Origin: Melioribacter roseus
GTDB lineage: Bacteria; Bacteroidota; Ignavibacteria; Ignavibacteriales; Melioribacteraceae
DNA length: 64,000 nt
Reading direction: 5' to 3'
Assembly (NCBI GenBank): GCA_020722065.1
Contig: DYLK01000012.1
Coordinates: forward strand, 1 to 64,000
In this document: one piece after another, positions 1-64,000 of the stretch
Numbering within the stretch: position 1 is the first letter of the stretch
How the letters are laid out: each line of letters starts with the position of its first letter
Position numbers and translations under genes: made by a program
Notes under the pieces: model-generated
The model's input: the letters and a program-made list of their open reading frames with translations, nothing else
What the model was told of the DNA's origin: nothing
The model's database searches: none

Positions 1-2
1 TC

Positions 3-1538
3 TCTCTCGCATCCACATATATTCATGACCAATGGCATTCTGTGGGAATAATTCGTGACATCACCGAGCGCAAGCAGGCAGAAGAAGAGTTGCGAAAAAG
101 CAATCAAATGAATCAATCAATTTTAAAAGCCATACCCGATTTAATGTTTGTAATTGACAAAAATTATGTATTCCGAAATTATCACTCATCTTCAGACAAA
201 GAACTTTATGCCCCGCCAGAAGTATTTTTAGGCAAACATGTGGATGAAGTTTTACCACATGAAGTTGCGGCACTAACAAAAGAAAATATAGACAAAGTAC
301 TGCAAACTGGCGAAATGAGTGTTTATGAATATCAAATTGAACTTGCAGGAAAGACAAGATTTTATGAATCAAGAATGGTTTTCCAAGAAGATAATCTGGT
401 TTTAACAGTTAACCGCGATATAACTGAACGAAAACATGATGAACTTGAAATTAAAAAACTCTCAAACGCAATTGTTCAAAGTCCCGTAACTATTGTAATA
501 ACAAACATAAATGGTGATATTGAGTATGTTAATCCAAAATTTACCGAAGTAACAGGTTATAGTTCAGATGAAGCATTTGGTCAAAATCCGCGAGTATTAA
601 AATCTGGAGAGCATTCAGAGGAGTTTTATAAAAACTTATGGGAAACAATTTCATCGGGCAATATTTGGGCTGGTGAATTTCATAATAAAAAGAAAAATGG
701 GGAGCTATTTTGGGAATCGACAATTATCTCCCCAGTAAAAGATAATGAGGGTAACATAACCCATTATATTGCAGTTAAAGAAGATATTACAGAAAAGAAG
801 AAAATGATTGAAGAGCTTGTTGTAGCCAAAGAAAAAGCAGAGTCTGCAACAAAATTAAAAACTGAATTCTTAGCTCAAATATCGCACGAAATTAGAACAC
901 CTATTAATGCCATTTTAAGTTATGCAGGATTAATGAAATCGGAATTGGAAGATAAAATTGATGAAGATCTTAAATACGGTTTTATAAGTATGGATAATGC
1001 CGGTAGGAGAATAATCAGAACTATTGATTTAATTCTAAATATGTCCGAAGTTCAAATTGGCTCATACGATTATCACTCGCAAAAGTTGGATATTGAAAAG
1101 ATTATTTATCGATTGAAAATGCAATTTCAACCAATGGCCGATACTAAAAGACTAAAATTTTCGTTCGAAAAGAAAACAGATGATATTTGGATTTTGGGCG
1201 ATGAATATTCAGTAGAACAAATTTTATCAAACCTAATAGATAATGCCATTAAATTCACAAAAGAAGGATATGTTCTAATAACTTTAGATTCCATTGCAAA
1301 TAATAGATTACAAGTTGTCGTAAGCGATAGCGGAATTGGAATTGACGAAAAGTATGTCCCTCATTTATTTGAACCATTTTCACAAGAAGAACAAGGTTAT
1401 ACAAGAAGATATGAAGGAAACGGACTTGGATTAGCTTTAATAAAAGAGTATTGTCAAATGAATGGTGCAAGTATAAAAGTAATAAGCAAAAAAGGAAATG
1501 GTTCAACCTTTATTGTATCTTTTCAAAAATATATTTGA
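3..1538 (+). CDS. PAS-domain sensor histidine kinase (5' end outside window)
   Basis: Sensor histidine kinase cut by the window edge. The frame is open from base 3, with no stop before the GTG at 42, and the first residues (GIIRDITERKQAEEEL) are the end of a PAS/PAC domain, so the real start lies upstream. Numbered from 42: a second PAS domain at about 24-128 closed by another RDITERK signature, a third PAS/PAC at about 135-258, a HisKA domain with phospho-accepting His282 in SHEIRTP, and a HATPase domain with N box NLIDNAIKFT, G1 DSGIGID, an F box and G2 GNGLGLAL. No receiver domain follows and no membrane segment is visible in the part present. It should autophosphorylate and pass phosphate to a response regulator not seen here. 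Its signal is unknown. Confidence 0.93.
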   Translation, partial: SLASTYIHDQWHSVGIIRDITERKQAEEELRKSNQMNQSILKAIPDLMFVIDKNYVFRNYHSSSDKELYAPPEVFLGKHVDEVLPHEVAALTKENIDKVLQTGEMSVYEYQIELAGKTRFYESRMVFQEDNLVLTVNRDITERKHDELEIKKLSNAIVQSPVTIVITNINGDIEYVNPKFTEVTGYSSDEAFGQNPRVLKSGEHSEEFYKNLWETISSGNIWAGEFHNKKKNGELFWESTIISPVKDNEGNITHYIAVKEDITEKKKMIEELVVAKEKAESATKLKTEFLAQISHEIRTPINAILSYAGLMKSELEDKIDEDLKYGFISMDNAGRRIIRTIDLILNMSEVQIGSYDYHSQKLDIEKIIYRLKMQFQPMADTKRLKFSFEKKTDDIWILGDEYSVEQILSNLIDNAIKFTKEGYVLITLDSIANNRLQVVVSDSGIGIDEKYVPHLFEPFSQEEQGYTRRYEGNGLGLALIKEYCQMNGASIKVISKKGNGSTFIVSFQKYI

Positions 1539-1613
1539 AATATATATGTTATGGATTATAGAGATACCATTTATATATCAGTAGCAGAAAATAGAAAATA
1601 AAACATAAGCAAT

Positions 1614-1835
1614 ATGAAAAAGATTTTATCTTTATATTTTGTGATTATTGTATTACAGCATGTATCATATTCTCAACCAAATTAGAATGCTATTAAATCT
1701 ACTGCTACATTTATTGTGCACGACACTTCGTTTCTTACTCCCAATTTACTACCCTTAAATATTAACGGCTGGAAAGTTGGTTTGTATGTAACCAGAGACG
1801 GCAAAAATTTGTATTCTACCTTAATATCAATTTAA
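1614..1835 (+). pseudogene. Broken small secreted-protein gene with in-frame TAG
   Basis: ATG at 1614 opens a good signal peptide (MKKILSLYFVIIVLQHVSYSQ), but a TAG at 1683-1685 stops it after 23 residues. The same frame then continues for 49 sense codons to TAA at 1833, including a plausible mature stretch (WKVGLYVTRDGKNLYSTL). A signal peptide leading straight into a nonsense codon with the frame kept open behind it suggests a decayed secreted-protein gene. I do not recognise the family. A sequencing error at the TAG, or a chance ORF, remains possible. Confidence 0.5.
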
Positions 1836-1856
1836 CGAGTATTTAATAACATAATT

Positions 1857-3269
1857 TCATTTCCTAATTGGGCGATAAAGGTGTGTTGATTGTCCGAACA
1901 ACATTTCGGCTGATTCCATTACTGTTTCAGAAAGTGTGGGATGTGGATGAATTGACATTGCAATATCTTTTGCCAAAGCCGACATTTCAATTGCAAGCAC
2001 ACCTTCTGAAATCATTTCGCCCGCGTTAACTCCAACAATTCCCATTCCCAATATTCGCTCGGTTTCGGCATCAAAAATTAGTTTTGTCAAACCATCATTT
2101 CTGTCAACTGTTGTTGCTCTTCCACTTGCTGCCCAAGGAAATCGCATAATTTTTACATTCATTCCTTTTTCTTTTGCTTCGTTTTCTGTAATTCCCGCCC
2201 AAGCAAGTTCGGGATCAGTGAAAACAACGGCTGGAATTGCATTTGGCTCGAATGCAGCTTTGTGTCCAGCGATAACTTCTACTGCAACTTTCCCTTCAGC
2301 TGATGCTTTATGTGCCAACATTGCTCCGCCAACAATATCGCCAATTGCAAAAATGTTTGGATCTTTTGTTGCTTGCTGATTATTTATTTCGACAAAACCA
2401 CGTGCATTGATTGTAACTTTTGTGTTTTCTAAACCAAGTCCGTCTGTAATTGGCTTTCTTCCAACTGAAACTAAAACTTTATCAAACAAAACGGCTTCAT
2501 TCGGAGCTTTTTCGCCTTCAAAAATAACTTCTACTTGATTGTTCGATTCTTTAACCGATACAACTTTTGTTGATAAATATATGTTTTCGAGATGTTTTTC
2601 GAGATTTGAAGATAGAATTCGTACCATATCTTTATCAGCACCAGGCAAAAGTTGTGGCATCATTTCAACAACTGTTACTTTACTTCCCAAAGCAGAATAG
2701 ACAGTTGCCATTTCCAAACCGATATAACCGCCGCCAATTACAAGCATTTTTTCTGGAATTGATGATAATTGCAAAGCTCCGCTGGAATCAATTACTAAAT
2801 TAGGATTTATATCAAATGCTGGTATTTTTGCTGGAACAGAACCTGTCGCAAGAATTGATTTTTCAAATTCCACTTCTTCTGTTGTGCCATCAACTTTTTC
2901 AACAAAAATTTTGTTTGAAGAGAGATATTTTCCTCTTCCTTGTATATAATTTATTTTTCGTTGTTTAACTAATTGTCCCGTTCCGCTAGTTAGCTTTTCG
3001 ACAACGCTTTCCTTAAAGTTGCGGAGTTTGTCCAAATCAATTTGAGGTTTTGCAAATTCAATTCCCCATTTTGCTGATTCCTCTACTTCGCTAATCAACT
3101 TTGCTACGTGAAGTAATGCTTTTGATGGAATACAACCTCGATGCAAGCAAACTCCACCAGGATTTTTTTCCAAATCTATTAAAGTTACATTCATTCCTAA
3201 ATCTGCTGCTAAAAATGCTGCTACGTATCCGCCTGGTCCCGCTCCTAAAATTGCCAATTGTGTTTGCAT
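1857..3269 (-). CDS. lpdA: Dihydrolipoyl dehydrogenase (E3)
   Basis: FAD- and NAD-dependent flavoprotein that reoxidises dihydrolipoyl groups of 2-oxoacid dehydrogenase or glycine cleavage complexes in the cytoplasm. Visible are the FAD-binding GAGPGGY at residue 9, the redox disulphide Cys41/Cys46 in GGVCLHRGCIPSK, the NAD-binding GGGYIGLEMA in the middle, the second FAD motif IFAIGDI, and the C-terminal catalytic HPHPTLSE. The length (470 residues) is normal for the family. The gene stands alone: no E1 or E2 gene is adjacent, so it may serve several complexes. GGAAA lies upstream of the ATG as a weak ribosome binding site. Confidence 0.96.
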   Translation of the reverse strand: MQTQLAILGAGPGGYVAAFLAADLGMNVTLIDLEKNPGGVCLHRGCIPSKALLHVAKLISEVEESAKWGIEFAKPQIDLDKLRNFKESVVEKLTSGTGQLVKQRKINYIQGRGKYLSSNKIFVEKVDGTTEEVEFEKSILATGSVPAKIPAFDINPNLVIDSSGALQLSSIPEKMLVIGGGYIGLEMATVYSALGSKVTVVEMMPQLLPGADKDMVRILSSNLEKHLENIYLSTKVVSVKESNNQVEVIFEGEKAPNEAVLFDKVLVSVGRKPITDGLGLENTKVTINARGFVEINNQQATKDPNIFAIGDIVGGAMLAHKASAEGKVAVEVIAGHKAAFEPNAIPAVVFTDPELAWAGITENEAKEKGMNVKIMRFPWAASGRATTVDRNDGLTKLIFDAETERILGMGIVGVNAGEMISEGVLAIEMSALAKDIAMSIHPHPTLSETVMESAEMLFGQSTHLYRPIRK

Positions 3270-3381
3270 AAAATTATTTCCTTTTTATATATTAATAAAT
3301 ACTTAATTCATTGTTTTTTGCTTTAATACTATGTAACTTTGAAGATAAATTGCAAGTCTTTCCTGAATATGTTTTTCTAAC

Positions 3382-3410
3382 CACAAAGTCCACAAAGTAG
3401 GCACAAAGTT
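3382..3410. repeat. Short CACAAAG tandem motif
   Basis: Three CACAAAGT units follow each other with 1-3 base spacers (CACAAAGTC, CACAAAGTAGG, CACAAAGTT). It lies in non-coding DNA between lpdA and guaD. Similar low-complexity intergenic motifs occur in many bacteria; no function can be assigned. Confidence 0.5.
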
Positions 3411-3720
3411 TATTGATTTGTAATTAGCTAATCGTGTATTAGCAAATGTGAAACGTTTGAAAATATTCTATTCATAATATTATTAAAATGCAAAAATATA
3501 CTTGAAAAATTATAGTATCTAATTTTATCGAAGTTGAATTTTCTATTCTTAAATTGCTTTAAAATATTTGATATTTTAATGTAAATCATAATTTAAGATT
3601 AGATATTTCTATTCGAAAGATAGTAAAGAAGAAATATCTGTTTCAATAATTAAATATTTTCCTTTTTTTCTCTTTTAAAATTCTTTTTTGTCGCACTTTC
3701 TAATTGAATCTTATAGATAG

Positions 3721-3825
3721 CAAACATCTCTTTTATTAGATTCTAAAGATGCTTGCGGTGTTTTTGCTGATGAAAATTACATTTATATTGCCGACCGTTT
3801 GATTATCATCTCAAAACCGAATTAG
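3721..3825 (+). pseudogene. Remnant of a LVIVD-like beta-propeller repeat protein
   Basis: Between an in-frame TAG at 3718 and a TAG at 3823 lie 34 codons with no ATG. Their product includes GVFADENYIYIAD followed by IIISKPN. This resembles one repeat unit of LVIVD-type surface propellers (a GVAVSGNYAYVAD...LXIIDVSDP pattern). It is most simply the last surviving repeat of a deleted gene. The family call rests on the look of one repeat only. Confidence 0.4.
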
Positions 3826-3859
3826 ATATTTAGAATTTTTTGATTAGTAACGAGCTAAA

Positions 3860-4324
3860 TTAATATTCAATTTTATCTTCTTTAGCTGTCCAATTTCTAA
3901 ATGCTATTAACGCTTCGTTTCTCATTATCTGAATTGTTGGAATTTTCCTTTTTTCGATTGGGACTGCAATTTCATCGTAAATAAATGAATCGTCAAACCC
4001 AATTTCCTTTGCATCATTTTTTGTGTTTGCAAAGTAAACTTTGTCCAATCTTGCCCAATAAATCGCTCCCAAACACATCGGACAAGGTTCGCATGATGTA
4101 TAAATTTCGCAACCAGATAAATCAAATGTTGCAAGTTTTTTGGTTGCTTGACGAATACAATTTACTTCGGCATGTGCAGTTGGGTCATTATCTTTTGTAA
4201 CACTATTTGAAGTTGCCGCTATAATTTCGCCATTTTTAACTATAACCGCTCCAAAAGGTCCGCCACCATTTTTCACACTTTCAACCGAAAGGTCAATTGC
4301 TTTTTGCATAAATTCATTTTTCAT
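3860..4324 (-). CDS. guaD: Guanine deaminase of the cytidine-deaminase fold
   Basis: Zinc-dependent deaminase that should convert guanine to xanthine in purine salvage. The zinc site is His51 with the proton-shuttling Glu53 (HAEV) and Cys81/Cys84 (PCPMC). The flanking sequence (GGPFGAVIVK near residue 21, TSCEPCPMCLGAIYWAR, GFDDSFIYDEI) and the aromatic C-terminal EY ending match Bacillus-type GuaD rather than the tRNA adenosine deaminase TadA, which ends differently. The length of 154 residues is typical. It is monocistronic, divergent from the tricorn-like gene. Confidence 0.88.
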   Translation of the reverse strand: MKNEFMQKAIDLSVESVKNGGGPFGAVIVKNGEIIAATSNSVTKDNDPTAHAEVNCIRQATKKLATFDLSGCEIYTSCEPCPMCLGAIYWARLDKVYFANTKNDAKEIGFDDSFIYDEIAVPIEKRKIPTIQIMRNEALIAFRNWTAKEDKIEY

Positions 4325-4505
4325 ATATAAATTTTCTTTTAATTAATACGTAAAATAACGCTATTTTGAAGCTAATTTCAATATAATATTGCATTTTCAT
4401 TTTGTTAAGTTTTTTTCGATTTTTAAATAGCTATTAAAATGAAATAACATTTTCTGGTACTTTACGTCAAACAAGAAGTTTTTTAACCAATTAAAAGGTA
4501 ATTCA

Positions 4506-7500
4506 ATGCAGATTAAACACTATTTTCTAATCATTTTCTTATTTATTTCATTAAATATTTTGGGGAATCAAGATTCACCTTTTGTACGTTTTCCTGCAAT
4601 TAACAACGATGGAGATATTCTTTTTGTTTATCAGGGCGATATTTGGAAAATTCCAGCGAACACAAAAACTGCAATTCGATTAACAATTCACGAAGGTTAT
4701 GATTCGGCACCAATGTGGTCAGACGATGGAAAACATTTTGCATTTTCAAGTGATAGATATGGAAATAACGACATTTTCATCTCAACTTCAGATGGGAATT
4801 CACCGAAAAGATTAACTTTTAATTCAGCAAACGATATTTTAACTGATTTCGCTAAAAATGGTGAGATAGTTTTTGCAACTTCTCGGGAATTTCAGCAAGT
4901 GGAATGGAATCACGAGTTTTATTCAATTTCAGAAAATGGTGGAACTGAGAAAAGAATTCTAAATTCCGTTGGCGAAATGGCTACAATTTCTCCCGATGGA
5001 AACATGATTGCTTTTACAACTGGAGTTTGTCCCACAAGTCGCGAAAATTATCACGGTTCGGCTAATCTTGAAATTTGGCTTTATAATCGCAAGACCGATA
5101 CTTTTCGACAATTAACAAATTTCGATGGAAATGATTTTATGCCACGTTGGGCTGATAATTCAAATTTATTTTTCATTTCGGCTAAAAGTGGAATTTATAA
5201 TATTTTTCAGATGAATATCGGTGAGCCAGATTTTCCAAATTCAAAACAGATTACAAATTTTGAAAATGATGGAATTCGTTATTTTAATATTTCACCAAAC
5301 GGAAAAACTATTGTTTTTGAACGATTTACAGATATTTTCAAACTTGACGTTTCTTCAAAATCAGTGGGAAATATTGAAATAAATCTCGGAGCCGATTTCC
5401 GAATCGATCCATTTCAAAATGTAACTTCTACAAATGGAATTTCTGAATATGCTATTTCTCCAAACGGGAAATATGCCGCTTTTGTAATTCACGGCGAGAT
5501 TTTTATTTCGCAAACCGAACCTGAAAAATCAAAAACTATTAACATCACAAACAATTCTTACAGAGATGAAAATCCAATTTGGCTGAACGATTCTACAATT
5601 ATCTTTTCATCAGATAAAGAAGGAAATCAGAGAGATTTATTTCTTGTAAAATCTGCCGATAAAACAAAACCAGATTTGTTCAAAACTTTCTCTTACCATT
5701 TCGAGAATCTAACAAATTCCAAAGATGATGAATCGTTTCCTGTGATTTCTCCCGACAGAAAGAAATTAGTTTATGAAATAAATGTAGGAAAATTGGTTGC
5801 TTTTGATATTTCTCCAGATGGAAAATTATCAAACAAAATTACACTTTTAGATGGTTGGTCAGCTCCGCAAAATGTTTGTTTTTCACCAGATAGCAGATGG
5901 ATTGCCTACGCACAAGAAGATTTGGAGTTCAATCAAGAATTATTTATTCAACCAATTGACGGAAAAATATCACCAGTAAATATTTCTATGCATCCAAAAC
6001 AAGATGGGAATCCTTTTTGGTCGCAAGATGGCTCGAAATTGATTTTTACATCAAATCGCAAACAAAATTCTGATATTTGGTTTGTTTGGCTAAATGCAAA
6101 AGATTGGCAAAAGACAGAAGAAGATTGGAAAGAATTTTCTGATGAAAAAGAAGATAAATCAGATAAAAAAGATAAAAAGAAGAAAAAAGATGAGTCTGAA
6201 ACAGATGAAATTGAACCAATAAAAATTGACCTTGAAAATATTTGGGAAAGATTGGTTCAAGTAACTGATTCGCCAAAAGACGAATTTTCTCCCGCTGCTT
6301 CAAAAGATGGAAAAACAATTTATTATTCATCTCCTACTGATGACGGAAAAGAACGCGAAATGAAATCAATTCAATGGGATAAAACTAAACCAGATGTTGT
6401 AAAAGGAATTACTAATCCAACAAATTTTCAATATGCAGAAAATGGGAAAGTCCTTTTTGCGATCGGAAGAGGTGGGAAGTTATTCAGAATAAAAGACGCA
6501 ACGAACAAAGCCGAAGTCATTTCAATAAATGCAAAGTATGTAATTGACCGCGAAATTGAAAACAAGCAAATTTTTAATGAAGCTTGGCGAACTTTAAATT
6601 ATGGATTTTATGATCCTAATTTTCACGGACACAATTGGGAAATGCTTCGAAAACATTACGAACCAATGGTTTTAAAAGCATCAACAAAAAGGGATTTTCG
6701 TGATATGTTTAATAATATGCTTGGACAGTTAAATGCAAGTCACATGGGACTTTATGGGAAAGACAATTTAAACACACAAAAAGAAACAACGGGTTTACTT
6801 GGAATTGAAATTCAACCAAACGGCAATTCAGTAGAAATTGTGCGGGTTATCCCAAATTCCCCAGCAAATAAAGATGAAAGCAAACTATTTGTCGGCGACA
6901 AGATTATCGCAGTAAACGGAAAATTGCTCGACAACAATATTAACTTCTATTCTCTTTTTTCAGGAAAAGCTGGCGAAATTATGGAATTAAAAATATCTGA
7001 TAAAGATGGCAAAGAGCGAACTGTACTAATTCGTCCGATAGATAATCTTAAAAATTTGCTTTATAATGAATGGGTTTTAAATAATCAAAAACTTGTAAAT
7101 AAATTATCTGATGGAAAAATCGGTTATTTGCATATTAAAGAAATGGGCTGGGAAAGTTTTGAAGTGTTTGAACGCGATTTAACTGCCGCTGGCTACGGAA
7201 AAGAAGGTTTGGTTATTGATGTTCGTTATAACGGTGGTGGTTGGACAACAGATTATTTGATGATGGCACTAAACTACAAGCAACACGCTTACACTATTCC
7301 ACGCGGAGCAACAGACAATTTGGAGGAAAATCACACAAAATTCCGTGATTATTATCCACTTGGTGAAAGATTACCTTATTCAGCTTGGACAAAGAAATCA
7401 ATTGCACTTTGCAATTCAAAAAGCTATTCCAATGCCGAAATTTTTTCACACGCATATAAATCACTTGAAATTGGTAAACTTGTTGGCGAACCGACTTTTG

Positions 7501-7712
7501 GTGCTGTAATTTCAACTGGAGCAAAAACTTTAATTGATGATTCTTATGTTCGATTACCATCTCGAGGTTGGTTTACTTTGAAAACGGGAATTAATCAAGA
7601 AAACGGTGCTGCAATTCCAGATTTTGTTTTATACAATAATCCAGATGACAAAGCAAAAGGGAAAGATACACAACTCGAAAAAGCAGTTGAAATTTTATTA
7701 AATCAAAAATAG
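4506..7712 (+). CDS. Tricorn-type protease (propeller-PDZ-S41 peptidase)
   Basis: Secreted or periplasmic member of the tricorn/S41 peptidase family that degrades peptides. It has a signal peptide (residues 1-21), TolB/WD40-like propeller blades with repeated SPDGK/SxDGKxxxFSSDR motifs over about 25-640, a lysine/glutamate-rich insert at about 545-580, a core domain with Ser745-His746 (NASHMG), a PDZ domain at about 760-850, and the S41 domain with the nucleophile region SYSNAEIF (Ser975) and NGGGW oxyanion loop. The Ser-His pair and a late Glu (NQENG) fit the tricorn catalytic tetrad. At 1068 residues it is a normal size. AAAGG precedes the ATG, and a terminator follows at once. Confidence 0.92.
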   Translation: MQIKHYFLIIFLFISLNILGNQDSPFVRFPAINNDGDILFVYQGDIWKIPANTKTAIRLTIHEGYDSAPMWSDDGKHFAFSSDRYGNNDIFISTSDGNSPKRLTFNSANDILTDFAKNGEIVFATSREFQQVEWNHEFYSISENGGTEKRILNSVGEMATISPDGNMIAFTTGVCPTSRENYHGSANLEIWLYNRKTDTFRQLTNFDGNDFMPRWADNSNLFFISAKSGIYNIFQMNIGEPDFPNSKQITNFENDGIRYFNISPNGKTIVFERFTDIFKLDVSSKSVGNIEINLGADFRIDPFQNVTSTNGISEYAISPNGKYAAFVIHGEIFISQTEPEKSKTINITNNSYRDENPIWLNDSTIIFSSDKEGNQRDLFLVKSADKTKPDLFKTFSYHFENLTNSKDDESFPVISPDRKKLVYEINVGKLVAFDISPDGKLSNKITLLDGWSAPQNVCFSPDSRWIAYAQEDLEFNQELFIQPIDGKISPVNISMHPKQDGNPFWSQDGSKLIFTSNRKQNSDIWFVWLNAKDWQKTEEDWKEFSDEKEDKSDKKDKKKKKDESETDEIEPIKIDLENIWERLVQVTDSPKDEFSPAASKDGKTIYYSSPTDDGKEREMKSIQWDKTKPDVVKGITNPTNFQYAENGKVLFAIGRGGKLFRIKDATNKAEVISINAKYVIDREIENKQIFNEAWRTLNYGFYDPNFHGHNWEMLRKHYEPMVLKASTKRDFRDMFNNMLGQLNASHMGLYGKDNLNTQKETTGLLGIEIQPNGNSVEIVRVIPNSPANKDESKLFVGDKIIAVNGKLLDNNINFYSLFSGKAGEIMELKISDKDGKERTVLIRPIDNLKNLLYNEWVLNNQKLVNKLSDGKIGYLHIKEMGWESFEVFERDLTAAGYGKEGLVIDVRYNGGGWTTDYLMMALNYKQHAYTIPRGATDNLEENHTKFRDYYPLGERLPYSAWTKKSIALCNSKSYSNAEIFSHAYKSLEIGKLVGEPTFGAVISTGAKTLIDDSYVRLPSRGWFTLKTGINQENGAAIPDFVLYNNPDDKAKGKDTQLEKAVEILLNQK

Positions 7713-7719
7713 TTTATAT

Positions 7720-7748
7720 GCGAAGCATCAAATTGCTTCGCTTTTTTT
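7720..7748 (+). terminator. Rho-independent terminator after the tricorn-like gene
   Basis: GCGAAGCA (7720-7727) pairs perfectly with TGCTTCGC (7734-7741) over a 6-base loop and is followed by seven T. It sits 8 bases after the stop codon. The T-run abuts the ribosome binding site of the lipoprotein gene, so some read-through may be needed for that gene. Confidence 0.85.
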
Positions 7749-7758
7749 GGAGAGAATT

Positions 7759-8346
7759 ATGATTTTTAATAGATTCACAAAAGTTGCAGCAATAATATTT
7801 ATCTCAATATTAGCAATTTCTTGTTCTTGCAAAGTTGAAAAAGCAAAAGAAATATCGCAATTAGAAAAAATTCAAACTTCGGTTTCTCAATCGATTGAAT
7901 CCCAAACTTCAAATCAAGATTTCATCAATTATTTTATACTAAAAAATTATAATGAAAAATCTAAAACGGCAAAATACTTGATTGAAATTCCAAAAATAGA
8001 ATTTCGTGATTCATTATCAATAAATTTTGATGATAATTGGGAAATTATCAATAAAAGTCAAATGGAATTTCTTCCAGATTGCCTCACAAATGCCGAGTTT
8101 TGCCAATTCAATATTTCAAAAGAAGATGCCGAAAAAAAGGTGAAATCAGAATTATCCAAAGAAATTATCAAACCATTAGAAACAAAATCAGTTTGGGACA
8201 AAAAGGGAAAACGCTTTATTTGGGAAATTCGCGCAACTTTTTATGAAATTAAAAATGAATTGATGCACAAAGCAAATGGCGAATTGTTTTGGATTTCTCC
8301 ATTCGATGGGAAAATTGAAAAACGTGAAGTTTGGAGAATTTTATAG
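7759..8346 (+). CDS. Small lipoprotein of unknown function
   Basis: 195 residues. The start is placed at ATG 7759 because GGAGAG lies 5-10 bases upstream; a TTG at 7747 in the same frame would overlap that site. The N-terminus is a lipoprotein signal with lipobox AISC, so the protein should be lipid-anchored. The mature part is polar with a second cysteine next to the lipid cysteine. A C-terminal segment (KRFIWEIRATFYEIKNELMHKANGELFWISPFDGKI) resembles PepSY-like domains in style, but I would not assign the family on this. It lies directly behind the tricorn-like gene. Confidence 0.75.
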   Translation: MIFNRFTKVAAIIFISILAISCSCKVEKAKEISQLEKIQTSVSQSIESQTSNQDFINYFILKNYNEKSKTAKYLIEIPKIEFRDSLSINFDDNWEIINKSQMEFLPDCLTNAEFCQFNISKEDAEKKVKSELSKEIIKPLETKSVWDKKGKRFIWEIRATFYEIKNELMHKANGELFWISPFDGKIEKREVWRIL

Positions 8347-8399
8347 AAATATTGGCAACAACTTTCGGAATACAATAAAATTTGAAAATTTAAAACAAA

Positions 8400-8423
8400 A
8401 AAGCCGTCAATACCAGACGGCTT
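8400..8423 (-). terminator. Terminator of trxA, possibly bidirectional
   Basis: AAGCCGTC (8401-8408) pairs with GACGGCTT (8416-8423) over a 7-base loop. Read on the minus strand it is followed by TTTTTTGTTTT, a good tail for trxA. On the plus strand the tail is weaker (CTTTG), but it may also end the lipoprotein transcript. Confidence 0.8.
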
Positions 8424-8446
8424 CTTTGTACTATCTTCAACAAAAA

Positions 8447-8806
8447 TTAATTTGTTTTAAGAAGAACTTCATTTATGGCTTGTTTTAGTGTTTCTTTTGG
8501 TAAAGCACCAACCGCCATTTGAGGTTGTTCGTTCATCGGAACAAAAAGCAAAGAAGGAATACTTCTAATTCCAAATGCGCCTGCAAGTTCTTGTTCTTCT
8601 TCTGTATTTACTTTGTAAACATGGATTTTTCCAGCGTATTCGTTGCCTAATTCTTCAAGAATTGGTCCAACCATTTTGCAAGGACGACACCATTCTGCCC
8701 AGAAATCAATAATACATGGCAAATCGCCTTCGTATTTCCATTCTTTATTTACTTCGTAATTGAAAACTTTTTCTAAGAAAAGTTCTTTTGTTAAGTTAAC
8801 TGACAT
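8447..8806 (-). CDS. trxA: Thioredoxin with WCRPC active site
   Basis: Cytoplasmic thiol-disulphide reductant. The thioredoxin fold is evident: DFWAEWCRPCKMVGP with redox Cys40/Cys43, the cis-proline segment SIPSLLF, and a C-terminal helix, in 119 residues. The usual WCGPC is WCRPC here; a change at this position alters redox potential in studied thioredoxins, but its effect here is unknown. An N-terminal extension of about 15 residues precedes the fold. GGAGA lies a few bases before the ATG. The gene is single, with its own terminator. Confidence 0.93.
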   Translation of the reverse strand: MSVNLTKELFLEKVFNYEVNKEWKYEGDLPCIIDFWAEWCRPCKMVGPILEELGNEYAGKIHVYKVNTEEEQELAGAFGIRSIPSLLFVPMNEQPQMAVGALPKETLKQAINEVLLKTN

Positions 8807-8874
8807 TTTATTCTCCGTTATTAATGTTCATATTTAAATCGATAAGATGTACTAATTGCAAAATTGGTTTCAAA

Positions 8875-10590
8875 TTATTTTTTGAAATAAAACACAGCTT
8901 CAATTCTGCGATTAAACGCTCTCCCTTGCAAAGTTTCGTTGCTGGCAATTGGATTTTTTGTGCCAAAATTAACTGGATTTATGATGCTTTGGTCTATTTT
9001 TTTAGATAATAAATAATTTACTACTGTATTTAATTTCTGTTGAGCCAAAGCAAAATTCATTTCTTCGCCACCTTTATTATCTGCATACGCTTCTATTTGA
9101 AGAAAATCAAAATCATCATAATTAATTATGATTTTTACCAATTTATCCAAAATCAACTTATTTTTAGGCAATAAAACTGTTTCATCGGCACGTAATTTCA
9201 AAGTAAGAAATCTAATTCTAAGTTGAGTTCCTTCATCAATAATTTCAATTTCATTTGGTTGGTACGTTGTTTCAAAAAGTTCAGCAAGTTCGGCTTTTGG
9301 ATTTCGGGGAATAATTCCATTTTGCTCATTTTTAGTTTGTTCAATTTTGTCGTTTACTTGCTTTTCTACGATTGTTTCATCAAAATTTTGTTCTTTCGTA
9401 TTTATATAATCTGATTTTCCAAATGGATATAATTCATATAAAATTAAACTGTCAATCAAATTTGTATTGTTTTCTTTGTAAATTCTAAGAATTTCCCTAC
9501 CGCGAGAAATTTCTGTTTCAACGATTTTCGACAATTCGATAATTTTTTTTGAATATTTGTTATTCAAGAATAATTTATCTGCTTTTTCTAATATTAAATT
9601 TATTCTTTTTACCAAAATTGGATCTTTTTCGGCAAGTTTTTGGTCGGTTAAGTTTGATATATCTTGTTTTTTCGAACCGATATATTTTTCATAAATTGCA
9701 GTCTCTTCGACTTCGTAAAATAAATTGATATTATCAATCACAATTTGGCGTGCTGTTTCGTTATCGCCAGAATAAAATAACTTGCCAATTTGCGAAATTC
9801 CCATATTAGCTTTCTGCCATTCATCTCGTGCAAAAACTTGAGCATCGGCTTTTTCAGCGATTTCACGAGCAGCAAACAATTGCTTTGATTCTTCATTTGC
9901 TAATTTGCTTGCTGTTAATATTTTTTCATATTCGGTTTCAGCTGCAATAACTTTTCTAATAAATTCATCCCGATTTCCCTCTTTTAAAGATAAGAAAGCT
10001 AATTCAAACTTATTTTCGGCAATTTTAGTTTCCTCTGGAAGAAAATCTTTGCAATTATTTTCTTCTGCTTCCCTTTTTAGATTTAGCAAAGGCGAAAGCA
10101 ATTTTTCATTTTCTGAAATCATCTCAATTTTATCGAAATACGATTTCGCCACATCTCGTTCTTCAAATATTTCTTTTTGAGGAAGATTTTTTTCACCTTT
10201 TTCGATTGCTTTTTTAAAATGCTTTTCTCCTTGCAAAAAGTAGATTTTACTATTTTTTTCAAGTGTTTGTACTCGATATTTATCCCATAAAACAAAAACA
10301 TCAAATAAATTTTCTGAATTAAACTGACTTTTTTCAACTGCTGCGAAAAGATATGTCTCGGCTTCTTGAACTACCTGAAATATCTCTTCTTTTGACCTAT
10401 TTTTCATAGATTTTGCAAGTTGCAGTTTTTGTGTTCCCAAATAATAATTTGAAGGAGAAAATAATTCGGCATTCAAGGAATTGCATTTCACAAGAAGTTC
10501 ATCCGCCGTTTTAAATAAATTTGTCGCTTGTCCAAACACAATTTGGAACGAAGCAACCGCTAATAAAAAAAATAATTTAAGTGTTTTCAT
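8875..10590 (-). CDS. OmpA-family C-terminal domain protein with helical repeats
   Basis: 571 residues. The signal peptide (1-20) points to the periplasm or outer membrane. Residues 25-400 are rich in Lys/Glu/Ala/Leu and look like tetratricopeptide-like or coiled helices of an envelope assembly protein. The C-terminus (about 465-571) is an OmpA-like peptidoglycan-binding domain: IEAYADNKGG, LAQQKLNTVVNYL and GRAFNRRIEAVF match the GHTDxxG, RAxxVxxYL and GRxxNRRVE blocks. It probably tethers the envelope to the cell wall. Its ATG overlaps the stop of the upstream methyltransferase gene (4 bases), indicating co-translation. Confidence 0.85.
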   Translation of the reverse strand: MKTLKLFFLLAVASFQIVFGQATNLFKTADELLVKCNSLNAELFSPSNYYLGTQKLQLAKSMKNRSKEEIFQVVQEAETYLFAAVEKSQFNSENLFDVFVLWDKYRVQTLEKNSKIYFLQGEKHFKKAIEKGEKNLPQKEIFEERDVAKSYFDKIEMISENEKLLSPLLNLKREAEENNCKDFLPEETKIAENKFELAFLSLKEGNRDEFIRKVIAAETEYEKILTASKLANEESKQLFAAREIAEKADAQVFARDEWQKANMGISQIGKLFYSGDNETARQIVIDNINLFYEVEETAIYEKYIGSKKQDISNLTDQKLAEKDPILVKRINLILEKADKLFLNNKYSKKIIELSKIVETEISRGREILRIYKENNTNLIDSLILYELYPFGKSDYINTKEQNFDETIVEKQVNDKIEQTKNEQNGIIPRNPKAELAELFETTYQPNEIEIIDEGTQLRIRFLTLKLRADETVLLPKNKLILDKLVKIIINYDDFDFLQIEAYADNKGGEEMNFALAQQKLNTVVNYLLSKKIDQSIINPVNFGTKNPIASNETLQGRAFNRRIEAVFYFKK

Positions 10591-12017
10591 ATTGATTTCA
10601 ATTTTAGTAATGCGACATTTTCTATATGGTAAGTATGCGGAAACATATCAACTGGTTGAATTTTAATTAAATCATATTTTTCAGAAAGTAAATTTATATC
10701 ACGTACTTGTGTTGTTGGGTTACAACTGATATAAACCACTTTTTGGGGTTGAAGAGTTAAAATATCTTTTACTGTATTCGGGTTCATTCCAGCTCGTGGC
10801 GGATCAGCAATAATTACATCTGGTTTTGTAATTTTCATTTCTTCAATTTTTGGAAGAATTGATTTATTCAAATCGGCTTTAACAAATACGATATTTTCGA
10901 TATTATTTAATTTCATATTTTGTTTTGCATCTCCAACTGCGTCATCAACGCTTTCGACAGCAAAAACCGTTTTAACTTTGTCGGCAATATAAATAGCAAT
11001 TGTTCCAGCGCCTGAATACAAATCGTAAACTGAATCTGTTTTTGTAAAATCAGCAAATTCCACAGCAATTTGGAATAATTTTGTAGCTTGTGGTGTATTT
11101 GTCTGGAAGAATGAATTCGAGCTAATTTTATATGTTTTATCGTCAATTTTGTCAGTAATTTGTCCGCTTCCGAACCAAATTTTTTCATAATCTCCGAAAG
11201 CTGTTTGCGATTTTTTAAGATTGATATTTTGCACAAAGGTAGTAATTTCTGGAAAATGAGATTGTAAAGAGTCGGAGAATTCGTGTATTAATTCATCATT
11301 TTCCGAACTCGTTACTAAATTCACCATCAAATCTTTGCTTGCTGCACCAGATTTTATTACCAAATTCCGCAAGAAACCTTCTTGTGTTGTTGTCGAAAAA
11401 ACAGTTGTTTTGCGAGATTTGAAAAAGTCTCGTGTAAAATTTAGAATTTTATCACCTATTTTGGGCTGAAGGTGGCATTCATAAATATCAACAACTTTGT
11501 CATAAATTCGTGGAATATGAAGTCCCAAAGCAAAATCTCTATCAGATATTTCGACGCCCTTTTCAATTTCTTTATTTGTAATCCATCGTTTATTCGAAAA
11601 AGTGTATTCCATTTTGTTGCGGTAATTAAAATAATTTTCAGAAGATTGAATTGGCAAAAATTCAAAATTCGTTAAACCACCTAATCTTTCAAAAATATCT
11701 CGAACTTGCTTTTCTTTATAAGCTACTTGAACAGAATATTGTAAATCTTGTGATTTGCAACCGCCACAAACTCCAAAATGTTTACAAACAGCTTTGGTTC
11801 TATCATCTGAAGATTTAATTAATTCAACAATTTTTGCTTCTGCAAAACTTTTTTTTACTTTGGTAATCATCACTTTTGCAATATCACCAGGATAAGCTTG
11901 ATTTACAAACACAATGAACTTTTTGGCATCGTCTCGATAATTAATTCGTGCAATTCCTTTTCCCTCGAATGCGTAATCAGAAATTTCTACTTCGATTTCC
12001 TGCCCTTTTCTAAACAT
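10587..12017 (-). CDS. rlmD: 23S rRNA (uracil-5-)-methyltransferase, RlmD/RlmCD type
   Basis: SAM-dependent enzyme that makes 5-methyluridine in 23S rRNA. It has an N-terminal TRAM RNA-binding domain (1-65), iron-sulphur cluster cysteines Cys78, Cys84 and Cys87 (CKHFGVCGGC) plus a later Cys, the SAM site DLYSGAGTIAIY, DPPRAGM, and the catalytic-cysteine segment YISCNPTT near the end. The 476-residue length is normal. Which uridine it methylates cannot be told from sequence alone. It overlaps the preceding methyltransferase gene by 8 bases and the following OmpA-type gene by 4, so the three form an operon. Confidence 0.92.
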   Translation of the reverse strand: MFRKGQEIEVEISDYAFEGKGIARINYRDDAKKFIVFVNQAYPGDIAKVMITKVKKSFAEAKIVELIKSSDDRTKAVCKHFGVCGGCKSQDLQYSVQVAYKEKQVRDIFERLGGLTNFEFLPIQSSENYFNYRNKMEYTFSNKRWITNKEIEKGVEISDRDFALGLHIPRIYDKVVDIYECHLQPKIGDKILNFTRDFFKSRKTTVFSTTTQEGFLRNLVIKSGAASKDLMVNLVTSSENDELIHEFSDSLQSHFPEITTFVQNINLKKSQTAFGDYEKIWFGSGQITDKIDDKTYKISSNSFFQTNTPQATKLFQIAVEFADFTKTDSVYDLYSGAGTIAIYIADKVKTVFAVESVDDAVGDAKQNMKLNNIENIVFVKADLNKSILPKIEEMKITKPDVIIADPPRAGMNPNTVKDILTLQPQKVVYISCNPTTQVRDINLLSEKYDLIKIQPVDMFPHTYHIENVALLKLKSI

Positions 12018-12717
12018 TTTTCACCTTAAGAATATACATTTCAAAATCAAGAAATCTTTCGCCACGGAATTTTGTAAAAATATTGCTCTCGTGTTTAATT
12101 CTTGTAATAATTTTTTTGTAATATTTCTTTTCATCATCATTCAAACTTTTCTTTGTCGAATCAAATTGAAGTTTCGTCGCCGCAAAATAATCAGAGAATG
12201 CGTTTACAACTGATTTTGAATCTATAATTTCAAGTTTTAATTCTTTATAGATTTTTTCTACTTGCAATTTTGTTAATGTACTTAAATTGGATGTTTCCAA
12301 AAAATCGAGCAACATAGTAGGAATTTTTTCTTCAATTGTTACAATTTCACCAATGCAAAGAATTCCATCAGGTTTTAAGATTCGTTTAAACTCTTTTAAT
12401 ATTTTCTTTCTGTCGTTATTGGAAATTGAGGCTTGAGCAAATATCAAATCAAATTCTTCTTTTTGATAATCAGTTGCAGAAAAATCCATCAATTTAGCTT
12501 GAAGATTTTCTTTTCGTAAAATTAAGTTAGCAGAAATTAGAGAATCAAAATTATCAACAATAGTTTCAACTTCTGAAGAATATATTTTTTTTAATTCGAT
12601 GCTTACGTTTTCCAGACTTGACCCAACTACAAGAATTTTAGAAAAATTTAGATTTAGAGATTTTAAATAATCGAATTGCTTCCAACTTCCAGGAACTAAT
12701 AGGTAATTATTTGACAT
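12010..12717 (-). CDS. Class I SAM-dependent methyltransferase of unknown substrate
   Basis: 235 residues with a Rossmann-like core: ILVVGSSLENVSIELKK as a weak motif I (the usual GxGxG is degenerate), DFSATDYQKEEFDLIFAQ as motifs II-III, and the post-core KEFKRILKPDGILCIGEI typical of methyltransferase type 11. No targeting signal. It begins 4 bases after the membrane-protein gene ends and overlaps rlmD by 8 bases, so it is co-translated. The degenerate motif I leaves some doubt about activity. Confidence 0.75.
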   Translation of the reverse strand: MSNNYLLVPGSWKQFDYLKSLNLNFSKILVVGSSLENVSIELKKIYSSEVETIVDNFDSLISANLILRKENLQAKLMDFSATDYQKEEFDLIFAQASISNNDRKKILKEFKRILKPDGILCIGEIVTIEEKIPTMLLDFLETSNLSTLTKLQVEKIYKELKLEIIDSKSVVNAFSDYFAATKLQFDSTKKSLNDDEKKYYKKIITRIKHESNIFTKFRGERFLDFEMYILKVKNV

Positions 12718-12720
12718 TTG

Positions 12721-13584
12721 TTAGTTTCCCCAGTGTTTTAAATTAACTCTGAATTTATTGTAACCCCACGAAAGGAATAATGCAAAGGAAACTGCAATAA
12801 TCCCCAAAATTGCTCGATAGTATTCGGGAGCAGTAATTGCGATTCTAATTAAAACGGTGGTTAGTGCAAAACCAGAATTTCTAAAAATTACGTAGTAATT
12901 AGAAGAATATCTAAGTGCAAGAAATACGAGTAAAATGTCTGTAAAAATTAGAAAAGTGAATAGTGAATCAAAAAAAGAATAGTATCCTGAAACTTTATAA
13001 AATCCAAAAATATTCAACATAAAATTCACTACAACAAAAAGAAGAATAAAAAGTGCCAAGCATTTCTTTACTGAAATAAACGATATTTGGTCTTCTTCAT
13101 TTTGTGTTAGTGGAATGTGGCTTTGAATTTTGTAAAAAAATCCAAGAATTACCAAAATAGCTAAAGCACCAAACATATCTGAAAGCAAAATCGTCATTGG
13201 ATGTAAGTTACTTATCATAGAAAGTGGCTCTTGAAAATAGACTAAATCTTTGAAACCATCACGCAGAATAACGAGAGATAATATTTCTATTTGTTTCCCA
13301 ATTGCGTTGGAAACAGAATATCTCAAACTAAAAACCATACTCAAAACTTCGTAGCCAAGAAGCAAAGTAAATGCGAAGCGAATCGCATAAAAATGGCTGT
13401 TCGGAATTATTTCAAAAAGGGGATTTGTAAGAAGTCCCGAAATTTTCATTTGAGTAAGAATTGAAAGAGTACCAAAAGTAATAAAAAGAAAAATCGAAAT
13501 AATTTTTCTAAAAAAATTGCTTTCCCAAAACTCTTCGGATCTATCGAAGATTAAATTTACTATTTTATAACACTTTTTTATCAT
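12721..13584 (-). CDS. Polytopic membrane protein of unknown function
   Basis: 287 residues with about seven hydrophobic segments (starting near residues 27, 65, 100, 140, 172, 205 and 255). I do not recognise the family; it resembles small conserved multi-pass proteins without catalytic motifs. It heads the operon with the methyltransferase, rlmD and the OmpA-type gene. A terminator of the upstream region lies immediately in front of it. Confidence 0.7.
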   Translation of the reverse strand: MIKKCYKIVNLIFDRSEEFWESNFFRKIISIFLFITFGTLSILTQMKISGLLTNPLFEIIPNSHFYAIRFAFTLLLGYEVLSMVFSLRYSVSNAIGKQIEILSLVILRDGFKDLVYFQEPLSMISNLHPMTILLSDMFGALAILVILGFFYKIQSHIPLTQNEEDQISFISVKKCLALFILLFVVVNFMLNIFGFYKVSGYYSFFDSLFTFLIFTDILLVFLALRYSSNYYVIFRNSGFALTTVLIRIAITAPEYYRAILGIIAVSFALFLSWGYNKFRVNLKHWGN

Positions 13585-13602
13585 AGGAATAAATATAATA
13601 AA

Positions 13603-13634
13603 AAAGCTAACCGATAAAAATATCGATTAGCTTT
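13603..13634 (-). terminator. Terminator behind the etfA remnant
   Basis: AAAGCTAACCGATA (13603-13616) pairs with TATCGATTAGCTTT (13621-13634) with one mismatch over a 4-base loop. On the minus strand it ends in a run of T. It lies about 50 bases after the stop of the EtfA fragment, so the terminator has outlived most of the gene it served. Confidence 0.75.
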
Positions 13635-13683
13635 ACAGAAAATAACTATTAGAAACGTTATCTTAATTAATTTATTATTATAA

Positions 13684-13818
13684 TTATTTTACTTCTTCCG
13701 ACTTTTTCAAGCCAAAATTGTATCCGTTTTTAACCATTTTAATTAATTCTGGCATAACTTTTACATAATCACCAATTATACCATAATCAACTGCATTGAA
13801 AATATTGCGATTGGTTAA
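13684..13818 (-). pseudogene. etfA: C-terminal remnant of electron transfer flavoprotein alpha subunit
   Basis: The minus-strand frame between a TAA at 13819-13821 and the TAA at 13684 encodes 44 residues without an initiator. Its product contains IFNAVDYGIIGDYVKVMPELI, which matches the conserved end of EtfA (API F-x-VADYG-x-VGDLF-x-x-VPxL), the part that closes the FAD domain. Everything N-terminal to it is missing, and the DNA upstream is stop-rich before the peroxiredoxin terminator. No etfB is nearby. It is read as a deletion remnant. Confidence 0.6.
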
Positions 13819-13878
13819 TTATTGTTTTTGATAAACTCCCTCGAAAATCTTCAGCAAATTGAATAGTTATTAAACAAA

Positions 13879-13907
13879 AAAGCCACTCCAAAATTCGGAA
13901 TGGCTTT
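13879..13907 (-). terminator. Terminator of the peroxiredoxin gene
   Basis: AAAGCCACTCC (13879-13889) faces GGAATGGCTTT (13897-13907) with one mismatch. On the minus strand the tail is TTTTTTGTTTAAT. It lies 26 bases after the peroxiredoxin stop. Confidence 0.8.
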
Positions 13908-13933
13908 AAGCGAGTCAGTATTTAATAGAAAGT

Positions 13934-14578
13934 TTATAATGATTTTTTACTGAAATACCAATCTACATAATCATAACCTTCTGATTTACGAGTTTTTGCC
14001 CCTTGTTGTGTGGCTGGTGGCGGAACAATAACTTTATCCCCTGGGTGCCAATTTTCTGGTGTTGCAACACCATATTTTTGACTTGTTTGTAATGAGTTAA
14101 CTATTCGATAAATCTCATCAATGCTTCTTCCATTGGTTAATGGATAATAAACCATTGCACGTAAAATTCCTTCAGGATCAATTACAAAAACGGCGCGAAC
14201 AGCTGATGTATCCGAAGCTTCTGGATGAACCATTCCGTATGCTTTTGCCACTTTCATATCTAAATCTGCAATTATAGGAAAAGGAATTTCCACTCCAAAA
14301 TTTTGACGAATATTTTCGACCCATGCAATGTGTGAATATACGCTATCGATACTTAAACCAATTACTTCAGTGTTGATTGCATTAAAATCTGGCGTCTTCT
14401 TAGCAAAAGCCATAAATTCTGTTGTGCAAACTGGTGTAAAATCGGCAGGATGTGAAAATAATACTACCCATTTCCCTTTGTAATCAGATAATTTTTTTTG
14501 TCCGTGTGTTGTTTTTGCATCAAAGCAAGGTGCTGGTGCATTTAATCTTGGGAAAGAAATTACATTGTTTTCTTCCAT
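13934..14578 (-). CDS. Peroxiredoxin, Prx6/1-Cys type
   Basis: Thiol peroxidase that reduces hydrogen peroxide and alkyl hydroperoxides. The start at 14578 is set by AAGGAG 7-8 bases upstream; an in-frame ATG 51 bases earlier would run into the regulator gene. Peroxidatic Cys51 lies in SHPADFTPVCTTEF, the Prx6-subfamily signature, and the long C-terminal part with EGYDYVDWYF fits this group. No resolving cysteine is seen in the C-terminal half; the only other cysteine is Cys18. At 214 residues the length is usual. Together with the adjacent PerR-type gene it forms a peroxide-response pair. Confidence 0.92.
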   Translation of the reverse strand: MEENNVISFPRLNAPAPCFDAKTTHGQKKLSDYKGKWVVLFSHPADFTPVCTTEFMAFAKKTPDFNAINTEVIGLSIDSVYSHIAWVENIRQNFGVEIPFPIIADLDMKVAKAYGMVHPEASDTSAVRAVFVIDPEGILRAMVYYPLTNGRSIDEIYRIVNSLQTSQKYGVATPENWHPGDKVIVPPPATQQGAKTRKSEGYDYVDWYFSKKSL

Positions 14579-14597
14579 TTTGTTTCTCCTTAAATTA

Positions 14598-15041
14598 TTA
14601 ATTATTTTGTTTCTTCTGGCATTCTTCACAAATTACATTAAAATTTATATTGTAATCAAGAAGAAGGTTATTTTGTAAGATTTTTGGATCTATATTAATG
14701 CGTGATAATTCTTCAATTTCAATGTCTGTGATTTTTCCACATTTTACACAAACTAAATGTTGATGATTTTCTGTTACAATATCATATCGAACTGTATTAT
14801 GCAGAGGAGTTACTTTTTTGATAAATCCTTGTTTTTCAAAAGTTTCTAATGTTTTATAAACTGTTGCAAACGAAATATTTGGATTTTCCTTTTTGATTTC
14901 AGCATAAACCATATCGGGACTTGGATGTAAATTATTTGCCAATAAAGCTTTGTAAATCGAAATTCTCTGCGGAGTAACACTCAATCCATTTTCTTTGCAT
15001 CTTGTTATAAAGTTGTCAATATGTTGTTGTAAATTTTGCAT
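14598..15041 (-). CDS. perR: Fur-family regulator, probably peroxide sensor PerR
   Basis: 147-residue metal-dependent repressor. The winged helix spans about 10-85 (TPQRISIYKAL and ISFATVYKTLETFEKQG are the Fur recognition helices). The dimerisation domain has NHQHLVCVKCGKI and a late CEECQ, the two CxxC zinc sites of PerR/Fur. The peroxiredoxin ATG lies 20 bases after its stop, so both are likely one operon. A perfect 7-1-7 palindrome 17 bases upstream suggests autoregulation. PerR is preferred over Fur from context, not from a diagnostic residue. Confidence 0.85.
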   Translation of the reverse strand: MQNLQQHIDNFITRCKENGLSVTPQRISIYKALLANNLHPSPDMVYAEIKKENPNISFATVYKTLETFEKQGFIKKVTPLHNTVRYDIVTENHQHLVCVKCGKITDIEIEELSRINIDPKILQNNLLLDYNINFNVICEECQKKQNN

Positions 15042-15057
15042 TAAAATTTTTATTATT

Positions 15058-15072
15058 TAATAATTATTATTA
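15058..15072. promoter_or_regulatory. Candidate PerR/Fur box
   Basis: TAATAAT-T-ATTATTA is a perfect 7-1-7 inverted repeat of the same geometry as the Per box (TTATAATnATTATAA). It lies 17 bases upstream of the perR start and also within reach of the divergent HDOD gene. AT-rich DNA produces such palindromes easily, so position and symmetry are the only support. Confidence 0.45.
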
Positions 15073-15200
15073 TTTAATATTTTTTATAATTCAATAATAA
15101 CTCTTTTCAAATAAGATGTCAAGTATTATAATTAATATTTTAACTTTTTTTTTCGATAATTTATTAAACGAATATTTGCATAATATCTTAAAAGGCAAAA

Positions 15201-16376
15201 ATGAAAACATCAGCATTATTTATAGACTTAAAATCAAGAATTAAAAAGTGTTTAGAAGAAAAAATTAGCGAATTATATAATAAAATTGAGATTTTTGTTG
15301 TTAATGAATCAGAAATGGTTTACCCAATTTTAACTCGGAATGAAATAAATATAATTTTTGTTGATTTAGATATTTCTAATAGGAATGAATTACAACTATT
15401 GACCAAAATAAAAAAAGATTATTCACACATATATATTGTTGCAATTACAGAAGAAAGCAGCCAATATATCAATGATTTATTCCATTTCTCACATCAAATT
15501 ATTGCTTTTCCAATTAATCTTGTAAAAATTGAAAATGCAATTTCTCAGTTTACCAGAATGACAAAATATTTGCACGATGGGAATTTGATGGGATTGATAA
15601 ACAATATTGACGAACTACCTACATTACCATCTACATTTATGAAAATTGAAAAAGAATTATCATATAAAAATGTATCTTTACAAAGAATTGGTGGAATAAT
15701 TTCAGAAAGTGTAACCGTAACTGCAAAAATGATCCGAATTATAAATAGTCCATTCTTTGGTTTGAAATTTCGAATAAATGATATTACACAGGCTGTAACA
15801 CTTCTCGGACTTAATGTAATAAAATCGATGATTTTATATGATTTTTTGCAAAGTAAAAAAGTTATTCATAAAGATTATGAAAGCTATTTTGAGGGATTAT
15901 GGACACATTCAAACCAAGTTGGCAAATTTGCCGAACAAATTATTTATATAACTAATCCACAAGAAGTTAGAATGATGGAAGAAGCTTACATCTCGGGTTT
16001 AATGCTCAATATTGGTAAAATTGTTCTGCTTGCCACTGAAGATTATCCACGTAATATTTTAAATTATATGAAGGAAAATAAGGTTCGATTTTCAGATGCA
16101 GAATACAAACTTTTAGGCTCGTCTCATTCTGAAGTTGGGGCTTATTTTCTTGCTTTATGGGGATTTCCAGAATCTTGTTCAGAAACAGTGCTAAACCACA
16201 ATCATAGAGAAAGAATGGATTTTTCAACATTTTCGGTTCAAAATGCAGTTTTTATTGCAGATCTTATTTTAAAAGATCCTTCAATGACAATTGATAAAAT
16301 GAAAAGTTTAAATCTTGGAATGCACCCTCAAGATTGGGTTGATTATATTGAATCAAATATCTTAAGTAATCTGTAA
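15201..16376 (+). CDS. HDOD-domain protein with degenerate receiver
   Basis: 391 residues. Residues 1-125 resemble a response-regulator receiver, with FVDLD in place of the phospho-acceptor strand, but lack the N-terminal acidic pair and the usual KP near the end, so phosphorylation is doubtful. The rest is an HDOD domain (LPTLPSTFMKIEKEL near 145, ITQAVTLLGLNVIKSMIL, an HSNQVGKFAEQI region and a late LNHNHRE), a degenerate HD-type fold used in signalling without proven hydrolysis. AAAAGG lies before the ATG. It converges tail to tail with the GH36 gene, with no base between the stops. Confidence 0.85.
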   Translation: MKTSALFIDLKSRIKKCLEEKISELYNKIEIFVVNESEMVYPILTRNEINIIFVDLDISNRNELQLLTKIKKDYSHIYIVAITEESSQYINDLFHFSHQIIAFPINLVKIENAISQFTRMTKYLHDGNLMGLINNIDELPTLPSTFMKIEKELSYKNVSLQRIGGIISESVTVTAKMIRIINSPFFGLKFRINDITQAVTLLGLNVIKSMILYDFLQSKKVIHKDYESYFEGLWTHSNQVGKFAEQIIYITNPQEVRMMEEAYISGLMLNIGKIVLLATEDYPRNILNYMKENKVRFSDAEYKLLGSSHSEVGAYFLALWGFPESCSETVLNHNHRERMDFSTFSVQNAVFIADLILKDPSMTIDKMKSLNLGMHPQDWVDYIESNILSNL

Positions 16377-18488
16377 TTATTCTTTTTTCGCCTTTACTAA
16401 TAAATAATCTTTCACTTCGATTGTTAAAAATGGTCGATTGCCGTTAATTTTCCCAAGCAATTCATTATTTACATAATTAATAATTTGATAATCTTCATCT
16501 TCTTGCAAGCCTTTGAATTCCACAATTCCATCAAAATATTTGGAATAAAATGCATAAAACATAGTATCGTTTTTTTCTATTACATGCGTTTCGGGATGAT
16601 CGAATGCAATATCATAAAGTTCGCCTCTATACTTCCCTTCAGATAATCTATTTTGATTGTAAATTCCCAACCACTTTTTACAACTTTCTTCTTTTTCTTT
16701 AGTTAGAAAATAATTTGAGTGATTTTGATTTTTACTTGCAATTTCAGGTAAAATAAATGCTGAAGCAGTTACTCCGCCAATTCCAATAGTTGAGGCAAAA
16801 TCTTCTTGATTATCAATCAATTCCACATAATCGCCTGAATAAATTGCCTTTTCTCCCAATATTGCATTAAAAGTCTTCCCTTTCAAACGTATTTGCCAAG
16901 AAGAAACTGGATTTGAGGCAATATTAATGTTAGTAAATGGAAGATTATAAAAACTAAAAACTGAACCGCAAGGACAAAGTTCAATCTGAACATTTGGATT
17001 AATTTTGTGTGCTGTTTCATAAATAATTTTGAAAAAATTCGGCAAAGATTCAACCGATTCTTCTTTGTATTTATGCTTGTGAGCGGAATTTGTACACACG
17101 GGAACTGAATTAATTTGCTGCCCATCGAACTTAATCCCATCAAATTTCCAATCAATTAATATTTTTTCAACTAATTTTACTGAATATTCGATTGTTTTTG
17201 GATATGCTGGACAAAGATAATAATCGTTCCACCAACTCACTATTTGCTTTCTTTTTTTCTTTTTCAGAAGTAAATCTTGCGATTTTTTGGCTAATTCACT
17301 TTCTGGACTTGCCATAAGTGGCGTAATCCATAATTTTACAAGAAAACCTTCTGCGTGAAGATAATCTACAAAAGTCCGCAAATCTTCATCACCTTTGGGG
17401 AATTTCTTCGGATTTGGAAGCCAATCTCCAATATTATCTTGCCAACCATCTTGAATTTCAATCCATTTAAAACCTAATTCTTTCAATTTTGGGAGTGTTT
17501 TTTTCACTTGTTCTATCGTAAAATTACTTCCAAGACCCAAAGTGCTCCAAGCTGGTTCGTAAGATTCAATTTGCCTTTCTGGGAAAATAAAGCCTTTTTC
17601 TTGCATAATTTTGCTAAATGTTTGCAACGAATGGAAATAATCATTTTCGTGAACATTCAGAAATGTTTCAAAAGTTTCAAAAGATTCTTTTGGTAACAAT
17701 GTCTTTTTCCCTTCAAAAAGTACTTTTATTTCAATATTTTTTTCAGATTTTCTTAATATCGGCAAATAAACTAACTTTGGAACAATTTCAGTATGCCCGA
17801 TTGCTAATCCAAAATATTTATTCCAAACATCCAAAACGGGAATTCCTCCACCAAAATCTACCGAATTCATTCCAAGATAATTCATCTGAAAAAATCCGTA
17901 AGTTACTGGTAGCACCCAATCTGGTCGCCAAGTGTAAGTCCCAGGCTGAAAAGACCAAACTTTTTCATTTTTACTTTTTGTTGGGAAATAATAGTTATCG
18001 TTAATCCAACTTGTAATTTTTATAGGTTCATCACTCAAATTTGTGTAAACAACTTTTTTGATTAACGTATTTGGATAATCCGTTAGTGATTTTACTAGCA
18101 CTTCTTTTAAAATGTGAAGTTTTTCATCTTTATATTCGCCACTAAAAGAAAACTCTTCGCCACCACTTATTCTTTTCCGTGAACTTGCAACAAATGGAAA
18201 TTGTGTAATTGCCTGCTTGTTTACATAAATGTAGTCAACATTCTTAAACTCTTTTTCTTTGTATTTATCGGGAATTAAATCGGAATCGTACTTTATTTGC
18301 AATTGTTCATTAAACTCTAACGAAAGATGATCAGTAGAAACAATCAATCCTTCAACTTCTTTTTCACAAGATATTATAGAAGCAAAAAGGATTATTATCA
18401 ATAATGCTTTTATCAAATACTTAATTTTTAATCGATTTTTTAGTGTTCTGAAAATTTTCAATTTCAAATCTTCCAAAATTTTGTTCAT
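16377..18488 (-). CDS. GH36-type alpha-galactosidase-like lipoprotein
   Basis: 703 residues with a basic N-terminus and a lipoprotein signal ending IISC (Cys41), so a lipid-anchored envelope glycosidase. A beta-sandwich domain (about 45-310) precedes a melibiase barrel: WSTLGLGSNFT, WIEIQDGWQDNIGDW, LKLW-type KLWITPLMASPES, and DGIKFDGQQIN with Asp455 as predicted nucleophile of clan GH-D. A late aspartate acts as acid/base in this clan; I do not fix it here. It probably releases alpha-linked galactose or related sugars from plant or microbial glycans. No sugar gene is adjacent on this strand. Confidence 0.85.
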   Translation of the reverse strand: MNKILEDLKLKIFRTLKNRLKIKYLIKALLIIILFASIISCEKEVEGLIVSTDHLSLEFNEQLQIKYDSDLIPDKYKEKEFKNVDYIYVNKQAITQFPFVASSRKRISGGEEFSFSGEYKDEKLHILKEVLVKSLTDYPNTLIKKVVYTNLSDEPIKITSWINDNYYFPTKSKNEKVWSFQPGTYTWRPDWVLPVTYGFFQMNYLGMNSVDFGGGIPVLDVWNKYFGLAIGHTEIVPKLVYLPILRKSEKNIEIKVLFEGKKTLLPKESFETFETFLNVHENDYFHSLQTFSKIMQEKGFIFPERQIESYEPAWSTLGLGSNFTIEQVKKTLPKLKELGFKWIEIQDGWQDNIGDWLPNPKKFPKGDEDLRTFVDYLHAEGFLVKLWITPLMASPESELAKKSQDLLLKKKKRKQIVSWWNDYYLCPAYPKTIEYSVKLVEKILIDWKFDGIKFDGQQINSVPVCTNSAHKHKYKEESVESLPNFFKIIYETAHKINPNVQIELCPCGSVFSFYNLPFTNINIASNPVSSWQIRLKGKTFNAILGEKAIYSGDYVELIDNQEDFASTIGIGGVTASAFILPEIASKNQNHSNYFLTKEKEESCKKWLGIYNQNRLSEGKYRGELYDIAFDHPETHVIEKNDTMFYAFYSKYFDGIVEFKGLQEDEDYQIINYVNNELLGKINGNRPFLTIEVKDYLLVKAKKE

Positions 18489-18681
18489 TAAAATAAAATC
18501 AAAGAATAAGCTTTATTTTACAAATTACCACAACACAAAATCGCCAATTTCTTTTATTTCACAAAAAACGTTAGAAAAAATCTAAAAAACCGTAGTTATA
18601 TGAAGAAATAATTTTGAAAAAAATCTCTAATTATTATGTCTGCTTCCTCCCCCGTGAAAATTGAAATATCATTAAAACAAA

Positions 18682-18714
18682 AAATCCTTGCAAATTATAC
18701 ATCTACAAGGATTT
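18682..18714 (-). terminator. Terminator after tRNA-Thr
   Basis: AAATCCTTG (18682-18690) pairs with CAAGGATTT (18706-18714). On the minus strand it is followed by TTTTTGTTTT. It starts 8 bases past the tRNA 3' end. Confidence 0.8.
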
Positions 18715-18721
18715 ATCTTTG

Positions 18722-18794
18722 AGCTGGCAGAGGGACTTGAACCCCCGACCGGCTGATTACAAATCAGCTGCTCTACCAACTGAGCTACGCCAGC
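18722..18794 (-). tRNA. tRNA-Thr(UGU)
   Basis: Cloverleaf on the minus strand, 73 nt. The acceptor is GCTGGCG/TGCCAGC (one G-U pair), the D arm contains AGCTCAGTTGGTAGAGC, and the anticodon stem GCTGA/TCAGC has loop TTTGTAA, giving anticodon UGU (reads ACA). The T arm has the GTTCAAGTC loop, and the discriminator is U. CCA is not encoded. A terminator follows. Confidence 0.96.
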
Positions 18795-18969
18795 AAAACA
18801 ACACTGAGAAAAAGAACAAAATTGAGCGACAAATTTAATGTTTCATTTTTCCTTGTGCAAGTAATTTTTTTTATTAATTGATATTTTTTGTTTTAACTTA
18901 CTTTTAACTTGTTTAATTTTCTTTATCATTTAATTTTGAACAACAAATTAACTTTATTTTGGAGAATTT

Positions 18970-19839
18970 ATGAAAGGAATAGTTCTTGCCGGTGGTGCAG
19001 GAAGCCGACTTTACCCAATCACTCAAGTTTACAGTAAACAACTTGCTATGATTTATGACAAACCACTAATTTATTTTCCACTTTCACTGCTTATGCTTGG
19101 TGGAATCAAAGAAGCGTTAATTATCTCAAACACAGAAACTATTCCTCTTTATCAAAAATTATTTGGGAATGGAAATCACCTCGGGATGAATATTGAATAC
19201 AAAGTTCAGGCTGCGCCAAATGGAATTGCCGAATCTTTTGTCCTTGGCGATGAATTTATCGGGAATGAATCTGTTGCACTTGTTTTAGGCGACAATATTT
19301 TTTATGGTAAATTAGATTTTCTTTATAATGCAGTAAAAAATCACAACGAAAATGGCGGAATTATCTTCGCTTATCAAGTTACTGACCCCGAAAGATATGG
19401 AATTGTTGAATTTGATAATTCTGGAAATGCAATTTCAATTGAAGAAAAACCCAAAAATCCGAAATCAGATTATGCTGTCCCAGGACTTTATATTTATGAT
19501 AATTCCGTAGTTGAAATTTCAAAAAATCTTAAACCTTCAGCTCGTGGTGAATTGGAAATTACAGATGTGAACAAAGTCTATCTTGAACAGAAAAATCTCC
19601 GTGTTGAAAAGATTGGTCGTGGTGTTGCGTGGCTTGACACAGGAACTCCTAAATCTTTACTTCAGGCGGCTAATTTTTTTGGTGTAATTGAAGAAAGACA
19701 AGGTTTAAAAGTGGCTTGTATTGAAGAAATTGCTTTTGCAAAGAATTTTATCAATCGAGTTGAATTTGAAAATCTAATTGATGCAATGCCAAAATCAGAT
19801 TATAAAGATTATTTAGTAAGAGTATTAAAGCATTCTTAA
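18970..19839 (+). CDS. rmlA: Glucose-1-phosphate thymidylyltransferase
   Basis: Makes dTDP-glucose from glucose-1-phosphate and dTTP, the first step to dTDP-rhamnose and related surface sugars. The nucleotidyltransferase signature GIVLAGGAGSRLYPIT opens the protein, followed by SKQLAMIYDKPLIYFPLS, VLGDNIFYG with the metal-binding Asp, EEKPKNPKSDYAVPGLY and GRGVAWLDTGT. The length is 289 residues, as usual for RmlA. GGAG precedes the ATG by 7 bases. The other rml genes are not adjacent, which is unusual but not rare in this group. Confidence 0.95.
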   Translation: MKGIVLAGGAGSRLYPITQVYSKQLAMIYDKPLIYFPLSLLMLGGIKEALIISNTETIPLYQKLFGNGNHLGMNIEYKVQAAPNGIAESFVLGDEFIGNESVALVLGDNIFYGKLDFLYNAVKNHNENGGIIFAYQVTDPERYGIVEFDNSGNAISIEEKPKNPKSDYAVPGLYIYDNSVVEISKNLKPSARGELEITDVNKVYLEQKNLRVEKIGRGVAWLDTGTPKSLLQAANFFGVIEERQGLKVACIEEIAFAKNFINRVEFENLIDAMPKSDYKDYLVRVLKHS

Positions 19840-19845
19840 AAATTT

Positions 19846-19875
19846 TCTGCCTTCAAAAATCAATTTGAAGGCAGA
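19846..19875. terminator. Bidirectional terminator between rmlA and trpB2
   Basis: TCTGCCTTCAAA pairs with TTTGAAGGCAGA (12 bp) over a short loop. T-rich tracts lie on both sides, and the genes converge on it. Confidence 0.85.
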
Positions 19876-19912
19876 TTTCTTAATTAACTAACTAATTAAG
19901 AGAATATTTATA

Positions 19913-21274
19913 TTATTCATCAATTTGAGGCAAATCGGCAAAATATCTGAAAATTGTTTCTTCAGGAAGTTGATAATCTTCCATCTTATTATTCAAATAT
20001 GTTTCGAACGAAGCCAAATCTAAAAATCCGTGTCCAGATAAATTAAACACAATCGTTTTGCCTTCTTTGGTTTGTTTACATTTTTCAGCTTCAATCATTG
20101 CGGCTTTTACGGCATGCGCACTTTCGGGGGCGGGCAAAATTCCTTCAGTTTGCAAGAATATTTTTGCAGCATCAAATACTTCGATTTGCTTGAAACTCAT
20201 GGCTTCAATCATATTGTTTTTTAGAAGATTTGAAACTGTTGGAGCCATTCCGTGATAACGTAAACCACCAGCGTGAATTGCAGGAGGCATAAAATTATGT
20301 CCCAAAGTGTACATTTTTAGCAAAGGAGTATAACCAGCTGTATCGCCAAAATCATAAGCGAGTTTTCCACGAGTTAATGTTGGACAAGAAGAAGGTTCAA
20401 CGGCAATCACTCGCAAATCTTTTTTTGTCCCAGATAGTTTATCTCGCAGAAAAGGAAAACTTAAGCCTGCAAAATTACTTCCACCTCCAGCACTAGCAAT
20501 GATAATATCAGGATAATCGCCAACTTTTTCAAATTGCAAACGTGTTTCTTCGCCAATTATTGTTTGATGAAGCATTACATGGTTCAAAACGCTACCAAGA
20601 GCATAATTTACATCTGGATTTGAGGCTGCAAGTTCTACTGCTTCGCTTATCGCAATTCCTAAAGAACCTGGGGAATCTGGATTTTCTTCGAGAATGGCTT
20701 TGCCTGAATTTGTTCGATTTGTTGGCGAAGCATAAACATTTGCTCCGTGTAATTGCATTATTGTTCTTCGATATGGTTTTTGATGATAACTAACTTTTAC
20801 CATATATACTTCTAATTCCATTCCAAAATGATTTGTTGCGATTGATAACGCACTTCCCCATTGACCAGCTCCTGTTTCGGTAACAAGTTTTTTCACACCT
20901 TCTTGTTTATTATAATATGCTTGAGCAACTGCTGTGTTAATTTTATGACTTCCGGCTGGATTTGCACCTTCGTATTTATAATAGATTTTCGCTGGTGTTC
21001 CAAGCAATTTTTCTAATCGAAATGCTCGATAAAGTGGTGTCGGGCGACTTAATGAATAAATTTCTCGCACTTCTTCTGGAATATCAATGAATCTCTGTTG
21101 CGAGACTTCTTGTTCAATTAACGCATTTGGGAAAATTGCAGCCAAATCGTTGGGTGAAATTGGTTGCTTTGTCGCTGGATTTAGCGGCATTGCAAGCGGG
21201 GTTGGTAAATCGGGCAAAATGTTATAGTATTTGCTCGGCATTTCTTTTGTTGATAGATAAATTCTGTTATCCAT
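19913..21274 (-). CDS. trpB2: Tryptophan synthase beta chain, TrpB2 type
   Basis: PLP enzyme that condenses indole with serine (TrpB2 may also use phosphoserine). PLP-binding Lys111 lies in [24 protein letters not shown] follows, and a glycine-rich phosphate loop [11 protein letters not shown] lies in the middle. The 453-residue length, the N-terminal extension and the RPTPLYRA context distinguish TrpB2 from the roughly 400-residue TrpB1 that pairs with TrpA. No trpA or other trp gene is adjacent. A ribosome-dependent attenuator lies directly upstream, which ties its expression to charged tRNA-Trp and supports a role in Trp supply. Confidence 0.95.
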
Positions 21275-21301
21275 TTGTTACTCCATATTTTATTGTTAGT
21301 T

Positions 21302-21385
21302 AAAAAAAATAAAAAAAAAGCCGTGTTTTTTTGACACGGCTTTAAAACAAGAAAGCCGTGAACAGCTTCCACTATTCACGGCTAA
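21302..21385 (-). promoter_or_regulatory. trp attenuator: mutually exclusive hairpins
   Basis: In transcript order (minus strand): hairpin A, AGCCGTGAA (21383-21375) with TTCACGGCT (21362-21354); hairpin B, CACGGCTTT (21360-21352) with AAAGCCGTG (21343-21335); hairpin C, AAAGCCGTG (21343-21335) with CACGGCTTT (21325-21317), then a T-run. B shares strands with both A and C, so A+C (termination) and B (read-through) exclude each other. The loop of A holds GTGGAAGC (21372-21365), an exact 8-base complement of GCTTCCAC (21416-21409) just after the leader Trp codons. Ribosome stalling at Trp would expose that segment, disturb A and favour B. All pairings are read from sequence; the mechanism is inferred. 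Confidence 0.85.
21311..21343 (-). terminator. Intrinsic terminator of the trp leader
   Basis: Nine-base perfect stem AAAGCCGTG/CACGGCTTT with a 9-base A-rich loop, followed by six more T, an A and another eight T on the minus strand. It ends 37 bases before the trpB2 ATG, so termination here would abort the trpB2 message. Confidence 0.88.
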
Positions 21386-21400
21386 AATTTATAATTTACC

Positions 21401-21469
21401 TTAGAAGAGTGGAAGCGAACTGTTCCACCACCAAGATTTTGTTACGATATTTTTCATTTCTATTTTCAT
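21401..21469 (-). CDS. trpL: trp leader peptide with three tandem Trp codons
   Basis: Short ORF of 22 codons plus TAA. Starting at ATG 21469 (a second in-frame ATG is at 21457), it contains KSWWWNSS: three successive TGG codons at 21433-21425. Its stop lies 18 bases before hairpin A. The bases after the Trp codons form segment 2 of the attenuator: TTCCAC (21414-21409) can pair back with GTGGAA (21428-21423) overlapping the Trp codons, or its extended form with the loop of hairpin A. Three Trp codons in 22 in front of a Trp-synthesis gene are hard to explain by chance. The upstream ribosome binding site is weak. Confidence 0.85.
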   Translation of the reverse strand: MKIEMKNIVTKSWWWNSSLPLF

Positions 21470-21522
21470 TGGTGCAATTTTAATAAAGGTTTTCAGTTTT
21501 TCCAAATATTTTTTAATTTTTC

Positions 21523-22812
21523 TTAAAATAATTTTGATGAGTTATCCGAATTAGTTGAAATATATTTTTCAACATCAAATTTTCGTTTTGCTCCTCCTAA
21601 ATTCATAAATCGAATTTTCCCAAAAACTGCTCTTTCGTTCCAAGCTCGGTCGTGAGTTCCGCCAATCGACCACGAAATTCCCGCATAACCATTTGGATCA
21701 CGACCGTCTAAACTATATTTATCATTCAAATAAATTGCAGTTTTCATTGCTGTTTCTGGTGAATCTGTCCACTCTAAAATCTTTTTTGCCCAATACATTC
21801 GTAAATAACCGTGCATTTTTCCTTTTTCTTTCATCTCAAATTGAGCTGCATTCCACAATCTATCGTGAGTTTGCATATTTTCAAACTGTTTTATAGAATA
21901 CACAAATTCGCGTTCATCTTTTCTATGTAAATTCAAACTTTCTTTTGCCCATTGAGGAAATCCTTCGAAAGAATCGTAATTGGGATTGTAAAAGCAAAAA
22001 TTTTCAGCCAATTCTCTCCGAACAATCAATTCTTCTAAAAAACTCTCTTTTTTATCTTTTGAAATAGAGGAATTTTCGACATCGAGCGCAATTCGTTGAG
22101 TGGAAATTTGTCCAAAATGAATATATGGCGACAAATCTGAAGTTGCCGCAAGATTCGGATTATTTCGCTTTTCGGGATAATCAGCAAGTTTTTCGGTGAT
22201 AAATTTTGCAAGAATTTTTTTTGCTTCTTCTTCATTCGGAAGAAAATTATGAATTGGCTTTACAGAAAAATCGATTTTCAGCGAATTTTCAATTTCTTTC
22301 CAATTTATTGTGAAATGAATATCAAACTTTGGAATTGGATTGATTTTGGGGAAATCAATAAGATAATCGAATAGCAATCTGTGAATTTTTGGTCGCAAAG
22401 TATAAGCCGCAAATTCCATTTTCCGAGATACAAACTGAACTGGGACAATGTTCGAAGCATCAATTTCACAAATATTTATGTTTATTTTATTTGCCACTTG
22501 CTTTTTCCAATTCATTACTATTTTTAACGGATTAAAATCAGTTACTAGCGTTTCAACTTGTAATTCTTCAATAAATTTGGGAATATTTTCTTCGGGTTTT
22601 CCAAGCAAAATCTGAAATGGAATGTTCAAGTCAAGTAATTTTTGCTCGACGAAACGTAATCCTTTCAGCATAAAATCATATTGGCGAAAAGTAGCTTCCA
22701 AAAAATTTGGGACAAGATTAAACACAACAACTAATGGTTTTTGATTTTGTAAAGCAAGTTCAATTGCATAAATCAAAGCCCAATTATCTTCTACTCGTTG
22801 ATCACGTTGCAT
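21523..22812 (-). CDS. phr: Class II CPD photolyase, N-terminus interrupted by a stop
   Basis: FAD enzyme that repairs cyclobutane pyrimidine dimers with light. The class II C-terminal signature is clear: YLNDKYSLDGRDPNGYAG, WSIGGTHDRAWNERAVFG and KIRFMNLGGAKRKFD. The listed start is the first ATG after an in-frame TAA (22854-22852). The natural start is probably ATG 22881 (7 bases past the stop of the DMT gene), because the intervening codons read ...PERIKY-stop-KKSDKKGEIIAYWMQRDQR in the same frame as the enzyme, a typical class II beginning. No alternative GTG or TTG lies after the TAA. The product from 22812 would lack about 23 residues of the antenna domain's first strand. Function is therefore uncertain. 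Confidence 0.85.
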   Translation of the reverse strand: MQRDQRVEDNWALIYAIELALQNQKPLVVVFNLVPNFLEATFRQYDFMLKGLRFVEQKLLDLNIPFQILLGKPEENIPKFIEELQVETLVTDFNPLKIVMNWKKQVANKININICEIDASNIVPVQFVSRKMEFAAYTLRPKIHRLLFDYLIDFPKINPIPKFDIHFTINWKEIENSLKIDFSVKPIHNFLPNEEEAKKILAKFITEKLADYPEKRNNPNLAATSDLSPYIHFGQISTQRIALDVENSSISKDKKESFLEELIVRRELAENFCFYNPNYDSFEGFPQWAKESLNLHRKDEREFVYSIKQFENMQTHDRLWNAAQFEMKEKGKMHGYLRMYWAKKILEWTDSPETAMKTAIYLNDKYSLDGRDPNGYAGISWSIGGTHDRAWNERAVFGKIRFMNLGGAKRKFDVEKYISTNSDNSSKLF

Positions 22813-22887
22813 CCAATATGCAATAATTTCCCCTTTTTTGTCGGATTTTTTTTAATATTTTATTCTTTCTGGTTGAGTCATATATAT

Positions 22888-23772
22888 TTATAAAAATAGT
22901 AGAGCAACCCCCGAAACAGCAACAATTGCTCCAATAATTGATTTTGAACTTAATTTTTCTTTGTAATAAAAAGCAGAAATCGGCAACATAATAATTGGAA
23001 CTGTGGAAATTAGAGTTGCAGCAATTCCAACATAAGTATGCGAAATTGCAAACATTGACATTGTTATTCCTAAAAATGGTCCCAATATGGAAGCAACAAT
23101 CGCTAAATAAAAAGCTGTTTTGTCATTTCTGAAAATTCGAATCGGATTTTTAATTTTCCCACTTAATCTAAAAATTATATACATAATTATTGTTGATGAT
23201 GAAAGCCGAACAAACGCCACAACAAATTCATTTATCGGAGCAATATTAAATGCTTCTTTTGCAAAAATTAAACCGACAGCTTGTCCAAGTGAGGCAATAA
23301 TTCCAAATAGAATTCCTTTAATATTAATTTTAGAATCATTTTGAGATAGATTTTTTTCCATCACTACAATTCCAACACCAAGAATTGTGAAAAAAATTCC
23401 AATAATAGCAGTGAGAGTTATCACTTCTCCAAGAAAAATGAAAGCTAAGATTGCCGAAATCGGCGGAGCAAAAGACATTATTAGCATTGCGATGCGAACA
23501 CCAATCAATTCAAATGATTTAAATAATGCAGTGTCGCCAATAATTAGCCCAACTACTCCGCTTAAAACCAGAAAAGTAAATTGTGTTTGCGATATCGAAA
23601 AATCGGCACCAATAATTAGAATTGTAACTATCAACATTATCGAAGCCAAAAACATTCGTGTAATGTTAATCAGAATATTGCCAATTCTCTTTGCCGCTTC
23701 AGCAAGAAACACAGCATTTATTGACCACAAAAACGCTGTTGTAATTGCGGCAATTTCACCTATAAAAAGCAT
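22888..23772 (-). CDS. DMT/EamA-family transporter
   Basis: 294 residues with ten hydrophobic segments in two EamA repeats (about 5-135 and 150-290). Typical features are the early FLWSINAVFLAEAAKR, the end of each repeat with a small-residue-rich helix (LGEVITLTAIIGIFFTILGVGIVV, KEKLSSKSIIGAIVAVSGVALLFL), and a central linker. Members export or import small metabolites; the substrate is not predictable. Its stop is 7 bases from the original photolyase ATG, so the two look co-transcribed. Confidence 0.88.
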   Translation of the reverse strand: MLFIGEIAAITTAFLWSINAVFLAEAAKRIGNILINITRMFLASIMLIVTILIIGADFSISQTQFTFLVLSGVVGLIIGDTALFKSFELIGVRIAMLIMSFAPPISAILAFIFLGEVITLTAIIGIFFTILGVGIVVMEKNLSQNDSKINIKGILFGIIASLGQAVGLIFAKEAFNIAPINEFVVAFVRLSSSTIIMYIIFRLSGKIKNPIRIFRNDKTAFYLAIVASILGPFLGITMSMFAISHTYVGIAATLISTVPIIMLPISAFYYKEKLSSKSIIGAIVAVSGVALLFL

Positions 23773-23797
23773 TTTTTCCCTTTTTGTTAGAAATCAG

Positions 23798-23932
23798 TGA
23801 ATAGTAATGAGTAAGCAGATTTATTGTGATTGGTCAAACGAGGACGTCTGGACCACCGAAATTTCATAGTCTTGAACTTAAACTGTTTTTCTGACCCACT
23901 GCAATCAACCAATCAATCTATTCACTATTCAC
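23798..23932. repeat. Nested inverted repeat element
   Basis: GTGAATAGT (23798-23806) and TGATTGGT (23827-23834) recur inverted as ACCAATCA (23908-23915) and ACTATTCAC (23924-23932), in mirror order, around a 73-base centre. The right arm also has a related copy at 25876-25911. It could be a small non-autonomous mobile repeat or a paired-end structure in the transcript. No coding capacity. Confidence 0.5.
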
Positions 23933-23960
23933 AGCTTTTTTGACATACTTTTATTAATAG

Positions 23961-23984
23961 CTTCGAGGAACAAATACCTCGAAG
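23961..23984. repeat. Short palindrome, weak terminator candidate
   Basis: CTTCGAGG (23961-23968) pairs with CCTCGAAG (23977-23984) over an 8-base loop, 20 bases after the stop of the Rossmann-fold gene. It lacks a T-run on the minus strand, so it may be a weak or Rho-assisted end. Confidence 0.45.
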
Positions 23985-24004
23985 GAAGGCAAAAAATCTA
24001 TTCA

Positions 24005-25705
24005 CTACGCTTTCCCGCGTAAACCTTTTTCTTCTGTGATAAATAACCAACTAACAATTTTCCCAATTTCAATTTCATTAAAATTGTTCCAATATTTCTT
24101 TGTTCTGACATACATTGAGCTTGTATCTTCTGGATGAATTGAATTTGCTTCGGCAATCAAATCCGAAATTCTCTCTTTCCATTTATCAAAATTGCAAGGA
24201 CGTAAATCTATCCAGCCATCTTTTGCCCAAAGAGATATATTTTCTTCTGTAATTTCTAATTCGTTTGAGCCACGGAATGGAGGAATTTTCATTTCGTTAC
24301 CACGTAAAAGATTTTTCCCATCTGCAAGTAAAATTGGAATTCCAATTGACAAAATCTGATTTCTCAATTTTTCATCATTTTTTATGATTTCTGTTATTTT
24401 ATTTGATAGATAAACAGAATCAGTTTGTGGAATTTCTTTCATTATTGGAACAACTTTTTTTATTAGATAAATTTCATAAAGCAATTTTGATAATCTTGGA
24501 GGTCCAAGTAGCTCGAATGCAACACTATCTACATTATGAATTTCTTCCAATTCTTTCAATTTTTCTACTGCCGAGTGTTGCATAAATCCAGCTCGATAAG
24601 TCGGCTCCAATGTTGCATTATCGAGTGCATTGATAATATCGTGTCCCGTATTTCCGCCTTGAATTTCAAAAATCACATCATCAGCAATTTCTTGTGGAGT
24701 AACATATTCCATTTGTCCTTGAGCAGAAATCGCTTCAAATTCACCACGCGAAAAAGTACCATTTTCTCCTGTATCAATAAACACAGATTTTAATGTTTCA
24801 CCAGTTTTTGGGAATGTTGAACCAATATTTAATTTTAAACTACCTTCAAGCGAAAATGGAGAATCGAATGGAACATTTTCTATTTCTATTGCTTTCCCTC
24901 TTCGTTTAATTTCACCAAAAGTTATTCTTTTCCAAGCAATTGCGGCGGTTGGTTTAATTTCTTTGATAATTGGCGAATCTGGCGTTCTTCCCATTAAAAA
25001 CAAAAGCATAGTATGAGCTCCCGCCACAGAAGATTTACTCAACAAAACACGCGAAGGCTTTTCTTCAGAATGTGTGTAAGGAATGTTTAATCCCATTCCG
25101 CCCGTTCCACTTGTACCAATTTTTACATAAATTCCAGTTTTGAATACTTGCATAGAATTATATAATATTTGAATATGACGGATTAATTGGGGAATATAAA
25201 TAGTGCAAAGCAATTGTTCGGTTGCTTTAACAATATCAGATTTTGCAGCATCTTGTTGAATTAGCGATTTTATATTTCGATAAGTTGTATAAACATCCTG
25301 ATAAGCAATTCCAGTTGCTGAGTTTATTGCATCAATTAAAATTTCTGGTTGATGTTCTTCCAAGAGTTTATAAATTGCCGAATTTTTCAAAATTTCTTCG
25401 TCAAGTTCTTCCAAAACATCCGCCATTAATCTATTTCTTTTTTCAGAATCATTCAAAAGAGCGTTTCTATCGATATCCTTAAAATCGTTTCTCACAAAAA
25501 TATTTCCCCACCATGGGACAAAATAATCTGCTGGCAAATTGGGATTTTCATTTCTGAAATATTCACATGCCTCAATAGCTTCTTCTTTTTTTAGAGATGT
25601 TACAATAACTTTTTTTGGTTGATGAAGTAGTAGTTTCCTAATAATAGCACTGCCCACAAGTCCCCAACCACCTAAAACTAAAACTGACTTATTTTTTATA
25701 TCCAT
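24005..25705 (-). CDS. Large NAD(P)-binding Rossmann-fold protein of unknown function
   Basis: 566 residues, no signal peptide. The N-terminus VLVLGGWGLVGSAIIRKLL is an extended-SDR/epimerase type dinucleotide site, and ILIDAINSATGIAYQDVY with VKIGTSGTGGMG resembles later SDR strands, but no clear YxxxK was located with confidence. The C-terminal half (about 330-566) is helical and matches no family I know. At twice the normal SDR length it may be a two-domain oxidoreductase or epimerase. It lies downstream of the GH16 laminarinase gene on the same strand, 198 bases away, so a link to sugar metabolism is possible but not shown. Confidence 0.6.
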   Translation of the reverse strand: MDIKNKSVLVLGGWGLVGSAIIRKLLLHQPKKVIVTSLKKEEAIEACEYFRNENPNLPADYFVPWWGNIFVRNDFKDIDRNALLNDSEKRNRLMADVLEELDEEILKNSAIYKLLEEHQPEILIDAINSATGIAYQDVYTTYRNIKSLIQQDAAKSDIVKATEQLLCTIYIPQLIRHIQILYNSMQVFKTGIYVKIGTSGTGGMGLNIPYTHSEEKPSRVLLSKSSVAGAHTMLLFLMGRTPDSPIIKEIKPTAAIAWKRITFGEIKRRGKAIEIENVPFDSPFSLEGSLKLNIGSTFPKTGETLKSVFIDTGENGTFSRGEFEAISAQGQMEYVTPQEIADDVIFEIQGGNTGHDIINALDNATLEPTYRAGFMQHSAVEKLKELEEIHNVDSVAFELLGPPRLSKLLYEIYLIKKVVPIMKEIPQTDSVYLSNKITEIIKNDEKLRNQILSIGIPILLADGKNLLRGNEMKIPPFRGSNELEITEENISLWAKDGWIDLRPCNFDKWKERISDLIAEANSIHPEDTSSMYVRTKKYWNNFNEIEIGKIVSWLFITEEKGLRGKA

Positions 25706-25875
25706 TTTCTTTTCCTGTGATTAAAATAATGAAATGAGGTTGAAAAAATAAGACGAGTAGGTCAATTAATCAAATGAATTGTTTTTTGAACATAAACTTA
25801 AACTGACTTTGAGACTTGGGCACTATGAGACTTTGACACTTGGGAAATTTAGAAAATGTCTGAACTTTGATTTAT

Positions 25876-25911
25876 CTGATAACTGCAACCAATCAATTTA
25901 TTACTATTCTT
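25876..25911. repeat. Copy of the ACCAATCAAT...ACTATTC repeat
   Basis: CTGATAACTGCAACCAATCA and the following TTTATTACTATTC match, with a few indels, the segment 23891-23930. About 75 bases upstream the motif AAACTTAAACTG is also shared (23877 and 25796 areas). The two copies flank the Rossmann-fold gene. Confidence 0.5.
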
Positions 25912-26767
25912 TTTTCTTATAAACTCGAACGTAATCAACAAGCATTGTTTGTGGGAAAATTGTTGTAGCATCTGGACTTCCAGGCCAATTTCCACCGACT
26001 GCAACATTTAGCAATAAATGAAATTCCTTATTAAATGGTGCAGGATAAGGGGCATTGCTTGAATACCACTCTGTTTGTGTTGCATATTTTATAGAATCAA
26101 CATACCAACGAATTTCAGTCTCTTCCCATTCAAGCACAAATGTATGAAATTCACCAGCAAAAGTTGGAATTCCAGCAGCAATTGAATATGAGCTTCCAGA
26201 GTGAACATTGTTTGGATATTCTCCGCCGTAATGTATAGTTCCGTAAACTTTTTCGGGTTCGTGTCCTAGTAATTCCATAATATCAATTTCGCCACTTGCC
26301 GCCCAACCACCATATTCCCAATTTGTTGGAAGCATCCAAATTGCAGGCCACAATCCTTTTCCATAAGGCAATTTTGCACGAATTTCAAATCTGCCGTATT
26401 TCCAATCACCTTTGTTTAATGTTCGCATTCTTGCCGAAGTATATTCGCGGGTTACACCATCGCTTCCAGTGTAATGTTCTTTTCGAGCCATAATTGTAAG
26501 AAATCCATTTTCTACAAATGAATTTGCTCCGCGTTCAGTATAATATTGCAATTCATTATTCCCGCCACCATATCCATTAACTTCGTGTGACCATTTATTC
26601 ATGTCGATTGCGCTACCGTTAAATTCATCATTCCAAACCAAATCGTATCCTTCAATTGCGAGAGAATCTGTTGGGGGTTCTTCTTCGTCTGGTGGAGTTG
26701 TTGGTGTGTTTTCTTTACAAGATAAAAGGGACAAAAATGTTAAAAAAATAAAAAATAACTTTTTCAT
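25904..26767 (-). CDS. GH16 laminarinase-type endo-beta-1,3-glucanase, lipoprotein
   Basis: 287 residues. The signal ends in LLSC, followed by a Thr/Pro/Glu-rich linker, so the enzyme is anchored in an envelope membrane, possibly facing out. The GH16 catalytic core has nucleophile Glu160, helper Asp162 and acid/base Glu165 in GEIDIMELLGH; the extra residue compared with the lichenase motif places it in the laminarinase branch. WNDEFNG and the late VDYVRVYKK are family marks. It should cut beta-1,3-glucans such as laminarin. It starts 4 bases after the SGLT-type symporter gene stops, so the two are co-expressed. Confidence 0.92.
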   Translation of the reverse strand: MKKLFFIFLTFLSLLSCKENTPTTPPDEEEPPTDSLAIEGYDLVWNDEFNGSAIDMNKWSHEVNGYGGGNNELQYYTERGANSFVENGFLTIMARKEHYTGSDGVTREYTSARMRTLNKGDWKYGRFEIRAKLPYGKGLWPAIWMLPTNWEYGGWAASGEIDIMELLGHEPEKVYGTIHYGGEYPNNVHSGSSYSIAAGIPTFAGEFHTFVLEWEETEIRWYVDSIKYATQTEWYSSNAPYPAPFNKEFHLLLNVAVGGNWPGSPDATTIFPQTMLVDYVRVYKKKE

Positions 26768-26770
26768 ATT

Positions 26771-28405
26771 CTACCAAAAGATTGTGTACAAAATGGCTGA
26801 AATAATTAAAATTATATATGCTGATATATTAAAAGATGAACTAGTTTCGAAAGTTTTTGCAGTTAATATTATAGCTTTTGGATCATCATCTGTTTCTGTT
26901 GTTGTTAAACTTACGCCTACAATAATAACCATTGTAATTAACATTGTGTATAGCATTTGATCCATAAAAGGAAGTTCAACATAAGCTGATTTTAACGCCA
27001 AGGCAACAATAATTGAACCTAATATTCCATAAATAGCTGCTTTGTTTGATGTTTTTTTCCAAAATAACCCTAAAATAAACACTGCTAAAATTCCAGGACT
27101 TACAATTCCAGTGTATTCTTGAATGTATTGAAACATCTGAGAAATATTTCCCAAAAATGGTGAGAAAAGCACAGCAATAACTAATGCAATTGATGCGGCT
27201 AATCTTCCAACCCAAACAAGTTTTGCTTCGCTTGCTTTTTTATTGAAATGAGCTTTGTAAATATCCATCGTAAAAATTGTTGAAGTGGAATTTAACATAG
27301 ATGCCAGCGAGGAAACAATTGCGGCGGTTAATGCTGCAACTACTAAACCTTTCAAACCAGCGGGAACAAACATTTTGATTAACCAAGGATATGATTTATC
27401 ATAATTTATTGTGTTTCCGTTATTAAAAACTGATTGAATTCCATCAATAACCGCAGTCCCTGGTTGTTGAGAATAAAGCACATAAACAATAATTCCAGGA
27501 ATAACCACGAAAAATGGCATTATCATTTTAAGAAATGCGGCAAAAGCTATTCCGTTTTGTGCTTCTTTTAGTGATTTTGCAGCAAGTGTTCGTTGAATTA
27601 TATATTGATTAAATCCCCAATAGTAAATATTTGCAACCCACATTCCGCCAATTAGCACGGCAATTCCTGGTAAATTGGTAAACTCGGGATTATCTTTAGA
27701 AATTATCATGTGAAATTTTTCATCGGCAACTGACAAAATATGAGAAAATCCATTTAAAATTCCACCTTCTGGAGTAACTGCATTTGCTGCAAGAAGTGTT
27801 GTAATTAAACCACCAATAATCAACAAAACGACTTGTAAAACATCTGTCCATGCTACTGAAGATAAACCACCATAAAGCGAATATGCTGCGGCAATTAAAC
27901 CTAAACCGATAATTGCATGAGTTGTCAAACTGCCGTCTCCGTTTCCTATAATTGTATCGAGTGCTTTTCCACCAAGGAATAGAACTGATGTTAAATTAAC
28001 AAAAATGAAAAGTGCAACCCAAAAAACTGCAAGAATTGTTTTTAGATTAGTGCTGAAACGTTGTTCAATGAATTCAGGGATTGTGTAAATTTTTTTTTCA
28101 ATAAAAATTGGAAGGAAAAACTTACCAACCACAAGCAAAGTAATTGCTGCCATCCATTCATAAGAAGCAATTGCAAGTCCAACCGCAAAACCAGAACCAG
28201 ACATTCCAATAAATTGTTCGGCGGAAATATTTGCCGCAATTAAAGATGAACCAATTGCCCACCAAGGTAGTGATTTGCTTGCCAAAAAGTAATCGGTTGA
28301 ATCTTTTTCTTTCCCTTTTTTCTTTCGGGAAACCCAAAGTCCTAACGAAACAATTGTAAATACATAAAGTGCGAAAACGAAATAATCTAAAAAAGAAAAT
28401 GTCAT
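26771..28405 (-). CDS. Na+/sugar symporter of the SSS family (SGLT-like)
   Basis: 544 residues with about 14 membrane helices. ANISAEQFIGMSGSGFA, the GGLSSVAWTDVLQ stretch, IIQRTLAAKS and SSLASMLNSTSTIFTMDIY are typical for SGLT-type sugar symporters, including the conserved sodium-site serines of the last motif. It should take up a hexose with Na+. It sits directly in front of the GH16 laminarinase gene and behind the GluP gene's terminator, fitting import of glucan breakdown products. A second SSS gene lies at the other end of the locus. Confidence 0.9.
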   Translation of the reverse strand: MTFSFLDYFVFALYVFTIVSLGLWVSRKKKGKEKDSTDYFLASKSLPWWAIGSSLIAANISAEQFIGMSGSGFAVGLAIASYEWMAAITLLVVGKFFLPIFIEKKIYTIPEFIEQRFSTNLKTILAVFWVALFIFVNLTSVLFLGGKALDTIIGNGDGSLTTHAIIGLGLIAAAYSLYGGLSSVAWTDVLQVVLLIIGGLITTLLAANAVTPEGGILNGFSHILSVADEKFHMIISKDNPEFTNLPGIAVLIGGMWVANIYYWGFNQYIIQRTLAAKSLKEAQNGIAFAAFLKMIMPFFVVIPGIIVYVLYSQQPGTAVIDGIQSVFNNGNTINYDKSYPWLIKMFVPAGLKGLVVAALTAAIVSSLASMLNSTSTIFTMDIYKAHFNKKASEAKLVWVGRLAASIALVIAVLFSPFLGNISQMFQYIQEYTGIVSPGILAVFILGLFWKKTSNKAAIYGILGSIIVALALKSAYVELPFMDQMLYTMLITMVIIVGVSLTTTETDDDPKAIILTAKTFETSSSFNISAYIILIISAILYTIFW

Positions 28406-28426
28406 AATAACTCGTGTTTAAAAAGT

Positions 28427-28450
28427 GAAGTTCCACTTCGGTGGAACTTC
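28427..28450 (-). terminator. Hairpin between gluP and the symporter gene
   Basis: GAAGTTCCAC pairs perfectly with GTGGAACTTC over four bases. On the minus strand it is followed by ACTTTTT. It ends the gluP transcript or lowers expression of the two genes behind it. Confidence 0.8.
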
Positions 28451-28474
28451 TATTCTTAAATTGATTTGGAAATA

Positions 28475-29785
28475 TTAGTTAGCAAATTCTGGCTTAAATC
28501 CTTTCCAACCATAATAAGCGATGTACATATAACACAAAACTGGGATAAAAAATGCGTGATGAATTCCAATAGTATCAGCAAAATAACCTTGTAAAACTGG
28601 AAGTAATGCTCCGCCAACTATTGCAGTACAAAGAATTCCCGATGCTTGTCCTGTATGTTTTCCGAGTCCATCAATAGCAAGTGTGAAAATTGTTGGGAAC
28701 ATTATGGAATTGAACAATCCAACTGCAAGAATTGACCACATTGCAAGTTGTCCAAAAGAAAGCATTGAAAAAATTACAAGCAAAGCAGCCGTTAAAGCAT
28801 TAAAAGTTAACATAACGTTCGGTTTAATTGCTCGTTGAATTGCAGAGCCAACAAATCTTCCGACCATTGCTCCGCCCCAATAAAATGAAACAAATTTTCC
28901 AGCATCTGCTTCTTTTAAACTAGCGACAAAATCTTGACCGAGATAGTTTACTAAAAACGAACCAATTGATACTTCGCCACCAACATAAACAAAAATTGCA
29001 ACCGCACCTAAAACTAAATGCTTGTATTCCCAAGCACTTTTTTTATCATCTGAAGCGAAAGAATCACCATTTGAAGATTGAACATCTGCAGCTTCAATTT
29101 TTGGCAACTTTATTACTGCAAAAATTGCAGCGATAACAAATAATGCCGCTGCTAAACCAAGATATGGTATTTGAACTGCGCTTGCTTCGGCTAATTTATA
29201 AGTAGCAAGTTGATCGGCGGTCATCAATTTTAATTCTTCTACAGTTTTTACTGCTACAGATAAAATTAATAAAGAACCAAACAATGGAGCAATAGTTGTT
29301 CCAAGTGAATTGAAAGCTTGTGTTAAGTTTAATCTACTTGAAGCAGTTTCAGGTTTTCCAAGAATTGCAACATAAGGATTAGCCGCTACTTGCAATAATG
29401 TAATGCCGCTTGCAAGTATAAATAATGCAAACAAGAACATTTCGAATGACTGATAACCAGCTGCAGGGTAAAACAACAAGCTACCAATTCCAGCGGTAAT
29501 TAAACCAATCACAATTCCATTTTTGTAACCGATTTTTTCTACAAGCATTCCAGCTGGTAGCGAAACGATTGCATAAGCAGTAAAAAAGCTGAATTGTATA
29601 AGCATTACTTGCGTATAATTCAAAGTAAAAACAGCTTTTAAGTGTGGAATTAAAATATCGTTTAAGCAGGTAATAAATCCCCACATAAAAAACAAAGATG
29701 TAAGAATTGTTAGTGCAAAAGTGTAGTTTTTGTCTGCACCGACTTTTGTATTTGAAGTATTTGAAGCAAATGAGCCTGAAGCCAT
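28475..29785 (-). CDS. gluP: MFS sugar permease of the FucP/GluP type
   Basis: 436 residues, 12 membrane helices. [22 protein letters not shown] in helix 1, [21 protein letters not shown] in the first loop and [33 protein letters not shown] are strongly conserved in glucose/galactose and fucose H+ symporters. A hydrophilic loop of about 40 residues joins the halves. Within this locus glucose is the likely substrate. The gene starts 15 bases after the GH3 gene ends. Confidence 0.92.
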
Positions 29786-29799
29786 AAAATCTCCTTAGA

Positions 29800-32034
29800 T
29801 TATTTTATTAATGTAAATTTTTGGACTAAATCGCCAACCATAACTTGAAATTCTCCTGGTTCAACAATTCTTTGATTATCTCTTCCGATGAACGAAAGAT
29901 TTTCAGATGTTAAGACAAACTCGACTGTTTTTGTTTCGCCTGGTTTTAAATTAACTTTATCAAAACCTTTCAATTCTTTCACTGGTCGAGAAACAGAACC
30001 ATAAACATCCCGAACAAACAAATCAACTGCTTTTTTGCCTGCTAATTTCCCTGTATTTGTAACGTCAACAGAAATTTTTATTGATTGATTAAAATTAAAC
30101 TCACTTCCATTTATTTTAAGATTACTAAATTGGAATGTTGTATAACTTAAACCAAATCCAAATGGATAAAGCCAATTTTCAGAATTTACATCAAATTTTT
30201 CGATTGGTTTATAATCGTGCAATGTATTTCCAGTTTGATATTTTGGATAAGTGAACGGCAAAACTCCACTTGGATTTCCATCACCGAAAAGCAATTTTGC
30301 AATCGCATCGCCACCTTCATTTCCTGGCAAATAAGCCATAAAAACTGCGGAAACATTATCAACAATTTTGGTAATTAAACGTGGTCTTCCTTGTAATAAT
30401 ACAAGAATAATTGGTTTGCCTGTTTTGGCTAATTCTTTTGCATAATTTATCTGAATTTCATCTAATTCCAACGAATGGATGTTGCCTGGTGTTTCGCAAT
30501 ATGCGGGTTCGCCAAGTGCTAAAATGATATAATCAACATTTTTTGCATTTTCAATAGTAGATTTAACATCGACATCTTTGTCAAATGTAATTCCTTGATT
30601 GAATATAACATTTTCTTTTCCAGCAACTTTTTCGATTGCTTCGAGAAGTGTATTTTTTTCTTGAGGATAAAGTTTTTCGTTATTTCCTTGCCAAGTATAA
30701 GACCAACCGCCATTTAATACTTGCATTAAATTTGATGTTGGACCAGTTACTAAAACTTTAGATTTTTTTGAAATTGGCAAAGTTGAGTTATCATTTTTTA
30801 GCAAAGTAATTGATTCCATTGCTGCATCAAGACTAATTTTATCAAATTTTTCTCGATTGATATTTTTTGCAACTGATTTGTTTGGGAAAGCATTTTCGAA
30901 TAATCCGAGTGCAAATTTTACCCGCAAGATTCTACGAACGGCGTCATCAATTCGAGAAATTGGAACTTCGCCCTCTTTCACCAATTCAACCAAATATTCA
31001 TAAAATGAGAAATCATTTGGGACCATACTCATATCTAAACCAGCCAAAATTGCATATTTTACAGCTTCTTTTGGTGTTTCGGCAACTCCGTCGCGTGTGT
31101 GAATCCGAATAATATCTTCCCAATCTGAAACAACTAATCCTTCAAAACCGAGTTCTTCTTTCAATATTTCAGTGATGATATGTTTATTTGAATGAACAGG
31201 AATTCCATTTATTTCAGATGAATTTACCATAACCGTCATACTTCCAGCGTTTATTGCTTTTGCAAATGGTGGCAGATAAATTTCACGAAGTTGTCTTTCT
31301 GGCAAATAAATCGGAGTTCTATCCAATCCATTAAATGAATTCGAATAGCCAAGATAATGTTTCATACAAGATGCGACAGAAGATTCTTTTCCGAAAGATG
31401 AATTTTGTAATCCGAGAATATATTGTTCGCCTAATGTTGAAGTGAGATAAACCGATTCACCGAATGTTTCATAAAATCGAGGCCAAAGTGGTTGTCTTCC
31501 CATATCCAAAACGGGATTAAAATTCCAGCTAATTCCCGAATTTCGCACATCGAGTGCCGTAATTTCGCCCGCTTTTCGAACAAAATCACGATTTCTTGTT
31601 GCTGCCATAGCAATTGCTTGTGGAAAAAGTGTAGATTCTTTTGTGTAATTTGCTCCGTGAATTGCATCAACTCCATATAAAATCGGAATGTGTAATCGTG
31701 ATTCTTTTGTGGCAATTTCTTGAATTTTTGTAATAATTCCTTGCCAACTTTTTACAGAGTTTACCGCTCCGCCAGTATTTAGAATTGAACCAACTCTATA
31801 TTTTAGAATTGCTTCGCGAAGTTTTGCTTCATCAAAAACAAACTCATCTTCTTCAGAAACTCTTGGTTGTCCAACAACTTCCAAAGTAACTTGTGTCATT
31901 TGTCCAACTTTTTCTTCAATTGTCATTTGCGAAATTATTTCGCTTATTTTCATTTCTGTTTGGTTATCAACCCGAAATTTTGATTGCGAAAAAGCTAAAA
32001 TTGGCAGAAGAATAAGTGTAGTAATTAATTTCAT
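29800..32034 (-). CDS. bglX: GH3 beta-glucosidase
   Basis: 744 residues with signal peptide (1-16), so periplasmic. It releases glucose from the non-reducing end of beta-gluco-oligosaccharides. The (beta/alpha)8 domain spans about 25-370 with nucleophile Asp304 in VVSDWEDI; KHYLGY and the GVDAIHGANY loop are also present. The alpha/beta sandwich follows (about 390-610) with ILALGEPAYCETPG carrying the candidate acid/base region, then a fibronectin III-like end (about 650-744). It lies between the permuted GH16 gene and gluP, consistent with periplasmic processing of imported glucan oligosaccharides. Confidence 0.94.
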   Translation of the reverse strand: MKLITTLILLPILAFSQSKFRVDNQTEMKISEIISQMTIEEKVGQMTQVTLEVVGQPRVSEEDEFVFDEAKLREAILKYRVGSILNTGGAVNSVKSWQGIITKIQEIATKESRLHIPILYGVDAIHGANYTKESTLFPQAIAMAATRNRDFVRKAGEITALDVRNSGISWNFNPVLDMGRQPLWPRFYETFGESVYLTSTLGEQYILGLQNSSFGKESSVASCMKHYLGYSNSFNGLDRTPIYLPERQLREIYLPPFAKAINAGSMTVMVNSSEINGIPVHSNKHIITEILKEELGFEGLVVSDWEDIIRIHTRDGVAETPKEAVKYAILAGLDMSMVPNDFSFYEYLVELVKEGEVPISRIDDAVRRILRVKFALGLFENAFPNKSVAKNINREKFDKISLDAAMESITLLKNDNSTLPISKKSKVLVTGPTSNLMQVLNGGWSYTWQGNNEKLYPQEKNTLLEAIEKVAGKENVIFNQGITFDKDVDVKSTIENAKNVDYIILALGEPAYCETPGNIHSLELDEIQINYAKELAKTGKPIILVLLQGRPRLITKIVDNVSAVFMAYLPGNEGGDAIAKLLFGDGNPSGVLPFTYPKYQTGNTLHDYKPIEKFDVNSENWLYPFGFGLSYTTFQFSNLKINGSEFNFNQSIKISVDVTNTGKLAGKKAVDLFVRDVYGSVSRPVKELKGFDKVNLKPGETKTVEFVLTSENLSFIGRDNQRIVEPGEFQVMVGDLVQKFTLIK

Positions 32035-32048
32035 TATTTTTCCTAGAA

Positions 32049-33875
32049 TTATTTAATTAATATCATTTTTTTGGTTTCAACATGTCCATTTAAGGCGAGT
32101 TTATAAAAATAAATTCCAGCAGAAAGATTATCAGCCGAAAAATCAACTTCATTTTCACCGAATGAAATTTGCGAATTTATCAAATCAGCTACTTTCTGTC
32201 CGATTGAATTATAAACTTCGAGTTTAGCACTTGATAAATCTAAATTTTCTTGTTCGGGAATATTAAATCTAATTTTTGTTGTGGAATTTGCTGCGGAACT
32301 AGTACCACTTTTGGAGAAAAACGGATTTGGGTAGTTTTGATAAAGCTCAAAAGTTTGTGGTTTTGTTTCGTTGTCTCCGATACCAGAAGATTGTTTTTCG
32401 TATTGGACTCCTGAAAATATTGGCGAATCTGTAATTCCACAGAAATAAATGTCAATCGATTCATCTTCTATTGGAATTAGATGTTCTTTAATTAAAGCAG
32501 TATTAATTCCAGCTTCGGCGTAAATATCAAAATTATCTTCAACCAACTGATTTTCGATGTAAATATCAAAAACTCTTCCATTTGCAGAATTAAAATATTT
32601 TTCAGCAAAAAGTAATTTTACTTTATAATCACCATTCGGCACATAAATAGTGTATTTTGCTGTCCCTTTTCTTTCGTTAACAAAAATCAAATCTTCATCT
32701 GTTCCATTTATCAAAATATTTTCAGGCCAATTTTCCTCTGAACCTTCTGAATAGCCAAAAGTGTTGGAAGTATTCCATTCTTGGTCAGCAGTATAACCAA
32801 AATCGGCATCACCACCAATATTGATTTTCCCATTTTCTCCAAGATAATTCAATTCAGGAATTGTAACAACTCCAGCACTTGCTGTATTTCCCCACAAATC
32901 TTTGATATTCATAACAATCAAATTTTGTGCAGTTGTGTTGTCGTAATTTGTAACAGAAAGTTCAACCGATTTCTTATCCGCCGAAAGAGTTGCCGAGTTT
33001 ATTGTTACACCAGAAATTATGAAATTAGTTTTTGTTTCAGCCGATGTTTCATCTAATTCTTCACTAAAATGAGCAGTTAATTTGCTTTCGTCTGCATAAT
33101 TTCTTATCCACATTAATTTTGGTGGATTTTGGTCTTGATAACCCGTTTGTCCTTCTGGAGTTAAGCATAAAATCAAATTTCCATTAGCAAAATGTGCGTT
33201 TTCTGGCACAAAATCGCAGTTATTTCCCGTCCAAGTATGCGTACCTTTTCCCCAGCGGTCAGCATTATAATAATCGAATTCATCTTTCCATTGTAGAGTA
33301 AAATTGTTATCTGTTCCAGTATTTCCACTTCCTGGCGTATAAGAAGAATAACTTGCCCAATCATAAAACGAAAAAGCGGGAAGTGTATTTTCATCAAAAG
33401 GACCAGACCAATTTGGATAAGCGGGAGGCCAAATATTCATCATAAATTTTTGCTCTAAATTCATCAAAGAGGCAACTTCGCCTTCAAATCGAAAGAACTC
33501 CACATCATCAATAAACCATGCCACGTAATCTGGCGTCCATTCAATTGCATAATTATGATAATCTTCATAAGGATTAAAATCGATATATTGCGAACGAACG
33601 TGATTTGTTTGATAAGCTGAAATGATGTTTGTTTGAATATTGTCGTTATATCTTCCAACAAATTCAATATCAATTTCATTCCAATCCGAAGTATTTGTCA
33701 TTTCGTGATAAGTGAATAACGAAGAAATAACGCCACTTCTATTTGCTGGTTTGAACCGTGATTCAAATCTGCCATAAAGAAAAGAATCGTGAGTACGAAG
33801 TTCAGCTCCTTTGTAATCCTTTGCAAAAGTTGAAAAAGAGGTTAAAAATAGAATTATTACAATTAAATTTTTCAT
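32049..33875 (-). CDS. Circularly permuted GH16 1,3-1,4-beta-glucanase with malectin and T9SS domains
   Basis: 608 residues, secreted. After the signal peptide (1-18) the catalytic part begins in mid-domain: KGAELRTHDSFLYGRFESR, then WNEIDIEF with Glu67, Asp69 and Glu71, YAIEWTPDYVAWFIDD and MMNIWPPAYPNW. Only after these does the sequence that normally opens GH16 appear (LQWKDEFDYYNADRWGKG, PENAHFANGNLIL, about 190-245). This order is the same as in the naturally permuted Fibrobacter succinogenes lichenase. Next come an Ig-like stretch (about 255-340), a malectin-type domain (INIGGDADFGYTADQEW onwards, about 350-490) and a type IX sorting domain beginning ELYQNYPNPF and ending KKMILIK. It likely cuts mixed-linkage beta-glucan outside the cell. 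Confidence 0.88.
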   Translation of the reverse strand: MKNLIVIILFLTSFSTFAKDYKGAELRTHDSFLYGRFESRFKPANRSGVISSLFTYHEMTNTSDWNEIDIEFVGRYNDNIQTNIISAYQTNHVRSQYIDFNPYEDYHNYAIEWTPDYVAWFIDDVEFFRFEGEVASLMNLEQKFMMNIWPPAYPNWSGPFDENTLPAFSFYDWASYSSYTPGSGNTGTDNNFTLQWKDEFDYYNADRWGKGTHTWTGNNCDFVPENAHFANGNLILCLTPEGQTGYQDQNPPKLMWIRNYADESKLTAHFSEELDETSAETKTNFIISGVTINSATLSADKKSVELSVTNYDNTTAQNLIVMNIKDLWGNTASAGVVTIPELNYLGENGKINIGGDADFGYTADQEWNTSNTFGYSEGSEENWPENILINGTDEDLIFVNERKGTAKYTIYVPNGDYKVKLLFAEKYFNSANGRVFDIYIENQLVEDNFDIYAEAGINTALIKEHLIPIEDESIDIYFCGITDSPIFSGVQYEKQSSGIGDNETKPQTFELYQNYPNPFFSKSGTSSAANSTTKIRFNIPEQENLDLSSAKLEVYNSIGQKVADLINSQISFGENEVDFSADNLSAGIYFYKLALNGHVETKKMILIK

Positions 33876-33943
33876 CAGTTCACCATTATCCTTTTTTAGT
33901 GGTTTTAGAATTGTTCAACTTTGATTGATAAAAATACACTTCA

Positions 33944-34150
33944 CTAAGCAATTGGGAAGAAAGAATAATTACAAAAATAAACGACTTGATTTGAGCTTGT
34001 TTCAACTATTGCAAAACTTGACGAATTTGAGTTTGTGTAAACAAATTTTGGGAGGTACTTTTTATAACCAACTTGGTTTAGGGACAGAAAACTCTGTCCC
34101 CAACCAAATTCTAACAATAAAGGAAGCACTATTAACAATTTGTAGGGCAT
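33944..34150 (-). pseudogene. N-terminal remnant of a GH9 endoglucanase
   Basis: 68-codon ORF whose ATG overlaps the TAA of the PorV-like gene by one base (TAATG). It has a signal peptide (about 1-19) followed by SFLSLNQVGYKKYLPKFV and SSFAIVETSSNQVVY. This matches the start of the cellulase N-terminal Ig-like domain that precedes GH9 catalytic domains (LNQVGYxPxxPK ... FxLVDxxTGxVVY). The frame stops soon after and no catalytic part follows in any frame before the permuted GH16 gene 68 bases on. A truncated gene kept in its operon position is the simplest reading. Confidence 0.6.
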
Positions 34151-35166
34151 TAAAAATTAACACCTACCGAAATTTTTTGAACATCTTTAAACCTTCCAAA
34201 ATTCAAATATGAATAGTCGAAACGAATGTTTGAAAAATCATCCACGTTATATTGGAAACCCATTCCCAAAGTAAATGATTCTTCAGAATCTATTTGAAAA
34301 AGAGATTTATAACCAGCTCTAAAGAAAACCATTTTACGGAAAGAGTATTCAGTTCCAACATTCAAATATTCATAGTCATCATTTGGATGAGCGGCATCTA
34401 CATCGAGAATAATTCCGTGCATTCCATCAAATTCATTTGAATAAGACATACCTAATTTGAAGCCAAGTGGTAAATCCCACGCTTGAGAATATAATTCTGC
34501 TGGAATTCTTCCATTATCTCCTGTGGTTGTTTCATCTTGGTCATACAAAATTACAGCATCTGCACCGGAAAGTTTTGCTTTTTGTCCGAAATTGGTTATT
34601 GCCATTCCAAGCGTAAATCCTTCGAAAGGTGTATTATAAAGAACACCTAAATCTACTGCTAACGAATATGATGACATATTCCAAATTCCTTGATAAATTA
34701 TTTTTGGATTAAACCCAATTGAAAATTCTTTAGTTAGATTATAAGCCCAAGCAACACTTAATGCCATATCCTTAACTCCGAATTTTTCGCCTGTTCCTTC
34801 TGGTTTTTCAACGGTTGTAACTTCCATTTCGCCGTAGTCAGACATAATTAAACTAACTCCAAATGTTCCTAAATCACCTGTATTAAAGGATGTTGCAATG
34901 TAATTGTATTTCAAATCTGCAATCCAATTTGTGTGATCAAAAACGAAGTGATTTCCTTCTAACCGAGCAATTCCAGCTGGATTCCAGAATATTGAAGTAG
35001 CGTCATCGGCAACAGCAACAAACGCACCGCCCATTCCAGTAGCTCGTGCACCTTGAGCTACATTCATAAATTGGGCAACCGTTGTTCCTCGTTTCGAAAC
35101 ATTAGTTTCTTGGGCAACTATATATATCTGACTAAAAATCAAAAATATGAATAACAATTTTTTCAT
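34150..35166 (-). CDS. PorV/PorQ-family outer-membrane protein
   Basis: 338 residues: signal peptide (1-18) then GARATGMGGAFVAVADDATSIFWNPAGIARLEG, the hallmark N-terminus of the PorV/UPF0164 beta-barrel family, followed by alternating strands and a C-terminal aromatic residue (VGVNF). PorV proteins help release or anchor type IX cargo at the outer membrane. Its place among three T9SS-tagged secreted proteins suggests it serves the exported glucan-binding proteins here. It is 11 bases behind the large T9SS protein gene. Confidence 0.85.
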   Translation of the reverse strand: MKKLLFIFLIFSQIYIVAQETNVSKRGTTVAQFMNVAQGARATGMGGAFVAVADDATSIFWNPAGIARLEGNHFVFDHTNWIADLKYNYIATSFNTGDLGTFGVSLIMSDYGEMEVTTVEKPEGTGEKFGVKDMALSVAWAYNLTKEFSIGFNPKIIYQGIWNMSSYSLAVDLGVLYNTPFEGFTLGMAITNFGQKAKLSGADAVILYDQDETTTGDNGRIPAELYSQAWDLPLGFKLGMSYSNEFDGMHGIILDVDAAHPNDDYEYLNVGTEYSFRKMVFFRAGYKSLFQIDSEESFTLGMGFQYNVDDFSNIRFDYSYLNFGRFKDVQKISVGVNF

Positions 35167-35177
35167 CTTAATAAACC

Positions 35178-38100
35178 TTATTTAATGATTGCAAATTTGC
35201 CAATATATTCACCAACGCCAGGACTTTCTACGTGATAAATGTACATACCGAAAGCTATTTCAGTACCATCTTCTGTTAAAAGATTCCAAGACATTGTTCC
35301 ATCTGTTGGTGAATAATCTTTGTAAAGTGTTTTAATTAAAGCACCATTAATTGTATAAATACGAATTGTGCATTCTGCTGGAAGATGAATAAAATCTATT
35401 CTTCTTTCGCCCCTTCCTGATTGATAAATGTTACGTTTTTCCCACTCTGCTGCCATAATATATGGGTTTGGAACAACTTTAATTTTACTTAGGTCGTTTT
35501 TTGCTTGTTTGCTATCAACGTTTGCAGATTGAGTATTAAACGTAAAATAATCACCTTGATAGAATGGTTTGTTTATCTTAATTTGGAAAATATCGCCAGC
35601 TACTGGTTCCATTGGTTGAACATTTGGTGTACCTGGAGCATAATAATCTATTCTCCAAGTTAATTTGTATGTAGTTCCAATATATTCAATGATTACAATT
35701 TCATCGCCCATTGAAAGAGCTCCATCTCCGTTGTTATCCCAAATTTCAGCTTGAGTAGTATCGCCTGTTGTCGTATTAAATACTAAGAAATTTGCAGGTA
35801 AGTGAAAAAATGGAGTTGTAGCTACTTGTTCGTCATAAAATTGTATTTGATAATCAGAAGGCCAAGCATAACTTACTGCAGTTGATGTTTCATCTTTGTG
35901 AACAGTCATTAAAAGATTGCTTGTGCCAACTAACCAGTGTGTGTTTTCATAATCTACTTCGATTGTATCATTTACGACTGAAACAACCATTCCATCGAAA
36001 GGATCACTAAAAGAATCAGCGCCGAATTGATCAGATGGGAAATTAGAAATAATTGTATCAACTTCGGAATTTAGTGTTCTAATTACTCGGCTTGAAGTTG
36101 TTTCGTAATTAGGGAAAGTACCAGTAGAAGTGAATTCAACTTTGTACTGAGCGTTTTCCAAAATCTCTTTTTCGTTTAAAACTGTAACTGAAAGATTTCC
36201 ACTACCAATTCCTTCTGTTACTTTCGAAACATCTCCTATAATTTGTGGGGCTTCATATCCAATTGATGCAGCATTTGGAACAACAACAGCACAATTTATA
36301 TCAACAAATTGCAGATTCCCTGAATAATCTTCAGAAATGATTTTTGTACATTCTGAAGGAACAAGTCCAGCAGTTCCATAAGATGGATCTCCCATATCAT
36401 AAGAAACTACTGCATAGTAATATTTTACACCATTAATTACGTCAGTATCAACATAAGAATGTTGCAATCCACTATCTTCACCTCGCCAGAAATGAGCGCC
36501 GTTAATACCAATTGGGTCTGGTCCTGAAATTGAATCAGCTAAATCGAATTGAGCTATTGGTTTCCAATATTTTTTATTTCCTTTTGAATCGGTAATTACT
36601 TTAATATCATTAAACTCAGCTTCTCTACTTCTATAAACCAAGTATCCTTCAAAGTCTTTTTTAAATCCTTGTGTTGGGTCGTTATTTTCAAATCCCAAAA
36701 ATGGATCGCGGGATTCTTCGGCTTTTTTATCCCAATATAAGAACACTTTTCCATCGCCTGCAACTGCTTTCATTGTTGGTGTAAAAGGTGGTTTTGAGAA
36801 ATTATAGTTTGCATTGTAAATTTCTTGAACAGTTTCTTTGTTTAATACTAAATCTTCATAATTATCACCAAAAACTAAAGCCATCGAAAATCTTTCGCGT
36901 TCTTCACTCTTTAATGGGAATACACCAGAATCAAATACCATACTAATATTTGCCCTTTGAAGTGATGTGTCAAAATTTTCGGCTTGCATTTTTAACCACA
37001 TGCTTTCATCATCCTTAGGCCAACCACCGCCTGTCCCACCATCTCCTAAACGATAAATTGAGATAGCGGTTAAGCCGATTTGATCTGATTCATCTTTATC
37101 TGTAATATCAAAATTTGGTTCACCACTTGTTTCACTTCGTGATGGTAATCCGTCTCCTTCACCTTCATCAGGATTGATATATTGTAAGTCAAAAGGTCCA
37201 ACTCCATCAATACCAACGTCATTATTTAAAGGTTCATTTTGATCAGCATCCCAAGTTCCATTTCCATTCAAGTCTGAAAATGGTATCCAATCGCCGTCAT
37301 TATCTATAAAATCATCTCTTCTTTCATCAATCATAGGAACGCCATTTATGTCAGTATCTTCATCGTTATTCAAACCGTCATAAGGATTTCCGGGACTTTC
37401 AAGATAAGCATATCCATACATACCAGTTTGGTATGAACCTGGACTACCAATTCCATCTTCATCAAATGCATAAGCTAAGTCAATAGTTCTATCGAACGAG
37501 GCACAATCATCTCCACTATCACTTGTTCCACCAACTCCAGTATCAGTATAAAAACCAAAATAGGTTGTATCCCTATCATACTCAGAAATATTTATCACAT
37601 CATAATGCCAAAAAATAATATCTTCAGCTAAAACATGAGACCATTGAAATCCACGTACTTCCACACGCAAACCCATTCCGTTTCGGGTAGAATCTGATGA
37701 AATAGGATAAAAATTATATGGTGGACGTGTAAATTCACCGTCTTTTGAATCATCCATAACGAAGAATGTTTCTACATCTGCATTCATTACTCCGCGACCG
37801 AAATATCCAAACCAATAACCGTCCCATTCTGTGCCTAAATCTAATGCACGAGGCCAAGTGCTGGGCCAAGTGCTGGGGTTGTTACTTATTGATGGTCTTT
37901 CAGAACTTAATGCAGCATAACCTGGTAGCGGTTCAAGTCCCCAGATTTGTCCAGTTACAGGATCTCTATCCATCCATTCACGATATGAAGTTGCAAGTGA
38001 ATGAACGACACCACCTTGTGTATTTATTTGTGAAACAATTAATAATGCAACACCATCCAAATAACTATGTCCAGTTCCTTTTGGCCATTCGCCAGAAGGT

Positions 38101-38291
38101 TGATAAGGCCATTGACCAACTTCTCCATTATTGTAAAAAAGGGTACGAATTTGGTTTCCATCCATAATTCCTTCTCTACGATATTGAATATTGCCAAGTT
38201 CGTCTTCTCGATATAATGTGGTTTGCTGTGTTTGAGCTAAAACCTGAACCGAAAATAAAATGGCAAATAAAAACATTAATTTTCTAAACAT
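35178..38291 (-). CDS. Large T9SS-secreted surface protein of unknown function
   Basis: 1037 residues. Signal peptide 1-19. Residues about 290-400 are Asp/Asn/Gly-rich (DNDGDWIPFSDLNGNGTWD), a calcium-binding pattern like thrombospondin type 3 or EF-hand loops. Fibronectin-like beta-rich regions follow (VFLYWDKKAEESRDP near 510). The C-terminus is a sorting domain of the kind KIKVVPNPYIMAAEWE ... IRIYTINGALIKTL ... GMYIYHV. Proteins of this design are common next to TonB receptors in Ignavibacteria-like genomes, and here it sits where SusD-like lipoproteins would be found, although it shows no SusD fold signature. A role in glycan capture is inferred from position only. Confidence 0.75.
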   Translation of the reverse strand: MFRKLMFLFAILFSVQVLAQTQQTTLYREDELGNIQYRREGIMDGNQIRTLFYNNGEVGQWPYQPSGEWPKGTGHSYLDGVALLIVSQINTQGGVVHSLATSYREWMDRDPVTGQIWGLEPLPGYAALSSERPSISNNPSTWPSTWPRALDLGTEWDGYWFGYFGRGVMNADVETFFVMDDSKDGEFTRPPYNFYPISSDSTRNGMGLRVEVRGFQWSHVLAEDIIFWHYDVINISEYDRDTTYFGFYTDTGVGGTSDSGDDCASFDRTIDLAYAFDEDGIGSPGSYQTGMYGYAYLESPGNPYDGLNNDEDTDINGVPMIDERRDDFIDNDGDWIPFSDLNGNGTWDADQNEPLNNDVGIDGVGPFDLQYINPDEGEGDGLPSRSETSGEPNFDITDKDESDQIGLTAISIYRLGDGGTGGGWPKDDESMWLKMQAENFDTSLQRANISMVFDSGVFPLKSEERERFSMALVFGDNYEDLVLNKETVQEIYNANYNFSKPPFTPTMKAVAGDGKVFLYWDKKAEESRDPFLGFENNDPTQGFKKDFEGYLVYRSREAEFNDIKVITDSKGNKKYWKPIAQFDLADSISGPDPIGINGAHFWRGEDSGLQHSYVDTDVINGVKYYYAVVSYDMGDPSYGTAGLVPSECTKIISEDYSGNLQFVDINCAVVVPNAASIGYEAPQIIGDVSKVTEGIGSGNLSVTVLNEKEILENAQYKVEFTSTGTFPNYETTSSRVIRTLNSEVDTIISNFPSDQFGADSFSDPFDGMVVSVVNDTIEVDYENTHWLVGTSNLLMTVHKDETSTAVSYAWPSDYQIQFYDEQVATTPFFHLPANFLVFNTTTGDTTQAEIWDNNGDGALSMGDEIVIIEYIGTTYKLTWRIDYYAPGTPNVQPMEPVAGDIFQIKINKPFYQGDYFTFNTQSANVDSKQAKNDLSKIKVVPNPYIMAAEWEKRNIYQSGRGERRIDFIHLPAECTIRIYTINGALIKTLYKDYSPTDGTMSWNLLTEDGTEIAFGMYIYHVESPGVGEYIGKFAIIK

Positions 38292-38311
38292 TAATCCTCC
38301 AAACTCAGCTA

Positions 38312-40993
38312 TTATAAACCGAAACTTAAACCAAGACGAATTTGTCGTGGTGCGGAATACATTTGCGGGTTGTTAATATAATCTTGTATTGTGTTAAGTC
38401 CGAAAATATCTCCGGCGTATTGTGTATTTAAGTCGTTTGTTGCTCTGCCTGTTGATGAATAAACACCAACTTCGTTTCGAATATCTAAAACATTATAAAC
38501 AAGTAGATAAGTATGTAAATCGATTCCGAAAAGATCAAAGTATTTATCAGCTTTTAAGTCAACATTATGATATTGTGGTTTTGTTGAACCGTTAATGAAA
38601 CGAACTCCGTTTGACCATGTTATGTCTTCGGTATATGGAGTACCTGAGCCAAAACTATATACCAAGCCAACTGACCAATCACCAGGTTCACCAACATTTA
38701 GATTAATATTTAGTGTGTGATTTTGGTCCCAATCTAAAGGGACAACTCTTTTTTCCGTTTCAACTGGTGGGTCAGTTTGATTATCATAAAATACTGTCAT
38801 AGGATCAGATGAATTTCCTTCGGCAAGTTGAAAAGTGTAATCTATTCTTCCACCAAAGTAATCAGCAAATCGTTTTTCGATACTAACAATAAAACCTTTT
38901 ACGTTTCCATAGTCTTTGTTGATATAACGAGCATATTTAAAACCTTCGTAAGTATTAATGATTTCCATTCCAAGTAAATTTCGGATATCACTATAGTAAA
39001 CTGATAGTTTTGCTCCAACATTTGGAAAAAGTACTTGTTGTAAACCTAGTTCATATTTAACGGTTTTTTGTGCATCAAGATTTGGATTACCAATTGTTGA
39101 TGAAAGTGATTGCCCTGCTGTTACAATATATTCTTTATTCAAATATAGATATTGGAATTCTGGTAGTTGGAAGAAGTGACCATAAGAAAAATAAATAGCT
39201 CCTTCATCTGAAATTGGGAATGAAAATCCGAGACGTGGACTTATTTGATATTTTGCTTCGGCATCAACTACCTTTCCAGCACCTGGAAAATTTGGATTTC
39301 CGTTAATACTTGTATTATCTGTTAAATCTATATCATATTGATATGGATTTCTTAAGTCGGCAGGAAGTGTTGTATTCGAATTAAAATAATCAAAACGAAC
39401 ACCAGCATTTATTATCATTATATCATATTCCATTTTATCTTGTAAATAAGCAGAGAATGAATATGGATTTTTCTTGTAGGATTGGTTCCCAGCGGCTCCT
39501 GGTTGTCTGTAGCCTAAAGTGAAGATTTCATTTCCGTGATCATCAACTTCACCTTCGGTTAAGTTTATCATTGTCATACCATGGTCAAACAATTCGTAAT
39601 ATCTGCCTTCTAAACCAAATTTTAATTTATGCTCTTTACTCATTTGCGATTCAAGAGTCCAAATTCCAAGATAAGTATTAGTGTATCTTTCATATCTATT
39701 AGATTGCTGACCACCTGTTCTAAAAGTGTAACCTGTAACTGCAAGTCCTTGAGTTGGGTTCAAATATCGTGAATCGTAAGGATCTTCGAACAAATAACCT
39801 TGATAATCATTTTTATTATATGAGAATTTGAGTGTTGAATAAGTTGTTTCAGAAGGATAAATGGATAAACTCAAATTATGTACATAATTTTGTCTATAGT
39901 GATTCATTAAACCATCTGGAGTCCATCTATAATAATGGTCGTAATAATGGTTTGTATAGTCATTCCAAAACATTGTATAGTTTAATTTCCAACTTTTTGA
40001 ATTGTATGATATGTTGGAATTCATAGAGTATGAAACTCCATCATTCATTGCAACTCCGGAAGAATCGCCCGTTGGGGAAAATGGGAAGAAGTCGGTTGTA
40101 TTGTAATGTCTTGTGCCAAATAAATAACCGTCATCATCAACATATCTTCCATTTATAAAAAATGATAGATTTGGAATTATCATCAAAGGACCACTTATAG
40201 TAAAATTATAGTCTTGAACAAGATTAGAACCAAATTCATCAAGATGATAAAAAATATCTGTATCTTTTGTATAGGAAGTCCCCAAATAAGCTTTAGCAGT
40301 AAAATTAAAATTTTCACCACCTTCTTGTGTTACAATGTTAACAACACCTGACATTGCTTGACCATATTCAGCATTAAAAGTTCCACTGATTACCTCAAGT
40401 TCGCGAATAGCATCGTTTTCAACTTGAACCGAGCGGCTTCCGTTATAGGCATCATTAACAGGAATTCCATCTATTAAATATGCAACTTCGCCGGAACGAC
40501 CACCACGGAAGTGACCAGCTACAACACCAGCTTGCAAATTTACTACTTGGTCTAAATTTTCAACAGGCATCATTTTTATTTCTTCAGATGAAACGGAGCT
40601 TTTACTCGATGTTAAATCCTTTGTAACAAGTGGTCTTTCCGCAGTTACTACAACATCTTGACCTAATGATATTTCTGTTGAAGTTAGCTTAACATTTACT
40701 TTTGTTGTTAAATCAATTTTTACAATTACATCCCTAATTACTGTTTTTGCATAACCTACGTAGCTTACAATTAAATTATATTTCCCAGGTGGAATATTAT
40801 TGATGAAATAATATCCATCAATATCAGCTGCTGCACCGTAGTGAGTTCCTTCAATAACGATATTTGCTCCGAAAATTTTTTCCCCCGTTTGGCTATCTGT
40901 AATATAACCAGATATCTTACCCGTTTCGCCTGCAAATATGTTAGATATTGAAAAAAATATCGTTGTTAAAAGTATAAATATTTTCATTTGCAT
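38312..40993 (-). CDS. TonB-dependent outer-membrane receptor
   Basis: 893 residues from the chosen ATG (a TTG 18 bases upstream is less likely). Signal peptide, then a carboxypeptidase-regulatory-like domain (ISGYITDSQTGEKIFGANIVIEGT, about 25-105), a plug (VENLDQVVNLQAGVVAGHFRGGRSG and IDGIPVNDAYNGSRS, ending FNAEYGQAMSGVVNIVTQEGG) and a 22-strand-type barrel closing with RLGLSFGL. It is an energy-coupled importer, probably of glucan oligosaccharides given the locus. No SusD partner gene is next to it. It is separated from the upstream gene by a hairpin. Confidence 0.92.
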   Translation of the reverse strand: MQMKIFILLTTIFFSISNIFAGETGKISGYITDSQTGEKIFGANIVIEGTHYGAAADIDGYYFINNIPPGKYNLIVSYVGYAKTVIRDVIVKIDLTTKVNVKLTSTEISLGQDVVVTAERPLVTKDLTSSKSSVSSEEIKMMPVENLDQVVNLQAGVVAGHFRGGRSGEVAYLIDGIPVNDAYNGSRSVQVENDAIRELEVISGTFNAEYGQAMSGVVNIVTQEGGENFNFTAKAYLGTSYTKDTDIFYHLDEFGSNLVQDYNFTISGPLMIIPNLSFFINGRYVDDDGYLFGTRHYNTTDFFPFSPTGDSSGVAMNDGVSYSMNSNISYNSKSWKLNYTMFWNDYTNHYYDHYYRWTPDGLMNHYRQNYVHNLSLSIYPSETTYSTLKFSYNKNDYQGYLFEDPYDSRYLNPTQGLAVTGYTFRTGGQQSNRYERYTNTYLGIWTLESQMSKEHKLKFGLEGRYYELFDHGMTMINLTEGEVDDHGNEIFTLGYRQPGAAGNQSYKKNPYSFSAYLQDKMEYDIMIINAGVRFDYFNSNTTLPADLRNPYQYDIDLTDNTSINGNPNFPGAGKVVDAEAKYQISPRLGFSFPISDEGAIYFSYGHFFQLPEFQYLYLNKEYIVTAGQSLSSTIGNPNLDAQKTVKYELGLQQVLFPNVGAKLSVYYSDIRNLLGMEIINTYEGFKYARYINKDYGNVKGFIVSIEKRFADYFGGRIDYTFQLAEGNSSDPMTVFYDNQTDPPVETEKRVVPLDWDQNHTLNINLNVGEPGDWSVGLVYSFGSGTPYTEDITWSNGVRFINGSTKPQYHNVDLKADKYFDLFGIDLHTYLLVYNVLDIRNEVGVYSSTGRATNDLNTQYAGDIFGLNTIQDYINNPQMYSAPRQIRLGLSFGL

Positions 40994-41025
40994 AATTTTA
41001 CCGTTTTTCAATTTCGGATAAAAAA

Positions 41026-41053
41026 AGAGATGCCACTTTTAAGTGGCATCTCT
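41026..41053 (-). terminator. Intercistronic terminator or stabilising hairpin
   Basis: AGAGATGCCAC pairs with GTGGCATCTCT over six bases, and the minus strand continues TTTTTTT. It lies between the carbohydrate-binding protein gene and the TonB receptor gene, so it may reduce receptor expression or mark a transcript boundary. Confidence 0.82.
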
Positions 41054-41065
41054 AACCATAATATA

Positions 41066-43531
41066 TTATTTTAAGAGCATCATCTTTTTAGTGATTGAAG
41101 CATTTCCGGATTGTAATTGATACATATAAACACCGCTTGTTAAGTGGCTTGCATCAAAAGTTACGCTATATGAACCGGAATTTTGAACTTGATTTACCAA
41201 TGTCATTACTTCTTGTCCGAGTAGGTTATATATTTTTATTGTAGTTAAACCAGAATTTGGAATGAAATAATTAATTGTTGTACTTGGGTTAAATGGGTTT
41301 GGATAGTTTTGATTTAAAACATATTCAGTTGGATTTTGATTTTGAGTTGCTACACCTACCATTTCATTACCAATCCAAGTATATGACCATCTTGTTACAT
41401 CTTGCCATGCTTGATCTTGGTTATTTACTGAATATGTAAGAATTCCTTCTCTTTCGCCTGTTGCATCAGCATCATTAATGCAAAATTCAATAGGAATTCT
41501 ATTCCCAATTACTGGGTCAAATCGATGCCAATCTGAAATTTCACCTAATGCATCAAGTGAAATTTTCCCTTCAACATTATATCCCGTTGGGAATGTGTTT
41601 GTCCAATTATAATCTGCTCCAACTGGTGCAAGTACTACTCCGCCGTTATCTAGCCAAATTTGGTTTACATTGAATCTGATGTGAACATCTGGTTCGTCAC
41701 CTCCTTGATATGAAGTATGCGAAGCACCGTGTGCATCATATAAACCAATGAACAAATCTGGTGAATCTTGTAGATAACTTGCAATTGTTGTGTCAGTTGA
41801 AATGATATCATCTTCAACATCAGCTGCGAAATAGATGTAATTTTCGTCCATTGCAACCCAAGTATAAACTGAAAGGTCAGCATCTCCATCAATTGTAGTG
41901 TTGTTTACAACTGTACCACTTCCATCTGAAGGGAACATTCTGAAACTCATTAAATCACTCCATTCGCTCACATCACCATCAACTGCAAAACCTGTTGGCA
42001 TTTCTGGGTGAATTGGAGGAACTCCTTCTGCTGTATTTGTAATTGCTCCAGAAGCAGAAATTTCACTTACGTTTCCAGCAGCGTCAGTACATGTTACTGC
42101 ATAATAATATGTTACATCTTGGTCTGTTGATGGGGCACGCAAAACATGTGTAATAATTTGTTCGCCACCAGTAACTTTTGTTGAAACAACTTCAAGATTT
42201 GGTGCATTAAGATCAGTAATAGGGTCGAAACTATAATATATTTGATAAACTTCACCATCTTCACCAGGAACATCAATCCATGTTACTAAGTTTTGATAAG
42301 AACCTTGAATTACTGTTAAACCTTGTGGTGCCGCAGGAGGAATAACATCTATGTCGGGATTACCTGTCCAGATATGTTCATAATAAATTTTCTTCCCTGC
42401 AACTGCATTAGCATGTCCCATCATTTGGAAAACGCTAATATTTTCAGGATTGAAGTTTGTAGTTCCATCTTCATTCGTAAAATCAGCCAAAGCAATTGAA
42501 TATTCATGCCATTGATTATCTGCAATTACATCTTTATAATAAGATACTTTTCCATCTGCCCCGCTTTCAAATTGAAAATGAATTGGGCTATTAACACCTT
42601 CTTCAACTTTCATTTTAAGTTTTAATGAATCAAATGGCCAGCGGAAAGCTAAATCGTGACTTGGATCAATATTCCAACCAGCACCGCTCCAACCATTTCC
42701 CCATTCATCTCCTTGAGTCCAAACAAGAGCATTTAAAGCAGGATCTTCGCCAGCTCCTACTTCAATAGCAAGTTGTGATTGTCCCCAAGTGAATTGAGAA
42801 AAAGTTAAATCTACAGTTTTACCATTAAAAATTAACCAAGGTTTTTCGGCAACGCCAAATAATTCTACTTGGTCAAAAATTACGGTACCAGATGCAGCAT
42901 CGCCTTCGCCAGCTCCGCTCATAGAAAATTCAAATGTAAATCCTTTAATTTGATCTTTGTCGAGAGTGTTGTTACCGCTAATACCAACCCATCCCGTTCT
43001 GTTAAAACCTTCACCACTCCAAAAGTTTGGATCGGCTTCTAAAGGTATTTTAATTTGTTGCCAGCCTGGTGCGGCGTCAACAACTGCATAATGGAATGAA
43101 TAATAATATTCACATTGGGTAATGTCGGTTGTTGAGTCATCAACTTCAGAAACATCCCAAAGATTAAATCTTAAGTGAACTCTTCCTGGTAAAGTACTTG
43201 GGGTTTCAGTGTAAACCCAAAATGAAATTGAGTCATAATCACTAAAATCATATACTTCCCATCCTGGGGCAAGGTGGGCAAAGTTAGCATAACCACCCCA
43301 ACCTTCACTATTTTGTGTTCCCCAATCAACTTTCAAAGCATTTCCAACTTGAGCAGTTGTGTTTTGATATGTGAAATTAGTGTAAGCTAATGTTGGGTCA
43401 GAACTATAAGCATGCCCTGGTTCCCAATAAGTTGTGTCTTGTGGATCTTCAAATGTTTCTACAACACTTGTTTGAGCGAACAAGATAGTTGTTAAGAACA
43501 AAAAGACGAAAAGAAAGTTAAATTTTTTCAT
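41066..43531 (-). CDS. T9SS-secreted carbohydrate-binding-type protein
   Basis: 821 residues: signal peptide 1-19; two jelly-roll-like regions (about 22-225 and 228-390) resembling carbohydrate-binding modules of the CBM11 kind (SDYDSISFWVYTET, DSLKLKMKVEEG); a fibronectin III segment starting at AAPQGLTVIQGSY; a CBM9/DOMON-like domain (FAVDGDVSEWSDLM ... ENYIYFAADVEDD, about 520-715); and a textbook type IX sorting domain (NQNYPNPFNPSTTINYFIP ... KKMMLLK). No catalytic motif is seen. It probably binds polysaccharide at the cell surface. GGAG precedes the ATG. The module names are by resemblance. Confidence 0.8.
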   Translation of the reverse strand: MKKFNFLFVFLFLTTILFAQTSVVETFEDPQDTTYWEPGHAYSSDPTLAYTNFTYQNTTAQVGNALKVDWGTQNSEGWGGYANFAHLAPGWEVYDFSDYDSISFWVYTETPSTLPGRVHLRFNLWDVSEVDDSTTDITQCEYYYSFHYAVVDAAPGWQQIKIPLEADPNFWSGEGFNRTGWVGISGNNTLDKDQIKGFTFEFSMSGAGEGDAASGTVIFDQVELFGVAEKPWLIFNGKTVDLTFSQFTWGQSQLAIEVGAGEDPALNALVWTQGDEWGNGWSGAGWNIDPSHDLAFRWPFDSLKLKMKVEEGVNSPIHFQFESGADGKVSYYKDVIADNQWHEYSIALADFTNEDGTTNFNPENISVFQMMGHANAVAGKKIYYEHIWTGNPDIDVIPPAAPQGLTVIQGSYQNLVTWIDVPGEDGEVYQIYYSFDPITDLNAPNLEVVSTKVTGGEQIITHVLRAPSTDQDVTYYYAVTCTDAAGNVSEISASGAITNTAEGVPPIHPEMPTGFAVDGDVSEWSDLMSFRMFPSDGSGTVVNNTTIDGDADLSVYTWVAMDENYIYFAADVEDDIISTDTTIASYLQDSPDLFIGLYDAHGASHTSYQGGDEPDVHIRFNVNQIWLDNGGVVLAPVGADYNWTNTFPTGYNVEGKISLDALGEISDWHRFDPVIGNRIPIEFCINDADATGEREGILTYSVNNQDQAWQDVTRWSYTWIGNEMVGVATQNQNPTEYVLNQNYPNPFNPSTTINYFIPNSGLTTIKIYNLLGQEVMTLVNQVQNSGSYSVTFDASHLTSGVYMYQLQSGNASITKKMMLLK

Positions 43532-43559
43532 CTGGTGTCTCCTTTTTGTTTGTAATTAG

Positions 43560-45086
43560 TTAGTTGTTAATTTTATTAATGGTTATTAAATAATCGGCAT
43601 TTTCTGAGATTGGTTTTTCTAATTTATTTTTAACAAAAACAGAAATTATCCCAAAAACTGCTGAAGAAATAATGAATAAAAATGTTGCAAAATAAAGGTA
43701 ATTAATCTCAAAAAATACATTTAAAAAAGATGTATTATCGATATGCAAAAAGCCAAAATCATATAAAATTCTAAGCATTCCAAGTGCTTCTCCAACTAAT
43801 AGTGTTACTATTGTGGATGTTGAACTTGCTTTTTTCCAAAATAACCCTAAAAGAAATATTACAACTATTGGTGGACTTATATATGCTTGTAAACTTTGTA
43901 AATTGACATAAATACCATTATTTAATGAATTTAGTATTGGAATAAAAAGTATTGAAAAGAATACAATAAAAATGGTTGATAATCTTCCTATCAAAATTAA
44001 TCGTTCATCGCTTAAATTGTTGTCTTTCGATTTAAAGAAATCGTAAGCAATTAAAGTTGCTGTTGAATTAAATGCACTTGCTAATGAAGACATTATTGCA
44101 GCAAAAAATCCACTTATGACTAGCCCTTTTATTCCCATTGGTAAAATATTACTTTCAAAAATGAATGGATAAACAGAATTTCCATCTATATTTTTATTTA
44201 GACTTAGCACAAATAAACCAGGTATAATAAGAAAAATGAAAGGGAAAAATTTCAATCCAGCACTAAATAAAACTCCTTTTTTTCCATTTTGTTCATCTTT
44301 TGCCGCCAACACTCGTTGAACAATATATTGGTCTGCCCACCAATACCAAGCAGCTAAAATTGGAGCACCAAACAAAATTCCCAACCATGGAAAATCGGGA
44401 TCATTTAATGGCTTAAAAATTTCCCAATGTGTATTTGGAATTTTTTCAGACAAAACGCTAATTCCGCCAATTTCATAAATTCCAAAAGCAAAAACAAAAA
44501 TTCCACCAGCAATAATCACTATTGCTTGAAAAATCTGTGTAAGCATTACTGACCTTAAACCGCCTACAATCGTATAAAGTCCAGTAAAAAGAAGTAGAAT
44601 TATTATTGTTGTGCCAAAATTCCAACCTAAAATCTGATTTAGCAAAATTCCGCCAGCGAATAAAGTGATGGCAATTTTAGTAAAAATATATGTAAAAATT
44701 GACAATCCAGAAAATACTCTCTGTACTGTTATTCCAAATTTTTGGCCTATCAATTCTGGAATTGTAACTACTTGTGATTTAAAGAAAAGCGGTGTAAAAA
44801 TCCATGCTAAAACTAAAATAAAAATAATTGCAAGCCATTCAAAATGTCCCACAGCAATTCCTCTTTGAACACCAGCACCAGCCAAACCAACTAAATGTTC
44901 ACTTGAAATATTGGTTGCAAAGATTGAAAATCCAATTGCAATCCATCCCATATTTCTATTAGCAAGAAAATAATCTTCCGCCGTGTTTTTTTCTCGTTTG
45001 GAAAAAAATAAACCAATCAGCAAAACCACCGCAAAGTAGATGAAAACAATTAAATTATCTAATATTTCGAATGAATAAATAAACAT
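43560..45086 (-). CDS. Na+/solute symporter of the SSS family
   Basis: 508 residues, about 14 helices. ATNISSEHLVGLAGAGVQRG, GGLRSVMLTQIFQAIV, IVQRVLAAKDEQ and SSLASAFNSTATLIAYDFF parallel the symporter at the other end of the locus, which shares the same signature order, so the two are paralogues. As the first gene of the locus it probably follows the locus promoter in the 241-base gap upstream. A sugar substrate is inferred from neighbours. Confidence 0.88.
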   Translation of the reverse strand: MFIYSFEILDNLIVFIYFAVVLLIGLFFSKREKNTAEDYFLANRNMGWIAIGFSIFATNISSEHLVGLAGAGVQRGIAVGHFEWLAIIFILVLAWIFTPLFFKSQVVTIPELIGQKFGITVQRVFSGLSIFTYIFTKIAITLFAGGILLNQILGWNFGTTIIILLLFTGLYTIVGGLRSVMLTQIFQAIVIIAGGIFVFAFGIYEIGGISVLSEKIPNTHWEIFKPLNDPDFPWLGILFGAPILAAWYWWADQYIVQRVLAAKDEQNGKKGVLFSAGLKFFPFIFLIIPGLFVLSLNKNIDGNSVYPFIFESNILPMGIKGLVISGFFAAIMSSLASAFNSTATLIAYDFFKSKDNNLSDERLILIGRLSTIFIVFFSILFIPILNSLNNGIYVNLQSLQAYISPPIVVIFLLGLFWKKASSTSTIVTLLVGEALGMLRILYDFGFLHIDNTSFLNVFFEINYLYFATFLFIISSAVFGIISVFVKNKLEKPISENADYLITINKINN

Positions 45087-45190
45087 AGTGTTTATTTATT
45101 CAGAAATCATACCAGAAAATAATTTTCAAAATTGTTTGTATTTTACTCTAAAAATTCAATTTTATTGGGATTTATTATTAAACAGATATT

Positions 45191-45220
45191 ATTAAAATGA
45201 TAATCAGTTATTGTTTTAAT
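45191..45220. promoter_or_regulatory. Imperfect 30-bp palindrome upstream of the glucan locus
   Basis: ATTAAAA and ATAA on the left mirror TTAT and TTTTAAT on the right, with only the two TG pairs unpaired, around a TCAG centre. It lies 105-134 bases before the first symporter ATG, in the only long gap upstream of the locus. It could be an operator, but AT-rich DNA makes such symmetry cheap. Confidence 0.3.
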
Positions 45221-45249
45221 ATTTACTATTGCTTTGACTGGTTAAAAAA

Positions 45250-45273
45250 AAGGGATTTCGTAAGAAATCCCTT
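45250..45273 (-). terminator. Terminator of the flagellar operon
   Basis: AAGGGATTTC pairs perfectly with GAAATCCCTT over GTAA. The minus strand ends in TTTTTT. It lies 55 bases after flgE and closes the long flagellar transcript. Confidence 0.88.
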
Positions 45274-45327
45274 AAAGTATATGTTATTCAAATAATTAAA
45301 GAAAGCCCATTTCAATATTTATTTTAC

Positions 45328-46965
45328 TTATCTAACTAAATTTGTAACTTCTTGAAGTAATGAATCAGAAACAGTTACAACTCGAGCATTTGCTTGAAAT
45401 CCACGTTGTGCAACAATCATTTTTGTAAATTCTTCAGATAAATCTACATTTGATTGTTCCAAAGCACCAGATTGAATCGTTGTTCCTGTTGATTGCCCAG
45501 GCTCGCCTACAAGTGGTTCTCCAGCATTTGCAGAAATTGAGTACATATTATCACCCACACTTACAAGTCCGTTTGTGTTATTAAAGGTTGCAAGTAGGAT
45601 TTGTGCTAATTTTTGAGATTGTCCATTTGTAAAAACACCAACTATATTTCCATATTGATCAATGTTAATATTGGATAAATTTGCCGAAGCAGAACCATCT
45701 TGAGTTAATGCCGAAACTACTGAATCTGAAGAAGTTTGAGTAATTCCATCAAAACCTCCTATTTTCCCAAAATTGAGAACTACATCTTGTCCACTTGCAC
45801 CACCTGTTGGATTAAAATGCACAGTTGGTGTACTTGGTGAAATTGACAAAATAGAACCATCAGTATCAAATTGAATAGAGCCACTTGTATCTGTTAAAGT
45901 TCCACTTGAACTTGGCACTGATGCTTTCCAATACCAATTATTTGCACTTGTTTTAGTGAATTGAATTGTAAGAGAATGGCTCGTTCCCAATGAATCGTAA
46001 ATTGTAACAGTTCCTGAAATAATAGTTGGGTCACGATTTTCATCTACCGTTGAACTCAATGTATTTGAACTTGATGTTTGTGTAACTGAAGTCGGATCAA
46101 AATCAAAATTAATTCCTTCTGTAGATGAATTTATATTAATTGGCGCGGCTGCTGCTCCATTTATTGTACTTAAATTTCCAGAAGCATCAAAAACTGCTTC
46201 AACAGTCGTGGCTGCGACAACTGGATTTCCATCAGAATTGGCTAAATTATAAGTTAAATTGTAAGTATCTGCTGCAGTTTTTTCATAAGTTACTGTAAAA
46301 GTGTATTTCCTTCCCCAATTATCATAAACTGTGTTTGTATCTGTTACACTTTCACCAACTGCCATTGCTGAATTCAAGTTCCCATTTTCTATAAAGTCTT
46401 CACTTCTGGTTAATGTAGAAGCACTTTGCAAATTTCCACCCCAAGTTACTTCAGATGTTCCAACTGCAGGCAATTTCATTTGTGTGTCAATTTGAATGTC
46501 TTCTAAATTATTTCCAGGCGGTACAACGCCGTCTGCTGTAGCTACTTTTCCTTGAACTATCGCACCATTTTGTGGATTTACCAATTTCCCATCAGAATCA
46601 AATACAAATGCTCCAGCTCGTGAATAGAATTTTTCTCCGTTATTTTCTAATACAAACAAACCATCGCCTTCTAATGCTAAATCTGTTGTAATGCCTGTTC
46701 CTTCAAATGTCCCTTGTGACCAATTTCTATCAATTGAATTAATTTTCATTCCAAGACCAAGTTGAAATGTATTTGTTCCGCCTGAATTTGTTGTTGAATT
46801 GGAACCATAACGAAGAACTTGATTGAATGCATCTGCAAAAGTTACTCTTGATCCTTTGTAACCAATTGAGTTTACATTTGCAATATTATTACCAACTACG
46901 TCCATCATAGTTTGGTGATTTCGTAACCCAGATACGCCTGAGAATAATGAGTTTATTAGTGACAT
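45328..46965 (-). CDS. flgE: Flagellar hook protein FlgE
   Basis: Builds the hook outside the cell. N-terminal rod/hook signature MSLINSLFSGVSGLRNHQTMMDVVGNNIANVNSIGYK; DLALEGDGLFVLENNGEKFYSRAGAFVFDSDG is the FlgE/F/G core; the Ser/Thr/Asn-rich middle (about 160-440) is the variable outer domain; the C-terminus has LEQSNVDLSEEFTKMIVAQRGFQANARVV. At 545 residues it is longer than the enteric protein but within the range of large hooks. GGAG lies before the ATG. It is last in the operon. Confidence 0.96.
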   Translation of the reverse strand: MSLINSLFSGVSGLRNHQTMMDVVGNNIANVNSIGYKGSRVTFADAFNQVLRYGSNSTTNSGGTNTFQLGLGMKINSIDRNWSQGTFEGTGITTDLALEGDGLFVLENNGEKFYSRAGAFVFDSDGKLVNPQNGAIVQGKVATADGVVPPGNNLEDIQIDTQMKLPAVGTSEVTWGGNLQSASTLTRSEDFIENGNLNSAMAVGESVTDTNTVYDNWGRKYTFTVTYEKTAADTYNLTYNLANSDGNPVVAATTVEAVFDASGNLSTINGAAAAPININSSTEGINFDFDPTSVTQTSSSNTLSSTVDENRDPTIISGTVTIYDSLGTSHSLTIQFTKTSANNWYWKASVPSSSGTLTDTSGSIQFDTDGSILSISPSTPTVHFNPTGGASGQDVVLNFGKIGGFDGITQTSSDSVVSALTQDGSASANLSNINIDQYGNIVGVFTNGQSQKLAQILLATFNNTNGLVSVGDNMYSISANAGEPLVGEPGQSTGTTIQSGALEQSNVDLSEEFTKMIVAQRGFQANARVVTVSDSLLQEVTNLVR

Positions 46966-46989
46966 TTTAGTCTCCTTTTTTTTGATTTC

Positions 46990-47017
46990 GATTCAACCTC
47001 TGTCATTCGGTTGAATC
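46990..47017 (-). other. Hairpin in front of flgE
   Basis: GATTCAACC pairs with GGTTGAATC over ten bases, between the TIGR02530-type gene and flgE. The minus strand then reads GAAATCAAAAAAAAGGAG, so there is no terminator tail. It may protect the flgE part of the message, which must be made in large amounts. Confidence 0.5.
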
Positions 47018-47067
47018 TTTGGGCGTCCTCTGAAGGTCCAGCCCGTGATATTTAGTTAATTATTTTT

Positions 47068-47448
47068 CTATTGTGCAAATACTACACTGTCGATGTTTGT
47101 AAAAACATTTTCTTCTTCTGGTGAAATTGGCATTGCCGTTACCACCGTCCGATTTGGTACATTTATGATGAAGGCAGTGTTATTCATCATTACCAATGAA
47201 TCTTTCGAACCTTTTAATTCGGCTTTTTCTACAGCTTCTGCAAGTTTCGTAATTTCTGTTTCAGACAAGGAAATATCCCGCGTTTCTAATCGTTGTGCAG
47301 CATGTTTTGAGAATTTGAGTTTTTCAAGCTCCCGTTGGAAAATCGAACCGAATTGGGAATTTTGCTTAACACTTTGCTGCTGAGTGTTTTCCTGCTTCCG
47401 TTCTATTGGTATAAACGGGACTTGAACTCCGTTTATAAAGTTAGCCAC
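47068..47448 (-). CDS. Flagellar operon protein, TIGR02530 type
   Basis: 126 residues without a signal. [21 protein letters not shown] and NRTVVTAMP near the end match the small flagellar operon protein family found next to flgD/flgE in Firmicutes, spirochaetes and relatives. The family's biochemical role is not established; position suggests hook assembly. Its start overlaps flgD by 8 bases. Confidence 0.85.
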
Positions 47449-48199
47449 TTATTCCTCCGTTTAATATGTTTTGTAAATTAGTTAATTCTTTATTTAAGTA
47501 TTTATCTGTTTTGCCATCTTCAGAAGGTTGTAGAATTTCAAGAATATCAGCAAGCGCTACTTCAACTCCATTTACAGTCAGCACAGCACCATTTGCTCCG
47601 AATTTTATTGATTCTATTATGCCAACTTGATATGCTTCAACTGATAAATCATCTACACCATTCATCGCCTTTGCTTCAACTTTGAATGAATATTTTCCCA
47701 TTGCTAAATTATTTCCGTTGTCATCTGTAAAATCCCAAGTGAATTTGTGCGTCCCTTTTGTTTTTCCTAAATCATCAACAGTACGTACCAAATTTCCACT
47801 TTCATCGTATATTTTTATAGTAACATCCGAAGATTCTGCGGGCAAAGTATATCCAAGATTTACACTTTCTTGTCCGTTGTACGTTATATTTTCATTTCCA
47901 ACTTTAACTTCCATCCCAATTAAATTGGCGGACATTGTATTATTTACAGATTGTATTAACATATAGTTAGCATTTACACTTTGCTCAAGCATACCACTCA
48001 TATTAGTCAATTGTTCGAGAGAACTAAATTGAGCTAATTGTGCTGTAAAAGCCGAAGAATCCATTGGGTTCATTGGATCTTGATACTTCAACTGCTCAGT
48101 CATTAATCTTAAAAAATCTTCTTTTCCTAATTCAGATTTCCCAGGTTCTGGTTGATATGCATCTTTATATCCAATATAATTTGTTACATCGTAAACCAT
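47441..48199 (-). CDS. flgD: Hook-cap scaffold protein FlgD
   Basis: Cap needed for hook polymerisation. [41 protein letters not shown] is the family N-terminus; [13 protein letters not shown] with [20 protein letters not shown] is the FlgD Ig-like domain; a C-terminal extension (about 200-252) adds to the usual length. It lies between fliK and the TIGR02530-type gene. Confidence 0.95.
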
Positions 48200-48206
48200 T
48201 TTTTTC

Positions 48207-50468
48207 TCACGCTAAATATTCATAAGTATTATAACCAAAAGAACGTTTCGATATGTTTTGATTTTCTGTTTCAATCACATCTTCTTTTATGTTATTGTAT
48301 TTTTTATTCTCTCTTTCAGCCATTTTTCCAAATTTTGAGTTTGTATTTTGGTTAAGAGTTATGTTTACTTGACCAAGATTTATGCCAGCTTTTGCCATTT
48401 GAAGTTGCAATTCTGGCAAATTACTCTCGAGCATTTGTTTTACTGAATCATTTTCAACTGCTACGCTTGCTTTTACAACATCATTCACAACTTCCATCGC
48501 AAGTTTTATTTTTCCAAGATTTTCTGGTTGCAATTGTAAAACAATACTACTTTTTTCCTTTGTTTGAATGAATTCAGCCACATTTTTCATAATATCAGCT
48601 TTTGGGATTTCTTTCAAAGACTCAATCAAATTTGTTTTAACCACAAATTCTTTCAAATTTGGATTATGCTGTAAACTTGAATTTGAAATTTCATCTACTG
48701 CTTGTTTAAATTCCGATTGATTTTTTACAACTGAAATTTCATTTTCAGATTTCCCAAATGATTGGCTTGTTGGTGGGTCTTGTTGATTTTGCTTAAATTG
48801 GCTATTTATAGACTTTTGCTCAAAATTAATCGGATTTATTTCTACTTTTTCTGAAGACACAACCTGATTTTCAGATTTCTTTACATCAGAATCAAATAGC
48901 AATTGCTTTTCAACTTTCGGCTGATTTTCAATTGATTTTGTTATTTCTTCATTCAAAACTTCCACTTTGCGAACAACATTTTTCACCAAATTTTCCAACA
49001 CATTTTTTTCTTGTTTTTCACTCAAATGAATTTCATTTTTCCCTTTTCCGTTAATTTCGAGTTTCGTTTCGTTTGATGAATTTTTCGCTAATTTTTCTGT
49101 CTGAACTACTTTTCCAAAAACACTTTGTTTTGTAGAATTTTCGCTTGTCTCCATTTTCTGATTTTCCACCAAAATTGGCTTTTTCGCAGAATTTTCGGCT
49201 TTCGCACTTTCATTTACTTTTGTTTGAATTGTTTTATTCAAATTATCAAGACTTGCTAAAATTGATTTAATCTCAACCGTAATTTTCCCATTTTCTGGAG
49301 CGATATTTGTTGAATTCTCAATATCTTGCAGCATTTTGGTAAATTTATCAATCGCATTCTGAACATCAGATTGTAAAATTTTTCCACTCTGGATTTGCGA
49401 TAAAACCGAACTAAGATTTTCCTTAATTTCTGAAATTCCAGTTTTCAACATTTCAGTTGTTTGGATATTTACGTTTTCAGAATTGCTAAAATCTTGGAAC
49501 TGATATTTATAATCATAATTTTTTACAATTTGTTGTGGTTCTAATCCATTTAATTGAATTTTACTTGGCTTTGTAAAACTGAAATCATCAACTTTTTTCT
49601 CAATTTGTGAAGTTTTAAGAATTAATGGCTTTTCAACTTGAGCTATTTCAGCCGAAAAAGTATTTGTAAAAGCATCAATCTTCTTCAAATCACCAGCAAT
49701 ATTTTGCAAATCAGAAATCGAATATTTTATCGCATAAGTAGCAATTTCCGAGTTTTGGGAATCGCCATTTTTCGCCAATTCCACATCAGAGTTAATTATT
49801 TTTTCAACGTTTTTCGTTAAATCGGGGAAAGTAGAGTTTACATTTGCTTCAATCAAAATTGTGTCTTCTGTATTCTTGGTTAATTCCGAATTACCAATCT
49901 CATTTTTAGTAATTTTTTCCGAGAAATTGTTTTTTGGTTTTGCTTGAAAAATTAGTGGCAAAATGCTTATCAAATTTACTTTTTCTCCGTTAACTTCAAC
50001 TTCTAAATCAATTTTTTCGCCTTTTTCAATTGCAGATTTAATTTGGTTTGCAATTTTGCTATTTGGCTTGATATCTAAAGTTCTAAGAATTTTTGGCAAA
50101 ATATCACTTAAATTTTGTTCATTTACTTTCAAAATAGTTTGATTCTGACTTTGATTAATATTTATATTTTCTGTCTTTTCTGGCAAAGAATCAGTTTGTA
50201 GATTCAACTTTAGATTTTGGAGCAATCCAAGCAAATTATCCATTTTTTTAACGGAAATATTAAGTAATTCATCAGTATTTGCTTTTAGATTTGAAATTGA
50301 TTTCGCACCCAAAACATTTGCTTGCGGAAAAACCTTTGCCATATCGTTTGTGTAAACACTTATAATATCAGAAAATAAATACATTCCACTTGAAATTTTC
50401 TGAGGTCGTGCAAAATTCACAAGCTCATTTCCATTTATGTTTTCGAAGTAAATTGAATTAAGTACCAT
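48207..50468 (-). CDS. fliK: Hook-length control protein FliK
   Basis: 753 residues, mostly low-complexity Lys/Asn/Ser/Glu-rich sequence (about 80-620) as expected for a molecular ruler. The conserved C-terminal domain has [17 protein letters not shown] and [26 protein letters not shown] (about 640-715). It stops hook growth by switching the export gate. Poor conservation of the middle is normal. It lies 2 bases after the MotE-like gene. Confidence 0.9.
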
Positions 50469-50470
50469 TA

Positions 50471-51076
50471 TTATCTCCCTGTTATTTTTTGAACAGCTTC
50501 AGGCTTCATATATCTCAATATTTCCGCTGCACGCTTACTTTTCATACCAAAAATTAAATCTTTTGCAACATTATCAGAATAATTTGAAATGATTTTTGCA
50601 GCTTCTTGTGGCGTCATACTATCTAAAAGTTTAGAATTTTTCTTTAACCATGTCTGATAATCTTCTTTTGATTCTTGCTTTTGATTTATTTGCTTTTTTA
50701 ATTCCTCGTTTTGTTTTTTCACTTTCGCAATTTCAATATCTTTCTTTTGAATTGAATCGATTGCTTTATCTAAACTTGCTAATAACGCTGGGTCTTTAAC
50801 TACTATTTGCTGAACTGTGTCAGTTTTCTTTTCAAAATACAATTTTTTCAATGTGTCCAAAAGCTCTTTCTTGAATTCATCACGCACAAATTTTTCTATT
50901 TTTGAATAATCTTTTGAAGCAAAGGTTACTTTATTTGTAACAACCTTTTTAACTTCCCGCGGACTAAAATCGAATGCAAAAATGTTTTTGTACTGATAGT
51001 TTAGTAAAATCAGAATCCCAGTTACTGCAATAAATGCAACTGCATAAACAATGGCTGCGAGAATTATATTTTTCAT
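50471..51076 (-). CDS. MotE-like flagellar membrane protein
   Basis: 201 residues: one N-terminal membrane helix (about 5-27), a coiled coil (about 55-145) and a C-terminal MgtE-N-like part (SMTPQEAAKIISNYSDNVAKDLIFGMKSKRAAEILRYMKPE). This is the plan of MotE, a periplasmic chaperone for the MotC stator partner in epsilonproteobacteria, and of similar proteins encoded beside fliJ elsewhere. Exact role here unknown. Its start overlaps fliJ's stop by 4 bases. Confidence 0.8.
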   Translation of the reverse strand: MKNIILAAIVYAVAFIAVTGILILLNYQYKNIFAFDFSPREVKKVVTNKVTFASKDYSKIEKFVRDEFKKELLDTLKKLYFEKKTDTVQQIVVKDPALLASLDKAIDSIQKKDIEIAKVKKQNEELKKQINQKQESKEDYQTWLKKNSKLLDSMTPQEAAKIISNYSDNVAKDLIFGMKSKRAAEILRYMKPEAVQKITGR

Positions 51077-51516
51077 TGTTCCATGTTCCTAATAAATCGT
51101 TTTGTTGCGATATCGTCTATTTCTATTTGTTCTTCTTTATTCTGCATTTTATTAAAATCCAATTCGTGATTTTCTTTTAATTTTTCAAATATTTTGACTT
51201 CTTTGCCTTTTTCAGCTAATTCTTTTTGTTTCTGAATTCTTACTTTTTTTAGATTTTCAAGTTCTTTTCGCATTTCGAGTTCTTTTTTTTGAGAAGCATC
51301 AATAAATCGCTCAAATTCTTTTATTTCGTAAACGACCATTTTCTTTTTTTCAGAAAATCTCTTTTCTTCTAATTTTCTATATGCAATAAACTGTTCAATT
51401 TCTTCAATTTTTTCGGTAATTGCTTTATCAACCACAGCCAATTCTTTTTGGGCTTTTTTTTCGATTATTTCTTTCACCGTTTTAATCGATTCATATTTAA
51501 AATTGAATTTTCCCAT
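51073..51516 (-). CDS. fliJ: Flagellar export chaperone FliJ
   Basis: 147 residues, nearly all charged helix (coiled coil from about 15 to 130), the form of FliJ, which links the FliI ATPase to the export gate. Sequence alone is weakly diagnostic. The place directly after fliI (2 bases) and before the MotE-like gene makes the call. Confidence 0.88.
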   Translation of the reverse strand: MGKFNFKYESIKTVKEIIEKKAQKELAVVDKAITEKIEEIEQFIAYRKLEEKRFSEKKKMVVYEIKEFERFIDASQKKELEMRKELENLKKVRIQKQKELAEKGKEVKIFEKLKENHELDFNKMQNKEEQIEIDDIATKRFIRNMEQ

Positions 51517-51518
51517 TT

Positions 51519-52850
51519 TTATAACATTGGCTCTTGAATTATTGAATTGAGTTTATCTACAGTTTCTTGAAATGTTGATTTTGCATTCATATCTTGTTTT
51601 AAGAATTTACGAAGTGTAGAAATCTGCAAAAGTGCGTGGTCAATTTGTGGATTACTTCCTTTTACGTAAGCACCAATATTTATTAAATCTTCGGCTTCAT
51701 TATAAGTTGTAAGTATTTCGTTAAATGCAATCGCTTTTCTGCGATGCTCGGGGCTTACAACTTGCGGCATTACTCTACTTATGGATTGCAAAGTGTCAAC
51801 TGCAGGAAATTGTCCACGATTTGCTAATTTTCTTGATAAGACAATATGCCCATCTAAAATTGAACGAACTGCATCTGCAATTGGCTCGGTCATATCATCT
51901 CCATCAACCAAAACAGTATAAAAGCCAGTTATACTTCCCAAATCTGAATTTCCGGCTCTTTCCAATAATTTTGGAAGAATCGCAAAAACAGAAGGAGTAT
52001 AACCTTTTGTTGTTGGAGGTTCGCCGGTTGTTAAACCAATTTCGCGTTGAGCCATTGCAAATCTTGTTACTGAATCCATCATAAGTACAACATTTTTTCC
52101 TTGATCTCGGAAATATTCAGCAATTGTTGTACCAATAAATGCAGCCTTGATTCTCATAAGTGCTGGTTTATCACTTGTGGCAACAACAACAACAGATCTT
52201 TTCAGACCTTCGGGACCCAAATCGCTTTCTATAAATTCCCGAACTTCTCTTCCTCTTTCGCCAACTAGCACAATAACCGAAATATCAGCTGAAGTATTTT
52301 TTGCAATCATTCCAAGCAAAACGCTTTTGCCAACTCCGCTACCAGCAAAAATTCCGACTCTTTGTCCACTACCAACTGTAAGCAAACCATCGATTGAGCG
52401 AATGCCTGTTTGTAAAGGTGCGTCAATTCTTCTTCTTTTTAATGGATTTGGGGGTTCTGCGTAAACTGTCTTAAAATGTTGAAAATCGATATCACCTTTT
52501 CCGTCTATCGGGTTTCCAAGCCCATCTAAAACTCTACCAAGCAAGGCTTCGCCAACGCCAACTTTAAAGCTTTTTCCGGTGGAAATAATTTCGCAACTTG
52601 GCGAAATGTTTTCAGTTGAACCTAATGCAATAAGCAATACTTTTCCATCTTTGAATCCTACAACTTCTGCTTGACTTACTTCTTTTCCATTATGATCAAC
52701 TATTTTGCAGATTTCTCCCAATGAAACTTGTGGACCAAGTGAAATAATTACAAGTCCAACAATGTCAGTAATTTTTCCGTTCATTCTAAATAATTCAACC
52801 GAATCAATTACTTTTGAAAATTCTGATATGTACAAATCAGCTATTGACAT
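51519..52850 (-). CDS. fliI: Flagellum-specific ATPase FliI
   Basis: Energises substrate delivery to the flagellar type III gate. Walker A GSGVGKSVLLG, Walker B VVLMMDSVTRFAMAQREIGL, the TKGYTPSVFAILPKLLERAG segment and PAVDTLQSISRVMP are family marks. The start at ATG 52850 keeps the usual N-terminus; a TTG 30 bases upstream is in frame but deeper in fliH. With this start the gene overlaps fliH by 14 bases, and AAGGAG abuts the ATG, so either start is not fully settled. Confidence 0.95.
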   Translation of the reverse strand: MSIADLYISEFSKVIDSVELFRMNGKITDIVGLVIISLGPQVSLGEICKIVDHNGKEVSQAEVVGFKDGKVLLIALGSTENISPSCEIISTGKSFKVGVGEALLGRVLDGLGNPIDGKGDIDFQHFKTVYAEPPNPLKRRRIDAPLQTGIRSIDGLLTVGSGQRVGIFAGSGVGKSVLLGMIAKNTSADISVIVLVGERGREVREFIESDLGPEGLKRSVVVVATSDKPALMRIKAAFIGTTIAEYFRDQGKNVVLMMDSVTRFAMAQREIGLTTGEPPTTKGYTPSVFAILPKLLERAGNSDLGSITGFYTVLVDGDDMTEPIADAVRSILDGHIVLSRKLANRGQFPAVDTLQSISRVMPQVVSPEHRRKAIAFNEILTTYNEAEDLINIGAYVKGSNPQIDHALLQISTLRKFLKQDMNAKSTFQETVDKLNSIIQEPML

Positions 52851-53475
52851 CTCCTTCTCGTACAATAAATTTTTGTTCAAGAATACGGTTAATTTCTTCT
52901 AATTGTTTGGATATTCTTCCATCAACATTTCCCAATTCAGTTTCAATATAGCAGCCACCTTGCTCTATTGAATTATCAGCTTCAAATTGGAATTTAGAGA
53001 ACTTATTTCCTTCTCCAATTTCTTCTCTTTTTAATTCAAGCAATGATTTGTCTTTTGGATTTAATCTTACAATAATTTTATTTGCCGAAATCACTTGTCG
53101 TAGTGATTCAGTCATAGAATGCTCAATCGTTGTCTCAATTTCAACTTCTCTTTTAATAATTTTTGAAGCAATTTTTGTTGATATTTCAATTACAATTTTA
53201 GCGAATGCTTGCTCAAATTCGATGTACTTATTTTCCATTTCGGATAATATTTGGAAAAACTCTTGATTTTTTTCGTACAAAATATTCTCATAGAAAGTTT
53301 CTTTTTCTTCAGAGCCTTGCTTAGATCCGTCTTCAAAACCTTTTTGATATGCCATTTGCAATTTTTGCTCAAGCGTATCTTCATCAAGTTTTTCAATAAT
53401 TGATTGATTCAACTGCTTATCTGAAACAATTTTTAACTTTTTGGATTTGATATTTAGTTTAAGCACATCAGACAT
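52837..53475 (-). CDS. fliH: Flagellar export regulator FliH
   Basis: 213-residue soluble inhibitor and membrane anchor of FliI. A helical Glu/Lys-rich middle (YQKGFEDGSKQGSEEKE) leads into the V-ATPase E-like C-terminal domain (KIASKIIKREVEI, IVRLNPKDKSLLE, GGCYIETELGNVDGRISKQLEEI). The start at ATG 53475 overlaps the end of fliG by 8 bases; a longer reading would run 80 bases into fliG. Confidence 0.92.
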   Translation of the reverse strand: MSDVLKLNIKSKKLKIVSDKQLNQSIIEKLDEDTLEQKLQMAYQKGFEDGSKQGSEEKETFYENILYEKNQEFFQILSEMENKYIEFEQAFAKIVIEISTKIASKIIKREVEIETTIEHSMTESLRQVISANKIIVRLNPKDKSLLELKREEIGEGNKFSKFQFEADNSIEQGGCYIETELGNVDGRISKQLEEINRILEQKFIVREGDVNS

Positions 53476-54493
53476 AAACTTCTTCGGCTCCACCTTTAAA
53501 GTTGATTGTAATTTCTTCTTGTTCTTCAAGCATTTTAATAATATCAACTACTCGAGCTTGCGCTCCTTCTACTTCTTTTAGTTTTACTGGTCCCATAAAT
53601 TGCAATTCTTCTTTCAATAGGTCAGCTGCTCTTTCAGACATATTTGAGAAAATCTTATCCTGAACATTTTCGTCAGCAATTTTGAGCGAAAGAGCCAAAT
53701 CTTTTCTATCAACTTCTTTAAGAATTTTCTGTATGTCTTTATCTTGTAGATGAATAATGTCATCAAACAAGAACATTAATCTCTTAATTTCTGCAGCTAA
53801 TTCTTCGTCTTTTTCTTCAATTGATGCAATTACTTCTTTATTCATCGCTACTGATGTTCTATTAAGAATGGTGGCAACTGTTTTTGGTCCACCAAGTTTG
53901 CTCATTTGCTGATTAATTTGCAATCCCGCCATTTCATCAACTACTTTTTCAATTTGTTTAAGAATTTGCGGAGAAATTTTCCCGAGTTTAGCAATTCTAT
54001 AAATAACATCGCCGCGAATTTCTTCATTCAATTCTTTAATTGCATCCGCAGTTTGATCTGGTGGAAGGTGAGATAGTATTAATGCGATTGTTTGTGGATG
54101 TTCTTTCTGAAGGAAATTAACCAATTGTTGGGAATCAGCCTTTTTTAGCACGTCAAAACCGTGTAAAGTTGTAATGCTTTTCACCTTTTCGATAATTTCC
54201 ATTGCCTTTGCCATTCCAAAACTTTTTTCCAAAATAGCTTGGGCGTATTCCAAACCACCTTCAATAACGTATTCGTTGGCTGTAATCATGTTGTAGTATT
54301 CATCCATAACTTGATCAACAACATCTGATGGGACATTACGTACTTGCGATATTTCAGCCGAAATCACTTCTACAACATCTGGTTCTAAATTTTTAACAAT
54401 AAAAGCAGCTGATTCTGCAGATATTGCAATCATCATAAGTGCGGCTTTTTGAGTCCCTTTTAAGTCTTCAAATTTAATGTTATGTTTTGCCAT
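53468..54493 (-). CDS. fliG: Flagellar motor switch protein FliG
   Basis: Rotor protein that contacts the stator. LKGTQKAALMMIAISAESAAFIVKNL opens it; the EHPQTIALILSHLPPDQTADAI motif marks the middle domain; the C-terminal domain LMFLFDDIIHLQDKDIQKILKEVDRKDLALSLK carries the charged torque helix. 341 residues, standard. Its ATG shares a base with the fliF stop, so translation is coupled. Confidence 0.97.
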   Translation of the reverse strand: MAKHNIKFEDLKGTQKAALMMIAISAESAAFIVKNLEPDVVEVISAEISQVRNVPSDVVDQVMDEYYNMITANEYVIEGGLEYAQAILEKSFGMAKAMEIIEKVKSITTLHGFDVLKKADSQQLVNFLQKEHPQTIALILSHLPPDQTADAIKELNEEIRGDVIYRIAKLGKISPQILKQIEKVVDEMAGLQINQQMSKLGGPKTVATILNRTSVAMNKEVIASIEEKDEELAAEIKRLMFLFDDIIHLQDKDIQKILKEVDRKDLALSLKIADENVQDKIFSNMSERAADLLKEELQFMGPVKLKEVEGAQARVVDIIKMLEEQEEITINFKGGAEEVYV

Positions 54494-56175
54494 TAATATT
54501 CATCCTCTCTCAACCACGAATTGATCAATTTTGCTGCTTCGGTTGGATTTTTCTGAACGTAATTTTGTATTCTTTCTCTTCTTACTTTCTTTTGTAATGC
54601 TTCATCTGTAATTTCATCTTCAATATCTCCAACTTCCATCATAGCTTTTCTTTTCTTGGCGGGAATTTTTTTTGCAAGTTGAACTCCACTTTCCCCTTCT
54701 TGATAAGTAGCATTTTGTCCGAGAAGAGGCACTCCGCCACCGCCTGATGATAACGCTCCAGCATTTCCGCTAATTAACCCTGGAATAGAAGAAAATGAAC
54801 TTTCTACAAATTCACCATTTCCGAAACCAATTTCTATTCGTTCATTTTTAAGTTTTTTGAGTAAACCTTTCAATAAAAATATCGATGCGACTACACCCAA
54901 AATCATCATAACCATTCTTGAAATACTATCCATATCTCCCAATGGTGTGGCTTCGCTTACTTGTTCGTCTAATAATTGATTTTCGAATGGAATGCTTACA
55001 ATTGAAATTACATCATTTCGAGTAGCATCAAAACCTACTGATTGCATTACAAGTGTTTTTAAATTTTCTATTTCCCCTTCTGAACGAGGTTCTACTATTG
55101 TAGTAATTTTGTCTCCTTCTTTTTTCTCAACTTTTTTACCATTTACAACAACTGCAATTGTAGCTCTTTTTATTACGCCAGAACCTTCCATAATTTTTTC
55201 AATAGATTTACTAAGTTCATAATTCGTAATCGTATTTTCAGTATTTGCCGCCGAAGAATCGCTAATAGATGTACCAGCATTGGCGGTTTTTATTGTTTGC
55301 TCGCTAATTGCAGTTTGCGATTCAGGATCAACAATTTCTGATGTTCTTTCAATTTGTTTAAAATCAATATCAGCATTTACTTTTACTATTGAATTTCCGT
55401 AACCCAAAACATTGTCAAGCAAGGATTGAGCTTTTGAAGTAAGATATTGTTCAAGATTTCGCTTTGTTTCATATTGTTTTGATTCTGATAGTGCAATTGG
55501 ACTTTCGTCAAATTTTTGTGAAAGAAGATTACCTTTTGTGTCAATTATAGTTACATTTCCTGGTTTCAATCCTTCAACACTTCCAGCTACAAGGTGTTGT
55601 ATTGCATTTATCGTCGATTTATTTATATCATAATTGCCAGAAAGTGTAAGTACTATTGAAGCCGTTGCCTCTTTTTGCTCATCTTTGAATACGCTTTTTT
55701 CTGGAATTACAATTTGAACTCGAGCACTTTTAATTCCTTGTCCTTCAGAAATTGTTTTGGATAATTCTCCTTCAAGTGCTCTTTTGTAATTCAATTTCTG
55801 CATAAAATCTGACATTCCAAGATTATTGTTATCAAATATTTCATAGCCAATAACTCCAGAATTTGGGATTCCACGTCCAGCAAGCATTAATCTTATTTCA
55901 TAAACTTTTTCTTGTGGAACTTGAATAGTGGTTCCGTTGTCCGTCAATTGAAATTCTATTTTTTGCGAATTTAAGTAATCAACAATTTCTGAAGCATCTT
56001 CACTTTCTAGATTTGAGTATAATGTTGCGTAATTTGTTTGATTGAAAAGATAAAGTACGAACCCGACAAGAATGAAAGTAACAACAATAATTGCCGTGAT
56101 AACCATTCTTTGTTGAATACTCAGCTTGTTGAAAATTCCAAGCATATCTGGTAGTGGTGATTTATTCTCTGCCAT
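54493..56175 (-). CDS. fliF: Flagellar MS-ring protein FliF
   Basis: 560 residues with membrane helices at about 22-44 and 430-450. YATLYSNLESEDASEIVDYLNSQKI and KVYEIRLMLAGRGIPNSGVIGYEIFD are the ring-building motifs; ELSKTISEGQGIKSARVQIVIPEKS follows. The C-terminal cytoplasmic tail binds FliG and ends RERIQNYVQKNPTEAAKLINSWLRED. It forms the base of the motor in the inner membrane. Overlaps with fliE and fliG by one base each. Confidence 0.97.
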   Translation of the reverse strand: MAENKSPLPDMLGIFNKLSIQQRMVITAIIVVTFILVGFVLYLFNQTNYATLYSNLESEDASEIVDYLNSQKIEFQLTDNGTTIQVPQEKVYEIRLMLAGRGIPNSGVIGYEIFDNNNLGMSDFMQKLNYKRALEGELSKTISEGQGIKSARVQIVIPEKSVFKDEQKEATASIVLTLSGNYDINKSTINAIQHLVAGSVEGLKPGNVTIIDTKGNLLSQKFDESPIALSESKQYETKRNLEQYLTSKAQSLLDNVLGYGNSIVKVNADIDFKQIERTSEIVDPESQTAISEQTIKTANAGTSISDSSAANTENTITNYELSKSIEKIMEGSGVIKRATIAVVVNGKKVEKKEGDKITTIVEPRSEGEIENLKTLVMQSVGFDATRNDVISIVSIPFENQLLDEQVSEATPLGDMDSISRMVMMILGVVASIFLLKGLLKKLKNERIEIGFGNGEFVESSFSSIPGLISGNAGALSSGGGGVPLLGQNATYQEGESGVQLAKKIPAKKRKAMMEVGDIEDEITDEALQKKVRRERIQNYVQKNPTEAAKLINSWLREDEY

Positions 56176-56471
56176 TATTGCATCCTAATTAATTCTTTGT
56201 ACATATCAATTGATTTATTTCTGATTTCAGTTAACAATTGAAGGCTTGTTTTTGCTTTTTCAGCTGCAATCATCACTTCGTGAAGTTCAACATCATTTTT
56301 TCCTTGAATATAATCTTCAGTTGCTTTTCCAACTTCAAGTTGCTGATTATTCACTTCACTAACAAAACCTTTTAGTAAGTTACCAAAACCAGTTTCATTA
56401 ACATTTTGTTTATTTTGAATATTACTTAGTTCGTTTCCAAATCCTAGTTGATTTATCATACCAATTTTCAT
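56175..56471 (-). CDS. fliE: Flagellar hook-basal body protein FliE
   Basis: 98 residues. FGNLLKGFVSEVNNQQLEVGKATEDYIQGKNDVELHEVMIAAEKAKTSLQLLTEIRNK is the FliE signature. It links the MS ring to the rod. Position between flgC and fliF is standard apart from the extra small gene in front. Confidence 0.95.
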   Translation of the reverse strand: MKIGMINQLGFGNELSNIQNKQNVNETGFGNLLKGFVSEVNNQQLEVGKATEDYIQGKNDVELHEVMIAAEKAKTSLQLLTEIRNKSIDMYKELIRMQ

Positions 56472-56473
56472 TG

Positions 56474-56749
56474 TTAACCTCTTCTATCTAAAAGTGATCC
56501 AACAGAAACTCCTGACATTTCGCCACTTTTTCGGTAAAAATGGTAATCCATTACCAACTTATCGTTCGGATAAAGTTGCGAAAAGAATTCTTTTTCCTTT
56601 ATTGTCATTGCGTTATTTGCAGCTTCTTTGTTGATTTTCACTTCATCAACCACTTGTTGTAATTTTGTTGATGGTTGAACTGAGCTTGGATTTACAGTTC
56701 TTGCAACATAAGGGTTGTAATTTCCGATTGTATTAATTCCGATTGCCAT
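56474..56749 (-). CDS. Small protein of unknown function within the flgC-fliE junction
   Basis: 91 residues, not recognised. It is soluble, without signal or membrane segment. The second half (TIKEKEFFSQLYPNDKLVMDYHFYRKSGEMSGVSVGSLLDRRG) looks folded and conserved, with a Gly-rich end. The N-terminal half (GNYNPYVARTVNPSSVQ) looks like a short unstructured leader such as exported rod proteins have. It is 1 base from flgC and 2 from fliE, so it is surely part of the basal-body transcript. A rod or FliE-partner role is inference. Confidence 0.75.
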   Translation of the reverse strand: MAIGINTIGNYNPYVARTVNPSSVQPSTKLQQVVDEVKINKEAANNAMTIKEKEFFSQLYPNDKLVMDYHFYRKSGEMSGVSVGSLLDRRG

Positions 56750-56750
56750 T

Positions 56751-57242
56751 TTATATCTCCAAAGAATCTTTTGCTATTTGTTTTGCACCATTAAAAGCTG
56801 TTACATTTGCCTCGAAACCACGTGTTGCAGCAATCATATCGACCATTTCAGTAACAATATTTACATTTGGTCGTTGCAAATATCCATTTTCATCTGCATC
56901 TGGATGTTCGGGCATATAAACTAAATCGCCCATTGATTCGTCAGTTTTTGTTTCGAGCGAAATTTCAGAATCAAAATTTGAATTATTTATCCCGCTCATT
57001 TTGGGAAGATGATGATTTTTGCTCTTTGTAAGATTGATTGTCTTAATATTTGTTTCTTCAGTACCATATTGAAAATCTTTTGCCGAAACTGTTAAGAATT
57101 TTCTTTGATATGGAATTCCTTTTTCAGTTTTAGTGGTTTCAGTGTTTGCAATATTTTCGGCTACCAAATCCATTCTTTTCTTTTGGATTCGCATTCCTTT
57201 TGCAATTATGTTGAAAGACGAGAATTTAGGTCCAATTTCCAT
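56751..57242 (-). CDS. flgC: Proximal rod protein FlgC
   Basis: 163 residues. MRIQKKRMDLVAENIANTETTKTEKGIPYQRKFL is the N-terminal rod motif, and PNVNIVTEMVDMIAATRGFEANVTAFNGAKQIAKDSLEI the paired C-terminal helix. The middle (residues about 55-110) is longer than in E. coli (134 residues). It overlaps flgB by one base. Confidence 0.96.
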   Translation of the reverse strand: MEIGPKFSSFNIIAKGMRIQKKRMDLVAENIANTETTKTEKGIPYQRKFLTVSAKDFQYGTEETNIKTINLTKSKNHHLPKMSGINNSNFDSEISLETKTDESMGDLVYMPEHPDADENGYLQRPNVNIVTEMVDMIAATRGFEANVTAFNGAKQIAKDSLEI

Positions 57243-57631
57243 TATCTGCCACCTCGTATTACCATTTGTAAATCCTGAAAAATTCCATTAAGTCTTTTAG
57301 AAGCGAATCTGAACATTATGTTGTTTTTGGCTAAATTTGCCATTTCTTGGTCAATATCAACGTTGTTAAAACCCGAAACCATTTCTTTTGATTTATCTTG
57401 AGTTACAATCAAATCGCTTCCTTCTCCCAAAACTTCTTCACCATTCATAATATGTCTAGAATTAGTAACTTTGAGCTTATTTCCAGATGCATTCTGAAGT
57501 TCATTCCGAAAACTAACTTCTTCTCGTTGGTATCCGACAGTAGTTACGTTTGCGATGTTTTTCCCAATTACTTTTTGTTGCAATGAAGAGTAATCGAGTG
57601 TTTTGGCTAATAAATTTATATTGTTTGACAT
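57242..57631 (-). CDS. flgB: Proximal rod protein FlgB
   Basis: 129 residues from ATG 57631. NLLAKTLDYSSLQQKVIGKNIANVTTVGYQREEVSF is the FlgB N-terminus; NVDIDQEMANLAKNNIMFRFASKRLNGIF the C-terminal helix. A second ATG 12 bases upstream (57643) is possible but would lie almost on the transcription start of the sigma54-like promoter. It is first in the flagellar operon. Confidence 0.95.
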   Translation of the reverse strand: MSNNINLLAKTLDYSSLQQKVIGKNIANVTTVGYQREEVSFRNELQNASGNKLKVTNSRHIMNGEEVLGEGSDLIVTQDKSKEMVSGFNNVDIDQEMANLAKNNIMFRFASKRLNGIFQDLQMVIRGGR

Positions 57632-57656
57632 TTTAATGACCATTTTTTGTCTTTAT

Positions 57657-57674
57657 AGTCAAAAGAAGTGCCAA
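57657..57674 (-). promoter_or_regulatory. Sigma54-type promoter candidate for the flagellar operon
   Basis: On the minus strand TTGGCAC-TTCTT-TTGAC matches the -24/-12 pattern TGGCAC(G)-N4-TTGC(W) with correct spacing; only the C of the -12 GC is A. The predicted start lies just before flgB. Sigma54 controls basal-body genes in several flagellated phyla. No activator site was located. Confidence 0.45.
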
Positions 57675-57804
57675 TAATTTTGTGATTTTTTAATGATTAT
57701 TTAAGTGATTATTTAAGGTGGGAATTTTGTGATTGGCTAAAATTAAACAGATGAACTTTTTTCATCAAATAATTAAATTATTTGAATTTCATTTTCCTTC
57801 ACTT

Positions 57805-59091
57805 TTATGATGCAATTGGTATTTGAACGAAGAATTTACTTCCTTCTCCTTTTTTACTTTCTAACCATATCTTTCCATTATGTAAATCAACTAACTTTTT
57901 CACAATAAACAAACCCAAACCCGAAGAACTTTCATTTGCAGTTGGTTTTGCCGAAAGTTTATTAAATCTTTCAAAAAGTTTGGCTTTATCTTGTTCTGAA
58001 AAGCCCTGCCCTTCATCAGAAACTGTAAAAAGTGCAAAATTTCCATTTTTATTTAGTTCCACAATAATTCTTTTATTCATTTCTGAATATTTAATTGAAT
58101 TTCCAACCAAATTCTGAATTATTTTCTGCAAATAATATTCCTCAGAAGAAATAACCGGATCTGATATTATATTAAGCTCAATTGTCTGATTTTTCTGTAA
58201 CGCTAAACTTTGAAGATCATGAAGTACATTTGATAAAACTAACCCAAACTGGACATTATTTTTATTAAGTACAAAATCTTCATTCTCAATTTTGGAGGAC
58301 TCAAGAAAATCATTAATCAAAGATAACATCGATTTTGAAGAACGAGAAATTACTTCTAACATTGTAGAATTTTCTTCATTATCTAACTCATACTCTTTCA
58401 TCATCTCTGTAACACCTTGAATTGTATTTAACGGATTTTTAAGATCGTGAACAGTGATATTTAGAATATCTGTTTTGAATTGATTTGCTTTTCTAAGTTT
58501 TTGGTTTAGAGCAAATAATCTGTGCTGAACAATTTGTCTTGTTTCTTCCATCACAAAGGTAATCAAAACTACTGTAATGTATGATGGAACAAATCTCAGT
58601 ATTAAATCAGTATCGTATTTGGTAATAAAATCTAAATACGGGGTTAATAAAAAGCCGATTACTGAAAAGAAAATAAGCAAAAAGGAAGTAATTAAACCAT
58701 TGCGAGTACCAAGCAGAAAAAACGAAATTAACGGATAAACATAAGCCCAAACAAAGGCAGTATTATTTACGCCACCACTTAAAATAAAGTATAGGAAAAA
58801 AATCCCATTAATAAAAATTACAATTCGAGAAGATAGTTTATAGTTTTTTGTTTTTCTAAGATAAAAAAACACTATTATAAAAAGTAAAAATAGAATTAAA
58901 TCGGCAAGAAAGAGAAAATATCCTTTTTCGATAAAAGCCAATGAACCAAGTAAAAATGTAAATGTTATTCCAATAATTAACATCAAGTTTATTAAAAAAA
59001 CGCGACGTAATACTTCGATTTCTTCTTCTAATGAGAAATCACTCAAAAAGAAAGTTATTGCATAATTTTTTAATTTTTTCCACCTTTCCAT
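57805..59091 (-). CDS. Membrane sensor histidine kinase
   Basis: 428 residues. Six hydrophobic segments (about 33-195) form a compact 6-helix sensor without a large periplasmic loop, of the kind seen in 7TM/5TM-like kinases. HisKA follows with His215 in TVHDLKNPLNTIQG, then the HATPase domain with NLVGNSIKYS, DEGQGFSEQDK and SSGLGLFIVKKLV. It should phosphorylate an unlinked regulator. It is 61 bases behind the small acidic gene of the chemotaxis operon and 160 bases before flgB, so a link with motility control is possible. Confidence 0.9.
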   Translation of the reverse strand: MERWKKLKNYAITFFLSDFSLEEEIEVLRRVFLINLMLIIGITFTFLLGSLAFIEKGYFLFLADLILFLLFIIVFFYLRKTKNYKLSSRIVIFINGIFFLYFILSGGVNNTAFVWAYVYPLISFFLLGTRNGLITSFLLIFFSVIGFLLTPYLDFITKYDTDLILRFVPSYITVVLITFVMEETRQIVQHRLFALNQKLRKANQFKTDILNITVHDLKNPLNTIQGVTEMMKEYELDNEENSTMLEVISRSSKSMLSLINDFLESSKIENEDFVLNKNNVQFGLVLSNVLHDLQSLALQKNQTIELNIISDPVISSEEYYLQKIIQNLVGNSIKYSEMNKRIIVELNKNGNFALFTVSDEGQGFSEQDKAKLFERFNKLSAKPTANESSSGLGLFIVKKLVDLHNGKIWLESKKGEGSKFFVQIPIAS

Positions 59092-59152
59092 ATCGTACCT
59101 TTTCGACTCTTTAAAGATAAAAAAAATTGCAATATTTTAAAGTGATTTTAGA

Positions 59153-59416
59153 CTATTCTTCGTAATCGAGTGTAACTGATTTAGTTTGACCGCATGAGCA
59201 AACAAATTTTATTTCTTTAATATTATCGAATTCATCTTTCTTCAGAATTACTTTTACACCCTCGTGTTCATCTGAATCAACGGAAATTTTTGTTTTTCCA
59301 ATAATTTCCGATGTTCCCGCTTTAAGAATATTTCCTACTCTGCCTTCTTCTCGATAATTTATTTCATCGTATGGAATATCCTTAAATTCATCTTCTCTGT
59401 ATGTTTCGTCTGTCAT
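59153..59416 (-). CDS. Small acidic protein of unknown function in the che operon
   Basis: 87 residues, not recognised. An acidic N-terminus rich in Asp, Glu and Tyr (residues 1-26) precedes a compact part (GNILKAGTSEIIGKTKISV, VKVILKKDEFDNIKEIKFV) ending in CSCGQTKSVTLDYEE. A single CxC pair cannot form a full zinc ribbon unless the protein dimerises. Its ATG overlaps the cheB stop (4 bases), so it is co-translated with CheB and probably acts in the chemotaxis pathway; this is inference from position. Confidence 0.75.
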   Translation of the reverse strand: MTDETYREDEFKDIPYDEINYREEGRVGNILKAGTSEIIGKTKISVDSDEHEGVKVILKKDEFDNIKEIKFVCSCGQTKSVTLDYEE

Positions 59417-60495
59417 CTAATCACCTTATTAATTAAATCTGGAATTTTTTCGAGCGGGGCAACAATATCAGCAAGAGAACCATCAACAATTGCTCTTGGC
59501 ATTCCATAAACAACACAACTCTCTTCGTCTTGCGCAATTGAAAATCCACCGATTTTTTTCAATTTTTCAATTCCAAGATAACCATCTTTTCCCATTCCAG
59601 TCATAATTACACCAAGTAATTTATTCCCGTAAACATCAACGCAGGAATCGAGCATATTATCTACTGCGGGACGGTGAAGTGTATTTGATGGTTCAGTTGA
59701 AATTTTAATTTTTACTTTCCCTATCCCTTCTTTTTGGAAAGTCATGTGAAAACCACCTGGAGCAATATAAACAGTTCCGCCTTGGACGATTTCACCATTT
59801 TCTGCTTCCTTAACTTTTACCTGGCTCATTGAATTCAATCTTTGTGCTAGCGAATTTGTAAATTTTGGTGGCATGTGCTGAACAATAAATATTGGAATAT
59901 TTAATTTTGGCGAGAGTTGAGGAATAACTTTCTGAAGTGAAAGTGGACCACCTGTCGAAATTCCCAAACCGACAGCTTCAAATTTTGATTTTACAAGATT
60001 TACAATTGAGCCATGTTCAGATTGGCTTTTTATCTGCGATTGTGTAATATCTGGTTTGGTTTGTGAAGTAATTCTTGATAAAGTTCTACGAATATTTGTT
60101 CTATTTGCAACTGAACGAATTTTGTTAAATAAGTCCTCTTTTATATCTCGAATATTTACACTTACAAACGAATTTTCTTTCGGAATAAAATCTACTGCAC
60201 CTAATTCTAACGCTTTAAGAGTTGCTTCAGCTCCCTCGGTAGTAAGTGAACTTACCATAATTACAGAAGTTGGCGATTCTTTCATAATTATTTGAAGTGC
60301 TGTAAGTCCGTCCATAATTGGCATTTCAATATCAAGCGTTACAACATCTGGATTTAATGATTTTGTTAATTCAACAGCTTCTTTTCCATTTTTTGCGATT
60401 CCAACAATTTCAATATCTTTTGCTTCTTCAAGAATTACAGAGAGAGATTTTCTCATAAAAGCAGAATCATCAACAATCAAAACTCTAATCGACAT
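59413..60495 (-). CDS. cheB: Chemotaxis methylesterase CheB
   Basis: 360 residues. Receiver domain with phospho-acceptor Asp55 (VVTLDIEMPIMDG) and acidic Asp9/Asp10, a linker (about 125-165), and the methylesterase domain with GLGISTGGPLSLQKVIPQL (catalytic Ser), QHMPPKFT (His), GGTVYIAPGGFHM and MTGMGKDG (Asp). It removes methyl or amide groups from chemoreceptors when phosphorylated by CheA. It overlaps cheA by 11 bases. Confidence 0.97.
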   Translation of the reverse strand: MSIRVLIVDDSAFMRKSLSVILEEAKDIEIVGIAKNGKEAVELTKSLNPDVVTLDIEMPIMDGLTALQIIMKESPTSVIMVSSLTTEGAEATLKALELGAVDFIPKENSFVSVNIRDIKEDLFNKIRSVANRTNIRRTLSRITSQTKPDITQSQIKSQSEHGSIVNLVKSKFEAVGLGISTGGPLSLQKVIPQLSPKLNIPIFIVQHMPPKFTNSLAQRLNSMSQVKVKEAENGEIVQGGTVYIAPGGFHMTFQKEGIGKVKIKISTEPSNTLHRPAVDNMLDSCVDVYGNKLLGVIMTGMGKDGYLGIEKLKKIGGFSIAQDEESCVVYGMPRAIVDGSLADIVAPLEKIPDLINKVIR

Positions 60496-62350
60496 TTTTC
60501 TTTTCCTCTAATTCGTTTACAATTTCAGCTATATCGGCAATCATTACAACACTTCCATCTCCCATAATTGTTGATCCTGCAATGCCTTTAATATTTCCCA
60601 GATATTTCCCAAGTGATTTGATTACTATTTCTTCTTGACCAATTAATTTATCTACTTTCAAACCAAATCTTCGTTCTGCAATTCCAACAATAACAACATA
60701 TTGCCAGATAATTTCTTCATGTTCTTCGTCTTTATAAAGATTGCTTTGCAAGTCAACTAAAGGAATTACTACATTTCGTAATTTTATAACATCATTTTGG
60801 TTTATTTTGAAGATTTCTTTCTTCCCAACTCGAACGACTTCAATAACTGTATTTAATGGGACAACTAGAGTTTCTTCACGAATTTTTACAAGCAAGCCTT
60901 GAATAATTGCTAAAGTTATTGGTAATTTTATAATAAACCTTGAGCCTTTTCCAACCTCAGATTCAATATCAATAACTCCACGTAATTTCAATACATTTGT
61001 TTTTACAACATCCATTCCAACGCCACGTCCAGAAACATTAGAAACAACTTTTGCAGTAGAAAATCCAGGTAAAAATATCAAGTTGTAAATATCTTTTTTT
61101 GATAATTCTGAAGCTCTTTCTTTTGAAATTAATCCTTTCTCTATAGCTTTATTTAATATAATTTCAGGGTTTATTCCACGACCATCATCTTCAATTGAAA
61201 TGATAACATTATTTCCTTCTTGTTCAGCTGATAATGTTACTTTACCAACAGGATCTTTCCCGATTTTTTCTCTTTCTTCAGGTGGTTCAAGTCCATGGTC
61301 AATTGAATTTCGAATCATGTGTACAAGTGGATCATTTATTTCTTCGATTAAAGTTTTATCAAGTTCTGTTTCTTCACCTCGAATTATAAGTTCAACTTTT
61401 TTCCCTGTTTCTTTACTTAAATCACGAACTAATCTTGGAAATTTATTAAATACTTTACCAATTTTTATCATTCTTGTTTTCATAACAGCAAGTTGAAGTT
61501 CTGTCGTCATAAAATCAATTTGCTGAGTTGCATCACTCAAATCACGCGAAAGCTGTGTCCCTTCGTACTGCTGTGCAACAATTGTATTTAATTGTAAAAG
61601 TCTATTTCTTCCTAATACAAGTTCTTGAACAATGTTTAGTAATTCATCTAAGCGTTCAACTTCCACACGAATTGTTGTTTCAACCTTCTTTTCAGGTGCT
61701 TTCTTTTGTTCAGCAACAACTTGTTTTGAAACGTTGGCTTTTCCTTCTTCAATTTTTCCAATTTCTGAGTTTTCTTCAACAACAGGACTTTCGTCTAATT
61801 CAACCTCAAATATTTCTTCTAATTCTTTGGGTTCTATAACTTCAACGTTTTTACTATTTTTTTCTTCTTCTTGTGCTTTTTTCAATCTTTCCTGAATTTC
61901 GCGGTCAAAATCTTCCATACTTTCTTCGCCAGAATCACCAGAAAGTGATTCAAAAACTTCTGTTAATTTTGCAAGTACTTCTGTGGTATCATAATTTTCA
62001 TTTTTTTCTTCTTCTATAACTAGAACAAGAGTTTTAATTGTATCGTAGGAAAGTAGAATTGTGTCCATTATTATATCGTTAAGGTGAGCTTCACCTTTTC
62101 GCAATTTGTTTAACAAATCTTCACATTGGTGAGTAACTTTTTGAAGTTTTTCCAAGCCCAAAAAACCAGAAGTTCCTTTTATCGTGTGAAAAGAACGGAA
62201 TATTTCGTTCAACAAATCAGTGTCATCAGGTCGTGTTTCTAATTCAACAAGGTCTAAATCCAATTTGTCCAATAGTTCTTTTGTTTCCACAATAAAACTA
62301 TCAAAAATTTCCTTCATATCAGGATCATTCAACAATGAATAATCTGCCAT
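60485..62350 (-). CDS. cheA: Chemotaxis histidine kinase CheA
   Basis: 621 residues. Hpt domain with phosphorylated His55 (FHTIKGTSGFLG); an acidic linker (about 130-215) where the CheY-binding P2 domain would lie, but no P2 fold is evident; dimerisation helices at about 225-290; the HATPase with DPLVHMIRNSIDHGLE, EDDGRGINPE and GRGVGMDVVKTNV; and the CheW-like domain from about 480. It phosphorylates CheY and CheB. No cheW or receptor gene is in the window. Confidence 0.97.
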   Translation of the reverse strand: MADYSLLNDPDMKEIFDSFIVETKELLDKLDLDLVELETRPDDTDLLNEIFRSFHTIKGTSGFLGLEKLQKVTHQCEDLLNKLRKGEAHLNDIIMDTILLSYDTIKTLVLVIEEEKNENYDTTEVLAKLTEVFESLSGDSGEESMEDFDREIQERLKKAQEEEKNSKNVEVIEPKELEEIFEVELDESPVVEENSEIGKIEEGKANVSKQVVAEQKKAPEKKVETTIRVEVERLDELLNIVQELVLGRNRLLQLNTIVAQQYEGTQLSRDLSDATQQIDFMTTELQLAVMKTRMIKIGKVFNKFPRLVRDLSKETGKKVELIIRGEETELDKTLIEEINDPLVHMIRNSIDHGLEPPEEREKIGKDPVGKVTLSAEQEGNNVIISIEDDGRGINPEIILNKAIEKGLISKERASELSKKDIYNLIFLPGFSTAKVVSNVSGRGVGMDVVKTNVLKLRGVIDIESEVGKGSRFIIKLPITLAIIQGLLVKIREETLVVPLNTVIEVVRVGKKEIFKINQNDVIKLRNVVIPLVDLQSNLYKDEEHEEIIWQYVVIVGIAERRFGLKVDKLIGQEEIVIKSLGKYLGNIKGIAGSTIMGDGSVVMIADIAEIVNELEEKKNVD

Positions 62351-62351
62351 T

Positions 62352-63119
62352 TTATTCTCCAGAAAATAATTTATCTATTTCGTCTTGCGATGTAATTTTA
62401 TTTTTATGTTCATCAATAATGTTATCAACATTTATTTGGCGATTTTCATCTCTATCAAAACGAGCATTTGGGTCAAAAGTTGCACCTTCAGGAGCCTCGA
62501 GTTTATGAACTTCATTATCTAAATTTGCTTCATGGATATCGTCAACAAGTGAGGCTAATTTATCGTTAACAGATTCAATTAAATGATTTACAGCTGTAAG
62601 TTGTTGTGATGTAATATCTTGCACTTGTAAAGCAAGCATAATTTGATAACCGTCGTTGTTAACTTCAGATATTTTTTCGTTCACTTTATCAATTTGTGGA
62701 TCGATATCGTCATATTCATGGAATTTTGAGAGTAATTCTTTTGCTGCAGAATTATCTGCAAGAAAATCTGCCAACTGAAGTACAATTTCAGTTTTAGCTT
62801 TACTTTTTGATGAAATATTTGAAAGTGATTTTTGAATTTCTCCGAGTGAGTTTGTTATGTTATCTACTCTATCCATAATTTCGGTTGTAGCCATTTCTGT
62901 TGCACTTGTTACATTATTAATCTGATTGAAAGCTGCTGGCATTTTGTTTGTACTTTCAGCAATTGAAGTATTGATATTTTCCAAAAGTGGAACAACATCT
63001 TTCATAAATTCAATTAAGCTCTGAAGTATTGGAACTATTTTTTCTCCAAATTTGAATATTTCTTTCAAATCTTGAAGTTTTTCAAAAATTTCTGATAAGT
63101 TATTTGGTGCCGTTTTCAT
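62352..63119 (-). CDS. cheZ: CheZ-like CheY-P phosphatase
   Basis: 255 residues, almost all helix. VQDITSQQLTAVNHLIESV carries Asp168 and Gln172 in the D-x-x-x-Q spacing of the CheZ catalytic site (QDLTGQ). The extreme C-terminus SQDEIDKLFSGE resembles the CheY-binding peptide of CheZ and also that at the N-terminus of FliM. The long N-terminal part (1-110) looks like HAMP/receptor-type coiled coil. CheZ is well known in Proteobacteria; divergent forms occur elsewhere. It lies between cheY and cheA, 2 bases from cheA. Confidence 0.75.
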   Translation of the reverse strand: MKTAPNNLSEIFEKLQDLKEIFKFGEKIVPILQSLIEFMKDVVPLLENINTSIAESTNKMPAAFNQINNVTSATEMATTEIMDRVDNITNSLGEIQKSLSNISSKSKAKTEIVLQLADFLADNSAAKELLSKFHEYDDIDPQIDKVNEKISEVNNDGYQIMLALQVQDITSQQLTAVNHLIESVNDKLASLVDDIHEANLDNEVHKLEAPEGATFDPNARFDRDENRQINVDNIIDEHKNKITSQDEIDKLFSGE

Positions 63120-63127
63120 TTTTCCTC

Positions 63128-63505
63128 CTATATACTTGAGATAATCGCATCAATTTTTTCTTTTAGAACTTGCGGTGTAAATGGTTTTACAACATAGTTA
63201 TTTACTTTTGCCTGAAGTGCTTGAACAATATCTTCTTTTACTCCGCGAGTTGTAACCATAAGAATTGGCAAAGTCTCTGTAGGTCCATTAGATCGGATAG
63301 CTTTTGTTAATTCTAAGCCTGTCATATTAGGCATATTCCAATCTGTTATAACAAAATTGATTGAACTATCTGCTTTAATTTTGTCAAAAGCGTCTTGTCC
63401 ATCTTGTGCTTCGACATAATTATCATACCCGAGAGTTTTTAACGAATTTACAACAATTCGTCTCATTGTAACAGAATCATCAACAACTAAGAATTTTATT
63501 TCCAT
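63128..63505 (-). CDS. cheY: Chemotaxis response regulator CheY (copy 1)
   Basis: 125-residue single receiver domain: Asp9/Asp10, phospho-acceptor Asp55 in VITDWNMPNMTG, the Thr of LMVTTRG and Lys in YVVKPF. DWNMPNMTG is the typical CheY wording, so this copy is the better candidate for binding the motor switch. It lies 8 bases before the cheZ-like gene. Confidence 0.95.
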   Translation of the reverse strand: MEIKFLVVDDSVTMRRIVVNSLKTLGYDNYVEAQDGQDAFDKIKADSSINFVITDWNMPNMTGLELTKAIRSNGPTETLPILMVTTRGVKEDIVQALQAKVNNYVVKPFTPQVLKEKIDAIISSI

Positions 63506-63523
63506 TTTATTCTCTTAATTTAT

Positions 63524-63889
63524 TTAACTTAAATATTTTGCTACTTCGTACTGAATTCGTTTTGGATCAAACGGTTTAACAAGATATGAATTTGCTCCGC
63601 AACTCATTCCTTTTTCAATATCTTCACTTCCTGCGAGTGATGAAAGAATAATTATTGGTGTATCAGAGTAATCTGGGTTTTCTCTGATTACTTTAATTAG
63701 CTGAAAACCATCCATATTTGGCATATTCAAGTCAGTAATGAATAAGTCAAAATTGTATAAAGGTAATTTTTCAACAGCCTCCATTCCATCAGAGGCTGTA
63801 ATTACTTCTAATCCTTGCATTTTTAGTGAAAATGAAACGAATTTTCTAATTGTCGGAGAATCGTCTGCGATTAATATAACTTTCTTCAT
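63524..63889 (-). CDS. Response regulator receiver protein, CheY-like (copy 2)
   Basis: 121-residue single receiver: Asp9/Asp10, Asp53 in FITDLNMPNMDG, Ser-Ser of IILSSLAG, and Lys in YLVKPF. It may compete with the neighbouring CheY for CheA phosphate as a phosphate sink or serve a separate output. It begins 8 bases after cheR ends, and its AAGGAG ribosome binding site lies inside the last cheR codons. Confidence 0.93.
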   Translation of the reverse strand: MKKVILIADDSPTIRKFVSFSLKMQGLEVITASDGMEAVEKLPLYNFDLFITDLNMPNMDGFQLIKVIRENPDYSDTPIIILSSLAGSEDIEKGMSCGANSYLVKPFDPKRIQYEVAKYLS

Positions 63890-63896
63890 TTATATA

Positions 63897-64000
63897 TTAC
63901 TCCTTATTATATCCAATAGTTTTAGGAAAACTTGTTAATTTGAATGCTTTTGAAATTCCGTGCAATGTTTCAGAGTAGCCAATAAATAAATAACCACCTC
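63897..64000 (-). CDS. cheR: Chemotaxis methyltransferase CheR, C-terminal end only
   Basis: The minus-strand frame runs off the window. The last 33 residues read GGYLFIGYSETLHGISKAF, the closing strand of CheR (PGGYLFLGHSESL). CheR methylates receptor glutamates with SAM and opposes CheB, which is in the same operon. The start lies beyond position 64000. Confidence 0.85.
   Translation of the reverse strand, partial: GGYLFIGYSETLHGISKAFKLTSFPKTIGYNKE

Follow-up and report, generated by a model that had tools for sequence, protein, structure and literature searches.

A predicted ribosome-mediated tryptophan attenuator with an exchangeable second gate upstream of a stand-alone trpB2 gene in Melioribacter roseus

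Results

The trpB2 gene of Melioribacter roseus lies on contig DYLK01000012.1 (assembly GCA_020722065.1), of which positions 1 to 64,000 were analyzed; this whole 64,000-nucleotide stretch is called the window below, and its leader features and trpB2 are on the minus strand. The gene (19913-21274), which is the presumptive target of control and appears to stand singly, encodes a 453 amino acid TrpB-like PLP enzyme that matches the NCBIfam models NF009057 (723 bits, cut-off 366) and TIGR01415 (651 bits, cut-off 518.85). In the direction of transcription it is preceded by a promoter-like box, a short leader ORF and two hairpins, A and then C. The photolyase gene upstream (21523-22812) ends 53 nt before the leader AUG, and a DMT-type transporter gene (22888-23772) lies two genes upstream of trpB2; the similarity of its product to the aromatic amino acid exporter YddG is weak (27.5 bits against a cut-off of 300).

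The leader ORF (MKIEMKNIVTKSWWWNSSLPLF, 21401-21469) has 22 codons, with its stop codon at 21403-21401, an alternative in-frame AUG at 21457, and three consecutive and conserved UGG Trp codons at 21425-21433. The promoter-like box TAAAATTG (21475-21482) lies 5 nt 5' of the leader AUG and differs at one position from TAnnTTTG, which we take to be the Bacteroidota -7 box consensus. An in-frame leader start is found 4-8 nt 3' of an exact TAnnTTTG in 16 of 35 leaders (single-base shuffles give a mean of 0.2 and a maximum of 3), and at the same spacing from a box with at most one mismatch in 27 of 35 (shuffles, mean 3.1 and maximum 8); control intervals shifted by 20 nt give 0 exact boxes and 0 with at most one mismatch, and those shifted by 40 nt give 0 and 4. 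Since the box sits so close to the leader starts, the leader mRNA is probably almost leaderless, with its AUG nearly at the predicted transcription start. Loci L106 and L109 have a tRNA-Lys gene whose end lies 5 and 7 nt, respectively, upstream of the leader AUG, and in L150 a tRNA-Asn gene stops 30 nt short of it, so these three leaders may be transcribed from the tRNA promoter.

Six strands of the leader region have alternative partners. Strand 1 (GGTGGAA, 21423-21429), which covers the last Trp codons, pairs with strand 2 according to the fold and the permutation test given below. Strand 2 (GCTTCCACTCTTC, 21404-21416), immediately 5' of the leader stop codon, can pair either with strand 1 or with strand 3 (GAATAGTGGAAGC, 21365-21377), its antiterminator partner, which comprises the 5' side and loop of hairpin A. 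The 2:3 helix has 12 pairs in 13 positions with one mismatch (duplex energy -18.2 kcal/mol) and includes the complementarity of GCTTCCAC (21416-21409) to GTGGAAGC in the loop of A. Strand 4 (CACGGCTTT, 21352-21360), conserved and forming the 3' arm of the terminator-like hairpin A (3:4; 21354-21383, followed by TTCTTGTTTT), has strand 5 (AAAGCCGTG, 21335-21343) as its alternative partner (helix B, 4:5), and strand 5 can pair instead with strand 6 in a predicted second intrinsic terminator, C (5:6; 21311-21343), with a 10-bp stem (21343-21317) and then a long T run. The folding energy of the 211-nt leader region is -54.8 kcal/mol (z = -5.5), which none of 200 shuffles equals, and a terminator scan of 21250-21650 finds three terminator-like sites, all on the trpB2 strand (0.1 in shuffles): A (21383-21354), C (21343-21317) and a third that overlaps A. 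Because both the fold z-score and the terminator sites exceed the shuffles, a chance origin of the leader fold is unlikely. The window thus has a tandem-Trp leader ORF, mutually exclusive 1:2, 2:3 and 3:4 helices and an intrinsic terminator, which are the sequence features that place it among the ribosome-mediated Trp attenuators. A preliminary description of this DNA had already reported the 22-codon ORF with its three Trp codons, and the pairings A, B and C are exact as it wrote them; its complement of 21416-21409 in the loop of A is also found, in a helix of 12 pairs and not 8. It did not mention that A itself scores as terminator-like or that the Trp codons are a further partner of strand 2.

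The family was searched for TrpB2 relatives across 79 genomes, and the 30 best loci were examined. A WW or W.W leader ORF lies upstream at 27 of these 30 closest family loci; the exceptions are L085 (W-R-Q-W, with the rest intact), L086, whose contig ends 43 nt upstream, and L099, which has lost the Trp codons and keeps hairpin A with its T run (lost regulation or a diverged loop). None of 12 more distant family trpB2 loci (L111-L122; a TrpB2 fragment of genome G038 was left out) has an element of the window's type, and 9 of the 12 have no Trp leader at all, which, like the Trp-less hairpin of L099, counts against the attenuator reading. Three of the 12 that belong to one genus (L112-L114) have a different WW(W)LSC leader upstream of trpB2, whose stop codon lies inside a GCTTTCC/GGAAAGC hairpin without a T run and which is perhaps translational or Rho-linked. 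With the photolyase gene so near and on the trpB2 strand, the hairpins could in principle terminate its transcript, the WWW ORF being incidental; conservation of the leaders before TrpB2 in many genomes and the promoter-like box at the leader start argue against this, and we consider it very improbable.

Pairing was examined across relatives in 28 family leaders (the 30 loci less L086 and L099) and, in the permutation sets, in 36 leaders made up of these 28 and 8 from outside the family, with the mis-parsed strand 2 of L167 left in. In the 36, the mean energy of 2:3 duplexes is -17.1 kcal/mol within loci and -13.0 (sd 0.5) with permuted partners, and that of 1:2 duplexes is -10.7 and -9.3 (sd 0.3), respectively, with 0 of 5000 permutations as good in either case; the rows are related by descent, so that permutation tests of this kind overstate independence and their figures are not probabilities of independent events. 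Across the 28 sequences, pairing in the inner six 2:3 pairs reaches 99.4%, and 11 cells carry double changes (0 of 500 shuffles as high). One of these is the window's own compensated change from C-G to U-A; the pair-type count for the six is not above that of shuffles. The predicted helices 1:2 and 2:3 are, at the level of sequence comparison, supported beyond conservation. Covariation support for hairpin A is more modest and mixed: 95.5% of its cells are paired, a level that 1 of 500 shuffles attains, and 2 of 500 shuffles reach its five double-change cells, but as many double-changed pairs as its two occur in 41 of 500 and as many pair types in 489 of 500.

In the relatives hairpin A looks like a terminator and not just a relay, because a run of at least 5 T directly follows its stem in 31 of 36 leaders (all except L106, L109, L110, L162 and the window). 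The window's T run is interrupted (TTTCTTGTTTT), so here A may be a weaker terminator, and a relay role may fit it better than it fits its kin; the terminator scan accepts the window's A all the same. In equilibrium folding hairpin A beats the 2:3 helix even with strand 2 free. The switch would therefore have to be kinetic, the 2:3 helix forming before strand 4 is made, and attenuator switching is usually held to be so.

The region downstream of A differs among the relatives. Strand 5 of the window and its close kin is a repeat of strand 3 (GCCGTG) and, paired with strand 6, makes up terminator C; the 5:6 pairing holds at 180 of 207 positions in 23 loci, and 109 of 5000 permutations are as good. 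In another clade strand 5 is instead GCCGTGAAC..., complementary to the Shine-Dalgarno and start region of trpB2 (over 10 bp, for example, in L098 and L104). Own-locus duplexes between strand 5 and the ribosome binding site average -8.8 against -6.9 (sd 0.4) when permuted, with 0 of 5000 as good; of the 36 loci, 15 have both a GTGAA in strand 5 and a GTTCA in the ribosome binding site, 20 have neither, and one (L162) has GTGAA alone, with another stretch pairing with the ribosome binding site over 10 bp. Shared ancestry could explain part of this association. L103 does not fit cleanly with either type of strand 5, and no strand 5 was found in L096, L097, L100 and L105, where the predicted hairpin A alone must do the work. 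Judged from these pairings, the relatives offer three second-gate variants: a terminator (the window and its near kin), sequestration of the trpB2 Shine-Dalgarno sequence (the other clade), or none.

Successive exclusive pairings are a feature of the enteric his leader, and complementarity for a second pairing choice of that type (4:5 against 5:6) is present here, with covariation for 5:6 and none for 4:5. The 4:5 pairing holds at 242 of 288 positions in 32 loci, and 3082 of 5000 permutations are as good. Such a result would be expected if A and C were tandem terminators of which only A is regulated, by 2:3 against 3:4, with C a leaky back-up and B a by-product of similar stems that perhaps arose by duplication. 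Strands 3 and 5 and strands 4 and 6 are near-copies, from which the complementarity of B follows automatically, and in five kin (L082, L083, L087, L089 and L090) strand 6, and not strand 4, provides the partner for the outer base of strand 5. Against this, an unrelieved C would block trpB2 even under starvation, and all 32 loci with a strand 5 keep at least 5 of the nine standard pairs with strand 4, including those of the L094 and L098 type, in which 4:5 is 10-11 bp and 5:6 is weak; tandem terminators without a B step seem to us unlikely, if a good deal less so than the photolyase reading. In L090, strands 3, 4, 5 and 6 are all altered together.

Of the 30 family leaders, 28 were used to build a covariance model, R1. 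It matches 34 of the 79 family genomes and 41 of 391 genomes of the class at E up to 0.01; these counts include the genomes from which it was built and many weak matches that are plain terminators. R1 finds eight elements outside the family (E 5.2e-7 or better), in other families of the class, each directly before TrpB2 and seven of them with a Trp leader ORF. The exception is L162, where the hairpins and three UGG codons remain but the reading frame from the preceding stop codon to those codons contains no ATG, GTG or TTG; an unusual start codon, a sequencing error and decay are alternatives. In a draw of 395 genomes from the phylum R1 matches 10 at E up to 1e-4, all of one order, and in 18 named records it gives one weak match (L183, E 0.034).

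Other R1 matches were set aside. Those that score about 30-40 bits and come from a different family within the class (L169-L172 and L174-L178) are T-run hairpins without a WWW leader at the match, as are those at L156, L157, L173 and L179; at L178 the scan caught an unrelated upstream WW ORF, which is not counted, and L158, L159, L168, L180 and L182 were likewise left out of the element count. Eight of these loci (L169-L171 and L174-L178) share a similar hairpin, CCGCGGATA...TCGCGG or TCCGCGG plus a T run, with no Trp codons at the match; the gene downstream is MsbA-like in L169, and the genes at the other seven share similar N-termini.

In seven genomes, weaker R1 matches are WWW leaders that precede trpE-type genes; the best model for all seven genes is anthranilate synthase component I, with three above its cut-off and four within 4% below it. 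These loci (L150-L155 and L181) have a WWW or WWWW ORF, CGGTGA or CAGTGA near its stop codon and a complementary stretch in the terminator loop, with the trpE-type gene next, and are Trp operon-type leaders from the same family or order as the window. Four of the seven (L150, L151, L155 and L181) were scanned for an Rfam leader, and none matched. Among 80 named loci scanned by script, of which L013, L053, L071 and L077 were also read by eye, L077 (a Bacteroidales MAG, JAIPAH010000198.1) carries MFHIAQNTNWWWLILQKALCR and a T-run hairpin rich in GC upstream of its TrpB2; it has no Rfam match at gathering score and no R1 match.

In the window's host, whose genome is rated 100% complete, trpB2 is the only TrpB-type match at E up to 0.001, and no match was found for TrpA, IGPS/TrpC or a second TrpB (TrpB1). 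No 16S gene was detected in its assembly, by a search that succeeded in 9 of 14 control genomes. The other four genomes of the genus, two of which are only 77% and 85% complete, likewise have no IGPS and no TrpA above cut-off. In other genera, TrpA and IGPS are both present in at least two relatives that bear the attenuator (genomes G001 and G050).

Discussion

Trp genes elsewhere use T-box (tRNA-binding), TRAP-type (protein-binding) or metabolite riboswitch leaders. No T-box is matched in the window at gathering score or in the leader at E up to 10, and the Trp codons and the 1:2, 2:3 and 3:4 strands account for the conserved parts of the element, so that a leader of any of these kinds is scarcely to be expected here. 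Combined attenuation of transcription and translation is named in the title of PMC9226507.

The leader shares with the enteric trp leader (trpL) a tandem-UGG leader ORF, strands 1:2, 2:3 and 3:4 and an intrinsic terminator, and differs from it in its single trpB2 target, its second downstream gate and an AUG almost at the predicted transcription start. The preliminary description had also drawn a contrast with trpL; the lone trpB2 target remains a difference, but the extra hairpin has a precedent in the enteric his leader, where, in the part of PMC1183508 available, one lies between the pause hairpin and the terminator. Unlike that of his, the intermediate hairpin of the window's family is itself terminator-like, and its second gate varies between relatives. 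Nor is such a leader without precedent in the phylum, although the preliminary description knew of none documented for the group: Bacteroidetes have a Bacteroid-trp leader that is listed in a table of PMC2864571 and discussed in PMC6414381 (available portions). The window scores 23.5 bits with that model (RF01692, cut-off 49 bits) and has trpB2 as its target, and RF01692 has no match in 20 related loci. The trpB motif (RF04312) is also a leader RNA with a terminator and antiterminator that occasionally precedes trpB; in the accessible part of PMC11109978 it is described from Firmicutes and Fusobacteria, mostly before an ABC transporter, and the window reaches 20.8 bits with it (cut-off 59 bits). 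Actinobacterial trp attenuators have double or triple UGG codons, and one is predicted before a gene named trpB2A in Corynebacterium diphtheriae (PMC1262725, as far as available); they differ in phylum and in their operon target. An Rfam scan of the window at gathering score gives just a tRNA, and in a permissive scan of the leader nothing reaches its cut-off. A literature search on attenuation and leader peptides in Ignavibacteri- found no paper, no title listed by further searches describes the window's element, and the available portion of PMC4833913 contains nothing on it. The element is very probably a classical ribosome-type Trp attenuator that, as a sequence family, falls outside the Rfam cut-offs, precedes a stand-alone trpB2 and has an exchangeable second gate. 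Trp attenuation in general is textbook knowledge; the window's version of it, the target gene and the exchangeable second lock appear to be new.

It is highly likely, on the strength of the comparisons above, that the element is a ribosome-mediated tryptophan attenuator controlling trpB2. The proposal builds on what can be read from the genomes, namely the Trp codons, the predicted 1:2, 2:3, 3:4 and 5:6 helices, the terminator-like sites, the target gene and their conservation, and from these we infer translation, stalling, the kinetics, the share of termination due to A itself in the window, the B step and the response to Trp. With ample charged tRNA-Trp, the ribosome would pass UGG UGG UGG to the stop codon and mask strand 2, hairpin A (3:4) would form and could terminate transcription, and polymerases getting past A would then meet terminator C (5:6). 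With Trp scarce, the ribosome would stall on the Trp codons and cover strand 1, strand 2 would pair with the emerging strand 3, and A would be blocked; strand 4, now free, could then form B with strand 5, whereupon C would fail too and trpB2 would be transcribed.

The ribosome-dependent attenuator of the preliminary description is in this respect supported, the Trp codons and compensatory pairing being kept in relatives. Its test, set beforehand, was a search of related genomes for a Trp-rich ORF with compensatory changes, and this gave the ORF at 27 of 30 loci and covariation for 2:3, 1:2, 5:6 and, modestly, A. As to its idea that an extra hairpin relays the signal, A often seems to be a terminator in its own right (31 of 36), B is without covariation and the relay to C would be inferential.

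TrpB2 makes Trp from indole and serine, and the host enzyme most likely does so with imported indole. Because TrpA, TrpB1 and TrpC are undetectable in the host, it is probably a Trp auxotroph whose indole salvage is under the control of the attenuator. A fuller picture, which we offer tentatively and hold with less than even confidence, is of two gates in series under one leader peptide, the second gate being exchanged between relatives while the sensor stays unchanged; starvation would relieve both gates through 2:3 and then 4:5, and in the window's Trp-auxotrophic genus this would amount to starvation control of indole salvage by a leader made from an almost leaderless mRNA.

The finding would extend textbook Trp attenuation to a stand-alone TrpB2, and it suggests that the job of TrpB2 here is a response to Trp starvation (indole salvage), including in hosts that lack the rest of the pathway. 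The family would also offer a natural series, with a terminator, a Shine-Dalgarno lock or neither of them under the control of one sensor, that can show how expression platforms are swapped.
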